Assembly (NCBI RefSeq): GCF_019278525.1
Contig: NZ_CP058986.1
Span: forward strand, 3,053,001-3,117,000
Origin: Polaribacter sp. HaHaR_3_91
Lineage (GTDB): Bacteria > Bacteroidota > Bacteroidia > Flavobacteriales > Flavobacteriaceae
DNA length: 64,000 nucleotides
Direction of reading: 5' to 3'
The stretch's first letter is position 1. Every line of letters begins with the position of its first letter. Positions 1 through 64,000 of this stretch are shown one piece after another. A program made the translations under genes and the position numbers. The notes below the pieces were generated by a model. The model was not told the origin of the DNA, searched no databases, and worked only from the letters and a program-made list of their open reading frames with translations.

Positions 1-399
1 GAACCAGATTTTATAAATAAACCTTTTGATTATGCGATTAGATATCCTGAAATTTTTGAGGTTAAACGACAATCTCAAAGAATCTTTTGGAAAAACAAAG
101 ACAAACTTTTATCAAAAGCAAAAAAAGGATTTGAACAAGTTGTTCGTTATAAAAATTATATGGAATCTAAAAATGAAGCAAACGAGTATTATATTAAAAA
201 GTATTTAGGCAAAATTTATAATCAATACGAATACACTTTATTAATGGGATCATCCGAAGAAAAAAGATATAATGAAAATCTAATTGAGGAATTAAAAACT
301 GATTTTAATTTTACAGAAGTAAGTTTAGTAACTTATGAAGATTTATTAAATAAACATATAAGACTTTGTGATAGACTCAATGAATTTAATATATTCTAA
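1..399 (+). CDS. Shedu-like (DUF4263) protein, 3' part only
   Basis: Frame 1 is open from the first base of the window to the TAA at 397-399, so the gene starts upstream and only the last 132 residues are visible. The segment EIFEVKRQ looks like the E-x-K half of a PD-(D/E)XK nuclease core. It is followed by KGFEQVVRYKNYM and, near the end, SLVTYEDLL. This order (ExK, a Q..Y helix, a TYDDLL-type strand) is what I know from the DUF4263 domain of Shedu anti-phage proteins. The N-terminal part is not visible, so the first catalytic Asp cannot be checked. The stop codon lies 18 bases before the first attC-like repeat, so this gene may itself be a cassette. Family assignment is inference; an unrelated restriction-like nuclease is possible. 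Confidence 0.5.
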   Translation, partial: EPDFINKPFDYAIRYPEIFEVKRQSQRIFWKNKDKLLSKAKKGFEQVVRYKNYMESKNEANEYYIKKYLGKIYNQYEYTLLMGSSEEKRYNENLIEELKTDFNFTEVSLVTYEDLLNKHIRLCDRLNEFNIF

Positions 400-416
400 C
401 ATCGGAAAGAAAAGCC

Positions 417-559
417 AGTTGCCAACACCGTATATAATTTATTGCTGGCTTATTGCTTACTTACGAAAGTCCTCGCGGACTTTCTTGGTCGGTAAATATT
501 TACTAAATTAGTTGCTTGAAACACGCAACAAACCATATACAACAACGTTAGCACCAAGC
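417..559 (+). repeat. attC-like structured repeat, copy 1
   Basis: A 132-bp core runs from GCCAAC (421) to GTTAGC (547-552) and is repeated at 1345-1476 with about nine mismatches and no gaps. The ends form an imperfect inverted repeat. Inside, GTATAT near the left end pairs with ATATAC near the right end, with unequal spacers. Further in are a hairpin with arms GAAAGTCC and GGACTTTC around a TCGC loop and a smaller GTTGC/GCAAC hairpin. This nested plan and length fit integron attC recombination sites. The left end AGTTGCCAAC does not match the complement of its own right end, as expected if each site is assembled from two cassettes. Confidence 0.6.
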
Positions 560-1471
560 AAAAACCAACAATGTGAAAACATACCTAGACACGAATATTC
601 TATATTACAAACATCAAGGTCAGAATTTAAATTTAAATATTAAGGGAAAATCTATAACTTCTATTAATGCATTGGAATTTCTAAAAAACATAGAAAAAAA
701 ACATCATAATAAAGCAAAATATCACATTCCGTTTATAACGAATCACATTCACCAAATAGCAATCGCAAGAATGCATAAATCAATTAAAAAGAGCCACCCA
801 TTTAATAAAAGATTGTCTGATTCTATAATTTTTGATTTTTCTCAAGATTTTGAAAGCTATTCTCTATATAATAATAAATCTGTATCGGAAGTAATTAATA
901 ATAAAAGAAAAGAACTATTCTACTCTTCAATAGAATTTTTAGGTAAATCTGAAAATAAAGACATAAAAAACAAATTTAAGTTTGTATTGGAAAACGACCT
1001 TAAATGTGACATATTAAACCCTGAAGATATTTATTTAGGATATGAATTACTCAATGAATTTTTAAAAAAGCACACACTAAAACCTGACTTTAGAAATTGT
1101 TGGAATGACATATTAATTTTAGCCAAAAGTGTTAATGAAGGAGCTAAACTAATTACTTCTGACAAATTATTGAATAAATTTGCCAGTGAAGTTTACAATG
1201 GACAAATTAAACAAGTTGATAACACAATAGAAATCCAATTTCCATCAAGTGATGAAAATCTAGAAAATAATTGGACAAAACAAGAAAGTAAAGGATATAT
1301 AAATCGAGGTTGGCAATATAAAATGAATAAATAAAATGCCTGGTGCTAACACCGTATATAATTTATTGCTGGCTTCTCGCTTACTTACGAAAGTCCTCGC
1401 GGACTTTCTTGGTCAGTAATTATTTACTAAATTAGTTGCTTAAACCACGCAACAAACCATATACAAACACG
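548..1471 (+). mobile_element. Integron-like gene cassette carrying one PIN-domain gene
   Basis: The unit runs from the presumed G^TT crossover in copy 1 (547/548) to the same point in copy 2 (1471/1472). It holds a single ORF that starts 26 bases after the left boundary and ends just before the second repeat. The deciding observation is that GCCTGGTGCTAAC at 1338-1350 is complementary in 12 of 13 positions to GTTAGCACCAAGC at 547-559, the right end of the previous site, while complementarity to its own right end stops after seven bases. In integron cassettes the attC arms match in exactly this way because the circular cassette closes on itself. No integrase is present in the window, so mobility is inferred. 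Confidence 0.55.
573..1334 (+). CDS. PIN-domain protein (putative RNase)
   Basis: The 253-residue product starts at a GTG (573), which gives KTYLDTNILYY at the N terminus, the classic first PIN motif with its metal-binding Asp. The C-terminal half has NDILILAKS and KLITSDKLL, corresponding to the later acidic positions of PIN nucleases. PIN proteins are metal-dependent RNases and are commonly VapC-type toxins, but this one is about 100 residues longer than typical VapC and has no small antitoxin gene next to it. It is the only gene of the cassette at 548-1471, lying tightly between two attC-like repeats. It is AT-rich. Other possibilities are a tRNA or mRNA nuclease acting in phage defence. 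The PIN assignment is fairly firm; the biological role is unknown. Confidence 0.7.
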   Translation: MKTYLDTNILYYKHQGQNLNLNIKGKSITSINALEFLKNIEKKHHNKAKYHIPFITNHIHQIAIARMHKSIKKSHPFNKRLSDSIIFDFSQDFESYSLYNNKSVSEVINNKRKELFYSSIEFLGKSENKDIKNKFKFVLENDLKCDILNPEDIYLGYELLNEFLKKHTLKPDFRNCWNDILILAKSVNEGAKLITSDKLLNKFASEVYNGQIKQVDNTIEIQFPSSDENLENNWTKQESKGYINRGWQYKMNK

Positions 1472-1483
1472 TTAGCAACAACT
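1338..1483 (+). repeat. attC-like structured repeat, copy 2
   Basis: Second copy of the 132-bp structured element (core 1345-1476), about 93 percent identical to copy 1. It starts three bases after the stop codon of the PIN gene. Its left arm TGGTGCTAAC is the exact complement of the right end of copy 1 (547-556). Its own right end reads GTTAGCAACAACT and is followed at once by an ATG (1484), which would be the start of the next cassette's gene; that gene is cut after 17 bases by the IS3 element. Confidence 0.6.
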
Positions 1484-1544
1484 ATGAAAATGTACTTTCC
1501 TGAAATAGGTTGACTAAAAATTAAACACTTAATTATAGTCACTT

Positions 1545-2003
1545 ATGAAAGCTCAAAAACAACCCTGGCGAAAAAAAACGTACGAAAAAGCAACTTTAGA
1601 ACTCAAATTATTCGTCGTTGACCAAATTCAGAATGGACAGATTTCCACAAACTTTGCTTCCAAAAAATATGATGTTCCTAGAACTACAATTGGGTATTGG
1701 ATCAAAAAATATAGTACTTTAGTCCAACAAAATACAGGTATGAGTAAATTAGATGAGATTAAAAAACTAAAGGAACGTATTGAAGAATTGGAGTTTGTAA
1801 AGGAATTTCAACAAGATATTATTGCTGACATGGAAATCATTACTGGAGTCGATTTGTCAAAAAAGTCGTTGCCCAAAACATTAGCGAAAGAGATAGAACT
1901 AAAAAAGAAAAACCGTTTAAAAGAAAATGGTTCTATGAGTGTTTTGGGATTAGTAAACAAGCCTTCTACAAAAGACTCAAAACCCAAAAAAACAAACGAC
2001 TAA
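1545..2003 (+). CDS. IS3-family transposase OrfA
   Basis: A 152-residue basic protein. Residues about 10-60 form a helix-turn-helix of the transposase_8/IS911 OrfA type (NFASKKYDVPRTTIGYWIKK). A heptad-rich stretch follows (KLDEIKKLKERIEELEFV) that probably acts as the leucine-zipper dimerisation region. The last 30 residues are the zero-frame tail after the frameshift site and are probably not important. OrfA binds the terminal repeats and, through frameshifting, supplies the N-terminal half of the OrfAB transposase. Confidence 0.85.
   Translation: MKAQKQPWRKKTYEKATLELKLFVVDQIQNGQISTNFASKKYDVPRTTIGYWIKKYSTLVQQNTGMSKLDEIKKLKERIEELEFVKEFQQDIIADMEIITGVDLSKKSLPKTLAKEIELKKKNRLKENGSMSVLGLVNKPSTKDSKPKKTND
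1901..1907 (+). promoter_or_regulatory. Programmed -1 frameshift site A_AAA_AAG
   Basis: The heptamer is in the right phase relative to orfA (codons CTA AAA AAG). Slipping back one base at 1907 enters a frame that is open through EKPFKRKWFYECFGISKQ into OrfB. A_AAA_AAG is a canonical slippery sequence for IS3-family elements. Confidence 0.75.
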
Positions 2004-2797
2004 ACGATGAAAAAGTCATCGTAATGATACAAGAATATCGAAAATTAGTTGGTATGAGAACTGGCGGAATTAAGTTATATGATGAACTTAAACAAGACTT
2101 TATAAAACAAGGTATTAAAATCGGTAGAGACAAGTTGTACGATGTGTTAAGGCTTCATAATTTACTTGTTCCTAAGCTTAAAAACTATGTAACAACAACA
2201 AATTCTAATCATCAATTTAGAAAATATAAAAACCTAATTAAAGACCAAGTTCCTACTCGACCAGAACAACTATGGGTAAGCGATATAACATACATTAAAA
2301 CAGACAATGGACACAATTACCTAGCAATCGTTACAGATGCATATTCTAAACAAATTATGGGCTATAAATTAGATAACAACATGAAGACATCACTTTGTTC
2401 AGAAGCGCTAGAAATGGCTATTAAAAATAGAAAATACCCTGATAAAAAATTAATACATCATTCTGACAGAGGTTTTCAATACTGTAACCCCAAATACACA
2501 GCATTTGCAGAAGAAAATGGCATAATGATGAGCATGACAGAACAATATGATCCTTATGAAAACGCAATTGCAGAGCGAATTAATAGAACTTTAAAATATG
2601 AATATGGACTTAGAAATTGCTTTAAAAACACTGCCATTGCTCAAGAAGTAACAAAACAAGCAGTATATATTTACAACAATTTAAGAACCCATTTTAGCTT
2701 AGAATTAAGAAAGCCAGCTGAAGTACATTTAAATCCAAACATCAAATACAAATCATATCGAAGAAATAATGTAAATTTGACTGAACTAACAATTTGA
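1907..2797 (+). CDS. IS3-family transposase OrfB (DDE integrase core)
   Basis: The first ATG in frame is at 2024, but the frame is open from the slippery site and the residues before that ATG (WFYECFGISKQAFYKR) are typical IS3 OrfB sequence, so the functional product is an OrfAB fusion. Residues after the ATG hold the HTH_21 region and then the rve core: first Asp in WVSDITYI, second Asp in HHSDRGFQY, Glu in NAIAERINRTLKYE. All three catalytic residues are present and the reading frame is intact, so the element may still be active. Confidence 0.88.
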   Translation, partial: EKPFKRKWFYECFGISKQAFYKRLKTQKNKRLNDEKVIVMIQEYRKLVGMRTGGIKLYDELKQDFIKQGIKIGRDKLYDVLRLHNLLVPKLKNYVTTTNSNHQFRKYKNLIKDQVPTRPEQLWVSDITYIKTDNGHNYLAIVTDAYSKQIMGYKLDNNMKTSLCSEALEMAIKNRKYPDKKLIHHSDRGFQYCNPKYTAFAEENGIMMSMTEQYDPYENAIAERINRTLKYEYGLRNCFKNTAIAQEVTKQAVYIYNNLRTHFSLELRKPAEVHLNPNIKYKSYRRNNVNLTELTI

Positions 2798-2972
2798 AAA
2801 CAAAACTAGTTCAAATTATTTTTTGCCTTCTAAACGGCTAAAAAAATCTTTTGAACGGTATAAATTAACCTAAAAAAAGGTCAACCTATATCAGTATAAT
2901 ACAGTATGTAAAACATATAGTAAAAATCAGTAAATTGCATACAGAAATTTATACTAATAATCTGGTCTAAAC

Positions 2973-2996
2973 TGAACACGTTTTTGAACACGATTT
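2973..2996 (+). repeat. Two tandem 12-bp direct repeats near the att junction
   Basis: TGAACACGTTTT is followed directly by TGAACACGATTT, one mismatch apart, about 50 bases from the tRNA fragment. Spaced direct repeats next to a tRNA attachment core are typical arm-type binding sites for tyrosine recombinases. With only two units this is suggestive only. Confidence 0.3.
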
Positions 2997-3043
2997 ACAA
3001 ATAAAAAAGGTTATTTATTACGTTATAAGCATTTTAACTCGAA

Positions 3044-3087
3044 TTCATAACCCTGAGGTCACGGGTTCAAATCCCGTTCTCGCTACA
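3044..3087 (+). other. 3' fragment of a tRNA gene (anticodon CAT), probable island att site
   Basis: From CATAA (3046) the sequence folds as the 3' half of a tRNA: anticodon-stem 3' strand CCCTG, variable loop AGGTC, T stem ACGGG/CCCGT around TTCAAAT, acceptor strand TCTCGCT and discriminator A (3085). The bases before it do not contain the 5' half (no CAGGG, D arm or AGCGAGA acceptor strand), so this is not a functional tRNA. A tRNA 3' end cut in the anticodon loop is the usual product of integrase-mediated insertion. The intact gene is expected at the far, upstream end of the island. Confidence 0.65.
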
Positions 3088-3099
3088 AGTATAGTACGG

Positions 3100-3131
3100 A
3101 AAGTCAAGATTTATATCTTGACTTTTTTTTT
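3100..3131 (+). terminator. Rho-independent terminator of the former tRNA gene
   Basis: Arms AAAGTCAAGAT and ATCTTGACTTT enclose a TTAT loop and are followed by a run of T. It lies 15 bases after the tRNA fragment, so it is most likely the native terminator of the tRNA gene that was split by the island. This supports the view that the old chromosome begins here and the island lies to the left. Confidence 0.7.
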
Positions 3132-3351
3132 GTTTAGGTACAACAAATTGTTTTTTTTAATTCTTTACAACAAAACAATACAAATTAACTTAAACACTAT
3201 TAAATAATGCTATTAGCTCTTTAAATAGCTTGATTTTATGGTAATATAGTATATAAATCTCCATTAGAAAAAGCAGCCATTCTTTAGCATGTAACTTTTT
3301 ATCGCCTAGTGGACAAATCAAAAAAATTGGCAAGCCCCCCCCTTATCTTTA

Positions 3352-3858
3352 ATGAGTTATGGAACCCCAAAAGGATATTTTGAAATTAATTTTAATAACG
3401 ATAATTATAAAATACAAAGGAGTTAATTTACCAAGTAATTTAGTGTTTGGTTAGGAGATTATAATTCTGAACCATTATCCTCTTTATCAAAAAATAATGA
3501 ATTTTATGTGAATGTATTTTCGGGTTCAGAAAACAGAAGTGTATCTGTAGAACTGGATGATAACAATAGTATTAATTTAAGGAGAGAAAGAATAGCAGCC
3601 CCTTATGTTAACTATATAAAGCGTTTTCAAAAAGAAGATAGTAGTCCGGATAAAAACAGTAAAAAACCACCTTACTTAAGAACAAAATCTAGACATATAT
3701 GGAAAGGTATTTTTCCTGATAATTTTAAAAAAGGATATAATAAAATAGTAATAACAATAGAAAACCCATATTTCGAAACAATTAAGGAGTCTTTTTGGGT
3801 ATTAAAAAAAGTAAATAAAAAAATGTGCTTTTTTGATCAACAAAAGATAATGTTCTAA
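3352..3858 (+). pseudogene. Remnant of a calcineurin-like phosphoesterase (C-terminal domain)
   Basis: The open part from 3508 encodes 116 residues, but recognisable sequence begins earlier: MSYGTPKGYFEINF at about 3352 and VWLGDYNSEPLSSLSK before the ATG, in different frames separated by stops. The pattern GTPKGY, FYVNVFSGSENRSVSVELDD and RHIWKGIFPDNFKKGYNKI resembles the C-terminal domain that follows the metallophosphatase domain in secreted Bacteroidota phosphoesterases. The catalytic domain is absent, so this is a decayed 3' end. The 220 bases between the terminator at 3131 and this remnant, and the 215 bases after it, hold nothing I can identify. Confidence 0.55.
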
Positions 3859-4073
3859 GACTACTGTTTACCCCCCGATGTTAACTCAAAATTATCTTTT
3901 TTTTCTTCTTCAATATATTCTTCTAAAACAGAATTTGAAAATAAACACCTCTTTTTTTCATCTAAACATGTTAATTTATAGGTATGACTAAGTAAGAAGT
4001 ATACTCCATGCTTATGTAGCAAATATGGAGTATCTTCTATGACATAAAAGGTGTGATGGTGTAATTATTCTAG

Positions 4074-5234
4074 TTAGAAGTGTTTTAATATTTGAGCAGT
4101 TCCCAACCCTAATTCATGTGAATACCCATTGCTTTTCAATGCTGATTCAATAGCTCCAATCGTTGCCAGTAAATCATTCTTGTTTACCGATCCCATGTGT
4201 CCAATTCTAAAGTAATTCTTTTTTAATTGAGGTAAAAGACCTCCAGCTAATATAACGCCTCCTTGGTTTACTGACTTTAAAAAAGCAGCAGTGTCTATTT
4301 TACTGGGATATAAGGGAGCCGATAACGTGTTTGCAGAAACGTGTTCGTTTTTTGATAATAAATCCAAGCCTAAAGCTTTAATTGCTGCTCGCATGGCTTT
4401 ACCTGCACTTTTGTGTCGATCAAAACGATTGTCTAAACCTTCCTCTAAAATGAGTTGTAAACTTTTTTCTAAAGCAATTACAAGATTTACTGCAGGTGTT
4501 CCAAAATAAGAGGCTTGTTTATTTTCATAAGCTTTCATTATTGGTAACCAATTGGTCCAATCTCCATAGTAATTAGAAACAGGACTTGTTCGTTGTTCAA
4601 ATGTTTGCATTGCCTTTTTAGAAACTACTAAAAGCGCGAGTCCTGGAGGAACTCCTATTGCTTTTTGAGAAGCTGTAAGTACAACATCAATTCCCCATTC
4701 TTCTTGTTTAATTTCTTCGCCAGCAACAGAACAAACACCGTCTAGAATGGTTAATACGTTGTACTTCTTACCTAAGGCACCAATACGTTTAGCATCATTT
4801 AAAACAGCTGTTGATGTGTCAACATGTGTAAAAGTTAAAAGTTTATAGCTTTTAGATTTTAGTTGCTGTTCGATAAGCTCTAAGGGTACAATGTTACCGA
4901 CTTCAGCTTCAAGTATATCTACTTGAGCACCATATCGCTTTAAGATTTCTGCATAACGTAACCCAAAGTAACCTGTCGATATTACAAGGGCTTTATCACC
5001 AGTTTCTATTAGGTTTGCAGCAGCCATATCCATAGCAAGTGTACCTGTTCCTGCTACTATGAATGCTTGACCAGATGGGCATTGCCAAACTTCTTTCATT
5101 AGTTTTAAACTATTGGCAAAGAGGTCTATAAAATCTGGTGAAACATGGCTAGGAGTTGGTACTGCCATACATTGCATCACTTCACTTTCAAATTCTATTG
5201 GACCAGGTATCATTAATAATTTTCTCGATTTCAT
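4074..5234 (-). CDS. Class V aminotransferase (alanine-glyoxylate/serine-pyruvate type)
   Basis: A 386-residue, PLP-dependent fold-type I enzyme without a signal peptide, so cytoplasmic. Landmarks are LLMIPGPIEF at the N terminus, the cofactor loop AGTGTLAMD, the ILDGVCSVAGE strand with the PLP-ring Asp, and the Schiff-base Lys in TASQKAIGVPPG. The family transfers amino groups between small amino acids and glyoxylate or pyruvate; the exact substrate cannot be read from the sequence. The length is normal. It stands alone, with 68 bases to the next gene, and has no visible link to xylan use. Confidence 0.85.
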   Translation of the reverse strand: MKSRKLLMIPGPIEFESEVMQCMAVPTPSHVSPDFIDLFANSLKLMKEVWQCPSGQAFIVAGTGTLAMDMAAANLIETGDKALVISTGYFGLRYAEILKRYGAQVDILEAEVGNIVPLELIEQQLKSKSYKLLTFTHVDTSTAVLNDAKRIGALGKKYNVLTILDGVCSVAGEEIKQEEWGIDVVLTASQKAIGVPPGLALLVVSKKAMQTFEQRTSPVSNYYGDWTNWLPIMKAYENKQASYFGTPAVNLVIALEKSLQLILEEGLDNRFDRHKSAGKAMRAAIKALGLDLLSKNEHVSANTLSAPLYPSKIDTAAFLKSVNQGGVILAGGLLPQLKKNYFRIGHMGSVNKNDLLATIGAIESALKSNGYSHELGLGTAQILKHF

Positions 5235-5302
5235 CTATTGCGTGTTATCGTTTTTTTAACGATTTTATTAGTTTTTTTTTGACAGAAAATGATCATTAAA
5301 TT

Positions 5303-6046
5303 TTAGTATTCTACCTTTGACTTATTCTTTAATTTATTTTCTAAGATAGGATATAGATTATAAGTTGCATAAATTTCTGTTGTAAAAGCTTTCCATGCAG
5401 TTCTCTCAATCGCTAAATTTACAGCTGATAGTTTTGACGCAGGAAGTTCTAAAACCACCACTTGACCAAGTCCCATAACTACAAACCAATTAACTACAGA
5501 AGTACCTTCTGGAGGTAGGTTTTCATAAAAGCCTTGGTCCGTTCTTATCTTTTCAATCTCACTTAAAGTCATACTTTGATCATGTTTAAGAAAGACGGTT
5601 AATAACAACTTGTCATCATCTTTTTTAGAACTAGCTTTTAAATCAAGCACTACCTTTGACTTATTTTTTAATTTATGCTCTATGATAGGATACAAATTGT
5701 AAGTTGCATACATTTCTGTTGTAAAAGCTTTCCATGCAGTTCTTTCAATTGCTAAATTTACAGCAGATAATTTTGAAGCAGGAAGTTCCAACACAACTAC
5801 TTGGCCAAGTCCCATAACTACAAACCAATTAACTACAGAAACACCTTCTGGAGGAAGGTTTTCATAAAAGCCTTGGTCCGTTCTTATCTTTTCAATCTCA
5901 TTTAAAGTCATACTTTGATCATGTTTAAGGAAAATGGTCAATAACAACTTGTCATCCGCTTTTTCAGAGTTGTTAAGACTATCATTCGATTGTGCATGGA
6001 CAATCATTTGTATTAAAAATAATGGAAGTAATAATGCGTATTTCAT
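5303..6046 (-). CDS. Secreted protein with two tandem copies of an unknown ~110-residue domain
   Basis: The 247-residue product begins with a signal peptide (MKYALLLPLFLIQMIVHAQ). After it come two nearly identical modules, each starting DDKLLLT and ending KLKNKSKV, that contain TDQGFYENLPPEG, VVNWFVVMGLGQVVVLELP and AWKAFTTE. The module resembles small hypothetical proteins from other bacteria that carry an HDQS...GFY..PPEG pattern, but I do not know their function. The module looks like a ferredoxin-like or dimeric alpha/beta-barrel fold, which would fit the ABM protein two genes away, but this is a guess. It is followed by the PPC, ABM and cupin genes on the same strand with short gaps, so they may form one operon. 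Confidence 0.6.
   Translation of the reverse strand: MKYALLLPLFLIQMIVHAQSNDSLNNSEKADDKLLLTIFLKHDQSMTLNEIEKIRTDQGFYENLPPEGVSVVNWFVVMGLGQVVVLELPASKLSAVNLAIERTAWKAFTTEMYATYNLYPIIEHKLKNKSKVVLDLKASSKKDDDKLLLTVFLKHDQSMTLSEIEKIRTDQGFYENLPPEGTSVVNWFVVMGLGQVVVLELPASKLSAVNLAIERTAWKAFTTEIYATYNLYPILENKLKNKSKVEY
5311..5966 (-). repeat. Internal tandem duplication, unit 339 bp
   Basis: Sequence starting CTACCTTTGACTTATT occurs at 5311 and again at 5650, and the two stretches stay nearly identical at DNA level for about 315 bases each. The period of 339 bp is exactly 113 codons, so the duplication kept the reading frame. High nucleotide identity points to a recent event. Confidence 0.85.
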
Positions 6047-6114
6047 GTTTATTATTTTTAGATGTTTGTGATAAGTAAGACAGAATGCTCTTTAAGTCAT
6101 TCTTTTCTATGCTT

Positions 6115-6609
6115 CTAAAACTTGTACAGGTTTAGACCAGTATCCTCATCATGATAGCGATCAACCGCTCCATCAAAACTTTCTATAACAAATTCTCCAG
6201 CTCCATTAATTTTGGCTGTAAGAAAGTGTCCCGCTAATGCCGTGTAATCGTTACGTCCAAGTGTTACATGCATGTGTACGTAGTGTTTTCCATCTTTTTG
6301 AGATATATTACCGGTTAAGTTGGTAATCTCCATTTGTTCGGAAAACGTTTTATCTACAAACTCTTTAGTAGCTGGATCAAAAAATCGTAAAGTAGCTTCA
6401 TTAACAGCCCCCATACCTACAATTGTTCCTGCTTTTATATCCTGCTCTTCCACAAACGCAGTGATTGCTTTTGTAATCTCAGCATGGTTTTGAATGCTTA
6501 TAACGTACTTGTTACCAAACTGCTTGTAGGTGTATAGTTTAGAATTTGATTGTGCATTTGCTAAAAAAGATACCGTAATACACAATACTATTAAAATTGA
6601 CTTTTTCAT
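6115..6609 (-). CDS. PPC/DUF296 domain protein with signal peptide
   Basis: A 164-residue protein with a signal peptide (MKKSILIVLCITVSFLANAQ). The rest matches the PPC domain (plant and prokaryote conserved, DUF296): HAEITKAITAF, GTIVGMGAVNEATLRFFD and, near the end, HYVHMHVTLGRNDYTALAGH, whose histidines are the conserved metal-site residues. In plants this domain sits in AT-hook DNA-binding proteins, but in bacteria it occurs alone with unknown function. A predicted exported location makes a DNA-binding role unlikely here. Confidence 0.75.
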   Translation of the reverse strand: MKKSILIVLCITVSFLANAQSNSKLYTYKQFGNKYVISIQNHAEITKAITAFVEEQDIKAGTIVGMGAVNEATLRFFDPATKEFVDKTFSEQMEITNLTGNISQKDGKHYVHMHVTLGRNDYTALAGHFLTAKINGAGEFVIESFDGAVDRYHDEDTGLNLYKF

Positions 6610-6635
6610 GTTGTATACTATTTTAAGTTATAAAA

Positions 6636-6926
6636 TTAATAAGACGCTCTTATTATATCTATCGATAAACTATCGGCCTTTTTTCCAAGTTCGTTCTTTA
6701 GTATTAAAAAATGATCTGTTTGATTATGAAAATCAATCGCTTCCTGAGATTTCCATTCTTCTAGAATGATGACCTTTGCGCTGTTATTAATATCTTCATG
6801 CAATACATAAGAGATATTACCTTCCTCTTTCCGTGTGGCATCCGTTACGGTTTGCAACATATTTAAAACATCTTCCTTAAATTCGGGTTTTACAATAATT
6901 GTAGCTATAATTTTTAATTCGCTCAT
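6636..6926 (-). CDS. Antibiotic biosynthesis monooxygenase (ABM/YgiN-like) domain protein
   Basis: A 96-residue, single-domain cytoplasmic protein. The order IIATIIVKPEFKEDVLNML, GNISYVLHED and VIILEEWKSQEAIDFHNQTDHF is the standard dimeric ferredoxin-like pattern of the ABM family (quinol monooxygenase YgiN, LsrG). The substrate is unknown. It lies 26 bases upstream of the PPC gene and is probably cotranscribed with it. Confidence 0.8.
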   Translation of the reverse strand: MSELKIIATIIVKPEFKEDVLNMLQTVTDATRKEEGNISYVLHEDINNSAKVIILEEWKSQEAIDFHNQTDHFLILKNELGKKADSLSIDIIRASY

Positions 6927-7069
6927 AATAAATACTATTTTAATTTATTTTTTTTGATTAAATTTATTTTTTGAGTCCATACCATCAATATGAACTTTTA
7001 ATTGAGTTTAAACAGTTTCCGTTTTAAATACGGCTATTTTTCCCGCATTAAAGCGAACCTTTAACTCTT

Positions 7070-7657
7070 TTATTTAAACCAAATTTTGACTAATCCACCA
7101 CGCTTACCTAAAAGCGGATCTTCATTTGGTATTGGTAGTGACAATATATTATTATCTGCAGTTGGACGCTCTCCTTTAGCGCCTCGCATTAGATCCCAGT
7201 CACGACCATCAGGATACGCACCTACTACACCAAGATTTAAACTTTCAATTTTTTTGTGGCCAACACCAGCAGGTATAATAATAACATCTCCTTTGGTAAC
7301 TTTAATTTTTTCACCTTGCTCTCCTCCTAAATGAATGATCGCTTCACCAGAATATATTCCCAAAACTTCATGAGAGGTACTATGGTAATGGTGAAAAGGG
7401 TAGATACCGTTTGTCCATGAATTGGTCCAATTATTGGATTTGAAAGTTTGTAAAAACCATTGGCTAGGATTCTTTTCGTTTTTTGGCAAAGCATCTTTAA
7501 TAAGAAGTAATGGTAATTTACTATTAGGTATTAGTCCATCATCTTTAAAATAAAATTTCTCATAGTGGTTTTGTTTGTCACTATTTTCAAATAATTTTGA
7601 AACAGGAAATATCAATGGCGTTACCCCCAATAAGCGTATAAAATTTTTTCTATTCAT
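7070..7657 (-). CDS. Cupin-domain protein (YjlB-like), exported
   Basis: A 195-residue protein whose N terminus (MNRKNFIRLLGVTPLIF) looks like a short export signal. The cupin core is clear: HHYHSTSHEVLGIYSG supplies the His-His...Glu metal ligands, followed by GDVIIIPAGVGHKK with the last His. The PDGRDWDLMRG segment and the overall length match YjlB-type cupins, whose function is not established. The 330 bases upstream (7658-7990) hold no gene I can recognise. Confidence 0.75.
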   Translation of the reverse strand: MNRKNFIRLLGVTPLIFPVSKLFENSDKQNHYEKFYFKDDGLIPNSKLPLLLIKDALPKNEKNPSQWFLQTFKSNNWTNSWTNGIYPFHHYHSTSHEVLGIYSGEAIIHLGGEQGEKIKVTKGDVIIIPAGVGHKKIESLNLGVVGAYPDGRDWDLMRGAKGERPTADNNILSLPIPNEDPLLGKRGGLVKIWFK

Positions 7658-7979
7658 AAATTTTCGAGTTTTACAACATTATTTGTTTAGGTAGATTAAA
7701 TTTTATCTATAAATGTTTTTTCATTTTTTACAACTAAAATAATAAGGGGAGTTTTAATTAATTTTAGCAGAAGCAAAAACGAAATTAGCTGTTATTTGCT
7801 AATAAATAAAAATAGAATATCTAAAGTTTTCTTAATTTATATAAAAATAAAAGAGGCCATTAATGTTTTCTTCTTTTCTTTTAAAAACACACTTTAATCA
7901 CTACTATACAATTACTTAGATTTAATTTAGTATTTACAGGAGTAATACAGGAAATTATGTTAAAAACATATGGTTTGGC

Positions 7980-8185
7980 ACTTGTCATCATTATCTCATG
8001 ATTACCAAGAATAAACTCGAAGTAGAATGTTTTACTTTTTTCAATTTACCAATTAAGAACACCCTTACTATCAAATCTCTTATCAACCTAATTTCCAAGA
8101 AAAACAACTTTATCAAATCATGTTGAAAAATAGTTTTTAATGCGTTTATACTACCATGTATATCTCCAATTGCGTAAATTGCCAT
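7980..8185 (-). pseudogene. Remnant of a calcineurin-like serine/threonine phosphatase
   Basis: The start MAIYAIGDIHGSINALKTIF is a textbook metallophosphatase N terminus with the GDIHG motif. Another frame downstream gives DKVVFLGN, VDKRFDSKG and FILGNHEIMM, that is the GD.VDRG and GNHE motifs, but broken by stops and at least one frameshift. The rest of the domain is missing. It is a truncated, decayed gene; the 170 bases between it and the GH43 gene hold nothing recognisable. Confidence 0.65.
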
Positions 8186-8355
8186 GATACCTTTTGTTTT
8201 TAAACTATATAACCCAAAGCTTATATTAAGTTTTTTTGGTTGTTGATAATCATTAAAATGCTAGTAATCAACTTTTAATTGAGTTTAGCCAGTTCTCCCT
8301 AAATTTTATATTATGTAAAATGTTTATTGATCTACAAACTGCAACTTGTAAAAAA

Positions 8356-9393
8356 CTAATCCCTATAAGGTTCTATTGTTTGTATTGTTCCATCCTCGTT
8401 ATAATTAATTTCTATAACTTTTACAGAACGTAAATGTGTTACTCCTTTTGATAAACTAGAATCATGATAGAATAAATAGTCTTTACCGTCTACATTACAA
8501 ATAGAGTGATGTGAGGTCCAACCAACCACTGGCTCTAAAACCTTACCTGCATAGGTAAATGGTCCGTAAGGATTATCTCCTATAGCATAACATATAAAGT
8601 GAGAATCTCCTGTAGAATAAGAGAAATAATATTTTCCATTGTGCTTATGCATCCACGCTGCTTCAAAAAAGCGTCTATCAATATCTTTTGCTAATAATAA
8701 ATCTCCATTTTCATCAATAATTTCTATCTCCTTTGGCTTTTCATCAAATTCTAACAAATTATCAGTCATTTTTGCTACATAAGGCAATAAAGCTGGTTCA
8801 TTATCTTCAGGAATAAATGCTGTTGGACTCTCTGGTTGGTCTGCTCTAAACTCACCTGTTCTCCAGCGCTGTAATTGTCCACCCCAAAGACCACCAAAGT
8901 ACATATAACAACTACCATCATCGTCTTTAAAAACAGCTGGGTCTATAGAAAAACTACCTTTAATTGCTTCTGGTTCTGCTTTAAAAGGTCCTGTTGGAGA
9001 ATCACTTATTGCAACACCAATTCTAAAAATATCATCGTGTGCTTTTGCTGGAAAAAACAAATAATATTTCCCATCTTTTTCATTTGCATCTGGTGCCCAC
9101 ATTTGTTGTTTTGCCCAAGGAACGTCTTTTACATGTAAAGCCAAACCATTGTCTACAGCCTTACTATCTATAGTATCCATAGATAGTACATGATAATCTT
9201 CCATAGCAAAATGGCTTCCTAAATCATCAAAAGCTTCTCCGGCATCAATATCATGAGATGGATATATATATATTTTACCATCAAATACATGTGCAGATGG
9301 ATCTGCAGTATATATATGAGACACTAATGGTTGTGAAATGGCTTTTTTATTTAATTCATCAAAATTGATGTGTTCTATACTTTCTTCTGGCAT
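8356..9393 (-). CDS. GH43 beta-xylosidase/arabinofuranosidase, cytoplasmic or periplasmic
   Basis: A 345-residue five-bladed beta-propeller glycosidase without a signal peptide, which fits hydrolysis of imported xylo-oligosaccharides in the cytoplasm. The catalytic triad is visible: base Asp near residue 31 (YTADPSAHV), pKa-modulating Asp near 150 (FSIDPAVF), acid Glu near 243 (FFEAAWMHK). The overall pattern resembles the GH43_1 subfamily of small intracellular xylosidases. It lies 11 bases downstream of the GPH symporter gene and is the last gene of the operon GH10-symporter-GH43. Confidence 0.85.
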   Translation of the reverse strand: MPEESIEHINFDELNKKAISQPLVSHIYTADPSAHVFDGKIYIYPSHDIDAGEAFDDLGSHFAMEDYHVLSMDTIDSKAVDNGLALHVKDVPWAKQQMWAPDANEKDGKYYLFFPAKAHDDIFRIGVAISDSPTGPFKAEPEAIKGSFSIDPAVFKDDDGSCYMYFGGLWGGQLQRWRTGEFRADQPESPTAFIPEDNEPALLPYVAKMTDNLLEFDEKPKEIEIIDENGDLLLAKDIDRRFFEAAWMHKHNGKYYFSYSTGDSHFICYAIGDNPYGPFTYAGKVLEPVVGWTSHHSICNVDGKDYLFYHDSSLSKGVTHLRSVKVIEINYNEDGTIQTIEPYRD

Positions 9394-9404
9394 TGTATTA
9401 TTTT

Positions 9405-10823
9405 TTAAATTGCTCTTCTTTCGTTTAACTCTTTTTCTATTTTTAATTCCATTTTTTTATCTATTTCATAAAAATATAATAACCCTACTCCTATTAAAAA
9501 CGGAATTGCAGCATACACACTAATTAATAACTTTGTACCATTAATAGCTGCTTCACTTTGTATTTCTAAATGAGAATCATATCCATAAGCTCCTAAAATT
9601 GATGAAACTAAAGCACTACCAATACTAATACCTCCTTTTAAACCAACCATCATTGCAGAAAATATAATGGCAGTTGCTCTTCTGTTTGTTTTCCATTCAG
9701 AAAAATCTGCTACATCGGCAATCATTGTCCAAAGAATTGGAGTCCCAATTCCGTAAAAAAACATGTGTAAAATCTGAGTTACAAAGATTAACTCTATAGA
9801 TTCTGGTTGATAAAAATAAAAAGCAATAATAAATAAGGTTGAAATAAAGAGCGAAATGGCAAAAACATTTCGTTTTCCGAATTTATCTGCCAAACGTTTA
9901 GAAAGAATGATACCTATTAAACCAACTAGAATTCCAATTCCGTTAAACACCCCTAAACCAAAAGAGGTTTCATTTTCAAATGTGGGTAATATCGATCTAT
10001 ATGGGTCTAAAAACGCTCTTAACTTTTCTTCGTTTACAAAGTTTTCGAAATAATAAACATAAGAACCGCCTTTCATTGCTAATGTGACAAATATTAGTGT
10101 TGTAAGCACCAACATAATCACCCAAGGTTTATTTTTAAACAAATCTGATAAATCTTCTTTTAAACTAGATTTTTGTTCTGGCTTAGGTATTACTCTTTCT
10201 TTTGTGGTAAAAAAGGTAATCATTAACATTATGGTTCCTATAATGGCTAAATAGGTCATTACGGTTTCCATACCTGCTGCTTTGTTACCATCACCTGCCT
10301 TTAGAATTAAATCATACATAAAAACTTGCACAAAAAACTGTGCCCCTAAAACACCCACAAATCGATATGCAGATAAGCTATTACGCTCTTTCATATCTCC
10401 TGTAATAACACCACTTAGAGCAGCATAAGGTAAATTATTTGCAGAGTATAACAATAACAATAAAGTATAGGTAATTACAGCATAAATAACCTTTCCTTGA
10501 TATTCAAAATCTGGCGTAGTAAAAGCTAATAATGCAGTTACTCCTAAGGGGATTGCAGTCCATAAAATCCAGGGTCTAAATTTACCCATTTTGGTATTTG
10601 TTCTATCTGCCAAAGCACCCACCATAGGGTTAAAACCAAACGCAGCTATAAGTCCAACTGTTAAGGTTACTAATGCGGCATCTTCTGGTTTTAAGCCATA
10701 AATATCTGTATAAAAATAGGAAAGATAGGTTACTAGAGTTTGAAAAACTAAATTGGCTGCTAAATCTCCAAGAGCATAACCTACTTTTTCTTTTACAGAT
10801 AATTTGTGTGAAATAGTTGTCAT
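9405..10823 (-). CDS. GPH-family sugar:cation symporter (xyloside transporter type)
   Basis: A 472-residue polytopic inner-membrane protein with about 12 hydrophobic segments. KVGYALGDLAANLVF at the N terminus and PMVGALADRTNTKMGKFRPW in the first cytoplasmic loop are hallmarks of the glycoside-pentoside-hexuronide family (MelB, XylP/XynP). Sitting between a GH10 and an intracellular-type GH43 gene it most likely imports xylobiose or short xylo-oligosaccharides. Gaps of 11 and 12 bases to its neighbours indicate one transcript. Confidence 0.85.
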   Translation of the reverse strand: MTTISHKLSVKEKVGYALGDLAANLVFQTLVTYLSYFYTDIYGLKPEDAALVTLTVGLIAAFGFNPMVGALADRTNTKMGKFRPWILWTAIPLGVTALLAFTTPDFEYQGKVIYAVITYTLLLLLYSANNLPYAALSGVITGDMKERNSLSAYRFVGVLGAQFFVQVFMYDLILKAGDGNKAAGMETVMTYLAIIGTIMLMITFFTTKERVIPKPEQKSSLKEDLSDLFKNKPWVIMLVLTTLIFVTLAMKGGSYVYYFENFVNEEKLRAFLDPYRSILPTFENETSFGLGVFNGIGILVGLIGIILSKRLADKFGKRNVFAISLFISTLFIIAFYFYQPESIELIFVTQILHMFFYGIGTPILWTMIADVADFSEWKTNRRATAIIFSAMMVGLKGGISIGSALVSSILGAYGYDSHLEIQSEAAINGTKLLISVYAAIPFLIGVGLLYFYEIDKKMELKIEKELNERRAI

Positions 10824-10835
10824 TTTCAGGAGTTA

Positions 10836-11984
10836 TTAGTTTGCCTTATTTTTAAGCGCAATTACATTATTATATACTTCTTTTGGTTTATCATCTCGTC
10901 CAAAAAGTAATGGATAATTTGTTCTCCCTTTAATTGGCCAATCATTTAACCAAGATTGCCCATCGTTAACTCCCCAAAAAGTAACACGGCTAATTTTATC
11001 TTTGTGTATTAAGAAAAGATTAAATATATCTTCATAACGTTTTGCTATTTTTAATTCAATGTCTTCTGTTAATCCATTTGGATAAGGATTCATTTTTGGA
11101 TCATTCTCGTATCTTTCATAACTTTGCTCTACAGCAGCTCCATCCAACTCCCAAGGATTTGGCAGAACGGTAATGTCTAATTCTGTAAACATTACTTTTA
11201 CTCCTAAGTCTGAATACGCAATTATACTGTTTTCAATATCTTCTAAAGATGGACCTTCTAGACTCCAATGTGCTTGCATACCTACACCATCAACTTTAAT
11301 ACCTTTTGCTTGTAGATTTTTTACAATTCTAATAACTCCTTCTCTTTTTGCTGGTTTCCAAAGATTGTAATCGTTGTAGACTAGCTCTGCATCTGGTGCT
11401 GCTTGTTCGGCAAGTTTAAAAGCTAATTCTAAATAGCTTTCATCTCCAAAAATTTTATAAAATAGAGATTCTCTTGGAGACCCATCTTCATTTAAAGCTT
11501 CATTTACAACATCCCAAGAATCAATTTTCCCTTTATATCTACCTGCAATTGTATTTATATGCTTTGTAATGGTATTTACTAAAGTATCTTTATTTGTAAT
11601 TTCATGTACCCAAGGTGCAAGTTGACTATGCCAAAGCAGGGTATGCCCCACAACATGCATATTATTTTTATTACCAAAAGCAACATAAGCATCTGATACC
11701 TCAAAATTATAAGTGTCTTTTTTAGGGTGAATTTGCTCCCATTTTAAATCGTTCTCTGGAGTAATAGCATTAAACTCTCTTGTTATTAAAGTTGTTTGCA
11801 ATGCATTTACTTCTTTAATTTGACCTGTATTAAGTGCTGTTCCTAGTAAAAAATCTTCTTTAAAACTATCTTTTAAAGACGTCTTATTTTGAGGTGTTTC
11901 AATTACAGTTTCTTTTTTTGCTTCTTTACAGCTTAAAAGGCAAATTGATAACAAGAGTAAAGTTGTATTAATTTTATTAAACAT
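10836..11984 (-). CDS. GH10 endo-beta-1,4-xylanase, lipoprotein
   Basis: A 382-residue lipoprotein (lipobox LLSC, Cys near residue 19) consisting of one GH10 TIM barrel. The acid/base Glu is in WDVVNEALNE (about 158) and the nucleophile Glu in FTELDITVLP (about 268); the substrate motifs GHTLLWHSQ and VTFWGVNDGQSW are intact. It cuts the xylan backbone, probably at the cell surface or in the periplasm. It is closely similar to the GH10 at 13322-14506, suggesting an old tandem duplication. It is the first gene of a three-gene operon; two related inverted repeats lie in its upstream region. Confidence 0.93.
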   Translation of the reverse strand: MFNKINTTLLLLSICLLSCKEAKKETVIETPQNKTSLKDSFKEDFLLGTALNTGQIKEVNALQTTLITREFNAITPENDLKWEQIHPKKDTYNFEVSDAYVAFGNKNNMHVVGHTLLWHSQLAPWVHEITNKDTLVNTITKHINTIAGRYKGKIDSWDVVNEALNEDGSPRESLFYKIFGDESYLELAFKLAEQAAPDAELVYNDYNLWKPAKREGVIRIVKNLQAKGIKVDGVGMQAHWSLEGPSLEDIENSIIAYSDLGVKVMFTELDITVLPNPWELDGAAVEQSYERYENDPKMNPYPNGLTEDIELKIAKRYEDIFNLFLIHKDKISRVTFWGVNDGQSWLNDWPIKGRTNYPLLFGRDDKPKEVYNNVIALKNKAN

Positions 11985-12023
11985 ATCTATATTGTATTTA
12001 TTTGTGAATTTCTACGGATGTCA

Positions 12024-12042
12024 ATTACTGTTATTCAGTAAT
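12024..12042. promoter_or_regulatory. Inverted repeat ATTACTG-5-CAGTAAT upstream of GH10 operon
   Basis: Perfect 7-bp arms with a TTATT spacer, 40 bases upstream of the GH10 start at 11984. The same half-site ATTACTG recurs in the palindrome at 12110-12131. Two copies of one half-site in a 230-base intergenic region suggest an operator. A short terminator for the epimerase gene is the alternative. Confidence 0.4.
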
Positions 12043-12109
12043 CTTTTTAAGCTAAACTAACTAACAAATAGTCTTGTAAAAAAAACGCCTTGTTATTGGA
12101 TTAAAATTA

Positions 12110-12131
12110 ACAGTAATCTATAGATTACTGT
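12110..12131. promoter_or_regulatory. Perfect 22-bp palindrome sharing the ATTACTG half-site
   Basis: ACAGTAATCTA followed by its exact complement TAGATTACTGT, with no spacer. It lies 126 bases upstream of the GH10 start and 84 bases beyond the stop of the epimerase gene. With no loop and no T run it is a better operator than terminator candidate. Confidence 0.4.
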
Positions 12132-12214
12132 AAAACAAATACTGCTTTTAGTAGAACAATTCTTGCATTACAAGAAATATTTTATGTTTTAAAAGTGTTA
12201 CTTAATTCTAGCAA

Positions 12215-13264
12215 TCACTTATAAACACTAAACTTATAAATAGTTCTTGAAAAATACTTTTCTCTTGGTAGTAATAAGGTTGATGGAAAGCTGGTTTGAT
12301 TAGGACTATTTGGAAAATGTTGCGTCTCTAAACAAAACGCTGCTCTTTTTTGATATAAAATATCGTTTTTGCCTTCTAAGTTATTTAAATGATTGCCTGA
12401 ATAAAATTGTACTCCGGGTTCGGTAGTATAAACCTCTAAACTTCTGCCAGATTTTTCATCAACTACTTTTGCAACAAAACCAGCATTCACATCGTCCAAA
12501 ACAAAATTATGATCAAAACCACTACCTAATACTATTTGTTGATGTTCTTTATTAATAACTTTCTTTAAGGTTTTTAGTTTTCTAAAATCGAAAGGAGAAT
12601 TCATAACATTTTCTAAACTACCCAAAGGAACCATTTTATCATTTACAGGTAAATAATGACTTGCCTTTATTTGAAATAAATGATTCTCTATGGATTTATT
12701 AAAATCGCCCGATAAATTAAAGTAAGAATGATTTGTTAAGTTTACTACCGTTTTTGCATCTGAAATTGCAGAATATTCTATTTGTAATTCATTTTTATCT
12801 GTTAACGTATACACTACTTTCACTTCTAAATTACCCGGAAAACCCTGATCTAAATGTTTTGAAAAATAAGTTAATTCTAAAGTAGAATCTGATAGTTGTT
12901 TTGCTTGCCAAACAACAACATGAAAACCTTTTTCACCTCCATGTAATTGGTTTTCTGATTCGTTTTTAGCCAATAAAAACTCATTATTATCTATGCTAAA
13001 TTTACCATTTGCAATTCTATTTCCATAACGACCAATAATAGCTCCAAAAAAATGATCTGGCTTTTCTAAATAATCTTTTGCAGAATCGTAGCCTAAAACA
13101 ACATCTTTAAAAACACCATTTTTATCAGGAACAAAAAGGTTTACAACCCTACCTCCATAATTGGTAATCTGACTAACAATTCCGTTCTTATTTTTTAGAG
13201 TAAATAATTTAATTGATTTGTTATTTAAAGTATATCTAAAATTTTCAGGAGTGATTAAATTCAT
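12215..13264 (-). CDS. galM: Aldose 1-epimerase
   Basis: A 349-residue galactose-mutarotase-like protein without a signal peptide. NYGGRVVNLFVPD, NGKFSIDN and ENQLHGG form the N-terminal sugar site; the catalytic His is in NLTNHSYFNLSG and the catalytic Glu in FCLETQHFPNSPN. It interconverts alpha and beta anomers, so in this locus it would speed the supply of the xylose anomer used by xylose isomerase. It lies 57 bases downstream of a GH10 gene. Confidence 0.9.
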   Translation of the reverse strand: MNLITPENFRYTLNNKSIKLFTLKNKNGIVSQITNYGGRVVNLFVPDKNGVFKDVVLGYDSAKDYLEKPDHFFGAIIGRYGNRIANGKFSIDNNEFLLAKNESENQLHGGEKGFHVVVWQAKQLSDSTLELTYFSKHLDQGFPGNLEVKVVYTLTDKNELQIEYSAISDAKTVVNLTNHSYFNLSGDFNKSIENHLFQIKASHYLPVNDKMVPLGSLENVMNSPFDFRKLKTLKKVINKEHQQIVLGSGFDHNFVLDDVNAGFVAKVVDEKSGRSLEVYTTEPGVQFYSGNHLNNLEGKNDILYQKRAAFCLETQHFPNSPNQTSFPSTLLLPREKYFSRTIYKFSVYK

Positions 13265-13321
13265 AAATCTATTTTAAGACTATTCAATTTTATTGATTCT
13301 AAATTATCAAAAGCAATCTGT

Positions 13322-14506
13322 TTATTGTATCGTTTCTAAAATAGCTTTTCTAGCCAATTTTGGTTGCATATCTCTATTATACAAAAGAGGGTAATTCGTT
13401 CTATTTGGTATTGGATAATCATTTTTCCAAGACATACCATCATGAACACCCCATAAAGTTACTCTATCAATTTTATCTTTGTTCTTTACAAAAATTTCAA
13501 ATAATTCTTTATAACGATTCGCTAAATCCTGTTCTACTGCTTTAGGCAAACCATCTTTATAGGGATCTAAAAATATTTCAAACTCTTCTAATTGAAATTG
13601 TGGTTCCATCATACTACGCCCTATTATTTGACCTTCTTTAGTAACTGGTAATACATCAACATCTAATTCCGTAATCATCACTTTTATTCCTAATGCAGCA
13701 TAGGCATCAATAGCTTCTTGAATGTACTTTTTCTTAGGGAAATTAAGGCCCCAATGTGCCTGAATACCAACACCGTCAATACGAATACCTGCTTCTTTAA
13801 GCATTTTTACCATGCGTACTATACCATCTCTTTTTTCTGGTCGCCAAGCATTAAAATCATTATAATACAATTCTGTATCAGGAGCATATTCACTAGCATA
13901 TTTAAATGCCAACTTAACCATTTCATCTCCATCTCCAATGCTATTTACCCATGTTGTAGATCTATAAGAACCATCATTGTCAATAACCTCATTAACCACG
14001 TCCCAAGCATGTACTTTACCTGCATATCTACCTGCAACAGCTTTAATGTGGGTACGCAATCGTTCTTTTTGTTCTTCTGGAGTATTAGCTCCTCCTTTTT
14101 CATTGGTAAAAAACCAAGCTGGTGTTTGGTTGTGCCATATCAAAGTATGTCCAACAATAAACATGTTATTTTCTTTCCCAAAAGCAACAAATTCATCTGC
14201 AGCTTTAAAATCATAAACTCCAGGCTTCGGATTTACCACCTCTGCTTTCATACAGTTTTCTGGTGTAATTGTATTGAACTCCTTTTTTACAATTTGGTTT
14301 AAAATATTCTCTTTTCCAGAAACAATATCATCGTTTATTGCACTACCTAATAAAAACTGTTTTTCAAAAGCGCGTTTTAGTGCAATATCCTTATTAGACA
14401 CAGGTAAATTATTACTAGTTTCTTTTGGTGTTTTATCATTATTACAACTTGTAATTACAAGCATTAAAACACAAATTAGCGTACATGTGAATTTTGATTT
14501 TTTCAT
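13322..14506 (-). CDS. GH10 endo-beta-1,4-xylanase, lipoprotein
   Basis: A 394-residue lipoprotein (lipobox ITSC, Cys near residue 21) with a single GH10 barrel. The acid/base Glu is in WDVVNEVIDNDG (about 172) and the nucleophile Glu in ITELDVDVLP (about 280). The C-terminal RVTLWGVHDGMSW is complete. It is the closest relative in the window of the GH10 at 10836-11984. It lies 24 bases downstream of the SMP-30 gene and upstream of galM, so it probably shares their transcript. Confidence 0.93.
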   Translation of the reverse strand: MKKSKFTCTLICVLMLVITSCNNDKTPKETSNNLPVSNKDIALKRAFEKQFLLGSAINDDIVSGKENILNQIVKKEFNTITPENCMKAEVVNPKPGVYDFKAADEFVAFGKENNMFIVGHTLIWHNQTPAWFFTNEKGGANTPEEQKERLRTHIKAVAGRYAGKVHAWDVVNEVIDNDGSYRSTTWVNSIGDGDEMVKLAFKYASEYAPDTELYYNDFNAWRPEKRDGIVRMVKMLKEAGIRIDGVGIQAHWGLNFPKKKYIQEAIDAYAALGIKVMITELDVDVLPVTKEGQIIGRSMMEPQFQLEEFEIFLDPYKDGLPKAVEQDLANRYKELFEIFVKNKDKIDRVTLWGVHDGMSWKNDYPIPNRTNYPLLYNRDMQPKLARKAILETIQ

Positions 14507-14530
14507 GAAATTTGTTTTTTTTTAATTATA

Positions 14531-15475
14531 TTAATTAGTATACCGAACGCCTTTAACATTCATTTGTAAAGTATAAACAGAATTTAAAGCAGTTATAAAA
14601 AGTGTTTTAAAGTCTTTACCCCCAAATGTAACATTGCCAGTCCATCCTTTTGGAACTGCAATTTGTTCGATTTTTTCACCATCAGCATTAAAAACGGTAA
14701 CACCATCAGCTCCTGTTAAATAAATATTTCCCTTATTATCTATAGTCATTCCATCAGAACCCTTAGCTGTGAATAGTTTTTTATTAGCTAAATTTCCGTT
14801 TTCTTGAACATCAAAAACAAAAGTTTTATTGTCTGCTTGGTCTGCTACATACAATTTTCTACCATCTTTAGAACCAATAATACCATTAGGTTGCACATAA
14901 TTATCATTAGATACAATAATTGGTTTATCTGCATTGGGAGCTAAATAATAGACTCTATTTTCTTTTTGCTGTGGCTTTTTGTGAGACCACCAATCACGTT
15001 GATAATAAGGATCTGTAAAATAAATACCTCCTTTAGCATCAACCCAAAGATCGTTTGGCCCATTTAATTTTTTGCCTTCAAAATTGCGTACTAGAACCGT
15101 TTCTTTTTTATCTGAATTGATACGCCACAATTCGTTTTTTTCATCAGCTGCAGATAGTAAATTTCCTTCATTATCAAAATAAAGTCCGTTTGAACGACCA
15201 GAAGGTTTCATGTATTCAGATACTAAATTGGTTTTTGCATTCCATTCTAAAATCCTATCATTTGGCTGATCGGTAAAATAAACATTACCTTCTTTATCGG
15301 CTGCCGGTCCTTCTGTAAATTCGTAATCATCTGAAATTAAGACCAATTCTGCTCCATTGACTATAATTTGATTACTCTGTTTATTTTGAGCATTACATGA
15401 AGTACATAATACAAAAACCAAAATGATGCTTTTAAAACCTAAAAAGGTTTTTAATAATTTTTCTTTTACTTTCAT
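14531..15475 (-). CDS. SMP-30/gluconolactonase-family lipoprotein
   Basis: A 314-residue protein with lipobox LCTSC and a six-bladed propeller of the SMP-30/LRE type. Metal-site and lid residues are visible in YEFTEGPAADKEGNVYFTD (Glu), GRSNGLYFDNEGN, LNGPNDLWVDAKGG (Asn-Asp) and DGMTIDNKGNIY. Family members hydrolyse sugar lactones; a xylonolactonase or aldobionolactonase role would fit a xylan locus but is inference. It sits 10 bases downstream of the GATase-like gene and 24 bases upstream of a GH10. Confidence 0.8.
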   Translation of the reverse strand: MKVKEKLLKTFLGFKSIILVFVLCTSCNAQNKQSNQIIVNGAELVLISDDYEFTEGPAADKEGNVYFTDQPNDRILEWNAKTNLVSEYMKPSGRSNGLYFDNEGNLLSAADEKNELWRINSDKKETVLVRNFEGKKLNGPNDLWVDAKGGIYFTDPYYQRDWWSHKKPQQKENRVYYLAPNADKPIIVSNDNYVQPNGIIGSKDGRKLYVADQADNKTFVFDVQENGNLANKKLFTAKGSDGMTIDNKGNIYLTGADGVTVFNADGEKIEQIAVPKGWTGNVTFGGKDFKTLFITALNSVYTLQMNVKGVRYTN

Positions 15476-15485
15476 TTTAATAAAT

Positions 15486-16655
15486 TTACTCTCTTACATA
15501 GTTTAAAAATTTATTAATTTCAAACTCACCATCTAAAACACTTGCTTTAAAAACATATTTACCTGCTTTGGGAATAAAAATACGTGGTGTTGTAGTATTT
15601 GGATTATTATTTTCGAACTCACAATCGGCAGGCCCCTCTACTTGCTCCCATACTATTTCCGGGCTAATGGCATCTTTATCGTCGTCAGTAATCACAGCCG
15701 TAATTGCAAGACTGTTATCTGTTTTTGAATACGTATAATCAATAGAAATAGTTGGGGGTGTATTTATTGCAGAAACTAAAGCATTGGTATCATTTGCAAA
15801 GCGTTGCTCATCCTCTATACCTGCTGCCCAAAGTGCAATACGTTGTGCAAACACCCTATTATCGGAATGACTTAAACGGGTACCAGCACCGGCATTCCAA
15901 AACAAATTACGATCAAAAACACCTATTACTCTACCTTTACCTATTTCAGCTATTGCTAAAGCTACATCGGTATTTTCATTAAATTCACCATCATTTGAAT
16001 TTACAACTAACCTACCGCCTAATCCGCCTTCTTGCGCTTTCGCTAAAATTACTGCTGGTTTAGAAACACGAACAAAACTTACTCCTTCTCCTCTAAAAGC
16101 AACGCCTTTATGTTTATTGTTTTTATTAATAAAATGATTTTGTACATACTCGTTCACTAGGTAGTTTCCAGCACCATTGTCGGTCAAAAAACGCATACCA
16201 AATTGCTCCATTAAAACATTGTCAGAAATTCGCCCCACTTCATTATCAACACCTACAATGCTATATTCTCCACCAAATCCGCTATCCGACCAAGCAATTA
16301 CTCCGCCGCCTTTTTTTACCCAACGTTTTAAAGCTTTAGCTTCTGCTTCTATAAAAACTCGCTGATTTGAGCCTAAAATTAAAACATCAATCTCCTTTAG
16401 AAATTTGGCATTAATTACAATTTCTTGATCGTAAACTTCGCTTATTGTGCACCCAACAGCTTCCAATGCTTTTTTAAAACCACTCATCCCTAAATCACCT
16501 TCATCATTCAAACGCATTTGGTGAAATGGTTCTTTACTTCCAGATGGTATCGCACCATCAGCAGCAACATCTCCATATACATAAACAATGTTTTGCGCAT
16601 CTACAGCTAGAAAACAAATTAAACTTATAGCTAATAATATTATTTTATGTTTCAT
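15486..16655 (-). CDS. Secreted GATase1-like (DUF4350/ThuA-like) protein with C-terminal Ig-like domain
   Basis: A 389-residue exported protein (signal peptide ending AVDAQ). Residues about 25-275 look like a class I glutamine-amidotransferase fold: IDVLILGSNQRVFIE, LKRWVKKGGGVIAWSDSG and IGKGRVIGVFDRNLFWN, the last typical of heptamer-like ThuA/DUF4350 proteins. The last 100 residues form a beta-rich PKD/REJ-like domain (SLAITAVITDDDKDAISPEI). Function unknown. In Bacteroidota such proteins sit beside polysaccharide genes. It is the first of a run ending with galM. Confidence 0.55.
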   Translation of the reverse strand: MKHKIILLAISLICFLAVDAQNIVYVYGDVAADGAIPSGSKEPFHQMRLNDEGDLGMSGFKKALEAVGCTISEVYDQEIVINAKFLKEIDVLILGSNQRVFIEAEAKALKRWVKKGGGVIAWSDSGFGGEYSIVGVDNEVGRISDNVLMEQFGMRFLTDNGAGNYLVNEYVQNHFINKNNKHKGVAFRGEGVSFVRVSKPAVILAKAQEGGLGGRLVVNSNDGEFNENTDVALAIAEIGKGRVIGVFDRNLFWNAGAGTRLSHSDNRVFAQRIALWAAGIEDEQRFANDTNALVSAINTPPTISIDYTYSKTDNSLAITAVITDDDKDAISPEIVWEQVEGPADCEFENNNPNTTTPRIFIPKAGKYVFKASVLDGEFEINKFLNYVRE

Positions 16656-16788
16656 ATTTTTATTTTTAGTGATACATTATTAATAGTATATAAAATGCGT
16701 ATTGATTTTTCGATAATGGAATATTATTCCTTTTTTTATTATATAAATTGAGGATATTTTTAATAGAATTTCATCTAAAATGATTCAA

Positions 16789-18198
16789 CTATATCCCCAT
16801 AAGTTTCTCTATTTTTTTTGGTAAATCGGTATTATCGAAATACTCAGAGAACTCTTCTTGACCTTTACCTATAACTTTAACAGGAATCGGTGTGCCAGAA
16901 TGATCGCCAGAACCCCAACTTATTCCTGCCTTTTTATTTAAAATATAGGCTGCTGTTTCTCCAATGGATTTTACCTCGGTTTTACTTAAATAATCGGCAT
17001 CCGCATTTACGTTCTTATTTCCTTTAAACTGTTTGTTGTAGGCTGATTTTAATAAGGCTAATTCTTTATCATCTAAAAACAAACCGATATCATTGTTTCC
17101 TAAACCAAAATCTGCCTGTACTAAATCTAAAATAGTATTGAAAGAAACTTCTGGATCCGTATTTTTAAGTTCAGTCATTTTTCTTTTAAACTCTTGAACT
17201 GAAATTATTTGGTATTTCAACAATTCAGGATGTGTGGCATAATTTATCCCTGTAGTTAGAGCGCCTGTTTCATGGTCTGCAGTAACTATTATTAATGTTT
17301 CATCTGGTCGTTCTTTATAAAACTCATAGGCTTCTTTAATTGCATCATTAAAAGCGATTACTTCATGAACCATGGATACACCATCGTTTCCATGACAAGC
17401 CCAATCAATTTTACCTCCTTCTACCATCATAAAAAAACCTTTATCATTGTCAATTACTTCAATTCCTTTTTTTGTGAAATCGGCAAGAGAAAGCGCGCCT
17501 TCTTTTTTATCAATAGCCCAGTAAAATTCTCCTGAAGGATACATTTCAGGATTTATGGCAATTATTTTTTCATCACCATTTTTTAGTTTATTAAATTCCT
17601 TATGAGAATCTGCAATGGTATAGCCCTTTTTAATAGCATTTTCAAATGAATCTGGTTGATCTCCTTTTTTTCCTTTAGGATGATGAAAACCTCCGCCTCC
17701 AAAATAATCGATATTATAATTGGGTAACTCCATACTAATTTCGTAATACATATTACGAGAATCTTGATGTGCATAAAAGGAAGCTGGAGTAGCGTGATCT
17801 ATCATTACACTTGACAAGATTCCGACTTTAAAACCTGCTTTTTTTGCTTTTTGAGATATGTTTTCATAAGCTATTTTTTTATCGGGTGATTTTCCTATAA
17901 TACCATTATTCGTTTTAAACCCAGTTGACATTGCTGTTGCTGCTGCACAAGATGTGGTAACATAAGAACTAGCTGAATAGTTAGTCATATTCGAGTTCAC
18001 CGGAAAACTATTCATTAATAGTTTGTCTGCTTTAATCTCATTAGATTTTGCATTTAAAAACATTTCGGTAGCATAAACTTGATTTGCTCCCATACCATCA
18101 CCAATGAACAGAAATACATATTTTGCATTTTGTTTTGTTTGGCTATATCCAATAGCACAAAAAAAGGCTATTGAAATTATCATTAGATTCTTTATCAT
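16789..18198 (-). CDS. Alkaline phosphatase (PhoA superfamily), exported
   Basis: A 469-residue protein with a signal peptide (ending AIGYSQ). Metal ligands are visible in FIGDGMGANQ (Asp 34), VTADHETGAL and SGDHSGTPIPV. The nucleophile loop reads VTTSCAAATAMSTGFKT, so the Ser (83) is kept but the usual Asp before it is Thr. It removes phosphate from small esters in the periplasm. A phosphatase is unusual inside a xylan locus; it may serve general phosphate scavenging or a phosphorylated glycan. Confidence 0.85.
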   Translation of the reverse strand: MIKNLMIISIAFFCAIGYSQTKQNAKYVFLFIGDGMGANQVYATEMFLNAKSNEIKADKLLMNSFPVNSNMTNYSASSYVTTSCAAATAMSTGFKTNNGIIGKSPDKKIAYENISQKAKKAGFKVGILSSVMIDHATPASFYAHQDSRNMYYEISMELPNYNIDYFGGGGFHHPKGKKGDQPDSFENAIKKGYTIADSHKEFNKLKNGDEKIIAINPEMYPSGEFYWAIDKKEGALSLADFTKKGIEVIDNDKGFFMMVEGGKIDWACHGNDGVSMVHEVIAFNDAIKEAYEFYKERPDETLIIVTADHETGALTTGINYATHPELLKYQIISVQEFKRKMTELKNTDPEVSFNTILDLVQADFGLGNNDIGLFLDDKELALLKSAYNKQFKGNKNVNADADYLSKTEVKSIGETAAYILNKKAGISWGSGDHSGTPIPVKVIGKGQEEFSEYFDNTDLPKKIEKLMGI

Positions 18199-18276
18199 AA
18201 TATTTATTTTAGTAAATGTAAAGTGAGTTCTATTTTTTTGATAAAACCAAATAGGCTCTAAAATTCTGTAAATAGT

Positions 18277-19035
18277 TTATTTATGTTGCACCCAATATAT
18301 TGCACCCAAAATGTGATTCAAAAAGTTTTTGTCTTTAAACGATTCTGGTTTGTGACCTAAAGCTGTGTAAAACGATCTTCCTCCTTCATATTCTTGGTAC
18401 CAAGAAATAGGATGTTCTGCTCCCATGCCTTTTAACGGAATATCATCATAACCCGCAGTAAAATCATAAGAAGCCTCATCAACAGTTAATAGAATATTCA
18501 GTTTATCTAAATTCATGTTTTTAAAGTTATACCATTCATCACTACGAAGCCATTTATTTGGTAGATGCCAAGTTGCTGGAAAATCATTATTCTTGACGTT
18601 TACAATTGCGGCTTGTAATTTTGGATGATCTACAAATTTTGCTCCAACAAGACCATCAAACCAAGCATTATCATTTTCACCATCTGCTGTTCCGTGTATA
18701 CCAACAAAGCCTCCACCTCGTTTCATAAATGCTTTTAAAGCATCCATATGTTTTGGTGTTAAAAAATTGGCATTGGCGTTCATAAATATGACTACATCAT
18801 ATTTTGGTAATTTTTCTATAAGATCATCTGGTCTTTGTGTCCAATCAAATTGAAACTGATTTTCTGCTGCCATTTCTTGAAAAGCCTCAACAGCAACAGG
18901 AATGGTATTGTAGTGCCAAGTATCATGTTGGGTAAACAATAAAACACGAAACTGGTCTTGCGCATTGGTTTTAATCATTGTAAAGAAAAATATAGTTAAT
19001 AAAAGATACTTCATTGTAAAAGCTTTCATAAGCAA
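18277..19035 (-). CDS. ThuA-family protein, exported
   Basis: Up to 252 residues; the true start may be the third Met, which gives a better signal peptide (MKYLLLTIFFFTMIKTNAQ). The body is a ThuA domain of the GATase1-like fold: LLFTQHDTWHYNTIP, YDVVIFMNANANFLT, FMKRGGGFVGIHGTADGE, GAEHPISWYQEYEGGRSFYTALGH. ThuA proteins occur in sugar loci (first seen in trehalose use) and are thought to bind or modify sugars; the reaction is not known. The gene follows the TIM-barrel fusion gene with only four bases between them, so the two are translationally linked. Confidence 0.8.
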   Translation of the reverse strand: MLMKAFTMKYLLLTIFFFTMIKTNAQDQFRVLLFTQHDTWHYNTIPVAVEAFQEMAAENQFQFDWTQRPDDLIEKLPKYDVVIFMNANANFLTPKHMDALKAFMKRGGGFVGIHGTADGENDNAWFDGLVGAKFVDHPKLQAAIVNVKNNDFPATWHLPNKWLRSDEWYNFKNMNLDKLNILLTVDEASYDFTAGYDDIPLKGMGAEHPISWYQEYEGGRSFYTALGHKPESFKDKNFLNHILGAIYWVQHK

Positions 19036-19039
19036 ACTG

Positions 19040-20320
19040 TTATTTTAATAATTCATAATAAATATATTCCCAAGCTAAACCGACACTAAACAAAGGAGGA
19101 AAGCTATACTCTTCAACTTCGGACAAGATATATTGAACTCCAGCTATTTCTTGATAGTTAAAAATATCTTTGAAATCTATTTTACCACTTGCACCTAATT
19201 CTTTATAGTCTTTTACATGCCAACTAATAAATCGGTTAGGATAGGTTTTAAAATAATGGACAGGATTTACACCGCCCACCTGCATCCAATATACATCAGA
19301 TTGAAAATAGACATACTCAGGATTGGTGTTTTGAAGAAAATAATCATAAATAGTTACGCCTTCTACCTTTAAAAATTCATCAGCATGATTATGATACACA
19401 AACTTCAATCCGTTCTCTTTACAAAGTTTTCCAACTTTATTATAATAATTAGAATACTCTTTAAGTTCTTTAATCGTCTTAATACCTTTTAATTTACTAT
19501 TTGAGGTCGATAGATATTCAACACCTGCTTTTTTATGGTCTTGTATCGTTTTATTCCACCACGTATTTATTGCAGCATCATCATTTTTATCTTCAGGATC
19601 GAAAAAAGTCATTGAGCCCAAAAATTTCATGCCAGATTTTTCAACCATAACCTTAAACTGCTCTGGACTTTGACCATAAAAGCCACCTTCTTTATAAACA
19701 AAAGTCTCAACATAGCTATACCCCATTCTACCTAACTGAATTAAGGTTTGTTCTGGTTTTTTTAGCATCTCTTTGTGAACAGAAACCAATTGAATACCAA
19801 TATTTTTGTCTTTAGGATTATTTTTAATGTATCTCGTTTTCCATAAACGCTTTTCATTAGTGTCAAATCCTTCCAATATAACATCCGTATAATTTTGAAA
19901 GTTAAAATCAACCTTCATTGTTTTATTACCATTGAGATCTTTGTCTTGCATGGTCCAATGATTTTCTGAAGAAAAGGCACCTTTTCCTGTAAAAAATGCG
20001 CCTTGTGCATTATGACCGGCAGCAAAAATAGTATCGGTAACCCTATCATAACCAATAATTTCATGCAGTATTTGATCGTATTGATTGGTACTATCTTTTT
20101 GTAAAACATCAACCGTGAGCGAATGATTATTAAAATTATTTATGCTACTCATTTTTATTTGAGGAAATTTTGCTACACTATCTGTACTGGGATTAATAGC
20201 ACTTACCCATTGACCAGCATATTGTCTAAGTCTCTCTTTTTGAGAGAATAGACTATCCTTTTCTTGAGCAAAACTGACAAATGAATTTAAAACTATTATT
20301 AAATATAGAACGCTTTTCAT
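19040..20320 (-). CDS. Secreted fusion: lipocalin-like (DUF1579-type) domain + sugar isomerase/epimerase TIM barrel
   Basis: A 426-residue exported protein (signal peptide ending VSFAQ). Residues about 25-165 are beta-rich (LRQYAGQWVSAINPSTDS, GKGAFSSENHWTMQDKD, RLWKTRYIKN) and resemble the lipocalin-like DUF1579 fold. From about 170 a xylose-isomerase-like/AP-endonuclease-2 barrel begins (IGIQLVSVHKEMLKKP), with candidate metal ligands in FVYHNHADEF and SWHVKDYKE. Exported barrels of this type often sit beside ThuA and dehydrogenase genes in Bacteroidota and are suggested to act on oxidised or keto sugars. The exact reaction is unknown. Confidence 0.65.
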   Translation of the reverse strand: MKSVLYLIIVLNSFVSFAQEKDSLFSQKERLRQYAGQWVSAINPSTDSVAKFPQIKMSSINNFNNHSLTVDVLQKDSTNQYDQILHEIIGYDRVTDTIFAAGHNAQGAFFTGKGAFSSENHWTMQDKDLNGNKTMKVDFNFQNYTDVILEGFDTNEKRLWKTRYIKNNPKDKNIGIQLVSVHKEMLKKPEQTLIQLGRMGYSYVETFVYKEGGFYGQSPEQFKVMVEKSGMKFLGSMTFFDPEDKNDDAAINTWWNKTIQDHKKAGVEYLSTSNSKLKGIKTIKELKEYSNYYNKVGKLCKENGLKFVYHNHADEFLKVEGVTIYDYFLQNTNPEYVYFQSDVYWMQVGGVNPVHYFKTYPNRFISWHVKDYKELGASGKIDFKDIFNYQEIAGVQYILSEVEEYSFPPLFSVGLAWEYIYYELLK

Positions 20321-20361
20321 TTTTTTAAATTTATTTTAAAACACTAGTTTACAGACTACTA

Positions 20362-22032
20362 TTAATTTAAATTCTTATTTTTAAACCAATGATAAATGGC
20401 TTTGTTTGTACTTTTTTCTCCCAATGAAGTTGTGTACATTCCGTAAATTGTACCGACAAAACCTCCAGCAATTTTTGTACTTAAAAAAGTAGCATCAACA
20501 TTTTTATTTAGAACTAGCCAATCTGTATTGTTTATTGAATAGTAAAAATTATAAAATGTTCCTTTTGCTTCTATTTTAAAAGATATTTTATCGTTCTCTT
20601 TTATTGATTTAAAGGCAATTTCTTCTATTCCTTTTTCTGATGATTTTAATAACTGAACTACAGGTTTGTTATCTTTTACCGTTTTACACAAGTAGTAATA
20701 ATGCGTTTCATTTTGAAAAGCAATTAAGCCTGCTTTTTCATTTTCTGCAACTGCTTTAAAAGATAAGTTTGTGGTTACCTCACCAAATAAATGCTTTTGT
20801 CTATACCCTATAAAACTTGGGTTTGATGTACCTGAGGTAGTTTCTGAACGTGTTTTTATAGTTAATTCTCCGTTTAAAAGTGAATACCATTTTTCTTTTG
20901 GTGTTCTTAAAAAAAGCCAATCGAAAGATAAAGTATCTGTATTAAATTCATCTATAAAGTCTGCATTAACAGACGGTATATTTGCAAGTGGTTTTTCTAA
21001 TGTTATTTGATAATGGTCTTTTACAACATCTCCTTCTAAATCAAAAATAGGCCAATCATTTTCCCATTTTACAGGTGCCATAAAAGTTTCTCTACCTATG
21101 TTAAAATGGTTATCACCATCATAAGGTCTACATCCTAAAAAAACGCCCCACCAATTTCCTAAATTGTCTTCTATAAGATCTGCATGCCCTGTAGATGTAA
21201 TTGGATTTTTTCTAGTATTCTTTAAATTTCTTTGTGTTAAAATTGGGTTATTTTCATAGCTTTTATAAGGACCTAAAACACTTTTACTTCTAAAAACAAC
21301 TTCAGAATGATCTTCTGCGGTGCCTCCTTCTGCAGCCATTACATAGTAAAATCCGTTTCTGTTATAAATATGCGGACCTTCAATCCAAATGGGTTTGTCT
21401 TCTGGTTTTGCCCCTTTATCTATAATTATTTTAGCTTCACCAACAGTTTTTAGATTCTTAACATCTAACTCTATAATTTTAATAGTTCTATGTCCATCAT
21501 ATTCTGGTGAATTATTAGGAGGATTGCTATTAAAAACCACATATGTTTTTCCGTTTTCATCAAAAAACATAGAAGGATCTATGCCTTCTACTTCTGGCAA
21601 CCAAGTTGGGTTAGACCAAGGTCCTGCCGGATTAGAAGCAGAAATAATAAAATTATTTTTACCACCAACAATTGTGTTAATAATATAAAACACTCCATTA
21701 TGATAAGAAATTGCAGGTGCAAAAACGCCTTGAGAAACCTCTAAACCTTCTAAATCTAATTGTTCTGGTCTGTCTAAAGCATTTCCTATTTGTTTCCAGT
21801 TTACTAAATCATCACTTTTAAAAACAGGAATACCAGGAAAATAGGCAAAAGTTGAGTTTATTAGATAATAACTACTATCTACTTTACAAATACTTGGGTC
21901 TGGATAAAACCCTTTTAAAACAGGATTTGTAAATGAAGTTTCTTCGAATTCACTAGTCATTTTATTTTCTTTTTTACCTGAACAATTGAAGCAAAAAACA
22001 GAAACAATTACTATTATAAAAAAATTCTTCAT
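20362..22032 (-). CDS. GH43 lipoprotein with C-terminal beta-sandwich (xylosidase/arabinofuranosidase)
   Basis: A 556-residue lipoprotein (lipobox CFNC). Catalytic residues of the N-terminal propeller are Asp near 44 (FYPDPSICKV), Asp near 152 (GIDPSMFFD) and Glu near 218 (WIEGPHIYN). The last 190 residues form the GH43_C2/DUF1349-like sandwich (FGEVTTNLSFKAVAENEKAG) common in GH43_11/12 members. It removes xylose or arabinose from xylan or its oligomers outside the cytoplasm. Its ATG overlaps the TAA of the preceding GH10 gene by one base, so translation is coupled. Confidence 0.88.
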   Translation of the reverse strand: MKNFFIIVIVSVFCFNCSGKKENKMTSEFEETSFTNPVLKGFYPDPSICKVDSSYYLINSTFAYFPGIPVFKSDDLVNWKQIGNALDRPEQLDLEGLEVSQGVFAPAISYHNGVFYIINTIVGGKNNFIISASNPAGPWSNPTWLPEVEGIDPSMFFDENGKTYVVFNSNPPNNSPEYDGHRTIKIIELDVKNLKTVGEAKIIIDKGAKPEDKPIWIEGPHIYNRNGFYYVMAAEGGTAEDHSEVVFRSKSVLGPYKSYENNPILTQRNLKNTRKNPITSTGHADLIEDNLGNWWGVFLGCRPYDGDNHFNIGRETFMAPVKWENDWPIFDLEGDVVKDHYQITLEKPLANIPSVNADFIDEFNTDTLSFDWLFLRTPKEKWYSLLNGELTIKTRSETTSGTSNPSFIGYRQKHLFGEVTTNLSFKAVAENEKAGLIAFQNETHYYYLCKTVKDNKPVVQLLKSSEKGIEEIAFKSIKENDKISFKIEAKGTFYNFYYSINNTDWLVLNKNVDATFLSTKIAGGFVGTIYGMYTTSLGEKSTNKAIYHWFKNKNLN

Positions 22033-23126
22033 TACTTACTTTTTTCTTTTAATCTTTCTAAAAAACCAAAATAGGCAGGTTTTGGTGCTAATTTTTCGTC
22101 AAAAATAGTTGGCCAATCATTTAAATTAAAAAAACCATTAATCCATGAATCTCTATCTGTAAAATCCCAAAAAGTAATTCCGTATTGTTGTTCTTTTGGT
22201 ACAATAGATTTGTACATTTTAACCAAATTCTTATATTTTTTGGCTTGTGCTTGTTTCATTTCTTCTGTAAGTTTTTCATAGACTTGTATACCGCCACCTC
22301 TAGTATCATCGTGTTTATTAAAAATAATATCTAACTCAGATATGTGAATTTGTAACCCTGTTTCTACAGCTTTTTTTAATGAATTTGCAATTACCTCATC
22401 AGGAGTATCCATACGAATATGCATTTGAAAACCTAAACCAGATATAGGCACTCCTTTTGTTTGTAATTCTTTAATCATAGTAAGCATACTGTTTAGTTTT
22501 AACGTATCTCTTTCAATATTAAAATCATTATAAAACAAAATAGCTTCTGGGTCTGCTTCATGCGCATATTGAAATGCTTTTGCTATATAATCTTTACCAA
22601 TTGCGTTGTACCAAATTGTTTTTCTAACTTCACCTCCATGAGATTCTAATCCTTCATTAACTACATCCCAAGCAGCAACTTTTCCTTTATATCTTGTTAC
22701 ATACTTTGTAATGTATTCTTTCATAAAAGTACCCAACCACAAACTATCTTTGGATGCTTTTTCTTGAACCCAATTTGGTGTAGAACTGTGCCAAATTAAA
22801 TTATGCCCAAATAATCTTTGCTTGTTTTTCTGTGCGTAATTAACAATGCTATCTACTATTTTCCATGAATAAACACCTTCTTTAGGCATAATACTATTCA
22901 TTTTCATATCACTTGCAGAAGTAATGCTGTTAAAATTACTTTTCTGTAATTTTTGTAGTTGTGTATCTTTTAATAATGTATTTATTTTAATCGCAGTTCC
23001 TATAGGAAAACTGGCGTACTCTTTTAGCCCTTTTACCTCTTCTTTTTTTATACCACTGTTACAAGAAAGCAATAAAGAAACTGTTGTAATTATAAATACT
23101 GAATTGAAATGTTTACTGTAGTTCAT
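22032..23126 (-). CDS. GH10 endo-beta-1,4-xylanase, lipoprotein
   Basis: A 364-residue lipoprotein (lipobox LLSC). The GH10 acid/base Glu is in WDVVNEGLESHGG (about 157) and the nucleophile in ISELDIIFNK (about 264). It is more like the PKD-GH10 gene upstream than the two GH10s at 10836 and 13322, so the window holds two xylanase subgroups. It ends in a TAATG overlap with the GH43 gene. A terminator separates it from the upstream GH10 gene, so a promoter is expected in 23127-23165. Confidence 0.92.
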   Translation of the reverse strand: MNYSKHFNSVFIITTVSLLLSCNSGIKKEEVKGLKEYASFPIGTAIKINTLLKDTQLQKLQKSNFNSITSASDMKMNSIMPKEGVYSWKIVDSIVNYAQKNKQRLFGHNLIWHSSTPNWVQEKASKDSLWLGTFMKEYITKYVTRYKGKVAAWDVVNEGLESHGGEVRKTIWYNAIGKDYIAKAFQYAHEADPEAILFYNDFNIERDTLKLNSMLTMIKELQTKGVPISGLGFQMHIRMDTPDEVIANSLKKAVETGLQIHISELDIIFNKHDDTRGGGIQVYEKLTEEMKQAQAKKYKNLVKMYKSIVPKEQQYGITFWDFTDRDSWINGFFNLNDWPTIFDEKLAPKPAYFGFLERLKEKSK

Positions 23127-23165
23127 AGTATGGTATTTTTAAAATTAACTAGTTTTTTTTGATAA

Positions 23166-23203
23166 AAAAACAGTTAAACGTATGTAGATATTTAACTGTT
23201 TTT
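23166..23203 (-). terminator. Hairpin terminator after the PKD-GH10 gene
   Basis: Perfect 13-bp arms AAAAACAGTTAAA and TTTAACTGTTTTT around a 12-base loop, giving a T run on both strands. It lies 35 bases beyond the stop of the GH10 gene at 23238. Confidence 0.65.
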
Positions 23204-23237
23204 CAATTCAAAACTTCACTTAATAATTATTATTTAC

Positions 23238-24605
23238 TTATTGTAATCCTTCTAAGAAACCATTATAGGCTTTCTTTTTATTGAAATTATCATCATACAT
23301 TAGTGGCCAGTCTACATGACCCCAAAAATCTATTAACCAAGTTTCATTATCTCTTAAACCCCATACTGTTAATGCGTATTTATTATCTAATGGAATTGAA
23401 TTATAAATTTGAACAACTTCTTTAAATTTTGCTTTTTGCTCATCGGCTCTTTCATCCGTTAAACTAGTTTGATCATTATCTGGATTTGCTCTAATATCTA
23501 ATTCTGCAAAATGTAGTTTTAATCCTCTAGAAACGGTACCATCTGCAACTGCCTGAATATTTGACTTTGATGGAAAATTATAATTTATATGCATTTGAGC
23601 TCCAACACCATCAATTAAATCGCCTAGACTATCTACTATTTTAAACATTGCAGCTCTTTTTCCAGGACTAGACGCCATGTTATAATCATTATAAAAAAGC
23701 AATACATCTGGGTCTGCATCTCTTGCCCATTGAAAACATTTTTTAATATAATCATCTCCCATTTTTTGTTTAAAAATAGAATTTCTTAAAGGGTTTCCAC
23801 TTCCATCTTCGATTGCTTCATTTACAACGTCCCAAGAGCCTATTTTACCTTTATATCTAGTAACAGTAGTTGTTATATAATCTTTTACCATGGCTTCAAA
23901 CTCAGAATCTGAACCAGCAAAATCTTTTACCCAATCTGGAGTTGCATTGTGCCAAATTAGTGCATGACCATGCACATTAATTGCATTATCAAATCCAAAA
24001 TTTACAATAACATCGGCAGCACTAAAATCATAATTACCTTGAGAAGGATACATTACATTCATTTTCATTTCGTATTCTGATGTAATACTAGAAAAATCAC
24101 TTTTTAAAACCTCTGTATGTTTACCGCCGGCGTTTATTCTAGAGGCTCTTGTAATATTACCCACAAAAAATGTTGTTGTAGCATCTTTTAAAGCAGAAGA
24201 ACTATTTGACGTACAATTTCCATTAGGGCATATTCCACCAGTTCCATTGTTTACAACTACCGTTTTACTATCTTCTGTAAAACCTGCCTCATTTGTAACC
24301 TTTAATGTTACGGTAAAGGTGCCATCAGTATCAAACCTTATTTCTTCTATTCCTGGTAAATCTTCTACGAAACCATTTCCTTGTCCAAAATCCCATTCAC
24401 TCATAAACTCTCCCTTTCCAACCGTTTTGTTATCAAACAACATTACATTTGGATCTGATGGAGAAATTGACATATTAAAAGTTGCCTGAACTTTTGCTAC
24501 TGGTATTATTATTGGGTCATCACTTTCATTTGGTCCTCCACAAGAAATGATTAATAGAAATAACGGTAATACCTTTAATAGATTAAATAGGTTTTTTAAC
24601 TTCAT
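23238..24605 (-). CDS. GH10 endo-beta-1,4-xylanase with N-terminal PKD domain, lipoprotein
   Basis: A 455-residue lipoprotein (lipobox IISC). Residues about 40-125 are a PKD-like Ig domain (FMSEWDFGQGNGF, FTVTLKVTNEAGFTEDSK). After a Cys-containing linker (GGICPNGNCTSNSSS) comes a GH10 barrel with the acid/base Glu in WDVVNEAIEDG (about 261) and the nucleophile in FAELDIRANP (about 368). The PKD domain probably holds the catalytic domain away from the surface or binds polymer. It follows the FG-GAP/ASPIC gene after 327 bases with no recognisable gene. Confidence 0.93.
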   Translation of the reverse strand: MKLKNLFNLLKVLPLFLLIISCGGPNESDDPIIIPVAKVQATFNMSISPSDPNVMLFDNKTVGKGEFMSEWDFGQGNGFVEDLPGIEEIRFDTDGTFTVTLKVTNEAGFTEDSKTVVVNNGTGGICPNGNCTSNSSSALKDATTTFFVGNITRASRINAGGKHTEVLKSDFSSITSEYEMKMNVMYPSQGNYDFSAADVIVNFGFDNAINVHGHALIWHNATPDWVKDFAGSDSEFEAMVKDYITTTVTRYKGKIGSWDVVNEAIEDGSGNPLRNSIFKQKMGDDYIKKCFQWARDADPDVLLFYNDYNMASSPGKRAAMFKIVDSLGDLIDGVGAQMHINYNFPSKSNIQAVADGTVSRGLKLHFAELDIRANPDNDQTSLTDERADEQKAKFKEVVQIYNSIPLDNKYALTVWGLRDNETWLIDFWGHVDWPLMYDDNFNKKKAYNGFLEGLQ

Positions 24606-24932
24606 TTATGCTTTTTTAAAATTTATTATTTTTTTAAATTGGTGGTTAATTTTATTACCCTTTTTCTCATAAATGGGTAACTGTTCTCAAGCTATCTGAC
24701 GCAGCTTTATAACTAGTAATATCAAACTCAAAAAAACTATTGTAAAGAAAAGTAGGCTTAAAAAATTAGCACTTTTCATAATTAATTTAAATATTTTTAT
24801 CTAGAACCTTAAAATTATTGATTGTTCCTTGCTTAAAACATAATAAATAATGCATTTTGTAAAAAAAATACATCATTTATAGTTTTTTACTGTCTTCTAT
24901 TCCATTTAATTACTGAAAAGATAAAATTGAAA
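24606..24932. other. Gene-free stretch between ASPIC lipoprotein tail and GH10
   Basis: AT-rich and without an ORF of note. It probably holds the promoter of the PKD-GH10 gene, but I see no convincing TTG/TAnnTTTG pair and no strong hairpin. Confidence 0.4.
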
Positions 24933-25085
24933 TTATTTATTGATTTTCAAATAACTTACCTCTTCATTATTTCTCACTACTATTATATACTTGTTTTCAT
25001 CTTTACTAATTGCCCCCATTCCTTTTACATCTCCTGAAGCAAAAAACCCTGACTCCTTTCCTGAAATTGCTTTAAAAGCAAGTAC
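24933..25085 (-). pseudogene. Out-of-frame C-terminal tail of the FG-GAP/ASPIC lipoprotein
   Basis: In the neighbouring frame the sequence reads AFKAISGKESGFFASGDVKG and ends YLKINK, which is the natural continuation of the FG-GAP lipoprotein interrupted at about 25076-25086. The shift needs only a one-base change around TACTTGC. Whether it is a real mutation or a sequence error cannot be told here. Confidence 0.7.
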
Positions 25086-28000
25086 CATCTCCTTGCAAGA
25101 AAACACCATAGCTAGCATCGTTTCTTGGCGTTTCTACTTCAGACATCTGTAAATTACCCGCTATTAAAGCATCAAAATTATCATCGTCATTAAAATCTTT
25201 AACAATAATTTCATTAATACTTGAAATTTGTACTTCTTGAGGAAGTTTATGTACAATTAGCTTTCCGTTTTTATTTTCTAAATAAATACTTGCAAACGAT
25301 TTAACTTTATAATGTAAAGCAGATTCTAATGCTTTATCAGAATAAACATCAATTAAAGTAGCTTCAGAAAAACTTTCATAATTTTTAAATTTCTTTTTAA
25401 TTCCAGGTATTTGTTGGGATGAACATGATCTACCTCTTACAGGGTATTGTTTACCTTCATTATAATAACTTAATACAATATCTTGTTTTTTGTTTTTATC
25501 AAAATCATTTACAAAAATGTCAAAAGATTCATTTTCATTTGCCTGATACTTGTAATTAAGTCCATTATTCCCTAAAATATAATCTGTATCACCATCATTA
25601 TCAAAATCTCCTTCATTTATGCTCCACCACCAACCAGTAGTGTTTTTATCCAATCCTAATTTTTTAGAAACATCAACAAAACTATTTTTGTTATTTTTAA
25701 ATACTTTAATTGGCATCCACTCTCCAACAACAATAATATCTAACCAATTATCATTATTATAATCTGTAATAACAGCTGAAGTTGCCATTCCTAAATCTTT
25801 AAAAGGTTTTGAAAAATCATCAGAAAAAAACTCAAATTTTGCATTTCCTTTTGAACCAACATTTTTTAATAAATAGGTTGTTGTAGGTAATGGATATTGT
25901 CCAGGTGTTTGACGACCTAAAACCAACAAATCTTCTTTACCATCTTTATCAAAATCTGCACTATAAACTTTTGAGCCGCTAGAAATAAACTCAGGTAAAG
26001 TTCCTTTTTTTGCTTTTACAAAATTTCCTTTTCCATCATTTAGGTATAATCTGTCTTGTAATAATTCTGACTTTGTATCAAACTCATAACCTCCACTAAC
26101 AACATACAAATCATTATCTCCATCTGCATCTGCATCAAAAATTAGAGCGCCTAAATCTTCACTTAAAATATCTTCTTCTAAAAAGCTAGTACTTGCTTCT
26201 GTAAAACCTGTTTTAGTTTGATAAAATAAACTGCCTGTTTTACCTTTTGATCCTCCTATAAAATAATCTTCTAAGCCATCATTATTTAAATCTCCAATTG
26301 CTAAAGCTGGTCCTAATGAAGACATTTTATGAGGCAATAAAACCTGAGTATCAAAATCGTTGTGTTTATTTTCTTCATGTTTGTATTTTGGAAACACAGA
26401 ATTCTCTGTTACAAATAATTTTTCTTGTTCTTTTTCTTCTTTAATGATGGGTTTTGTTGCATCGTCATAATTAAAAAAAAGATTCTTATTAGCTTCAACA
26501 TTATTTAGAGTTTGTGTATTTCCGTTTAGCCAAACAACTTTTACTTCTTCTATTTTAGAAGTAGCACCTAAACCAAAATGTAATTCTGGCGCTACAGAAG
26601 ACTGAAAACCTCTTGTTAACGTTAACTCTTGCATTTGAGTTTTATCAGCAGTTTTTACATAAACACGATTTCCTAATCCAAATTTATTATTTATACCTCC
26701 TTTGAAATTCACCTTTAAGAAATTGCTTTTTTCAGCACTTGTATTCTCAAAAACAGCTGCATAATCGTCTATATTGTTGGTTATAATTTCTAAATCTCCA
26801 TCATTATCTAAATCTGCATAAACTGCTCCATTAGAAAACCCTTTGTATTCTATTCCCCATTTTTTATTGGCTTTTTCGAAATTTAGATTTCCATTATTTT
26901 TAAAAATAAAATTATCTATTTTTTCTGATGGAATTTGCAAACTCATCTCTAAAGATTTTTCTTTACCAAGATTCGCATCTTCTAGTTTATTAAAAAAATC
27001 TCTATTATTTACTTCTCTTCTTGTACCATTTGTAATAAAAACATCTTTAAGGCCATCATTATCAAAATCTGCCATTAATGGACCCCAACTCCAATCTGTA
27101 GAAGAAGTACCTGTAATTCGTGAAACATTTGAAAAATATGGATTTCCATCAGTAAAAACTCCCGAATTTACTTGAAAGCAGTTTTGCATATATTGATAAT
27201 GAAAGCCCGCATCTACAACATTCCAAAATAAATCTGGATTCATACTTGCCATATTTGCTTTTTGTCTACGGTTGCTTTTTGCATCCATATCAACTTGAAA
27301 AATATCTAAATTTCCATCATTATTAAAATCAGCTATATCAACTCCCATTCCATAGAAAGCAGTGTGTGCAGTTGCTTTTTTCACAACTTCTTTAAACGTA
27401 CCGTCTTTTTGATTGATATACATATAATCTGGTGAGCTAAAATCGTTTGAAACATACAAATCTTGCCATCCATCATTATTTAAATCTCCAACTGTTGCAC
27501 TTAAAGACAAACCAAAGCTTTTTAAACCAGCTGCGTCAGTAACATTTGTAAAAGTATTTCCATCATTTCTATACAAATGATCAGACTCATTTTCTTTTAC
27601 GTTTTTCATTTTCATTTGATATACAAATGCTGGAGAACTAAATTTTAAAGGAGGATAATTTGCCACATAAACATCTAAATCTCCATCGTTATCATAATCA
27701 AAAAAGGTGGCATTTATGCTATTTCCTTCATCAGCCAAACCATATTTTTGTGCTTGTTCTGTAAAAGTATTGTCTTTATTATTGATGAATAATTGATTTT
27801 TTTTAGATCCAAATTTCCCAGAAACGGAACAATAAATATCTAAAAAACCATCATTATTTACATCCGCCATGGTAACTCCTGTATGCCATTCCTTACTTCC
27901 AGAAACACCAGCCTTATCTGTAATATCCTCGAATTGTAAATTCCCTTTATTTAGATATAATTTATTTGAAACTTGGTTACCTGTAAAGTACAAATCTGGT

Positions 28001-28242
28001 AAACCATCATTATTGATATCTCCTACAGAAACTCCTCCCCCCATATAAATATATGAATACGTGAAATAATTAATAGAATCGTTTTCTGTAAGAATATTTT
28101 GAAAATCGATATTTGTATTCGTATTTTTTAGTTGACTAAAAATTTTTGTAGATTCTATATTAATTTCTTTTTCAGCTGATGTACAATTCCAAAGAGTAAT
28201 TATTGTGAGCAATAATAAAATGTGTTTAAAATAAGCTTTCAT
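25072..28242 (-). CDS. FG-GAP/VCBS and ASPIC/UnbV repeat lipoprotein, C terminus frameshifted
   Basis: A 1056-residue lipoprotein (lipobox LWNC). It has many FG-GAP/VCBS calcium-loop repeats of the form DINNDGLPDLYF, DVNNDGFLDIY, DYDNDGDLDVYV and DFDNDGLKDVF, mainly in residues 70-480 and 640-1000. Between them, at about 510-580, is an ASPIC/UnbV domain (RGFQSSVAPELHFGLG). This family is regularly encoded with SusC/SusD in Bacteroidota and is thought to be a surface accessory or adhesion factor for glycan capture. The frame ends early (GDGTCF stop), and the missing ~50 residues are in the next frame. Confidence 0.8.
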   Translation of the reverse strand: MKAYFKHILLLLTIITLWNCTSAEKEINIESTKIFSQLKNTNTNIDFQNILTENDSINYFTYSYIYMGGGVSVGDINNDGLPDLYFTGNQVSNKLYLNKGNLQFEDITDKAGVSGSKEWHTGVTMADVNNDGFLDIYCSVSGKFGSKKNQLFINNKDNTFTEQAQKYGLADEGNSINATFFDYDNDGDLDVYVANYPPLKFSSPAFVYQMKMKNVKENESDHLYRNDGNTFTNVTDAAGLKSFGLSLSATVGDLNNDGWQDLYVSNDFSSPDYMYINQKDGTFKEVVKKATAHTAFYGMGVDIADFNNDGNLDIFQVDMDAKSNRRQKANMASMNPDLFWNVVDAGFHYQYMQNCFQVNSGVFTDGNPYFSNVSRITGTSSTDWSWGPLMADFDNDGLKDVFITNGTRREVNNRDFFNKLEDANLGKEKSLEMSLQIPSEKIDNFIFKNNGNLNFEKANKKWGIEYKGFSNGAVYADLDNDGDLEIITNNIDDYAAVFENTSAEKSNFLKVNFKGGINNKFGLGNRVYVKTADKTQMQELTLTRGFQSSVAPELHFGLGATSKIEEVKVVWLNGNTQTLNNVEANKNLFFNYDDATKPIIKEEKEQEKLFVTENSVFPKYKHEENKHNDFDTQVLLPHKMSSLGPALAIGDLNNDGLEDYFIGGSKGKTGSLFYQTKTGFTEASTSFLEEDILSEDLGALIFDADADGDNDLYVVSGGYEFDTKSELLQDRLYLNDGKGNFVKAKKGTLPEFISSGSKVYSADFDKDGKEDLLVLGRQTPGQYPLPTTTYLLKNVGSKGNAKFEFFSDDFSKPFKDLGMATSAVITDYNNDNWLDIIVVGEWMPIKVFKNNKNSFVDVSKKLGLDKNTTGWWWSINEGDFDNDGDTDYILGNNGLNYKYQANENESFDIFVNDFDKNKKQDIVLSYYNEGKQYPVRGRSCSSQQIPGIKKKFKNYESFSEATLIDVYSDKALESALHYKVKSFASIYLENKNGKLIVHKLPQEVQISSINEIIVKDFNDDDNFDALIAGNLQMSEVETPRNDASYGVFLQGDGTCF

Positions 28243-28360
28243 TTTTATATTATTTTTTTCAATATGGATAATTCATTGTTATTATTTACGATTATAAAAT
28301 ATGTTGTATTGGCTATTTTTTGGTTGATAAAAAGTTTATTTTTTCTTAACTCTTTATTAT

Positions 28361-28465
28361 TTAATAAAACAGATTTACACACATAAACACCTCACCAACA
28401 GCGTTGTTAATATTGATAGTTACAACTCCACTACCAACTAATGAGTATCTATAATTGATACGCAT
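28361..28465 (-). pseudogene. Short remnant of a secreted protein's C terminus
   Basis: A 34-residue open stretch reads YRYSLVGSGVVTININNAVG and ends at a TAA. The YSL...VTI.I.NA.GE pattern is like the FlgD-type or Ig-like end of secreted proteins. Upstream frames hold only scattered further matches, so if real it is the end of a lost gene. The rest of the 425-base gap (28243-28607) has nothing I can recognise. Confidence 0.25.
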
Positions 28466-28607
28466 TGGTTTGCTCATCAATATTTTAAAATTCTATATTC
28501 AATTTTGTTCCAGAGACAAGTGTAAATTTCTTTTTTAGTATGTCTTAGAATTCATTTTCTTTATTGCAAAAAAAATAGTTAGATGTTATGTATTTTTAAA
28601 AATAAAA

Positions 28608-28638
28608 AAAACGGCGTTTCGTTAGAATACGCCGTTTT
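28608..28638 (-). terminator. Terminator of the GH3-SusC-SusD operon
   Basis: Perfect 10-bp arms AAAACGGCGT and ACGCCGTTTT around an 11-base loop, followed by a T run on the minus strand. It lies 30 bases beyond the stop codon of the SusD gene. Confidence 0.85.
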
Positions 28639-28667
28639 AATCAATCAACTCAAATTATTAATTTTTA

Positions 28668-30161
28668 TTACCACCCAGGGTTTTGGTCAGCACTTGTAAC
28701 ATTTGGATTTGATGAAATTTCGGCAGTAGGTATTGGCCACAATTCGTTTTTACCTACCTGAAAACCAGTACCTGCTAAAAAAGTTGCAGCTCTATCCCAA
28801 CGAATAAGATCATCAAAACGAACTTGCTCTCCTGCTAATTCTACTTTTCTTTCATGTACAATAGCTTCAAAAACTTGTTCTTTTGAAAGTGTAGTTGATA
28901 ACAATGGAAACACCCCTCCTGCTGTTGCTCCTGCTCTAGCTCTTACTCTATTAATTAAGCCAACTGCAGCTGCTTGAGAACCACCTGGTCTTTCATTTTC
29001 ACACTCTGCCATCATTAACAACACATCTGCATAACGAATTACTTTAGCATTAATTCCAGATTCTTGTACTTCATTTGGTTGCTTATAATAGTTTTGGTAT
29101 TTTCTCCAACCTCTCCCTACAAAAAAGTTACTTGCTTCAAAGGTGCTATTTCCATTATTATAAGTATCACCAGCAAAATAGCATGTGTAATTTAATCTGT
29201 TATCACCAGCTTCAAAAGAATTAACTAAATCATCTGAAGGGGCAGACCCAGACCAATCTATGCACCCATAATCTTGTGATCTAAAAGTAGCGTGGTTTTG
29301 ACCTTGACCTTGAACATTTGAATTCCATTTAGCAGATGTTCCTAAAGTTAAATCGTACTGAACTTCCCATACAGATTCAATTCCATGCTCTGTTTCTTCT
29401 AAAAAGTTATCTAAATAATTAGGTTCTAAATCATACCCTTTCATTTTTTCGAATGATACTAATGCTTCTTCATATCTTTTTTCATACAAGAAAACTTTTC
29501 CCAAAAATGCTTGTGCAGCACCTTTGTTTGCTCTCCCTGCATCTTCATTTCCTTTTTCTAAAAGGTTCGTAGAAGCATATTCTAATTCTTCAATTATTAA
29601 TTTAATTACATCTGCTTTTGGACTAATCGGTTTTCCTTCTGGCTGTGTAAAGTCTCCGTTTCTTAATGGAATGTCTCCAAATTTATTAACTAACAACCAA
29701 TAGTATTGTGCTCGTAAAAATCTAGCTTCTGCATAAAATTTTAGCTTAGTTGCATTACTTAATTTAGATTCTGGAATTGCATCAATAATTGACGCATTAC
29801 CAATTACAAAATTTGCTTTATTGATACCTCTATAACAAGAATCCCAATAATCGCTAATCCAGTTAGTTGTTGAGTTAAAAGTAAAGTATAAAAAAACTGC
29901 TTTATTTGGCTCCATACCACCGGCTTCCATGGCTTCTTGAGACATATTGTCATTCATAAACCACATCATTCTACCGTATAAAGCAATAGTTTGTAAGTTA
30001 GCATACGCTGCATTTACAGCTGCCTGAACTTGTGCCTCATTCGCAAAATAAGTTTCAGGGGTTATTTGAGTTGGATCTGATAACTCGAGATCATTTGTAC
30101 TGCAAGAATTTATGGCAAAAACTCCTGTAAGAAACAGAAATAAAATTTTATATTTTTTCAT
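28668..30161 (-). CDS. SusD/RagB-family glycan-binding lipoprotein
   Basis: A 497-residue lipoprotein (lipobox NSCS) with the SusD-like N-terminal helical repeats (VQAAVNAAYANLQTIALYG, ARFLRAQYYWLLVNKFGDIP) and the RagB/SusD C-terminal domain (RYADVLLMMAECENE, VHERKVELAGEQVRFDDLIRW). It ends in DQNPGW, a common SusD ending. SusD proteins form the lid of the SusC transporter and bind oligosaccharide. It lies 12 bases downstream of its SusC partner. Confidence 0.93.
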   Translation of the reverse strand: MKKYKILFLFLTGVFAINSCSTNDLELSDPTQITPETYFANEAQVQAAVNAAYANLQTIALYGRMMWFMNDNMSQEAMEAGGMEPNKAVFLYFTFNSTTNWISDYWDSCYRGINKANFVIGNASIIDAIPESKLSNATKLKFYAEARFLRAQYYWLLVNKFGDIPLRNGDFTQPEGKPISPKADVIKLIIEELEYASTNLLEKGNEDAGRANKGAAQAFLGKVFLYEKRYEEALVSFEKMKGYDLEPNYLDNFLEETEHGIESVWEVQYDLTLGTSAKWNSNVQGQGQNHATFRSQDYGCIDWSGSAPSDDLVNSFEAGDNRLNYTCYFAGDTYNNGNSTFEASNFFVGRGWRKYQNYYKQPNEVQESGINAKVIRYADVLLMMAECENERPGGSQAAAVGLINRVRARAGATAGGVFPLLSTTLSKEQVFEAIVHERKVELAGEQVRFDDLIRWDRAATFLAGTGFQVGKNELWPIPTAEISSNPNVTSADQNPGW

Positions 30162-30173
30162 GATTATTATTTT

Positions 30174-33149
30174 TTAAAATGAAACTTGAACTCCGAATAA
30201 GAATGATTTTGGTTGTGGGTATCTTCCCAAATCTACACCAGATGTTAATTCTGGATCTAATCCATTATAACCTGTTATAGTTAATAAGTTTTGTGCACTT
30301 GCATACACTCTAAATTTGGTAAAGTATCCGTTAAACACATCGTTTGGAACTGTAAATCCTAAACTAATATTTTTTAATCTAGTATAAGAACCATTCTCAA
30401 TAAATCTATCTGATACCGCAAAGTTTTCTGTAGCCCCACCAAACCTTGGCATCGAAGTAGTTAAATTACCAGGGGTCCAACTATCTAATAAAGCAGTAGT
30501 TCCATTAAACACTCTACGAGAACCTCCTTCTAAATCAAATCTAACGGTATTATATACATCAACTCCCTGTACACCAGTAATAAACAAACTAGCATCAAAG
30601 TTTTTATAATTAGCACTTAAATTTAATCCGTAGGTAAAATCTGGAAGTCCATCTCCTAACACAGTTCTATCATCAGCATCAATCTTTCCATCGCCACTTA
30701 TATCTTTATATCTTATATCTCCAGGTTGAATAGCTGTTTGTGTAGGATCTCCAGAAAAAACAGCATCAACTTCTGCTTGGTTTTGATAAATACCATCACT
30801 AATATAACCATAAAAATGGTTTATAGATTCTCCTTCTTGAATATTTGTAACGTTAACCCCAGCATCTTGAAGTGCAAATCCAGGAATTTCATCTACTCCT
30901 AAAAATAAAACTTTATTAGAACTAGAACCAATATTAAAATTAGCAGACCACATAAAATCTCCTTCAGAATCATTATACCCAAAAATAGCTTCAAAACCTT
31001 TTGTTTCTACAGAACCAACATTTGCTGTAATGTTACCAGCATGAGAACCAGAAGATAATGCCGTTGGTAATTGAACTAATAAATCATCACTTGTGTTTTT
31101 AAAATACTCTAAACTAGCCGTAAATTTATTATTAAATAAACCTACATCAAGACCTATATTAAACATAGAAATTTCTTCCCATTTTAAATCTGGATTTGAA
31201 CCACCATTTTCGGTAAAACCAGCTCCGTTTGTATCTCCTAAAGGATATTGAAAATCTCCAACAAGTGTAGCAGCATATCTGTAATCTCCAATAGCATCGT
31301 TACCAGTAATACCATAACTACCTCTTAGTTTTAAATTATTAATACTGCTATCATCTCCAATAAAATCTTCTTCAGAAAGAACCCAACCTAAAGATGCTGA
31401 TGGGAATGTACCCCAACGATAGTTTGCTCCAAATCTAGATGAAGCATCTCTTCTTACAGAAGCAGAGAAAATATATTTACTATCATAATTATAGTTTAAT
31501 CGTGCTAAATAACCTAATCTAGTTGTTTTACTATTATTACTTCCAATAGTTTGGCTATCTGATCCAAATTGCTGTAATTCATCAGTAACAAGGTTTCTTG
31601 CACTACCACCAAAACCTAAACTAGTATTTTCTGTTTTTTCGGCTAAAGCTAAAAACTCTACATTATGCTTTTCTGCAAATGTTTTAACATAGTTTAAACT
31701 GTTTGTAAATACCAAGGCTTGCCCCCAACTTGCACCTGCACTATAAGAAGCAAAGTCTTGTGAATGTGTATTGCTAGGATCATCAGAAAAACTAGGCACA
31801 AAAGTGCTATTTCTGCTATTAAAATAATCTAAACCTATTTGGGTTCTAAATTTAAGACCTTCTAAAATGTTATATTCACCATACAAACTACCAATAATAC
31901 CTAAATTATTGGTACTAAATGTTGGAAGTGTTTGAATTCGAACAGGATTTTCTGCATCTTGCTCATCACCAGCATTAGAAGGCCCCTGAAATCCACCTGG
32001 ATTGTTAGGATTATATACAGGTAAAAATGGAACAGATTTAATAGCATGTGTTATTAGTGTTCTACCACCACCCATTTGTTCTCCTTTAGACTTACTTAGT
32101 GATATAGACACCGTTTGTCCAAACTTAAACTTTCCTGTAGTATAAGAACTGTTTGCTCTAAAAGAATAACGATCGAAACCTGTATTAATAATTGTTCCTT
32201 CTTGCTTTAAATATTCTGCTGAAAAAAATTGTGTGCTATTTTCTGTTCCTTTAGAATAATCTAATTTATAATCTTGTATTAAACCTACTTGAAATATTTC
32301 ATCTTGCCAATCTGTATTGTTTTCAAATATTGCTGCAGGTCTGTCTGGAAAGACATCGTTATTAGCTGCAAATTCTAAATACTGAGTAGTGTTCATAAGA
32401 TTATACCTTTTAGTAACCACCTGAGCACCAGTATATGCAGAAAAATTTAACTTTCCTCTACCTGTTTTACCTGTTTTAGTAGTTACTAAAACTACACCAT
32501 TAGAACCTCTTGCTCCATACAATGCTGTTGTAGAAGCATCTTTTAATATCGAAACATTTTCAATATCAGAAGGGCTAATTCCAGAAAGATTACCTACAAT
32601 TACACCATCAATAACATATAAAGGACTACTGTTACCAAAGGTACCTAAACCTCTAATTAAAACTTGAGGACTAGACCCTGGAGCTCCTGAATTAACGATA
32701 GTTACACCAGCAGCTCTACCTTGTAAAGCTTGTTCTGCATTTGTTACTGGTAATGCTGCCATTTCTGCTGCATCTACTGTTGCAATGGCACCTGTAACTG
32801 TTTTTCTACTTTGTTTACCATAAGCTACTACAACTATTTCATCAAGACTTTCTAAAGACGCTGTTAAAACAACATCTATATTTGTTCTATCTCCAACTAA
32901 AATGGTTTGACCAGTCATACCAATATAGGCAAAAACTAACTCATCTGTAGGCGAAATATTCTCAATCTTAAATAGACCATCAAAGTCTGTCTGTACTCCT
33001 TTTTGTGTTCCGTTTACTACTACACTAACACCAGGTAATAATTCTCCCATAGCGTCTTTTACTGTCCCGCTAACAGTCTTGGATTGTGAAAACAGACTCT
33101 GAGAACATATCATAACTAATGCTATGATAGCGATTTTCATTTTTATCAT
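30174..33149 (-). CDS. SusC/RagA-family TonB-dependent outer-membrane transporter
   Basis: A 991-residue protein with a signal peptide (ending SLFSQ), a CarboxypepD_reg-like domain at about 25-100 (VSGTVKDAMGELLPGVSVVV, QTDFDGLFKI), a TonB box (DEIVVVAYG), a plug domain (GRAAGVTIVNSG, LYVIDGVIVG, ILKDASTTALYGARGSNGV) and a 22-strand barrel ending in VQVSF. It imports xylan oligomers together with the SusD encoded next. It follows the GH3 gene by 16 bases in one operon. Confidence 0.95.
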   Translation of the reverse strand: MIKMKIAIIALVMICSQSLFSQSKTVSGTVKDAMGELLPGVSVVVNGTQKGVQTDFDGLFKIENISPTDELVFAYIGMTGQTILVGDRTNIDVVLTASLESLDEIVVVAYGKQSRKTVTGAIATVDAAEMAALPVTNAEQALQGRAAGVTIVNSGAPGSSPQVLIRGLGTFGNSSPLYVIDGVIVGNLSGISPSDIENVSILKDASTTALYGARGSNGVVLVTTKTGKTGRGKLNFSAYTGAQVVTKRYNLMNTTQYLEFAANNDVFPDRPAAIFENNTDWQDEIFQVGLIQDYKLDYSKGTENSTQFFSAEYLKQEGTIINTGFDRYSFRANSSYTTGKFKFGQTVSISLSKSKGEQMGGGRTLITHAIKSVPFLPVYNPNNPGGFQGPSNAGDEQDAENPVRIQTLPTFSTNNLGIIGSLYGEYNILEGLKFRTQIGLDYFNSRNSTFVPSFSDDPSNTHSQDFASYSAGASWGQALVFTNSLNYVKTFAEKHNVEFLALAEKTENTSLGFGGSARNLVTDELQQFGSDSQTIGSNNSKTTRLGYLARLNYNYDSKYIFSASVRRDASSRFGANYRWGTFPSASLGWVLSEEDFIGDDSSINNLKLRGSYGITGNDAIGDYRYAATLVGDFQYPLGDTNGAGFTENGGSNPDLKWEEISMFNIGLDVGLFNNKFTASLEYFKNTSDDLLVQLPTALSSGSHAGNITANVGSVETKGFEAIFGYNDSEGDFMWSANFNIGSSSNKVLFLGVDEIPGFALQDAGVNVTNIQEGESINHFYGYISDGIYQNQAEVDAVFSGDPTQTAIQPGDIRYKDISGDGKIDADDRTVLGDGLPDFTYGLNLSANYKNFDASLFITGVQGVDVYNTVRFDLEGGSRRVFNGTTALLDSWTPGNLTTSMPRFGGATENFAVSDRFIENGSYTRLKNISLGFTVPNDVFNGYFTKFRVYASAQNLLTITGYNGLDPELTSGVDLGRYPQPKSFLFGVQVSF

Positions 33150-33165
33150 TTTGAGTAATTTAAAT

Positions 33166-35823
33166 TTATTGAATTTGAACTTTAGTTACTAACACATTGT
33201 TTTCTGATGACAATTTTACATCTGGTTGTTTGCCACCAATACTAATATTCATCGTTCCAGATTCTATTACTTTTTTTCCTTCTTCAGATATTCTTGCATA
33301 TTTTGTAGATGGAATTTTAAATGTTATTGTTTTAGTTTCGTTCGATTTTATAAGTACTTTCTTAAAATCTACCAAACTTCTTATTGGGTTGTTTTTAATT
33401 GTATCATTTTTATGCGTAACATAACATTGTACAACTTCTTCTCCGGAATATTTACTGTTATTTTTTACATCAACAGAAATAACGACATCATCATTCTTTG
33501 CAATTTTATCTGATATTTTTAAATTAGAATACTCAAATTTAGCATAACTTAAACCATGACCAAAAGAGAATAAAGGCTCTCCTTTAAAGTATCTATAAGT
33601 TCTATTTTCCATGTTGTAATTTTTAAAATCTGGTAAATCTTTTACAGATTTATAAAAAGTTAGTGGTAGTTTTCCTGACGGATTATAATCTCCAAAAAGA
33701 ATATCTGCAATTGCATTACCACCAAATTCACCAGGATACCAAGCTTCTAAAATGGCAGGAATATTTTCTGCCGTCCAATTAATAGCCAAAGCACTTCCGT
33801 TCATTAAAACAACCACTGTTGGCTTGCCTAATTTCTGAATTTTTTTAACTAATTCTACCTGTGTTTTTGGTAGTGTAATTTTAGACCTATCACCTTTATC
33901 AAAACCTTCTATAACAACAGACATTTCTTCGCCCTCTATTTCTGGTGTTAATCCTAAACAAAGAATTACAACTTCAGATTTTTTTGCAGCTTTTATTGCT
34001 GGTGATAATAAGTCTTCATTTAATTTTGCCCAAACTAAATGAGCTTGAGGGTCTGAAAGTGTATTGCTATATTCTATTCTTATTTTATAAGCTTCTTTTG
34101 CTTTTAATTTTGCATTAAAATATTCTAATTTCGGCTCATAATCTGCACTATACTCAAACTTTAAAGAATCGTTAACATAAAGCTTTGCATAGCTACTTGC
34201 TTTTAAACCAATTCTATAATCTCCAGTTTCTTTTGGTACTATTTCTCCAGACCATCTTACTGAAAAATCATCCGATTTTAAATCTTCGATAGGTCTAATA
34301 GGTGTCCAAATAAAATTTACAGTTGCATCGTTTCTTACCAATACCGGTTCTCCTTCTAAATTACTATTGTTGTAATATTCAGCTTTAAGACCTGTACCAT
34401 TTTCATTTTTTAAAACCTCACTAGGTATTGCTTTTAAGGTTGGCCATTCTTTTGCAATGTAAGAACCTAATGCATAATTAATAGTTGTGTTTGGCAATTT
34501 CTCTTGCAATCCTTTTAACGGTGTAATAAAGTTTTTTGGTGTTCCGTGATAATTACCTAACAATGCTTGTTTAGAATCTGCATTTGGACCAATGACTGCT
34601 ATCGATTTTATATCCTTACTTAAAGGTAAAATATTATTATCATTTTTTAACAACACCATAGATTCTTTGGCTATTTGTTCTGACAATTTGTAATGCTTTT
34701 CACTAGCTACAACATCGTAAGGTATTTTAGACCATTTAACATTGTTCTGATCATCAAACATCCCTAATTTAAAACGAGCAGAAAACAATCTTACCAAAGC
34801 AACATCTAATTCTTCTTCATTTATTAACTGTTTTAAAACTGCTTCATTTAAATTAGGATCGTAAACACTACCACAATTTAAATCTGTACCACTTGTTACT
34901 GCCATTGCAGCTGCTTCTTCTGGTGTTTTTACAACAGCATGTTTGTCTTCTTCCCAAAAATCATTTATTGCCCAACAGTCTGAAACTACATATCCACTAA
35001 ACCCCCAATCTTCTCTTAATATTTTTTGAAGTAATAAATCGCTACCACAACAAGGCTTATCATTATATCTATTATAAGCACACATTACAGAGTGTACTTT
35101 TGCTTCTTTTATAGCAGCTTCAAAAGCGGGCAAATAAGTTTCGTATAAATCTTTTTTATTAGTTACATAATTGTCTTGATGTCTCGATTTTTCTGGCCCA
35201 CTATGAACTGCAAAATGTTTTGCGGTTGCTACAACTTTTAAATGCTTTTCATCATCACCTTGTAAACCTTTTATATAGTTTACCCCTATTCTACTTGTTA
35301 AATAAGGATCTTCTCCATAAGTTTCTTGTCCTCTTCCCCAACGTGGGTCTCTAAAAATATTAATGTTCGGAGTCCAGAAAGTAAGACCTTGCCCCATTCT
35401 TCTTTTTCCCTCACTAATAAACTTATGATATTTTGCTCTTGCCTCATCAGAAACAACAGTTCCCATGTTAAAAATTAAGTCTGGGTTCCAGGTTGCTCCC
35501 ATACCTATTGCTTGCGGAAAAACAGTTGCTTCACCAGCTCTTCCAACTCCATGCAAACATTCGTTCCACCAATTATATTCTGGCACACCTAACCTTTCTA
35601 TTGCAGGTGCATCATATCTCATTTGAGATATTTTTTCTTTCAAGGTCATTAAACTAATTAAATCTGTCGCTCTTTCTTCTGTTGATAAAGATTCATTTTG
35701 AAATTTAAATTCAGTATTTTCTTTACTACATGAAAAAACAAGAAATAATGAAAGGAAGCAGATATTAAAAGCGCTTCTAGGTTTTAGTTTGTTGATATTC
35801 ATTTTACTTTTATTCAAGATCAT
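33166..35823 (-). CDS. GH3 beta-xylosidase with inserted PA14 domain, lipoprotein
   Basis: An 885-residue lipoprotein (lipobox VFSC). The GH3 N-terminal barrel has ATVFPQAIGMGATWNPDL, KHFAVHSGPEKSRHQ and the nucleophile Asp near residue 280 (GYVVSDCWAIND). At about 475-600 a PA14 domain is inserted in the second domain (GLKAEYYNNSNLEG, ETGDYRIGLKASSYAKLYV). The FnIII-like end is complete (FSFGHGLSYAKFEYSNL). The LHGVGRAG...ATVFPQ pattern fits plant- and Bacteroidota-type beta-xylosidases. It heads the GH3-SusC-SusD operon. Its 5' end and promoter are duplicated at 49503-49890. Confidence 0.9.
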   Translation of the reverse strand: MILNKSKMNINKLKPRSAFNICFLSLFLVFSCSKENTEFKFQNESLSTEERATDLISLMTLKEKISQMRYDAPAIERLGVPEYNWWNECLHGVGRAGEATVFPQAIGMGATWNPDLIFNMGTVVSDEARAKYHKFISEGKRRMGQGLTFWTPNINIFRDPRWGRGQETYGEDPYLTSRIGVNYIKGLQGDDEKHLKVVATAKHFAVHSGPEKSRHQDNYVTNKKDLYETYLPAFEAAIKEAKVHSVMCAYNRYNDKPCCGSDLLLQKILREDWGFSGYVVSDCWAINDFWEEDKHAVVKTPEEAAAMAVTSGTDLNCGSVYDPNLNEAVLKQLINEEELDVALVRLFSARFKLGMFDDQNNVKWSKIPYDVVASEKHYKLSEQIAKESMVLLKNDNNILPLSKDIKSIAVIGPNADSKQALLGNYHGTPKNFITPLKGLQEKLPNTTINYALGSYIAKEWPTLKAIPSEVLKNENGTGLKAEYYNNSNLEGEPVLVRNDATVNFIWTPIRPIEDLKSDDFSVRWSGEIVPKETGDYRIGLKASSYAKLYVNDSLKFEYSADYEPKLEYFNAKLKAKEAYKIRIEYSNTLSDPQAHLVWAKLNEDLLSPAIKAAKKSEVVILCLGLTPEIEGEEMSVVIEGFDKGDRSKITLPKTQVELVKKIQKLGKPTVVVLMNGSALAINWTAENIPAILEAWYPGEFGGNAIADILFGDYNPSGKLPLTFYKSVKDLPDFKNYNMENRTYRYFKGEPLFSFGHGLSYAKFEYSNLKISDKIAKNDDVVISVDVKNNSKYSGEEVVQCYVTHKNDTIKNNPIRSLVDFKKVLIKSNETKTITFKIPSTKYARISEEGKKVIESGTMNISIGGKQPDVKLSSENNVLVTKVQIQ

Positions 35824-35932
35824 TAATTAAATATTAAAACTAGTAACAATATTAAAACACCCACAATTACTATTTCTAAAATGATATTTCTTATGGGATA
35901 TTTTTTCTGCATAATTAACTCATACTACCATC

Positions 35933-35940
35933 CAAATATA
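35933..35940 (-). promoter_or_regulatory. Candidate Bacteroidota -7 element of the GH3-SusC-SusD operon
   Basis: Minus strand reads TATATTTG, fitting TAnnTTTG, about 110 bases before the GH3 ATG. The surrounding 100 bases are nearly unchanged in the second copy at 49755. No clear TTG at the upstream position is visible. Confidence 0.35.
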
Positions 35941-36084
35941 GAAAGTTGATGTACTTTTAAGTAAAAGAAAGAATGCATACGCTGTTAATTTTGGATCTTT
36001 TTAAGGTAAAATACCATAAAACAGTACTTCTATTAGCTTTTTGTAGCTAATTTCACATTCAAGAAATATAAAGGAAAAAAGTTG

Positions 36085-36392
36085 TTCTTTTTCTTTGATA
36101 ATAACTTCAGTTGGAAATTTTCTAAAATGTGCTTTTAAACATTTTTGGAAAATAAAATGCAGAAGAAAAACCAACTTTGCTTATAAATGTAGAACCTGTC
36201 TATAATTTTTGATATGCTCTTTCTTATCTAATTATTCTTAATAGGTAGTTTGAGTTTGTTTTGTTAGATATTTAATTTATCTGTATGATTGACTTTTACT
36301 TAAGTTTAATTGACAAGACAATTCCTCTACATTGAAACTAGAATTGTTTAAATTTTAAATTATATAGACTAAAACTTTATTAATAAATTCTT
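36085..36392 (-). pseudogene. Decayed C-terminal (AraC HTH) fragment of the HTCS gene
   Basis: DNA matches the 3' end of the HTCS gene (49910-50226) with many substitutions, small deletions and stop codons. Recognisable pieces include the code for NELNLSKSQSYRKIK and the final KLPTEVVIKEK. It is not translatable as one frame. Confidence 0.8.
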
Positions 36393-36422
36393 AATAATAC
36401 AATTCTATACTAGGTAAAAAGG

Positions 36423-36472
36423 AATAGGGTTAAGACTAAAAGATTTTATCATCCTTTAGCCTTAACCCTATT
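36423..36472 (-). terminator. Long-stem terminator after the xus-like operon
   Basis: Arms AATAGGGTTAAGACTAAA and TTTAGCCTTAACCCTATT are complementary over 18 bases with one G-U pair on the minus strand and a 14-base loop. It lies about 100 bases beyond the last gene of the operon and at the edge of direct repeat copy A. Confidence 0.6.
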
Positions 36473-36476
36473 TCTA

Positions 36477-36514
36477 ATTAACCCTTTAATGTAATATTAC
36501 ATTAAAGGGTTAAT
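36477..36514. terminator. Perfect 38-bp loop-free palindrome, possible terminator
   Basis: Positions 36477-36495 are the exact inverse complement of 36496-36514; arms begin ATTAACCCTTTAATG. It comes first after the stop codon of the lipoprotein gene at 36569 and is followed by the long hairpin at 36423-36472. Both contain GGGTTAA, so the two may be a doubled terminator. The gap 36393-36568 holds nothing else. Confidence 0.55.
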
Positions 36515-36568
36515 GTTATTCAAAATCTAGGAACCTAGCACTTTCAATTAAGTATTTTAATTGGAAGT

Positions 36569-38152
36569 TTATAATTTTTCAAGTTTAACATATCTAACCA
36601 TAATACCGTTGGTTTGATATCCATTATCCAATAAAATCCTAGCCGCATTTGTAGTATCCTTCGTCATAGTAAACACATTTTCATAGGTTGCGTATTCTGA
36701 ATCGGAAAGTGATACACTTCCTTGTGCGCCATAGGCACCCCAACCGTGACGCCCATCACCATCACCAACGGAAAAGCTAAAATTAAAACCTCCTTGACCA
36801 GTAACGGCCTTTAATTCTATAGTAAGTTTATATTTTGCATCTTTCTCTAAAGTAATGCTTGGTTTATACAATTGTAGCGACCATGGGTTGGTTCCAGGAA
36901 CGATATCTGTAGAAATCATAACTCCTTCTTCTACATAAACATTAGAAGAACCACCATCATAACCTTGATTGGTCCAACCATCTATACCGGCAGTGAAATC
37001 AGATTCGTAGATAATCTCCGATCCCAAGGATATAGAAATAGTATCTGCAATACCAGGATAACTAACCACAATTTCCGTAGTTCCGTCTACATAAGCGGTT
37101 CCTTCTGCTGGGTTTGTAGTAATACCATAGATTTCAAAATCTTCTGAGACAACTTTCACGTCACCTTTTCCAGTAACGGCTAAAATTACACTTAAGCCTT
37201 TAAGGTCTATTAATTCTCCAACAGCATAAAGCGTTTTATCAGGTTTAAATTCCAAAGTCATGCTAGTAACATTAATTTGGTTTACGGTTAGAGGTATTCC
37301 TACCATGGTTCCCGTAGCAGTAATTGCTTGAACTTCATTATCCGTAGCCTTCAATTTATCCTCATTGGCCGGCGTGGTGGTAATTCCGAAAGCAGTAAAA
37401 TCATTAAAAGAAAGCTCAAGCTCCAGACCACCTGGAAGTACATAATTAACAACTGTCCTCTCAAGGTTCAACCTTTCACCTACATCATATACATTTTTTG
37501 TAGGACCAGTCACTAAAGTAGCGCTTACTGGTTCAAATGGGATTACATTGATGGATTGAGTAACCTTTACTTCTGTTTCTAAATAAGAAATAACAACACT
37601 TGTATTATTTATGGCCAAAACATCACCATTCAGAGGAGTGGTTGTAAACTTTTTTCCAAAATCAGCAAAAGCCACATCTGCTGTGGTTCCATCCTCCTGT
37701 ACCGTAGTTACTACAAGGTCAGATAAATCTAATATTTCTCCACTTACATAATTCGTCTTAGGTTCTGTTTTTACTCTAAGCTCTACTATATCATTGGTAA
37801 CATCTATGGCCTGAATCATACCTTTTCCAGTATTACCTACCGTTATAATCACGGCTTCATCAGAAAAATCTAATACTTTTCCATTGGTTGGCTCTGTGGT
37901 AATTCCTTTTTCTTCAAAAGAAGAATAAGGTATATCTTCACCATTCTCTCCTTCACCTAAGGTGATTATCATACTGGTAAGATCTAATGTTTCTCCCAAA
38001 ACATACTTTACTTTGGGTTGCGTTTTCATTGAAATTCCACTTAATCTCGAATAAGTATTTTCTTCATCGTCACTACAAGATGTGCACAATAATATTAAAG
38101 GCAATACAATGGCAACGAACTTAAATAGTAAATTATTTATATTTTTTATCAT
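36569..38152 (-). CDS. Surface lipoprotein: four Ig-like (Big_3) repeats + C-terminal CBM
   Basis: A 527-residue lipoprotein (lipobox LLCTSC). Four repeats of about 85 residues share the pattern K.NYVSGEILDLSDLVVT...FGITTTP, a bacterial Ig-like group 3 fold. The final 150 residues (ESDFTAGIDGWTNQGYDGG, KYKLTIELKAVTGQGG, YVKLEKL) look like a CBM4/9/22-type carbohydrate-binding beta-sandwich. The Ig rod would push the binding domain out from the cell. It is the last gene of the xus-like operon, four bases after the DUF1735/DUF5627 gene, comparable to the glycan-binding proteins at this position in gut Bacteroides xylan loci. Confidence 0.75.
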   Translation of the reverse strand: MIKNINNLLFKFVAIVLPLILLCTSCSDDEENTYSRLSGISMKTQPKVKYVLGETLDLTSMIITLGEGENGEDIPYSSFEEKGITTEPTNGKVLDFSDEAVIITVGNTGKGMIQAIDVTNDIVELRVKTEPKTNYVSGEILDLSDLVVTTVQEDGTTADVAFADFGKKFTTTPLNGDVLAINNTSVVISYLETEVKVTQSINVIPFEPVSATLVTGPTKNVYDVGERLNLERTVVNYVLPGGLELELSFNDFTAFGITTTPANEDKLKATDNEVQAITATGTMVGIPLTVNQINVTSMTLEFKPDKTLYAVGELIDLKGLSVILAVTGKGDVKVVSEDFEIYGITTNPAEGTAYVDGTTEIVVSYPGIADTISISLGSEIIYESDFTAGIDGWTNQGYDGGSSNVYVEEGVMISTDIVPGTNPWSLQLYKPSITLEKDAKYKLTIELKAVTGQGGFNFSFSVGDGDGRHGWGAYGAQGSVSLSDSEYATYENVFTMTKDTTNAARILLDNGYQTNGIMVRYVKLEKL

Positions 38153-38155
38153 TAT

Positions 38156-39184
38156 CTATAGGTCTTTAAGTTCAACTGTAAACTCTTCAAAGATGGCTGT
38201 TCTATCTCGTATTACTAAAGTATCCTTTACGGTATGTGTCTCTGCGTTAACGGCATCTTTATAAGTATAATTTAAATAAATTACATCTTTTTTATTTCCT
38301 CCAAAAGAATCTCCGTCTTCAACAAATTGACCGGTACCTGTAACTCCATAAGGATCGTTTTTATAACTACTTATAGTACAAGTGTTATCCTCATTAAAGG
38401 AAAGTTCCATAATAACATTACCTGGGCTAGAGTTTTCACCACGCCCAATAAGGTTTTGATATTTAACCTTGTCCATTCCTGCTGTTTCTAAAAGTGTTAA
38501 TTCATCTCTCTCTACAAAACCTGCATTATATACCCTTCCTACTGTAGAGGTAGGATCCGTAATCATATCATTACCTCTTCTAAGGTAGTTACCGTGAAAC
38601 CTGTTCATAAATTTAATACCAAACAAGGTATAATCCTTCGGAAGTACATCCCAATCTAACGGGTTTACACGATCTGGATTAGACATAAAGCTCCTTCCTA
38701 CGGACAAGGTATCTAAATTATCAGCCTTGGTCATTACCAACGGAATTACATAATTAGTGGTATTTACTTTACCAAACGACAAGGTGTCTTTAAAAAACGC
38801 ATCACGTAATTGAACTTGAATCCTTCCCTTGGTAGAACCAGAGGGAATAGATACAGGACTTACCGTTTCAAACGTATAATATTCTGCAGGAAGTGCCTTT
38901 ACATTTGCTACGTTGTTTAAAAGAGTATTGTCTACTTCAAAATAGATTTTTCGTTCTTTATCGTTTGTATAAACTCCAGTCATCAAGGCAGTTATTTCGA
39001 ACCTATAATCATTATCATTATCGTTAAAGGCCAAATCATAATCTCCTAGTATAAGAGTACGGGCTGGGGTTTGATAAGGAAAATAAGCTCCTTGAAAATC
39101 GTAATCATCAAACTCCGGTTCGGTGTTGCTGCATGATAAAGCTATCAGAGCACCTATTAATAAAACTATATTTTTTGTATTCAT
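38156..39184 (-). CDS. DUF1735/DUF5627-type surface lipoprotein
   Basis: A 342-residue lipoprotein (lipobox ALSC). The first half fits DUF1735 (EPEFDDYDFQGAYFPYQTPA, KIYFEVDNTLL, GSTKGRIQVQLRDAFF, YVIPLVMTKADN) and the second half fits DUF5627, a barrel-like domain (GIKFMNRFHGNYLRRGND). Such proteins follow SusD genes and are taken to be surface glycan-binding proteins. It lies 101 bases downstream of SusD and four bases upstream of the Ig/CBM lipoprotein. Confidence 0.7.
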   Translation of the reverse strand: MNTKNIVLLIGALIALSCSNTEPEFDDYDFQGAYFPYQTPARTLILGDYDLAFNDNDNDYRFEITALMTGVYTNDKERKIYFEVDNTLLNNVANVKALPAEYYTFETVSPVSIPSGSTKGRIQVQLRDAFFKDTLSFGKVNTTNYVIPLVMTKADNLDTLSVGRSFMSNPDRVNPLDWDVLPKDYTLFGIKFMNRFHGNYLRRGNDMITDPTSTVGRVYNAGFVERDELTLLETAGMDKVKYQNLIGRGENSSPGNVIMELSFNEDNTCTISSYKNDPYGVTGTGQFVEDGDSFGGNKKDVIYLNYTYKDAVNAETHTVKDTLVIRDRTAIFEEFTVELKDL

Positions 39185-39285
39185 TAATGAAGAATTTATT
39201 ATTATTAAACATATTTTGGATTTAGTTCTCGACCCCTACCAGGAACCTAAACCAAACCTAATTTATTTTCTGGTTATACGATAGG

Positions 39286-41010
39286 TTACCAACCTTGGTT
39301 CTGTTCTAATTTATTAAATTTAACTATCTCGTTCTGTGGTATTGGGCCATAATTGGCATTATCACCATAAATTCTAGATTCAACATTTAAAATTGTATAA
39401 TTAGCCCCATTATATTTCGCTCCTTTAGCGTTAGGTGTATTATCCAAAATCCCCCATCGTCTTAGGTCGTACATACGATACCCTTCAAAACAAAGTTCTA
39501 ATCTGCGTTCGTTTCTAATCAATTCTCGCATATCTGCTTTAGAAGTGATACTAGACAAGTAAGCATCCCCATTACTTAGACCTACTCCAGCTCTAGACCG
39601 GATCGCTCCAATTATAGAACGAGCACTCATACCGTTTACCATATTATCAGGACCTCCTAATTCATTGGCAGCTTCAGCCAACAATAGATATAGATCCGTA
39701 TAGCGTAGATAAATACTCATTTTTTCTGTTGTAGTTGTACTTCCATCATTGCTGATTACTAAACCTGGAGCTACCAATTTCTTCATGTAGAAACCAGAAC
39801 GTGTAGATTTACCTTGCACCTTATCCACCTCATCACTACCGCCACCGACACCGGTATTGATAACTCTACCATTAAGATCGTTGCCATTGTATAATATGTA
39901 CAAAGCCAAACGAGGATCTCTATTGGTATATGGATTCGCTGCATCGTAATCTGGGTGAGAAGTTGAGAACGGAGTACCGTCTAACATTGGAAATGCATCT
40001 ACTAAGTTCTGAGTAGGATTTACAGCTCCATCTCCATTTAAAGAAGGCGGAAAATTAGCTTCCTCTACCCATGCAGAACTATATACATTTTCTCTCCATA
40101 GTACTTCTGGAAAATTACGGGTACCGTTAGGAAAATCGTAAAAATTGGTTAACCCATTTGGATCCAATCCTACTACTCCTCCGTTATCGTTCAATAGACC
40201 ACCCAAAATATTGGCTGCTATTTGGTAATTATCTCCAGATCCGTTTAAGAATGCTGGACTAGCTGCCAATATATTTAATTTTGCTTGAATGGCTTTAATA
40301 ATCCTTCCGCTAACACGACCATCTTGAGAACTACCAAAAACAAACTGATATCTTTCAGCATCAATATCATTATACCTTGAAGGGCGTTTTGCAAGATCTC
40401 CATCCCAATCCATTGGCAAATACTCTAAGGCTTCCTCTAAATCTGTATTGATACGATTCACCGTTTCTTGAAAGCCTAATCTTGGTATGTTAAAATCAGC
40501 ATCAAAAGATAATAACTCAGAAATATAAGGTATTCCTAATAATTCACCTGAATTGTTCTTACCTCCATGTTCTTGTAAAATCCAAAAATGTCTTATCGCT
40601 CTCAACGCAATTGCTTCACCGCGCATCCTTTCCTTAAAAAGTTGATTGGTAATAGTATCTCTTTTCCAAAACACATTATCAATAACATCTAGGAAGTTGT
40701 TCACATATAGAATTTGCTCATACTGTCCCCATCTACTTGTAGGTGTATTTTGAGAATTCCATTCACCTGTAGCCATACGTGTATAATTGTTAACTACATT
40801 ATTTACTGCATCGTCAGTTGCCACATCACTAAAAGAATACTGATTAGGCATTTCATCATAGCCGTTAAGCAGTAAGCCTTCGGCAAAGACGGGATCAATG
40901 TTTAATCGCTCTTCCCCTAGTAGGTTTTCATCTAAGGGCTCGAACATAGTACAAGCACCTGCGGATAAAAGAACCAAAACTATCGCTGTATATTTAAAAA
41001 TATTATTCAT
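39286..41010 (-). CDS. SusD/RagB-family lipoprotein (second of tandem pair)
   Basis: A 574-residue lipoprotein (lipobox AGAC). SusD features are IALRAIRHFWILQEHGGKN, RYTDLYLLLAEAANELGG, RNERRLELCFEGYRMYDLRRW and the end LEQNQGW. It lies 22 bases after its SusC gene. It differs clearly from both other SusD proteins in the window. By position it corresponds to XusD of gut xylan loci. Confidence 0.92.
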   Translation of the reverse strand: MNNIFKYTAIVLVLLSAGACTMFEPLDENLLGEERLNIDPVFAEGLLLNGYDEMPNQYSFSDVATDDAVNNVVNNYTRMATGEWNSQNTPTSRWGQYEQILYVNNFLDVIDNVFWKRDTITNQLFKERMRGEAIALRAIRHFWILQEHGGKNNSGELLGIPYISELLSFDADFNIPRLGFQETVNRINTDLEEALEYLPMDWDGDLAKRPSRYNDIDAERYQFVFGSSQDGRVSGRIIKAIQAKLNILAASPAFLNGSGDNYQIAANILGGLLNDNGGVVGLDPNGLTNFYDFPNGTRNFPEVLWRENVYSSAWVEEANFPPSLNGDGAVNPTQNLVDAFPMLDGTPFSTSHPDYDAANPYTNRDPRLALYILYNGNDLNGRVINTGVGGGSDEVDKVQGKSTRSGFYMKKLVAPGLVISNDGSTTTTEKMSIYLRYTDLYLLLAEAANELGGPDNMVNGMSARSIIGAIRSRAGVGLSNGDAYLSSITSKADMRELIRNERRLELCFEGYRMYDLRRWGILDNTPNAKGAKYNGANYTILNVESRIYGDNANYGPIPQNEIVKFNKLEQNQGW

Positions 41011-41032
41011 GTCTAAAATCTATTTTTTTTAG

Positions 41033-43891
41033 TTAAAACTTCATTCTAAGTCCCAAAGAATAGTAACGGTACATTGGGCTATTACTTAATTGCAGTTCTC
41101 GAATGTCCTTGTTTTTTGAAATCTCTGCAAGATTTGATCCGGAAGCAAATACACTAAAATCTTGCATCTTCATCTTCTGTACCCAATTTGTTGGTAGATC
41201 ATAAGTCAATTGTACACGTTGCAACCTAAAGTTACTATTGTCATACAACCAAAAGTCTGAGTTTACACCTAAGTTGTTTGTATTTGGCAATGAAGACAGT
41301 CTCGGAAAAGTTGCCGTATTAGCTGTTTCTGGAGTCCAACGCCCACGAACCACTTCAGAGTATTTTTGATCTCCTTGAGGACGATAATAGTTACCATCGG
41401 CTACACCATTACCTCCAACTTCGGCAGTTAAAAGTGCAAAGAGAGTAAAAGGACCATAATCTAAGGTAATATCAGAACTGAAAGTCCAAGGAGAATCCCA
41501 TCGACCTATGGAAACTTCATCTTGATTGTTTACCACTCCATCGTTGTTTATATCTTTATAACGAATATCTCCTGGCTGTAATGCCCCAAACTGCGTAGGT
41601 ATACCTGCATTAAGGGAACCATCCGTGTTAAAATCATCCTCCCCAAAGAAGCCCATAGACTTCAAGCCAAAAATAGCATTTACAGGTTTACCCTCTCTAT
41701 TCTGGTACTCGTCTGCATAAACTTCATCTACCTTCTTTCTAGTAGAATTGGTGTATAATACTCTGGCACCGATGTTCATTCCAAACTCACCAAAACGATC
41801 TAAATAGTTGGCACCGAATTCAAAACCAGAATATTTATCAGCGTTGAAATTAGAATAAGGTCTAAATCCTCCATAGTATTCTGGATACACAGTGGTTGCA
41901 TTGATTACTTGGTCTGTCAAATCAGATCTAAAAACATTAGCCTCTACCCATAATTTTTTAGCAATCAAGGCTTCGAAACCAAGGTTATAGTCCATTCTTT
42001 TTTCCATACCCAAATTAGTATTCTGACCTCTGGCTATTGTCGTGTATTGGTTATTGAAACCAGAACCATTAGCATCTCCCCAATTATAAAATCCATTATT
42101 ACCACCTTGTTGATAAATAGCATCATATAAAAAATATCCATCAATACCTATATCAGAATAAACAACTCCCATAGAAGATCGTAGTTTTAAATAATTTAAC
42201 CAAGAAGAATCTTTTAAAGACTCTTCTTCAGAAAGTACATAGGCAAAACCTAAGGTAGGAGCAAACTTACCACGATTTCCTTCTGCTAATTTTATAGAAT
42301 TTACATAAGACGCATTAAAATCGAACATCAATTTGTTCTTGTATTTATAATTAACGCTCAATCCTAAATGGCTATTCTTAGAAGATTGTTTTTCGTCTAT
42401 AACCTGAGTGCTATTTGCAAGCGCTATTAAAGAAGTATTAATCTCATGATTTTTGCCTAACATTTTCTCGTAGTTAATCATCCCATAGAAACCGTAACGA
42501 ATAGTAAACACATTAGAATTAATATTTTCTGTAAGTCCAGCAATGTCATTATCCCTTATGTTTTCCAATCCTATAATCTTACCCTCATCACTCCAAGTAG
42601 GCTCATAAGCGGCAAACTGATTTACATTACTAGTATTGTAGAAATTATAAAAATCAAAACTCAAATAGGTTTTAGCCGATAATCCCTCAATAACAGCACT
42701 CAAATCAAAATCGATTGCATTGTTTACCTGACTTATTCTTGTTAAGTTGGTAGTACGCCCACCAGCATATACATTAGCCAAAGGCACATTGTCTCTAAAA
42801 TTTCGATTTCCCCCTATAAGGAATCCATTAAATTTATTGGCAGCTTGTAAAACACCTGCTAATTCTGGATAGTTCGTGACATCTACAGCACTAATAGGTA
42901 ATAAAGGAGAATATAGGTTTGGTCTAAAATTGTTACCTTCATCGTAAAGATTAGTTAAAGAAGCTTTATTTTGTTCAATAACAGCAATCATATCAAAGCT
43001 ACTCTTGATCCAGTCATTTACTCGAAAGTCTATATTACCACGAACATTAAAACGCTTAACACCTTTATCGTTATCGGTAACATTCTGTATTGTCTGATCG
43101 TTCCTAAAACCAACATTGATATAATATTTGGTATCTTCTACGGATCCTGAGAAATCTGCCACCACATTGGTAAATGAAGCGTTATCTTTCATATAATCAC
43201 TACTGTAAAAATCTACATTAGGATACCTGTAAGGATTTACTCCACTGGCGTGATTAGCAATTTCTTCGTCGGAAAAACTTGGAGGTGCACCGTCATTAAC
43301 TCTAGCTTCGTTAAAAAGCGTCATATATTCAGCAGATCCCAGATAATTTGGCATTCTTGTAGGAAATTTGATCCCTGAACTAACACTTACATTAAACTCT
43401 TGCTTTACTGCACCACGTTTCGTTTTTACCACGATAACTCCATTCTTTCCCATAGCACCATAAAGAGCTACTGCATTGGCATCTTTTAGAATGGTGATTT
43501 CCTCGATTTCTTCCATATTTAGCAAATCGATACTTCTACCTGGAATACCATCTACAACGATTAAGGCAGAACCTAAACCACGGATGTTGTCGCTTCCTTT
43601 AAGCCCAAGCATTCTACCTGATATGGCATCGCGAACCCATTGGGTGTTATCATATTTAAGGAAATCATCGGGTTCGATAGTTGATACAGCACCAACCACG
43701 TCTATATTCTCTCGATTCTGGAATCCTAAATTTACTTCTTCCTTAATTTTGGATACCAATTTATTGGTATTCATTTTAATGGAATCGGTTGTTGCGGTTA
43801 AATCATTGTCCTGAGCGGATACTGTAAGGGAAAACATCACAGAGACGCAACCAAACAACAATGATTTTTTATATTTATTAAAGTGTGTCAT
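41033..43891 (-). CDS. SusC-family TonB-dependent transporter lacking the N-terminal CarboxypepD domain
   Basis: A 952-residue outer-membrane protein with a signal peptide (ending TVSAQ). Unlike the other two SusC proteins, no VTGVV...G..LPGV domain follows; a short linker (NTNKLVSKIKEEVNLGFQN) leads directly to ENIDVVGAVSTIEPDDF and a plug with SALIVVDGIPGRSIDL and ILKDANAVALYGAMGKNGV. The barrel is complete and ends GLRMKF. In Bacteroides xylan loci the second transporter of the tandem is similarly different. It is 39 bases downstream of the first SusD. Confidence 0.92.
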   Translation of the reverse strand: MTHFNKYKKSLLFGCVSVMFSLTVSAQDNDLTATTDSIKMNTNKLVSKIKEEVNLGFQNRENIDVVGAVSTIEPDDFLKYDNTQWVRDAISGRMLGLKGSDNIRGLGSALIVVDGIPGRSIDLLNMEEIEEITILKDANAVALYGAMGKNGVIVVKTKRGAVKQEFNVSVSSGIKFPTRMPNYLGSAEYMTLFNEARVNDGAPPSFSDEEIANHASGVNPYRYPNVDFYSSDYMKDNASFTNVVADFSGSVEDTKYYINVGFRNDQTIQNVTDNDKGVKRFNVRGNIDFRVNDWIKSSFDMIAVIEQNKASLTNLYDEGNNFRPNLYSPLLPISAVDVTNYPELAGVLQAANKFNGFLIGGNRNFRDNVPLANVYAGGRTTNLTRISQVNNAIDFDLSAVIEGLSAKTYLSFDFYNFYNTSNVNQFAAYEPTWSDEGKIIGLENIRDNDIAGLTENINSNVFTIRYGFYGMINYEKMLGKNHEINTSLIALANSTQVIDEKQSSKNSHLGLSVNYKYKNKLMFDFNASYVNSIKLAEGNRGKFAPTLGFAYVLSEEESLKDSSWLNYLKLRSSMGVVYSDIGIDGYFLYDAIYQQGGNNGFYNWGDANGSGFNNQYTTIARGQNTNLGMEKRMDYNLGFEALIAKKLWVEANVFRSDLTDQVINATTVYPEYYGGFRPYSNFNADKYSGFEFGANYLDRFGEFGMNIGARVLYTNSTRKKVDEVYADEYQNREGKPVNAIFGLKSMGFFGEDDFNTDGSLNAGIPTQFGALQPGDIRYKDINNDGVVNNQDEVSIGRWDSPWTFSSDITLDYGPFTLFALLTAEVGGNGVADGNYYRPQGDQKYSEVVRGRWTPETANTATFPRLSSLPNTNNLGVNSDFWLYDNSNFRLQRVQLTYDLPTNWVQKMKMQDFSVFASGSNLAEISKNKDIRELQLSNSPMYRYYSLGLRMKF

Positions 43892-43930
43892 AGATTATTT
43901 ATATTAACAAATAGTGAAACAGTTTTGATT

Positions 43931-45763
43931 TTACCATCCTGGGTTTTGTGGGAATCCTTCGTACAATTCCGTATCATTCTGAGGAAATGGTAACCAATAA
44001 TGTTTTTCATCAAAAACTTTAGTACGTATTATTTCTTCTCTAAAATTGATTGGTTTTCCAGCTGCATTTCTGTCAAAACGAATACCTGTTTTCAAACGGT
44101 ATTTCATATCTGTACCCAATTTCCAACGTCTTACATCCATCCAGCGGTGGTTTTCGTAACTCATTTCTACGGCTCTTTCTCTACGGATCTCATCCATAAA
44201 TTTGTTTACACTGGTTAAATTCTGTGGCTTAACATTTAAACTTCCGTCAGGAACGGCACGTTCACGTATGGCGTTGATGGCGTCTACTGCCGACATATTG
44301 AATCCCGGTGCTTTTCCGTCTAATCCATAAGCCATTACAGCTGCCTCTGCATACATAAGGTAGACATCGGTAAGCCTTACATGAGATCTCCATCCAAATG
44401 CTTCTACATTATCGAACTTATTGAAATTTCTTGGAGACCATTTTTTCATTCCATACCCTGTTAAGGAACCAGTATTCTGGTTAGGATTACGGTGTGCTCC
44501 ATCATTATATAATTGGGCATATCGGTGTACTTCATCAGCGCCAGTTGCGGCTCCTATGTTATCAATTAACTGATCACCATCAACAACAATCCATTTGTTA
44601 AAACGGGGATCTCTATTTTTCCAAGGATCCTGAGGATCGTACAAAGGACTATCGTCACATGACAAACCATCCTTCATACCAAAATAATTATGGATATAAT
44701 TATGGGTAGGAGCTGCACCTGTATCACCAGAACTCATTGCAACATCTGTTAACTGCCATATAGACGGTAAATACTTAGGATACCAACCTACGTTTCCTGG
44801 TTGACTTAAAATAAACTCAGAAGAATAAGGATACTGTCCGTTCTCAGAATAGAACACAGAACCATAATTATCCCAAGGCACCAGTTGATATCTAGGCATT
44901 TGTATTACCTGAGCTAATGCTTCGGCAGCTTTTATACTCAATTCCTTATTATATCCATAGGTATCATTACTACCTTGCATTAATGGGCTAGCTGCATATA
45001 AAAGATTCTTTCCTTTCATAGCCATGGCCGCACCTTTGGTAATACGGAACATATTCTGTCCTCTAGTCTTAGCGCCAGGAGCCCAACTTGTATCGTCCCA
45101 ATCTACAGGAAGCAATGCAATGGCTTTATCAAAATCTGCATCTATTTTTAATGCCGTTTCAGACCATTCTGCAGGTCTTGGCAACTGCCAATCGTCCTCT
45201 AAAACCCTATCTATATATGGTATAGAACCCCAGAATTTCATAATTTCATGATGAAAAAACGCTCTAAAGAAATAGGACTGTCCCATAATTGCATCCCTTT
45301 CCTGTTGTGTAGCATCTACCATTAAGGTCTCTGCATTTTCAATAGCTATGTTTGCTTTTCGTATACCTTGCCAGCTACTTACCCAAACAGAACTTCTATC
45401 AAAAGGATAATCTGAATTAGTATCCTTTGGATTACCGTTACCCGAACCTTGGTTAATCATAAACATACCTCTTTGGTTTGCCCATTGACCGTATTCACCC
45501 TGATCTACCGCAAAATCAAACATCCAAGTACGGTTATTTACAGATTCTTCACCATAATAGCCGTAATACTGCCAGAAAGCTCCGGCATAATCAACCATCA
45601 TAGCATACATTTCTTCTACCCAACCTTGAGAATTGTCAAAATCTTGAAAAACTTCATCGATGCTTAGGTCGGTTTCAATTGTTTTATCTAAATATTCTTC
45701 ACAGGAAACTGTAAGTGTTCCTATCAAAAATAAGCAGCATATTATTTTAAATATTTTTTTCAT
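43931..45763 (-). CDS. SusD/RagB-family lipoprotein (first of tandem pair)
   Basis: A 610-residue lipoprotein (lipobox TVSC), long for the family. SusD features are GQSYFFRAFFHHEIMKFWG, RLTDVYLMYAEAAVMAYG, RRERAVEMSYENHRWMDVRRW and the end PQNPGW. The aromatic-rich N-terminal region (GAFWQYYGYYGEES) may face the ligand. It lies 11 bases after the SusC gene at 45775. Confidence 0.93.
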   Translation of the reverse strand: MKKIFKIICCLFLIGTLTVSCEEYLDKTIETDLSIDEVFQDFDNSQGWVEEMYAMMVDYAGAFWQYYGYYGEESVNNRTWMFDFAVDQGEYGQWANQRGMFMINQGSGNGNPKDTNSDYPFDRSSVWVSSWQGIRKANIAIENAETLMVDATQQERDAIMGQSYFFRAFFHHEIMKFWGSIPYIDRVLEDDWQLPRPAEWSETALKIDADFDKAIALLPVDWDDTSWAPGAKTRGQNMFRITKGAAMAMKGKNLLYAASPLMQGSNDTYGYNKELSIKAAEALAQVIQMPRYQLVPWDNYGSVFYSENGQYPYSSEFILSQPGNVGWYPKYLPSIWQLTDVAMSSGDTGAAPTHNYIHNYFGMKDGLSCDDSPLYDPQDPWKNRDPRFNKWIVVDGDQLIDNIGAATGADEVHRYAQLYNDGAHRNPNQNTGSLTGYGMKKWSPRNFNKFDNVEAFGWRSHVRLTDVYLMYAEAAVMAYGLDGKAPGFNMSAVDAINAIRERAVPDGSLNVKPQNLTSVNKFMDEIRRERAVEMSYENHRWMDVRRWKLGTDMKYRLKTGIRFDRNAAGKPINFREEIIRTKVFDEKHYWLPFPQNDTELYEGFPQNPGW

Positions 45764-45774
45764 TGTTATCGCTC

Positions 45775-48700
45775 TTAAAAGTTAATATTTACCCCTAGGT
45801 TAATTCTCCTAAACGAAGGATAGCTACCTCTAAAGTTACCATCTTCATTGCTCAATCTATCATCCGGAAGCTTCGACCAGAAAGCCAAATTGTTTCCGTT
45901 TATAAACACCCTATAATTGCTACCTCCTTCAGAATCAAAAGTGTATGCAAACTCCATGTTTTGTAATTTTATAAAAGATGCATCATACCATTGTCTATAA
46001 GAATCTGTACTGTGTTGTGTGTTATTAAATCCACTAAGAACGTGTTCTCCATCAGGATTATCTTTGCTCCAATAGTCAGAAAGAAAATCAAAGTACAAAT
46101 GAGATTCTGCAACAAATGTTCTGTCTTGATATGACTTGGTCGCATTGTTAACTCCATAAAACTGAACACTAAAACTAAATTTCTTGTAGTTAGCCCCTAA
46201 GGATAAGTTAAAAGTATTTAGAGGACGTTCTGTATACCCAAAAGGTACTTGATCATAATCTGTACTTACAAACCCATCCATGTTCCAATCCTGTTCATCA
46301 TAGAAACCTGGTCTACGAGCACTTTGGTTACTTTCTCTAGGATATGAGCCATATACATCATCCCAATTCTCCAATAAATCTCCTCTTATTAATTCACGTG
46401 GTTGCCCTATAGAAAAACCAGCCTCTTTTTGATACGAAGGTCTAAGTTCTGGATCTTCCTTATAAATTATCTCATCCTTGGTATAGGTGTAAGCTAAATT
46501 TGCATTAACACTCAAATTATCCGTAAGATCTTGTCTATAATTAAGAACCAACTCCAAACCTTTTACAGATGTTTTTCCTAGGTTGGCATCTGGCGGTTGA
46601 AAACCAAAAAAGCTAGGAACACTACGGTCATTAGCAGGGATCACAATATTATCACGATCTTCCTTAAAAAAATCTACGTCTAAAGTGAACATATTGTTTA
46701 GTGCAGCTAATTCAAAACCAATATTTGCTTTCGTTGAGGTCTCCCATTGCAAATTTGGGTTTCCAATTGTAGTTTCTTTATAAAATGTATAAGGAGATTT
46801 ACTCCATTTATCACTGTTGTTTAAATAAGCGCTTCCTCCACTACCCCATTGAGAGACATAACCCCATCTACCACCTGAAGAATCATCACCTACTACACCG
46901 TAAGAACCACGAATCTTAAGCTTGTTTAACCAACTTTTTGTTCCGCTCATAAAATCTTCATTAGTTACCATCCAGCCAAGTGCTACAGAAGGAAAGAGAT
47001 CGAACCTAAAACCTGGCCCATATTTCTCTGATCCGTTATAAGCTCCGTTGACATCAATAAAGTAACGGCTATCATAGTTATAGGTAGCTCGGGCTACCCA
47101 ATCTTCTCTATATCTTGGAAACATATTTCCAATAGCATACTCCTCTCTGTTCATTAAAGCCAACAGACCTACGGTATGTTTCTCTCCAAAAACACGATCA
47201 TAATTGAAAGAAAGCTGATAAAACAAACGTCTACTAGAATTATTATCATTAATATTCAAACCATTTCTAGACCATGGCTGAACCACATAATCAAATTGAT
47301 TTTCACCTGGAGGAGTTACATAATAAAAGCTTCCATCATCATTATAAATCTTAAAAACCACATTATCATCTGCATCAACTTTAGGGTCATTAATCCCCTC
47401 ATTACCTCTAAAATTGTTATCAAAGGAGAACGAACCTCTAAAACTTAAACCTTCTGCAATAAAGTCTAATTTTTGCTGTAAGACAAAATCCGTATTTACC
47501 TGTACCCTATGTTCATTGACATCACTTCTTGCTGTTAAAGAAACTGCTGGATTAAGGACATCGTATCTATTAGGATCTGCACGCCCGTAAGTACCATCAG
47601 GATACAAAGGATAAAACAAGTCTGGCGACAATTCGTAAATACTGTTATTAAGTAATGATCTATCAACACTTGTACCTCCCTGAACACCATAATACCCAGA
47701 AAGATTTACGGAAAGACGGGTAGATTTTGTTATATCAAAATCTATATTACTTCTAAAATTAAAACGATTGTAAGAAAAATCGGTAGTATAACCTCTTCCT
47801 GTATCAAAGGCGTTTGCATCATAAATATCCCCTACGTGGTTATAGTTAATAGCTCCAAAATATTTTACAGTCTCGGTACCACCTCTAACAGAAAGATCTA
47901 CCTTATAATCCATAGCAAAATCCTTTTGAGTCGTGTCTATCCAATCTACATTGGGATACACATACTTATCTGTATCATTAATTGGGTTTCTATATCTATC
48001 TGCAATTGATTCAGGTACATAAAACTTCCAAGCTCCTTCATTAGCAGGTACAGAACGCTCAATAGACTCATTGGCAACCTTTATACCATTATAAGAATCG
48101 TATTTCCCTGGTAATTTCGATGGCTTTTTCAAGGTAGAACTAGCTGTTAAAGAAAGTTGTGCCTTACCAATTTTACCACGTTTAGTAGTGATAAGGATAA
48201 CCCCATTGGCTCCTTTTACACCAAATACAGCGGTAGCCGAAGCATCTTTTAATACAGAAATACTCTCCACATCATTGGCATTAACATCATTCATACTACG
48301 CTCAATACCATCTACCAAAATAAGTGGCTGTCCGCTTCCATTCCAACTACTCTTTCCACGAATAAAAATATCAGGAGACTCTTCTCCTGGACGCCCCGTA
48401 GAAGAAACAGTGGTAACACCTGGCAAACGCCCTGTAAGCGCTTGTCCTACCGTAGATACTCCACCAGACTCCATCAATTTCTCTCCTGTAACTTGTACAA
48501 TAGAACCTACAACACTTTCTTTCTTTTGTTTACCGTAACCGACAATTACAATTTCACCTAGACTAGCTACATCTTCTACAAGTTCTACACTAATTGTTGC
48601 ACTACCTGTTACAGGTATTTCTAAAGTTTTAAATCCTAGATAAGAAAACACTAACGTTTTGGTACCCAAAGTTAATTCAATAGAATAGTTTCCATCAAAA

Positions 48701-48894
48701 TCTGTTGTTGTTCCCCTAGTCGTCCCTTTTTGCACCACACTTACACCTGGTAAAGTCAGTCCATTTACATCCGTGACAACACCAGTAATATTTTCCTGTG
48801 CTTGCACATTAACAGCTGTAAAACTGCAGAAAACAAGTGCGAGTAACAACATAAATCCCGAAACTGGTTTCTCGTTTTTTAGTTTTTGCTTCAT
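45775..48894 (-). CDS. SusC/RagA-family TonB-dependent transporter (first of tandem pair)
   Basis: A 1039-residue protein with a long signal peptide (ending AVNVQAQ), a CarboxypepD_reg-like domain (ITGVVTDVNGLTLPGVSVV, TTDFDGNYSIEL), a TonB box (LGEIVIVGYGKQK), a plug (GRLPGVTTVSSTGRPGE, PLILVDGIERSMNDV, VLKDASATAVFGVKGANGV) and a full barrel ending LGVNINF. It is the first complete gene of the xus-like operon, which continues SusD, SusC, SusD, lipoprotein, lipoprotein. Confidence 0.95.
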   Translation of the reverse strand: MKQKLKNEKPVSGFMLLLALVFCSFTAVNVQAQENITGVVTDVNGLTLPGVSVVQKGTTRGTTTDFDGNYSIELTLGTKTLVFSYLGFKTLEIPVTGSATISVELVEDVASLGEIVIVGYGKQKKESVVGSIVQVTGEKLMESGGVSTVGQALTGRLPGVTTVSSTGRPGEESPDIFIRGKSSWNGSGQPLILVDGIERSMNDVNANDVESISVLKDASATAVFGVKGANGVILITTKRGKIGKAQLSLTASSTLKKPSKLPGKYDSYNGIKVANESIERSVPANEGAWKFYVPESIADRYRNPINDTDKYVYPNVDWIDTTQKDFAMDYKVDLSVRGGTETVKYFGAINYNHVGDIYDANAFDTGRGYTTDFSYNRFNFRSNIDFDITKSTRLSVNLSGYYGVQGGTSVDRSLLNNSIYELSPDLFYPLYPDGTYGRADPNRYDVLNPAVSLTARSDVNEHRVQVNTDFVLQQKLDFIAEGLSFRGSFSFDNNFRGNEGINDPKVDADDNVVFKIYNDDGSFYYVTPPGENQFDYVVQPWSRNGLNINDNNSSRRLFYQLSFNYDRVFGEKHTVGLLALMNREEYAIGNMFPRYREDWVARATYNYDSRYFIDVNGAYNGSEKYGPGFRFDLFPSVALGWMVTNEDFMSGTKSWLNKLKIRGSYGVVGDDSSGGRWGYVSQWGSGGSAYLNNSDKWSKSPYTFYKETTIGNPNLQWETSTKANIGFELAALNNMFTLDVDFFKEDRDNIVIPANDRSVPSFFGFQPPDANLGKTSVKGLELVLNYRQDLTDNLSVNANLAYTYTKDEIIYKEDPELRPSYQKEAGFSIGQPRELIRGDLLENWDDVYGSYPRESNQSARRPGFYDEQDWNMDGFVSTDYDQVPFGYTERPLNTFNLSLGANYKKFSFSVQFYGVNNATKSYQDRTFVAESHLYFDFLSDYWSKDNPDGEHVLSGFNNTQHSTDSYRQWYDASFIKLQNMEFAYTFDSEGGSNYRVFINGNNLAFWSKLPDDRLSNEDGNFRGSYPSFRRINLGVNINF

Positions 48895-48918
48895 TTTTTG
48901 TTTTAAATTTTAATAAAA

Positions 48919-49173
48919 TTATAATATAAACTGACTCAAAGTAAGAATACAATCAAAATCCATCATTGTAACATTACCAATACCTTGTTGTAGTATATTG
49001 GCACCGGTTACAGACAGATTTACTAAACCTTTAACGGTAATATTCTGTTGAGGATTCTCATTGGCCCATATAGTAAAATGGGACATAAAAATGAGTAATA
49101 CAAAGAGCCGCATTTTCCTACATAAATTAAAACAGAAAATGAGCTGTTTTGTATAAAGTATTTGTTTTTCCAT
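48919..49173 (-). pseudogene. Truncated SusC N terminus
   Basis: 84 residues with a signal-like hydrophobic stretch (MRLFVLLIFMSHFTIWA) and then ITVKGLVNLSVTGANILQQG and VTMMDFDCILTLS. This is the start of a CarboxypepD_reg domain (usually G.V.D..G.pLpGaNI...GT..GT.TDFDG.f.L), but the frame ends there. It is a stub of a SusC gene at the right edge of the inserted segment; it lies 24 bases upstream of the working SusC gene and could now act only as a leader. Confidence 0.6.
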
Positions 49174-49480
49174 ACATTTAAATCTTTTTTAATCACTTAT
49201 GTCTATAAGTTTTGGTTGATATTTATTTTAACTAGCCAAAATCATTCGTAGAGTTTCTACTTATCATGGCTTAAATCTAACTAATACATCATTTCATTGT
49301 TTTTAATTCATAAACATTAAATTAATTGCCCTTTATAAAAGCACTGTTATATATTTAGTTTTGTACACTGCTTAGTTATACCTCAATGTTAAGAAAAAGT
49401 TAAATAAACAATTAATCGAAATAAAGCATATACTATAACTAATATTGCATTATCTATAATTAATCACGATACAGAACAGA
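49174..49480. other. Gene-free stretch upstream of the xus-like operon
   Basis: About 300 AT-rich bases between the SusC stub and the GH3 remnant. It should contain the promoter of the tandem SusCD operon. I see no clear TAnnTTTG element and no hairpin of note. Confidence 0.35.
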
Positions 49481-49645
49481 CTAGCTACCTAGACCTACCA
49501 TTATTTCTTTTGTTGATAAAGATTGATTTAGAAATTTAAATTCAGCTTCTTTTTTACTACAAGAAAAAACAAGAAATAACCAAATAATAAAAGCACCTTT
49601 AGGTTTTAGTTTTTTGATATTTGTTTTAGTTTTATTAAAGGTCAT
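49481..49645 (-). CDS. Vestigial 54-residue lipoprotein ORF from the duplicated GH3 5' end
   Basis: The frame MTFNKTKTNIKKLKPKGAF, then LFLVFSCSKKEAEFKF and LNQSLSTKE, parallels the first 50 residues of the GH3 enzyme (NKSKMNINKLKPRSAF, LFLVFSCSKENTEFKF, NESLSTEE). After that similarity ends and the frame stops at a TAG. The lipobox VFSC is preserved and no frame disruption has occurred, so a tiny lipoprotein could still be made from the duplicated promoter. Most likely it is debris of the duplication. Confidence 0.5.
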   Translation of the reverse strand: MTFNKTKTNIKKLKPKGAFIIWLFLVFSCSKKEAEFKFLNQSLSTKEIMVGLGS

Positions 49646-50226
49646 TAACTAAATATTAAAACTAGTAACAGTATTAAAACACCTACAATTAGTATTTCTG
49701 AAATGATATTTCTTATGGGATATTTTTTCTGCATAATTAACTCATACTACTATCCAAATATAGAAAGTTGATGTACTTTTGAGTAAAAGAAAGAATGCAT
49801 ACTATGTTAATTTTGGATCTTTTTAAGGTAAAATAGCATAAACACACTATCTATATTAGCTTTTAGTAGCTAATTTTACATTTAAAAAATAAAAAGGAAA
49901 GAGTTATTGTTTTTCTTTGATAACAACTTCAGTTGGAAGCTTCCCAAAGTGTGCTTTGAAACATTTTGTAAAATAAGAAGCTGAAGAGAAACCAACTTTA
50001 AAACCAACTTCGCTTATAAATGCAGAACCTGTTTCTAATATTTGATACGCTCTTTCTAATCTAATTCTTCGTAACAGTTCGTTTGGAGTTTGCCCTGTTA
50101 AAGATTTTATTTTTCTGTATGATTGACTTTTACTTAAGTTCAATTCATTGGCTAATTCTTCTACACTTAAACTAGAATTGCTAATATTTTCACCTATGTA
50201 TGCCAAAACTTTATTAATAAATTCTT
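49503..50226 (-). repeat. Direct repeat copy B: decayed GH3 5' end + promoter + intact HTCS 3' end
   Basis: Counterpart of 35672-36392 in the same orientation. Here the HTCS part is functional and the GH3 part is cut off after about 50 codons. Everything between the copies (36393-49502, about 13.1 kb) is therefore inserted relative to an ancestral HTCS-GH3 arrangement. Confidence 0.85.
49755..49762 (-). promoter_or_regulatory. Second copy of the candidate -7 element TATATTTG
   Basis: Same element and surroundings as at 35933-35940, about 110 bases upstream of the vestigial GH3 start and 140 bases beyond the HTCS stop codon. It may now drive transcription toward the vestigial ORF and the xus-like operon. 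Confidence 0.3.
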
Positions 50227-53200
50227 TGTCTATAGAGGTAGCATTTGTGTTCTCTTTTGCACCACTCACTTCACTAAAGTATTTATCAAAAATTAATTTT
50301 CTACTGGTAATTAATTGAGACAGTCTTAACGTGAGCAAACGCATATCGAATGGTTTGGTCATATAGGCATCAGAGCCATGTTCTATTCCTTCAATACGAT
50401 CATCAATTCTTGCTTTTGCAGTAAGCATTAATAAAGGAATATGACTTGTTTTAATATCTGTTTTAATACGTCTACAAAATTCAAATCCATCCATTTCTGG
50501 CATAATAACATCTGTTAAAATAACATCTGGAAAAGATTTTTCTGCAATTTTTAACCCTTCTAAACCATTATTTGCTAATAAAACTTTGTAGGTTTTACTT
50601 AATTCTGTTTTTAAATAATTTCTTAACTCAGTATTATCTTCTACCACTAAAATAGTATACTTTTTAGAGGTTGTTTTTTCAATCTCTTCTTGCTCTTCTG
50701 ATCCCGAAATTTTATTTTCGGGGATAAAGTTTATTTCTTTTTTAGGAAGATCTGACTCCGCTTTAAAACTCTTAATTTCATCTTTAGTAAAATGCTCTTT
50801 TCCTTTTGGTAAAATTATTCTAAAGGTAGTTCCCTCATCTATTTTACTAGTTACTTCTATTTTACCTTTATGTAAATTAACAAAACTACTAACTACTTCT
50901 AGCCCAATACCTGTTCCGCCATAGTAAGTTTTATTAAGACTTTCTACTTGATAAAATCTTTCAAATATTTTATCTACCTGATCTTCTTCTAACCCTTTAC
51001 CTGTATCTGATATTACAATTTCTACTACTTTTACTGCTTTGGTTAATGAAATAAGTGGTAATATATAGTCTTCATCATTGTCTATTAAATTTACATTGAT
51101 CACCCCATTATCTGGAGTCACTTTCATTGCATTTGATAAAATATTGAAGATAATTTTTTCGAGCATATTTTGATCTGCCCATGTTTTTATCAACGACATT
51201 TCTGTATCTAAAGTCAAGAATATATTTCTATTTGAAGCTTCTTCTTTAAAGAACAGCACAATATTCTTGGTAAAATCTACCAAATTTAATTCTGATGCTC
51301 TCACTCTTACCTTATCAAATTCTAACTTTCTTAAATCCATTAGCTCATTTATAAGCCTAAATAATCTATCAGAATTTCTATAAATAGTGCTGTGTTTAGA
51401 TTTAACTTTTTCTGGTAAATTTAAAGTTTTATCCATCATCATATCCTTCAAAGGATTTAATATCAACGTTAAAGGAGTTCTAAATTCGTGAGAAATATTT
51501 GTAAAAAACTGTAATTTATTTTTATTTAGAATCTCTTGTTGAATTCTTTGAGTTCTTTCGTTTTTAATGAGTTCTTTTTCTTTTATTCTACTTCTTGTTA
51601 TTTTATTTAAAAGTAAAACTCCAAATCCAAAAAGTAGCACATAAGTAGCCAACGCCAAGTTAGATTTCCACCAAGGTGGTAAAATTGTTATTTTTAATTC
51701 TAATGGTTTTTCATTCCAAAGACCATCATTATTTGCCGCTTTTAACTTAAAAACATAGTCTCCATAATCTAAATTGGTATAAGTAGCACTTCTTTGATTG
51801 CCTACATAATTCCAAGATTTTTCTAAACCTTCTAAATAATAAGCATATTTATTTTTCTCTGGTCTGGTGTAGTTAATCCCTGTATATTGTATGGTAAACA
51901 CAGACTGCTCATGATTAAACTCTATACTAGATGTTTCTGTAATGGTTTTAGTAAGTGGCGAGTTTTCTTCATTAGGAATCACGTCTTTGTTAAAGATTTT
52001 TAAACCCGTTAAATAAAGAGAAGGTACACTAGAATTTGTACTTAAGTCTTTTGGGTTAAAAAAGTCTACTCCTTTATAATTTCCAAAATAAAGTTTTCCT
52101 TCGTCGTCTCTTAATACTGCATTAAAATTAAAATCATCAGATAATAAACCATCGTTTGTGGTGTAATTAACAACTTCACTTGTTTTTAAATCTAGCTTTG
52201 TAATTCCAGCATTTCCACTCACCCAAATATCACCTTTTTTATCTTCAATGATACTTGCAATGTTTTCTTCATTTAATCCAGAAAACTTATTAAACCATTT
52301 AAATTCGTCTTTAGTTTTATCATACCTACATAATCCAGCACCTCTTGTACCAATCCAAAGGTAATTATCGGTACTTTGATATAAAGATAATATGTGCGTT
52401 GAACTTCTTTGGTTATTGTTTGACTTAGCCAATTGGTTAACAAAAGATTTTACACTTAGTACACCTTGGTTATTATTTATTTTAAAGAGCCCAATAGTTG
52501 TTCCTAACCAAATTGAACCATCATTATCTACTAATATTTTTCTAACGTCGCTTGTAGGTATACCATGTTTTGCAAATTCATGCGAATTATGGTACGTTAA
52601 AACATGTGTTTTTGGATTAAAACTATAAACACCTGTGTAAAAAGTACCTATCCAAATAACACCATCTTTATCTTCTGCAAAACTTAAGATAGCGTTAGAA
52701 AATAGTTTTCCATTTGAACTTTTGATATTGATATTTGTAATATTTTTAAATCCATCTTTTAAAACGTAAATTCCATTATCCCAACTACCTGCCCAAATAT
52801 TCTTTTTACTATCAATAAAAATAGTTTGAATGTGATTACTAGTAAGCCCCGAATATGCTTTATCATTAACTTTATTAATATGGTCTACTTTAGATGTTTT
52901 AATATCAAAAACATCAATACCACCACCATCCATAGTAATCCATAATTTATCATGAGCATCTCTTACAATACCTGTAACAGATCCTATCTGCAAAGAATTT
53001 GGATTATTTTCTAAACTCTCTATGTTATCGAACTTATCAAATAAATGATCACTAACTACAACTCCATTATTGTAATACCCCATCCATACCCTCTTACTTT
53101 TATCAACAAATAATGACCAAATTGAATTTGAACGGATACTATTTTTGTCTTTTTTATTATAGAGGTAGTTTTTTATTAAAGCACCATTAGAATCCATGTG

Positions 53201-54061
53201 AAAAAGACCGTCATTTTCTGAACCAAACAGAAAGGTTTTATCGGCTAATTCTACTAAAGATAAGATGCGTTTTTCAGTTATCGGAAATTGCGAAAAATCA
53301 ACAATATTATCATCTTTAAATTGATACTTAAAAACACCTTTGGTGTAGCTTCCTGCCCATAAATTATTGTCATTATCTACCAATAAAGTTTGAATAGGTA
53401 TCGCGAAATTTAAAATATTGGAATCCTCTATTTTTTTAGGTTTTAAAATTGTTGAGTTTAGAGTATCTAACTTTCTTAATCCTAAACTTGTACCCAAAAA
53501 TATAGTACCGTTTTTAATCTTTTGTATACTATTTATAGCTGGTCTACTATTATCTTTACAAGCTATTCTTTGTATTTTATTCGTTTTTAAATTAAGCTTA
53601 AATAAACCATTTAACCTTGTACCAATGTAAAGGTTACCTCTAGATTCTAGAATACTTAAAACAGATATATTAGCATTATCTAATAGCCCAACAGATATTT
53701 TTTTAAACTGATCTAAATCTCTATCATAAAGATTTAAACCATCTTCTGTACCAACCCAAAGGTTATTATCTTTATCTAAATAGGAAGAAAACACCAAATT
53801 ACTACTTATAGAGGTTGCATCTTCTTGCATAAACTTGTAAGAAGTGTAATCAAGACCATCAAATTTATACAAACCAGATCCATTTGTTCCTATCCAAATA
53901 AAACCGTAATTGTCTTGTATAATCGTATAAATACCAACTTTAGAGATACCTTCTTTTATTGTTTCAAAATTAAAATTTTGCGTTTTATTTTGTGCCTCTA
54001 TATGTATACAGAAAAATGTACATAAAGACAAAATAAAAGTAATACCCCATTTAAGTTGCAT
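49904..54061 (-). CDS. Hybrid two-component system sensor/regulator (HTCS)
   Basis: 1385 residues, all in one chain. A signal peptide is followed by about 14 Reg_prop propeller repeats (GFIWIGTNGSGLYKFD, NLWVGTEDGLNLYDR) that form a periplasmic sensor. Next come a Y_Y_Y domain (YAYYLEGLEKSWNYVGNQ), a membrane helix near 803-822, HisKA with the phospho-His near 855 (NISHEFRTPLTL), an HATPase with N, G1 and G2 boxes (NILSNAMKV, SDTGKGL, GTGIGL), a receiver with Asp near 1182 (ILTDVIMPEMDGF) and an AraC HTH at the end. It senses a xylan oligomer and activates the locus. It lies 12 bases downstream of the DUF5060 gene. Confidence 0.95.
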   Translation of the reverse strand: MQLKWGITFILSLCTFFCIHIEAQNKTQNFNFETIKEGISKVGIYTIIQDNYGFIWIGTNGSGLYKFDGLDYTSYKFMQEDATSISSNLVFSSYLDKDNNLWVGTEDGLNLYDRDLDQFKKISVGLLDNANISVLSILESRGNLYIGTRLNGLFKLNLKTNKIQRIACKDNSRPAINSIQKIKNGTIFLGTSLGLRKLDTLNSTILKPKKIEDSNILNFAIPIQTLLVDNDNNLWAGSYTKGVFKYQFKDDNIVDFSQFPITEKRILSLVELADKTFLFGSENDGLFHMDSNGALIKNYLYNKKDKNSIRSNSIWSLFVDKSKRVWMGYYNNGVVVSDHLFDKFDNIESLENNPNSLQIGSVTGIVRDAHDKLWITMDGGGIDVFDIKTSKVDHINKVNDKAYSGLTSNHIQTIFIDSKKNIWAGSWDNGIYVLKDGFKNITNINIKSSNGKLFSNAILSFAEDKDGVIWIGTFYTGVYSFNPKTHVLTYHNSHEFAKHGIPTSDVRKILVDNDGSIWLGTTIGLFKINNNQGVLSVKSFVNQLAKSNNNQRSSTHILSLYQSTDNYLWIGTRGAGLCRYDKTKDEFKWFNKFSGLNEENIASIIEDKKGDIWVSGNAGITKLDLKTSEVVNYTTNDGLLSDDFNFNAVLRDDEGKLYFGNYKGVDFFNPKDLSTNSSVPSLYLTGLKIFNKDVIPNEENSPLTKTITETSSIEFNHEQSVFTIQYTGINYTRPEKNKYAYYLEGLEKSWNYVGNQRSATYTNLDYGDYVFKLKAANNDGLWNEKPLELKITILPPWWKSNLALATYVLLFGFGVLLLNKITRSRIKEKELIKNERTQRIQQEILNKNKLQFFTNISHEFRTPLTLILNPLKDMMMDKTLNLPEKVKSKHSTIYRNSDRLFRLINELMDLRKLEFDKVRVRASELNLVDFTKNIVLFFKEEASNRNIFLTLDTEMSLIKTWADQNMLEKIIFNILSNAMKVTPDNGVINVNLIDNDEDYILPLISLTKAVKVVEIVISDTGKGLEEDQVDKIFERFYQVESLNKTYYGGTGIGLEVVSSFVNLHKGKIEVTSKIDEGTTFRIILPKGKEHFTKDEIKSFKAESDLPKKEINFIPENKISGSEEQEEIEKTTSKKYTILVVEDNTELRNYLKTELSKTYKVLLANNGLEGLKIAEKSFPDVILTDVIMPEMDGFEFCRRIKTDIKTSHIPLLMLTAKARIDDRIEGIEHGSDAYMTKPFDMRLLTLRLSQLITSRKLIFDKYFSEVSGAKENTNATSIDKEFINKVLAYIGENISNSSLSVEELANELNLSKSQSYRKIKSLTGQTPNELLRRIRLERAYQILETGSAFISEVGFKVGFSSASYFTKCFKAHFGKLPTEVVIKEKQ

Positions 54062-54072
54062 AATATTGAATT

Positions 54073-56919
54073 TTAATTAGGACTAAATTTACTGTTTTTT
54101 GTTAGAATAAAACGATCCATTTTAAAACCATCTTCTCTCATAGAAAAAGACAACACGTATTCTCCTGATTTATCAAAGTTTAAGTAAATTGTTTTTTCTG
54201 TACCACAATGATTATCTGTCATTCTTTGTGCAGAAGACCAAGTCCATTCATTTTTACCATCGCACCATTGCATTCTTGCTCCGCTTTCTTGCCAATTTTC
54301 ATTAAAACCAACATGTACTCCATTATCTTCTGTACCGGTAGAAAGTGCATTTACCCAAATATAATATTTTCCGGGATTATTTATTTTTATTTTATAAGAA
54401 ATTACACCTCCTGTACCCGAAACCGGAAAGAAATTTTCACCTAAAATAAGTGTATCATCATGTGTAACCCTAGTATCTGGTAATGCTTGAATATAACTGT
54501 TTTTATTAGCTGAATTACTATAGTTTTCTCCGCTTATTTTATCATCCAAAGATCTTACAACCCAATTTCTCTTTGTGCTGTTGTTATTTTTATAATGATA
54601 ATTTTCAGCTTCAATTTCTAACATTCCGTCTTTTTCTTCAAAAGATTTTGTGTCTGCTAGTATTTTTAGCAACGAATAATCTTTAGGAGTAAAAGTAATA
54701 GAATTCCATCTTCCTCTAGACCAAGCTGTTTCATTTCCTTCTGGAATTAAACCATTGGTAACTGCCTTAGAGGTTATTTCTAGGATATCATTTTCATGTA
54801 AAAAGACATTCTCAATTTGGTGTCTAACATTTTTAAAATCTACAGAAACTCTAGGGTTTTTAATTGTATCTAAATCAGTACCATTAATTTTAATTACATA
54901 TTCAGATTCCCCATCATTTTCTGCGGTAGTTACAAAAGTAAAATTATAAATACCTGTAACTCCTTTAAATTTAGCAATTGCCGTTGCAAATTTGTCTCTA
55001 TTATTTTCTTCTGATGCTTCAATTGCCAATACGTTGTTTGGAAAATCTTTGTAATATTCTAAACCATCATTTTTTAATAGCTCAAAATCTTGAATCGCAT
55101 TTAAACTGATAATTTTTTGCTCATTTTCATTCGGACTTTCTTTTTCATTTTTGGTTGCTATAATCAGTGCAACCCAATCTTTATCTTTATTTGGTGGAAA
55201 ACCAATTGATTTTTCACTTCCACCTGTAATTTTTTTAATAGAACCGTTTACTAGTTTTCCGCCACTTCTTGGATTGTACCATTTAACTGTGTACTTTTTG
55301 GGTGCACCAAATAAATTGATTTTAGTTTCTTTTACCTCTGGTAAATAAATAGCATACGTTTTATCATTTTCTACAAAAACATAATCATTTGGATTATCTG
55401 TTAAGCCATCTGCAGATTGCATTTTATCGAAAGATAAGTACTTATTAAAAAAGTCTAATGCATGTTTTGTTTGGTTCCAAACGTTTTCTCTTGATCTCCA
55501 ATCTTCACAGTTTAAATCATTGTGCGCATATTTATACCCAAAATACCACTCTACTCCGGCACCACCAGCCATTAAATTTCCCCATAAAACTTTATGTCTT
55601 ATATTATCGTGATCAGGATCATCTGCATCTGGTTTTGCTCCTATTTCTGCAGGCCCGATTTCATCTTGTGTAACAATCCATTTTTTTCCGGTTAATTGAG
55701 ATTCATTAACCCATTTTTTAGTGATATTATGAATTGAATCTGGACTATTTGTTTGCATAGAAGAACCGTCTAAAAACTCATAGCCTAACAAAGGCTCTAA
55801 ATACAAATCTTGCTCTTTTGGAATAGAATGTGTGTGTAAAGCCACAAAATTCTGATAAGGATCATGTGTTTTAATATACTTTGCCATCGCTTTTCTATCA
55901 GCATCATTTTGCCCTTTAGGAGACCAATGTACAGGCCCATTTTCTTCACCTAAATTCCAGGTAATTGCTAAATGATGTGCAAATCTTGCAATTAATTCTC
56001 GGTAATATAATTTACGTTGCGTTTTTAACTCACCAATATCTAATAACAATTCGTTTTCTGTTTCTTGAGTAACAATATGCAACATCAAACCTAAATGATC
56101 CATATGATCAAAGACAATTTCCCATTGATCTAATTTACTTGTATCAAAACGAGTTCTGTCATTTTTAGTAGCCCAAGGCCAAACATCATCTCCATCTCCT
56201 TGTACATTCATTGTTAAAAAATAAACAGAGTTCATTCCTTTAGATGCCAAATAATTTAATGCTCCAATAATGTTTTTCCCTTTTCCGTTTTGCCAAGTTG
56301 GATCACCTTCTTTCCAATCCTTAAAATGTGGTTGATACTTATGAGTTGCTGGAGTTTCATCAAACTCATAATACGCCAAAAAGTTTTCTGGACTATCTGC
56401 ACCACCTTTTAAAAATGGTTTGTTAGATTCTGAATAATACAAATAACGTTCGTCTTTGTAAATTAATCGTCCATTGGTTCTATCTGCACTCTCTTTTATT
56501 ACAAAACTACCGGTTTCGTTATCAAAACCAACAGATTCCCCTGCTTTTTCATCATCATTTATAGCAATTTCATTTCCTTTTTTAAAAGAAGCTTCATAAG
56601 TCCATTTTCCTATTTTATTAGGCATAAAACGCACTTGCCAAACAGTTCCTTTTTTAGAACTTGTTTCTGCAGAATTTCCATCCGCAGCAAAAAAACCAGG
56701 AATTGTGATTTCTTCATCTCCGTTTTTAAAAGTTACATTTAATCTATAATTTAAGAAAGGATTATCTTCATCGTTTTCACTAAATTCTTTATAATCAAAA
56801 TGAATGGTTACTTTGTTCCATTTTTCTAATTTTCCTTCAATTTTTCCTTGAGAAAATAAAGTAAAATTAAAAACAAGTACTAAGAAATAGAGACTAAAAC
56901 TTCTTTTGTTTATTGACAT
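54073..56919 (-). CDS. DUF5060/TIM-barrel putative glycoside hydrolase with C-terminal binding domains
   Basis: A 948-residue exported protein (signal peptide ending LFSQ). Residues about 30-130 are a DUF5060 Ig-like domain (KWNKVTIHFDYKEF, WTYEASFKKG). A (beta/alpha)8 barrel follows, with candidate catalytic glutamates near 325 (TWNLGEENG) and 418 (VTQDEIGPAEIG). Next is a small collagen-binding-like domain (YTVKWYNPRSGGKLVNGS), and then about 330 residues with a CBM-like end (GKYYIWVNALSTGTEDNG). The catalytic layout is like apiosidase-type DUF4038 proteins but the substrate is unknown. It shares a transcript with the HTCS gene (12-base gap). Confidence 0.7.
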   Translation of the reverse strand: MSINKRSFSLYFLVLVFNFTLFSQGKIEGKLEKWNKVTIHFDYKEFSENDEDNPFLNYRLNVTFKNGDEEITIPGFFAADGNSAETSSKKGTVWQVRFMPNKIGKWTYEASFKKGNEIAINDDEKAGESVGFDNETGSFVIKESADRTNGRLIYKDERYLYYSESNKPFLKGGADSPENFLAYYEFDETPATHKYQPHFKDWKEGDPTWQNGKGKNIIGALNYLASKGMNSVYFLTMNVQGDGDDVWPWATKNDRTRFDTSKLDQWEIVFDHMDHLGLMLHIVTQETENELLLDIGELKTQRKLYYRELIARFAHHLAITWNLGEENGPVHWSPKGQNDADRKAMAKYIKTHDPYQNFVALHTHSIPKEQDLYLEPLLGYEFLDGSSMQTNSPDSIHNITKKWVNESQLTGKKWIVTQDEIGPAEIGAKPDADDPDHDNIRHKVLWGNLMAGGAGVEWYFGYKYAHNDLNCEDWRSRENVWNQTKHALDFFNKYLSFDKMQSADGLTDNPNDYVFVENDKTYAIYLPEVKETKINLFGAPKKYTVKWYNPRSGGKLVNGSIKKITGGSEKSIGFPPNKDKDWVALIIATKNEKESPNENEQKIISLNAIQDFELLKNDGLEYYKDFPNNVLAIEASEENNRDKFATAIAKFKGVTGIYNFTFVTTAENDGESEYVIKINGTDLDTIKNPRVSVDFKNVRHQIENVFLHENDILEITSKAVTNGLIPEGNETAWSRGRWNSITFTPKDYSLLKILADTKSFEEKDGMLEIEAENYHYKNNNSTKRNWVVRSLDDKISGENYSNSANKNSYIQALPDTRVTHDDTLILGENFFPVSGTGGVISYKIKINNPGKYYIWVNALSTGTEDNGVHVGFNENWQESGARMQWCDGKNEWTWSSAQRMTDNHCGTEKTIYLNFDKSGEYVLSFSMREDGFKMDRFILTKNSKFSPN

Positions 56920-57077
56920 AAAATTAAATTTTGAGTTAATAGAACTTTTTAAAAGAATAAAATTACATTTAAACTAAATTAATGGATAACAAAAAACGTG
57001 CATGAAGTGTTATAGATTGAGCAAAAGGTACTATTAACCTATAATTTACAAGGTTTATCTTAAAAATATTATTGCAT

Positions 57078-57114
57078 AAAAAAAGGTAAACTCTACATAG
57101 AATTTACCTTTTTT
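57078..57114 (-). terminator. Terminator of the tkt-tal operon
   Basis: Arms AAAAAAGGTAAA and TTTACCTTTTTT around a 12-base loop, with T runs on both strands. It lies 26 bases beyond the transaldolase stop codon. Confidence 0.8.
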
Positions 57115-57139
57115 CTTCTTCATAACAAGAATCCCAACA

Positions 57140-57793
57140 CTAATTCCCCTTCTTATAATCTTCTAAAAATTGTGCCAATCCACTATCTGTTAAAGGATGT
57201 TTTAACAACCCCGTAATTGATGATAAAGGTCCAGTCATCACATCAGATCCTAATTTAGCACAGTTAATAACATGCATTCTATTTCTTACAGATGCAGATA
57301 AAATTTGTGTTTTAAAACTATAATTATCATAGATCTGTCTAATTTCTTTAATCAAATGTAAGCCATCTGTAGAAATATCATCTAAACGTCCTAAAAAAGG
57401 AGACACATACGTTGCTCCTGCTTTTGCAGCTAATAATGCTTGTCCTGCAGAAAAAACTAACGTTACGTTTGTTTTAATTCCTTTATCAGAAAAATATTTA
57501 CATGCTTTTACACCATCTGCTATCATTGGTAATTTTACAACAATTTGAGAGTGCAACGCTGCTAACTCTTCTCCTTGTTCAATCATTCCATCATAATCTG
57601 TAGCAATTACTTCTGCAGAAACATCTCCTTCTACAATGTCACAAATCTTTTTATAATGATTTAAAATATTCTCTGCCCCTGTAATTCCTTCTTTTGCCAT
57701 TAAAGATGGATTTGTTGTTACTCCATCTAAAACTCCTAAAGCTTCTGCTTCTGCAATATCATTTAAATTTGCTGTATCTATAAAAAATTTCAT
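57140..57793 (-). CDS. tal: Transaldolase (FSA/TalC-type, small form)
   Basis: A 217-residue single-domain barrel. MKFFIDTANLNDIAEAEALG and GVTTNPSL are the start of the small transaldolase/fructose-6-phosphate aldolase group; the Schiff-base Lys is in IVVKLPM, and VSPFLGRLDDI and ILSASVRN complete the site. It transfers dihydroxyacetone units in the nonoxidative pentose phosphate pathway, downstream of xylulose 5-phosphate. It lies 10 bases after the transketolase gene. Confidence 0.92.
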   Translation of the reverse strand: MKFFIDTANLNDIAEAEALGVLDGVTTNPSLMAKEGITGAENILNHYKKICDIVEGDVSAEVIATDYDGMIEQGEELAALHSQIVVKLPMIADGVKACKYFSDKGIKTNVTLVFSAGQALLAAKAGATYVSPFLGRLDDISTDGLHLIKEIRQIYDNYSFKTQILSASVRNRMHVINCAKLGSDVMTGPLSSITGLLKHPLTDSGLAQFLEDYKKGN

Positions 57794-57803
57794 ACTTTTA
57801 ATT

Positions 57804-59843
57804 TTATACTGTTTTTAAATATTCTAATACTTGTTGGCTTACTTTTTCTCCTGTAAATCCAAATTTATCATCTAAGATTGTTGCTGGTGCAGAATATCCA
57901 AAATGATCCAATCCGAACACTTTACCTGCATCACCAACCAAACCTTCTAAGTTTACTGGTAAACCTGCAGTTAAGCCGAATAATGGTTTATTTTTAGGTA
58001 TAACACTTTGTTGATATTCCTTAGATTGTAACCTAAACACTCCTTCAGAAATTACAGAAGCAATATTTACTTTCAATCCGTTTTCTGATTCTAAAATTTC
58101 TGCTGCAGCTACTAATGTTGCTACTTCAGATCCATTTGCAACTAAAACAACATCTGGGTTTGCTACTTCTTTTACCAAATAACCACCTTTTTCTGCTGCT
58201 AAAGCTTCTTTATATCTTGATGACGTTCCTTTGGTTGGTAAATCTTTAATGCCTTGTCTTGATAAAATTAAACCTGTTGGTGTATTTTTATTTTCTAAAG
58301 CCATTTTCCAAGCTACACTTGTTTCTGCAGAATCAGCAGGACGTAAAGCCATAAAACTTGGATTTCCACTATGGTTTTTCAATTTTTCTAACAAACGAAT
58401 TTGTGCTTCTTGTTCTACTGGTTGATGTGTTGGCCCATCTTCTCCAACTCTAAATGCATCATGAGTCCACACATATTTCACTCCCAATTCTTGAATTCCG
58501 CTTAAACGAATCGCTGGTTTCATATAATCTGAAAATACAAAGAAAGTAGCTACTACAGGAATAATTCCACCATGTAATGCAATTCCGTTTGCAATACAAG
58601 ACATGGTTAATTCTGCAACACCTGCTTGTAAAAATGATCCGCTAAAATCTCCTTTTTTAAGCGCATGTGTTTTCTTTAAAAATCCGTCTGTTTTATCAGA
58701 ATTTGATAAATCTGCAGAAGAAACAATCATGTTTTCTACATTCTCAGCTAAATACCCTAAAACTCCAGAAGAAGCTGCTCTTGTTGCCAATCCTGCTTTA
58801 TGTTCTATTCCTTCGAAATCTAATTCTGGTAATTCTCCTGATAAAAAGAAATCTAATTTTATCGCTAATTCAGGATTTGCTTCTCTCCAAATAGAAATAT
58901 CTACTTTCTTACTTTTAGCTTCTTCAATTTTTCTTTCTAATAATTCTTTATAAAAAACACTTACATCTTCATAAATATCAAAAGGACTTTCCGGATTTGC
59001 GCCTAAATTTAATAAGGTTTTTGCATAATCTGCTCCTGTTGCTCCAATTGGCTGACCGTGTAATTCACATTCACCTTCAAAAATTGAATCATCTGCAGAA
59101 ACACATCCTTTACCCATGATGGTTTTACCAATAATTAAGGTTGGTTTTTCTGTTTCGGCATTTGCGTCTTTTAATGCTTTTCTTATTTCATCATGGTTAT
59201 GACCATCAATAGTTACTACTTTCCAACCCCAAGCTTCATACTTCATGGCTGTATCTTCAGAAGTAACTTCATCTGTTGATGTAGATAATTGAATATCATT
59301 AGAATCGTAGAACATAATAAAATTGTTCAACCCTAAATGACCTGCAATTCTTCCTGCTCCTTGAGATATTTCTTCTTGCACTCCACCATCAGAAATAAAA
59401 CCATATACCTTATGATCCATCCAGTTACCAAAACGAGCTTTTAAGAATTTTGCTGCAATAGCTGCACCAACTCCCATAGTATGCCCCTGACCTAAAGGTC
59501 CAGATGTGTTTTCGATACCTCTTGCAACATCAACTTCTGGATGCCCAGGAGTAATTGAACCCCATTGTCTAAAATTAGCAACATCTTCCTTTTTATAATT
59601 TCCTAAAAGATAGTATTGCGCATACATTAAAGTTGATAAATGACCAGCATCCATAAAAAAACGATCTCTGAATGCCCAAGTCATATCTGACGGATCGAAA
59701 TTAAAGAATTCTGAATATAGAATGTGCATAAAATCTGCACCTCCCATTGGTCCTCCAGGATGCCCAGAGTTTGCTTTTTCTACCATTGCAACCGCTAAAG
59801 CTCTAATATTGTCAGCCGATTGTTGGTCTATTTTTGTATTCAT
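57804..59843 (-). CDS. tkt: Transketolase
   Basis: A 679-residue cytoplasmic enzyme. The TPP-binding part has GHPGGPMGGADFMH, PGHPEVDVARGIENTSGPLG and ISDGGVQEE; the pyrimidine domain has the catalytic Glu region and EDGPTHQPVEQ. The C-terminal domain is complete (FGLDHFGYSAPATIL). It moves two-carbon units between pentose and triose phosphates. Its position next to tal and a sugar porter indicates a copy dedicated to pentose use. Confidence 0.95.
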   Translation of the reverse strand: MNTKIDQQSADNIRALAVAMVEKANSGHPGGPMGGADFMHILYSEFFNFDPSDMTWAFRDRFFMDAGHLSTLMYAQYYLLGNYKKEDVANFRQWGSITPGHPEVDVARGIENTSGPLGQGHTMGVGAAIAAKFLKARFGNWMDHKVYGFISDGGVQEEISQGAGRIAGHLGLNNFIMFYDSNDIQLSTSTDEVTSEDTAMKYEAWGWKVVTIDGHNHDEIRKALKDANAETEKPTLIIGKTIMGKGCVSADDSIFEGECELHGQPIGATGADYAKTLLNLGANPESPFDIYEDVSVFYKELLERKIEEAKSKKVDISIWREANPELAIKLDFFLSGELPELDFEGIEHKAGLATRAASSGVLGYLAENVENMIVSSADLSNSDKTDGFLKKTHALKKGDFSGSFLQAGVAELTMSCIANGIALHGGIIPVVATFFVFSDYMKPAIRLSGIQELGVKYVWTHDAFRVGEDGPTHQPVEQEAQIRLLEKLKNHSGNPSFMALRPADSAETSVAWKMALENKNTPTGLILSRQGIKDLPTKGTSSRYKEALAAEKGGYLVKEVANPDVVLVANGSEVATLVAAAEILESENGLKVNIASVISEGVFRLQSKEYQQSVIPKNKPLFGLTAGLPVNLEGLVGDAGKVFGLDHFGYSAPATILDDKFGFTGEKVSQQVLEYLKTV

Positions 59844-59907
59844 TTTTTTAAATTTATAAATTAACCCAATTGAGAAATAATAGCTTCAATTAGGATTTTT
59901 TTTTTAA

Positions 59908-61332
59908 TTATTTCTTTTTCCAAAGACTTTCCATTTCTTCTAATGTTTTACCCTTTGTTTCCGGAACATATTTCATAATAAATAACATTGCCAGAACACT
60001 CATAATACCATATACCCAATACGCAAAACCATGGTTAAATAGCCCTGTTAAGTATGAATTATCATTCATCATTGGGAATGTTAAAGACACTAAATAGTTA
60101 GATATCCATTGTGCTGCAACCGCAATTGCCAAAGCTTTTCCTCTAATTTTATTAGGAAAAATCTCTGCTAACAGAACCCAAGTTACAGGCCCCCAACTCA
60201 TAGCAAAACTTGCCACATACAACATCATACAAAACAATGCAAAATAGCCTGTTGCTCCTACATAAAACACAAAACCTAAGCTTACCATAGCTACTGCCAT
60301 ACCTGCTGCTCCAATAATCATTAACGGTTTTCTACCATATTTATCTACTGTTTTTACAGCAACAATAGTAAATAAGAAGTTTACAATACCTACAATAATG
60401 GTCATTAACAAGGCACTATCCGTACCTGATGAAATGGTTTTGAAAATTTCTGGTGCGTAGTACAATACCACATTAATCCCTACAAATTGTTGAAAAATAG
60501 AAAGTAAAACTCCAATGATAATTACCAACCAACCAAAAGACAAGATATGGCCTGAAGTTTTTTCGTTCATAGAAGCTTCTATTTCTGTCAAAACTCTATT
60601 TCCTTCTTCTTCTCCATTTACTTTTACTAAAACTTCTAACGCTTCTTCTGGTTTGTTTCGCAACATTAAAGAACGAGGTGTATCTGGCACAAAGAATAAA
60701 AGTCCTAAAAACAAGCCTGCAGGTATTACCTCTGAAGCAAACATCCATCTCCAACCAACAGAATTTAACCAAGCATCTGAACCTCCACTTCTAGAAATAA
60801 AATAGTTTACAAAATAAACTACCATAAAGCCACCAACAATGGCTAATTGATTAAAAGAAACTAACTTACCTCTACTTTTTGCAGGTGCAATTTCTGCTAT
60901 GTATAGTGGTGATAACATAGATGCTAACCCAACTCCAATACCTCCAATAATTCTATACACAATAAATATGGTTGAATATGTATGGTCTAACTCACCTAAA
61001 GTACCTATAAACATTTCTGGCATTGCAGAACCTAAAGCTGAAATTAAAAACAAAATTGCGGCTAAGATTAACCCTTTTTTTCTTCCTAATTTTTTACTGA
61101 CTACCCCTCCAAAAACACCACCAATAATGCAACCTATTAATGCACTTGACACTAAAAACCCTTTAAAAGCACTTGCAGCTGTTTCTGATAATCCTTTTGG
61201 AATTACAAAAAAACTATCTAGAGAACCTACAGTTCCTGAAATTACACCGGTATCATAACCAAATAGTAATCCGCCTAAAGTGGCTACTAATGTTAACTTA
61301 ATAAGATACCCTGAATTTGTTGATTTCCCCAT
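59908..61332 (-). CDS. xylE: MFS sugar porter, D-xylose:H+ symporter type
   Basis: A 474-residue inner-membrane protein with 12 predicted helices. Sugar-porter signatures are GGLLFGYDTGVISGT, GRKKGLILAA, YRIIGGIGVGLASMLSPLYIAE, QQFVGINVVLYYAPEIF, DKYGRKPLMIIGA and the end VPETKGKTLEEME. It resembles E. coli XylE most. It brings monomeric xylose across the inner membrane. It lies between tkt and xylA. Confidence 0.88.
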   Translation of the reverse strand: MGKSTNSGYLIKLTLVATLGGLLFGYDTGVISGTVGSLDSFFVIPKGLSETAASAFKGFLVSSALIGCIIGGVFGGVVSKKLGRKKGLILAAILFLISALGSAMPEMFIGTLGELDHTYSTIFIVYRIIGGIGVGLASMLSPLYIAEIAPAKSRGKLVSFNQLAIVGGFMVVYFVNYFISRSGGSDAWLNSVGWRWMFASEVIPAGLFLGLLFFVPDTPRSLMLRNKPEEALEVLVKVNGEEEGNRVLTEIEASMNEKTSGHILSFGWLVIIIGVLLSIFQQFVGINVVLYYAPEIFKTISSGTDSALLMTIIVGIVNFLFTIVAVKTVDKYGRKPLMIIGAAGMAVAMVSLGFVFYVGATGYFALFCMMLYVASFAMSWGPVTWVLLAEIFPNKIRGKALAIAVAAQWISNYLVSLTFPMMNDNSYLTGLFNHGFAYWVYGIMSVLAMLFIMKYVPETKGKTLEEMESLWKKK

Positions 61333-61384
61333 AGTTTTCTAGAAGTTAGTTTGTGTGTCTTTTTTATAACTAAGTTTTATTAAA

Positions 61385-61415
61385 AGACCTTTCAAAATTA
61401 AATTTTGAAAGGTCT
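61385..61415 (-). terminator. Terminator after xylA
   Basis: Perfect 13-bp arms AGACCTTTCAAAA and TTTTGAAAGGTCT around a five-base loop, 8 bases beyond the xylA stop, with a short T run on the minus strand. It may be leaky, since xylE follows in the same direction. Confidence 0.75.
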
Positions 61416-61422
61416 CTTCGTT

Positions 61423-62739
61423 TTATATATGTTGATTGATAATATTCTCAAACAACTCTTGTTTACCACTTTGTAATGTTAATTCCCCATTTTCTTGCGC
61501 AATGTTGTATAGGTCTTTTAATTCTAATTTCCCTGCTTCAAAATCCTTTCCTTTTCCTGCATCAAAAGAACTATATCTTTTTTCTCTTAAAGAATTATAA
61601 GAAGAAGAAGTCATAATTTTATCTGCAGTAATTAATGCTCTTGCAAATGTATCTGCTCCACCAATATGTGCGTGAAAAACATCGTCCATATCCGTAGAAT
61701 TTCTTCTGATTTTTGCATCAAAATTAACGCCACCACCCTGTAAACCTCCTGCTTCTAAGAAAACTAACATTGCTTCTGTAACTTCTTGTATGTTGTTTGG
61801 AAACTGGTCTGTATCCCAACCATTTTGGTAATCTCCTCTGTTTGCATCTATACTTCCTAACATGCCTGCTTTGGCAGCAACAGCCATTTCGTGCTGCATA
61901 GTGTGTTGTGCTAAAGTTGCGTGGTTAACCTCAATATTCATTTTAAAATCTTTGTCTAAACCATATTCTTTTAAGAATCCGATTGCAGTTGCAGAATCAA
62001 AGTCATATTGATGTTTCATTGGCTCCATTGGTTTAGGCTCAATAAAGAAAGATCCTTTAAAACCTTGTGCTCTAGCATAATCTCTTGCCATGGTTAAAAA
62101 CTGCCCCATGTGGTCTAACTCACGTCCCATATCTGTGTTTAATAAAGACATGTAACCTTCTCTACCTCCCCAAAAAACATAATTCTCTCCACCTAATTTA
62201 ATAGTAGCATCTAAAGCCAATTTAACCTGACCTCCTGCTCTGGCAACTACATCAAAATCTGGATTTGTAGAAGCTCCATTCATATAACGTGGATTCGAAA
62301 AACAGTTGGCTGTTCCCCATAATAATTTTACACCACTTTCTGCTTGTTTCCCTTTTATGTAATCTGTAATGGCATTTAATCTTGCTTCAGATTCTGCAAA
62401 GGTTGCGCCTTCTTGAATTAAATCGTAATCGTGAAAACAGAAATAATCAAAACCTATTTTGTTGATAAATTCAAAAGCGGCATCTGCTTTGTCTTTTGCT
62501 GCTTGTACTGCGTCTGTAGATTTATCCCAACCAAAACTTTGTGTTCCTGGACCAAAAGGATCTCCTCCTTGACCACAGAATGTATGCCAATAAGCGATTG
62601 AGAATTTAAACCATTCTTTCATCTTTTTACCTGCTACTACTTGTTCTGGATTGTAGTATTTAAAAGCCATTGGATTGTCTGACTCTTTACCTTCGAATTG
62701 AATTTTGTTGATTCCTTTAAAATATTCTTTATTTGCCAT
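61423..62739 (-). CDS. xylA: Xylose isomerase
   Basis: A 438-residue cytoplasmic enzyme, the usual length of group II xylose isomerases. Catalytic His is in FCFHDYDLI; metal ligands are in [17 protein letters not shown] and [37 protein letters not shown] is the family signature. It converts D-xylose to D-xylulose, the substrate of the kinase encoded upstream. The ATG at 62739 is followed by typical N-terminal sequence ([17 protein letters not shown]). Confidence 0.97.
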
Positions 62740-62792
62740 CTTTAAATGTTGTTTAATTGTTTATTTGTATAATTTTTTTATTGTGTTGTATT

Positions 62793-62876
62793 GCGTTAGG
62801 GATTGAAATGACATCCTTTTTGCTTTTTTGCAAAAAGATATAATGTAAAGCCCGACCTTTTTAGGGAACGCCCTAA
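62793..62876 (+). repeat. Nested inverted-repeat element between xylB and xylA
   Basis: The 84 bases fold in layers: TTAGGG at the left pairs with CCCTAA at the right, ACAT with ATGT, and inside them CTTTTTGC pairs with GCAAAAAG around a short T loop. Elements of this type (GGGATTGAAATGACATCC... AAAGCCCGACC) are familiar to me as dispersed intergenic repeats in Flavobacteriia. Whether it is transcribed, acts as a terminator or is a REP-like mobile repeat is unknown. Confidence 0.45.
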
Positions 62877-62887
62877 ATTTTATTATT

Positions 62888-64000
62888 TTATTGATTTTTT
62901 AAAACAAGTTCTAATTCTTTTTTCCAGTTGTTATAAGCCTCTAAATAAGGTTTTTGGTCTTTAAAAGGCATAAAAGTCATAACATGGTCATTGTCCATAA
63001 TTACTTTTCCGAAAGCTTCGAAATCGCCTTTGTGTAAATTTGCTGCTCTTGCCGCACCAATAGCTCCGGTTGTATTATAGATTTCAATTTCTTGCTCTAT
63101 TAAGGTTGCTACCGTGTTTGCAAATATTTCTGAACGGAATAAATTGTCGTTTCCTGCTCTAATAACGCTAGGCTTAATTCCGTCTGATTTCATGATTTCC
63201 ATACCGTACACAAATGAAAAAGCAATACCTTCTAAGGCAGCTCTACACATATGCCCTTTGTGATGGTTATTTAGGTTCATGTTTACAATTCGGGTACCAA
63301 TTTCTTTATTGTTTAGCATACGCTCTGCTCCGTTACCAAAAGGAATTAAGCAAACGCCATCTGAACCAACAGGAATTTCTGAGGCTAAAATATTCATCTC
63401 TTCATAAGAGTCTACTGCCAGGTTATTTAACAACCAACGGTACTGAATTCCGGCTCCGTTGATATTTAAAAGTTTCCCGATTATTGGATTGGATTTTGTA
63501 TAATTTACGTGTGCAAAATTATTTACACGTGTGCTTTCTTTTCCTGATAAACTTTCTGTAACTGCATATACAACACCAGATGTACCACCTGTTGCAGCAA
63601 CTTCGCCTGGATTAAATACATTTAATGACAATGCATTATTTGGTTGATCTCCTGCTCTATAAAAAATTGGAGTCCCAGCAGCGATTCCGCTTTCTGCTTC
63701 TCCTTTTTCATCTACTAAAGATTGAATACCAAAGGTGTCTACGATATCTGGTACCAAATTTTTATTGATACCATAATGTGTTAAAAGAAAATCTGCAATT
63801 GTGTTTTCTTTGAAATCCCAAAAAATACCTTCTGATAAACCAGAAATAGTGGTATTTATTTTGTTTGAAAATTTATAAGCTACATAATCTCCAGGCAACA
63901 TAAATTTATGAATCTGACTGTAGATATCTGGTTCATTTTCTTGTACCCATTTTAATTTAGATGCGGTAAAATTTGCTGGTGAGTTTAATAAATGTGAAGC
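62888..64000 (-). CDS. xylB: Xylulokinase (FGGY family), N terminus beyond the window
   Basis: The frame is open to the window edge; the Met at 63901 is internal, because the 33 codons before it read ASHLLNSPANFTASKLKWVQ and on through the FGGY alignment. Visible parts are LPGDYVAYKF, the FGGY sugar-site region (AGDQPNNALSLNVFNPGEVA), the ATP-site GGTSGVVYAV and FGNGAERMLNN, and AALEGIAFSFVYGMEIM. It phosphorylates D-xylulose to xylulose 5-phosphate. It lies 148 bases upstream of xylA with the nested repeat between them. Confidence 0.93.
   Translation of the reverse strand, partial: ASHLLNSPANFTASKLKWVQENEPDIYSQIHKFMLPGDYVAYKFSNKINTTISGLSEGIFWDFKENTIADFLLTHYGINKNLVPDIVDTFGIQSLVDEKGEAESGIAAGTPIFYRAGDQPNNALSLNVFNPGEVAATGGTSGVVYAVTESLSGKESTRVNNFAHVNYTKSNPIIGKLLNINGAGIQYRWLLNNLAVDSYEEMNILASEIPVGSDGVCLIPFGNGAERMLNNKEIGTRIVNMNLNNHHKGHMCRAALEGIAFSFVYGMEIMKSDGIKPSVIRAGNDNLFRSEIFANTVATLIEQEIEIYNTTGAIGAARAANLHKGDFEAFGKVIMDNDHVMTFMPFKDQKPYLEAYNNWKKELELVLKNQ

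Follow-up and report, generated by a model that had tools for sequence, protein, structure and literature searches.

The repeats that we describe here, from the chromosome of the flavobacterium Polaribacter sp. HaHaR_3_91, are very probably attC-like recombination sites of a Bacteroidota integron-like cassette system, one that is served by a dedicated tyrosine recombinase without an I2 domain; with the same high confidence, we hold that this system works like an integron. The case is built from sequence: the anatomy of the arrays, the covariation within the sites, the complementarity of the arms of neighboring sites, the linkage of the sites to the recombinase, the phylogeny of this enzyme and the duplication of entire cassette units. 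Judged by that phylogeny, the recombinase is the sister of the IntI integron integrases, lacking their I2 and having an extra N-terminal domain of ~75 aa. We do not place the system within the IntI-defined integron family because the recombinase was examined for the defining I2 domain and does not have it. With somewhat more confidence than doubt, we see in it a second integron lineage of the Bacteroidota, whose integrase either never had I2 or lost it and which would recombine folded single-stranded sites.

The Repeat Pair and Its Gene Cassette

The window, by which we mean the whole stretch of 64,000 nt that was analyzed, corresponds to positions 3053001-3117000 of a genome that consists of a single contig of 4.2 Mb. 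The features at its beginning are the following.

1 to 399, + strand: 3' part of the upstream cassette ORF (389 aa in total, its start lying outside the window)
417 to 426, + strand: left outer arm of site 1, forming a 9-nt complementary run with the start of the upstream cassette (GTTGGCAAC...)
424 to 551, + strand: attC-like site 1 (AAC...GTTAG), which lies at the end of the upstream cassette and ahead of the PIN-like one; CM match of 114.9 bits
547 to 559, + strand: right outer arm, the first bases of the PIN-like cassette, complementary to 1338-1350 at 12 of 13 positions
548 to 1471, + strand: single gene cassette of 924 bp, with limits set by the arms; duplicated cassettes elsewhere have limits of this kind
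573 to 1334, + strand: cassette ORF of 253 aa, weakly PIN-like (PF01850, E 0.007, under the curated cut-off)
1338 to 1350, + strand: left outer arm of site 2, recognized by arm complementarity
1348 to 1475, + strand: attC-like site 2, with a full-length hairpin from the bottom strand of 1338-1478 (z -5.1)
1491 to 2903, + strand: IS3-family element, starting exactly 20 bp past the GTT of site 2, its right end placed where the match between copies is lost

The original prediction, which held that two structured repeats of about 93 percent identity flank a single gene, was borne out: 424-551 and 1348-1475 are identical at 120 of 128 positions and the mean column identity is 93% in a 157-column alignment that includes the flanks. 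The arms also behave as had been proposed, since the left arm of site 2 pairs with the right arm of site 1 as listed above and its pairing with its own right end stops at 7 nt; even the beginning that had been predicted for the upstream cassette, GTTGGCAACTGGCTT, proved to be correct over its first 9 nt, GTTGGCAACAAGC. The limits given for the cassette follow the G/TT convention of integrons and, by analogy with integrons, the crossover would be expected to occur inside the GTT of the 547-559 arm. Other details needed revision. GTTAGC had been placed at the right end only, which is true of copy 1 (its left end is GCCAAC) but not of copy 2, whose left end, GCTAAC, is the reverse complement of GTTAGC. 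The name "Shedu-like" for the upstream gene is not supported, its 389-aa protein having no PADLOC family and no Pfam family over cut-off, and the PIN label of the cassette gene survives in the form of the weak PF01850 match.

In its array context, site 1 shows no significant fold (z -0.93 for the top strand and -1.40 for the bottom strand); the full hairpin emerges once the two arms of one and the same cassette are paired. When the window was searched with Rfam, using gathering scores, nothing was returned at the repeat element, the sole match being a Flavo-1 RNA (RF01705) at 62788-62861 with 56.8 bits.

Copies across the Genome and the Complementarity of Their Arms

Searches of this genome and of its relatives revealed many copies of the element, clustered and head to tail. 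In the Polaribacter genome, there are at least 58 near-complete copies of the ~127-bp element, distributed in seven clusters plus one single site. A profile search gave 71 raw matches in these eight regions; after the removal of weak wrong-strand echoes, the pieces number 27, 15, 4, 9, 3, 6, 3, and 1 in regions A to H, with 58 close to full length in all; two further sites (L270, L271) lie outside the eight. Every copy within a region has the head-to-tail orientation except one, the true reversed copy at 3027912, which was among the wrong-strand matches (E > 1e-4) that were dropped before counting, as were the halves of IS-split sites, pairs without an arm and those without GTT/AAC near the expected place.

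The left arm of a site forms a complementary run of at least 9 nt with the right arm of the previous copy in 38 of the 50 neighbor pairs where both arms are present, and with its own right arm in none of 42. In 2000 shuffles of the neighbor pairs, a mean of 1.38 and a maximum of 6 pairs had such a run; the complementarity between neighbors is far beyond chance. The rule fails in the other 12: one of these, at 3041037, pairs instead over 10 nt with the attI-like platform junction described below, some have an IS in the cassette and the remainder are unexplained. Outside this genome, 43 of 67 pairs in other genera obey the rule (shuffles again giving a mean of 1.38 and a maximum of 6), and the two arms of one site reach 9 nt in 6 of 99 cases. 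The cassette array with attC-like arms that had been predicted is thus upheld by the arm rule, by ORFs on the same strand and by the attI-like junction, and none of the observations named beforehand as contrary to it (copies that occur singly, flank no ORFs or show no complementarity) was made.

Structure of the Sites

The aligned copies are consistent with a hairpin of 20 pairs. Over 53 copies (52 distinct), 96.0% of the cells are paired, compared with 84.1% after shuffling, and 12 of the 20 pairs have changes on both sides, that is, covariation; when the partners are slid by 1-3 columns, 35-59% are paired, a control that favors the hairpin because the structure was derived from these same rows. 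The long stem has an extra base at column 15 in 4 of the 53 copies and at column 24 in 1 of them. Taken in their circle form, 30 of 36 sites of this genome have a 10-12 bp outer stem followed by a one-sided 3-nt bulge and then the long stem, and at least 25 of 41 sites from other genera have a one-sided bulge of 2-4 nt. By computation, the sites would have the imperfect hairpin on the bottom strand that is a feature of attC. The R-box core of integron attC sites is RYYYAAC/GTTRRRY, and these sites rarely follow it: among right arms that were selected for the presence of GTT, GTTRRRY is kept in 6 of 50 from this genome and 5 of 99 from others, GTT itself being conserved.

On this anatomy, each cassette, once free as a circle, would have a single site, the bottom strand of which would fold into a 10-12 bp R stem with a cassette-specific outer part, a one-sided bulge of 3-4 nt and a conserved stem of ~17 bp. 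The recombinase would then swap the AAC/GTT triplet of the hairpin with either attI or a second site of this type, an exchange that could insert, excise and reshuffle small gene cassettes. We infer that catalysis is performed by the linked recombinase with the folded bottom strand as its substrate, and that resolution takes the integron route.

An alternative to which we give a small but real share of belief accepts the cassettes as real and supposes that recombination occurs on double-stranded sites, the hairpin being simply two inverted arms that bind the recombinase. The absence of I2 and the Xer-like motif spacing described below would suit such a mechanism, as would the double-strand activity that IntI itself retains according to PMC4792948. 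However, the outer arms vary and yet remain complementary to the other end of their own cassette, and this counts against double-stranded recognition because a site read by its sequence would conserve that sequence; moreover, the bottom strand of the circle-form sites is more stable than the top strand in 36 of 36 cases in this genome and in 38 of 41 in other genera. Recombination of folded sites is the reading that we retain.

The Recombinase Platform and Its Linkage to the Arrays

Two platform copies were found, each with a recombinase gene.

2980378 to 2981493 (genome): gene of a tyrosine recombinase (371 aa) that heads main array A
3037282 to 3038399 (genome): second copy of the recombinase gene, split into two overlapping ORFs

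In its own genome, this recombinase (E 1e-60) is confined to region A, and clusters B to H have none beside them. Some 110 bp past its stop codon lies an attI-like junction, ending TATAAACAA/GTT. Up to ...ATAAGCATATAAACAAGTT, the two platforms match with 98-99% identity; beyond it they differ, the divergence beginning directly after AAACAAGTT. In platform copy 2, the left arm of the first site has a 10-nt complementary partner in the bases past the point of divergence; in platform copy 1, the corresponding arm has no partner of 8 nt or more. The sequence points to a putative attI, the place beside an integrase gene at which the first cassette is joined. A scan for the Bacteroidota-type promoter pattern, which might have marked a Pc promoter at the platform, gave no match within 150 bp of the ends of the sites; on the platform, the array strand had no match either. 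Both platform copies are preceded by a 489-aa (~500-aa) tyrosine recombinase (L031:7949-9418, L034:4436-5905), relatives of which occur elsewhere (L060-L064), some of them near other arrays. It was rejected as the actor, there being no homolog (E 1e-20) in the 80 loci considered next.

These 80 named Bacteroidota loci are the best 80 of 574 that have a homolog of the 371-aa recombinase. Site matches (E 0.05) occur in 36 of them, among which are Polaribacter, Algibacter, Cellulophaga, Flavobacterium, Algoriphagus, Cyclobacterium and others, and all 103 of the 103 matches lie downstream of the recombinase on its own strand, with none upstream, in an examined total of 701 kb of upstream and 350 kb of downstream DNA. 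Of the 44 loci without a site match, 33 have a contig end within 2 kb downstream and 11 do not; among all 80, there is a contig end no more than 2 kb downstream in 39 and no more than 2 kb upstream in 2. Arm pairs that were sought without any model have a frequency of 0.328 per kb downstream and 0.027 per kb upstream. In 32 of the 36 loci, an arm partner of at least 7 nt exists for the first site, and in 25 of the 36 this partner is 77-140 bp past the recombinase, with TATA[AT]A just before it in 22 of the 25.

It is improbable, in our opinion, that this recombinase is a passenger and that cassette movement depends on the host Xer or on some other recombinase. Most arrays of the Polaribacter genome are indeed far from the recombinase gene, and other tyrosine recombinases are found near arrays; against this stand the linkage in the named loci, entirely one-sided and on the same strand, and the location of the attI-like junction right after the recombinase gene. 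We therefore keep to the linked recombinase as the probable catalyst.

Affinities of the Recombinase and Distribution of the Sites

The original prediction called for a tyrosine recombinase of the IntI type. A tyrosine recombinase does head the main array, but it is not of this type: it scores 192 bits against TIGR02249 (cut-off 265), and its best NCBIfam match is NF040815 (XerA/integron integrase) with 208 bits (cut-off 220). Its alignment to IntI4 breaks at chain 208/240. The spacing from the GLR to the LRH motif is 93 in this protein and 93-94 in 51 of 52 members of its family, the other reading 275, which is probably an artefact of the pattern; it is 135 in 19 of 19 IntI proteins and 96-116 in 15 Xer proteins, these being the ones with the text pattern among 76 family (76 of 80 proteins past the length filter), 28 IntI (from 30 loci), and 16 Xer proteins. 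A spacing of 93-94 as against 135 shows that the I2 region is absent, and an IntI-family integrase with the additional I2 domain is not what these arrays have.

In phylogenetic trees, the recombinase family groups with IntI (support 99/91) against XerC/D, two archaeal XerA proteins and six other recombinases. The 14 IntI sequences are united with 100/100; support for the recombinase family itself is 82/73 in one tree (23 family rows, including our own), where three of the six other recombinases have very long branches, and 92 in the other (39 rows), so a single origin of the family is moderately supported. A predicted structure, from a 10-row alignment and with a pTM of 0.52 that makes it too coarse for fine claims, would add a small alpha/beta N-terminal domain, the extra ~75 aa; in Foldseek, it is best matched by XerA and by IntI4, an integron integrase.

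Of 149 genomes in the bacterial family, 131 have matches to site model R1 and 91 encode the recombinase (E 1e-60). The recombinase occurs in 87 of the 131 site-bearing genomes, the other 44 being without it at E 1e-60, and in 4 of the 18 site-less ones (p 5e-4), an association that is confounded by the site-less genomes being mostly small. Site model R2, which was built from R1 matches and so carries the bias of R1, has matches in 192 of 296 genomes of the class. Its use as a negative control was not clean, there being matches in 21 of 45 other-class genomes that have an IntI match (44 over cut-off). Among 20 stretches at such other-class site matches, taken from 14 of the 21 genomes, 7 have a family-type recombinase (in one case a piece), one has a full IntI ~4 kb from the sites and not at the head of the array, one has a piece of IntI and 12 have neither kind of enzyme. 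The 7 with a family-type recombinase suggest that the site family extends beyond the class.

Two side observations concern the arrangement of these genes. A shorter subtype of the recombinase, present in three of the 7 stretches with a family-type enzyme and having open frames of 280-319 aa and a spacing of 93, faces away from the array (L278:6818-7774, L284:11763-12602, L291:14554-15450); in class 1 integrons, intI points away from the array. At L281:2005-3854, a piece of canonical IntI and a piece of family-type recombinase lie less than 2 kb apart.

The sites might also be remnants of canonical IntI integrons (CALIN) that an IntI moves in trans, a view to which we accord very little probability. 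It can appeal to the matches in 21 of the 45 other-class genomes with IntI and to the absence of an adjoining recombinase in clusters B to H. However, the Polaribacter genome has no TIGR02249 match over cut-off; IntI exceeds the cut-off in 85 of 296 Bacteroidota genomes, being common in other classes of the phylum, and among those listed only one (G183) is of the same class. Nor do the other-class stretches favor IntI, given the 7 family-type recombinases against a single full IntI and one piece, and GTTRRRY is seldom kept in the sites. A dedicated recombinase of the sister family thus remains our choice.

Contents of the Cassettes and Insertion Elements

At the median, the segments between sites are 937 bp long. 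Of 53 segments, 52 have their longest ORF on the array strand and one has no ORF; this count left out site gaps above 6 kb and IS-split sites, and granted the array strand a few bases more than the opposite strand. There is one ORF of at least 50 aa in 35 segments, several in 17 (some of them IS genes) and none in 1. Small cassettes with ORFs in a single orientation, as in integrons, are therefore what is found here.

A content of defence or toxin genes had been suggested, and this applies to a part of the cassettes and not to the remainder. A PADLOC scan of 61 of the 64 cassette proteins (at least 25 of 66 families listed; ten proteins scanned singly) gave several defence matches, which include bSEFIR, AbiLi-like, AriA/Old/GajA-like, PDC-S06 and SpbK-like proteins. 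Three of the ten proteins scanned singly had no family, namely the two from the window and the NACHT ATPase encoded by the first cassette of platform copy 2.

Entire cassettes have been duplicated. One is found at both 2984624-2987503 and 2996205-2999083 (99.5% identity over the match); a second occurs in cluster B, where it has an IS3 20 bp in, and again in cluster F (99.6%). In these duplicates, identity starts and stops at GTT or a few conserved bases off, and the neighboring cassettes differ.

The IS3-family element begins exactly 20 bp past an attC-like GTT in 13 of 15 copies (window 1491-2903; L259, L261-L272), a count that excludes a 16th match of 48 bp and includes some copies in duplicated segments; it looks as if this element targets the heads of cassettes. 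A different IS of ~1.43 kb sits in the hairpin tip (near model position 63) of four sites, and a fifth half-site occurs in cluster C.

L032:3648-5080: ~1.43-kb IS copy
genome 3049167-3050592 (L034/L035): ~1.43-kb IS copy
L037:3306-4740: ~1.43-kb IS copy
L040:12993-14421: ~1.43-kb IS copy

After the IS3-family element of the window, at the end of the array, a stretch at ~3035-3087 resembles by eye the 3' part of a tRNA and is perhaps the edge of an island; ARAGORN found no whole tRNA there. That the sites are ordinary dispersed repeats or transposon ends, as their scatter over the genome and their targeting by two IS elements might suggest, deserves practically no credence in view of the head-to-tail orientation, the arm rule, the same-strand ORFs and the attI junction.

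Implications

In open-licence PubMed Central articles (preprints being outside this scope), judged by title and start of abstract, we found no description of an I2-less array system. An integron screen filtered its candidates on the I2 domain (PMC9176274), and integrases like the 371-aa recombinase would therefore have been discarded. Bacteroidota are counted among the phyla with integrons (PMC8618304, PMC9668308), and in Bacteroidetes proper IntegronFinder 2.0 reported a single complete integron, that of Salinibacter ruber (PMC9024848). The insertion was described as essential for integron function and yet as incompletely conserved in an integron-like subgroup (PMC8138268), so others have already met I2-less relatives; the relevant passages of that article do not link them to arrays. 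Deletion of I2 abolishes the function of IntI1 and intermediates are noted as lacking (PMC7790495), and an I2-less enzyme that acts on hairpins is unexpected for this reason.

The system would seem to be a sister of classical integrons that has gone unnoticed. Its arrays would add a large and overlooked pool of gene cassettes, partly defence-like, because I2-filtered screens would miss them and, among the genomes listed, only one of the class has canonical IntI over the cut-off. They would also make testable a question raised in PMC4792948, of how hairpin sites and the I2 domain arose, one before the other. Should our reading be true and I2 never have been present, the recombinase would be a surviving example of the intermediate form demanded by the "chicken-egg" problem of I2 and attC; had I2 instead been lost, hairpin recombination would be independent of it.

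Comparison with Known Systems

The integration of CTXphi by the host XerCD (PMC4792948) likewise joins a hairpin site with I2-less recombinases, but CTXphi has neither a cassette array nor a recombinase of its own. XerC/XerD and the archaeal XerA share with our recombinase the lack of I2 and a similar motif spacing (96-116 in Xer and 93-94 in the family); unlike them, it groups with IntI and is linked to cassette arrays. Clusters B to H, being sites and cassettes without an adjoining recombinase, resemble CALIN, from which they differ in that a non-IntI recombinase is present elsewhere in the genome. With the sedentary chromosomal integrons, the system has in common a tyrosine recombinase at the head of the array, an attI-like junction, small same-strand cassettes, bottom-strand hairpin sites with an AAC/GTT triplet, arm complementarity between neighbors and duplicated cassettes. 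Unlike theirs, its recombinase lacks I2, has an extra N-terminal domain and is co-directional with the array in 36 of 36 named loci with matches (the three short members elsewhere being divergent), and its sites, rarely GTTRRRY, have a 10-12 bp R stem and a one-sided bulge of 3-4 nt.
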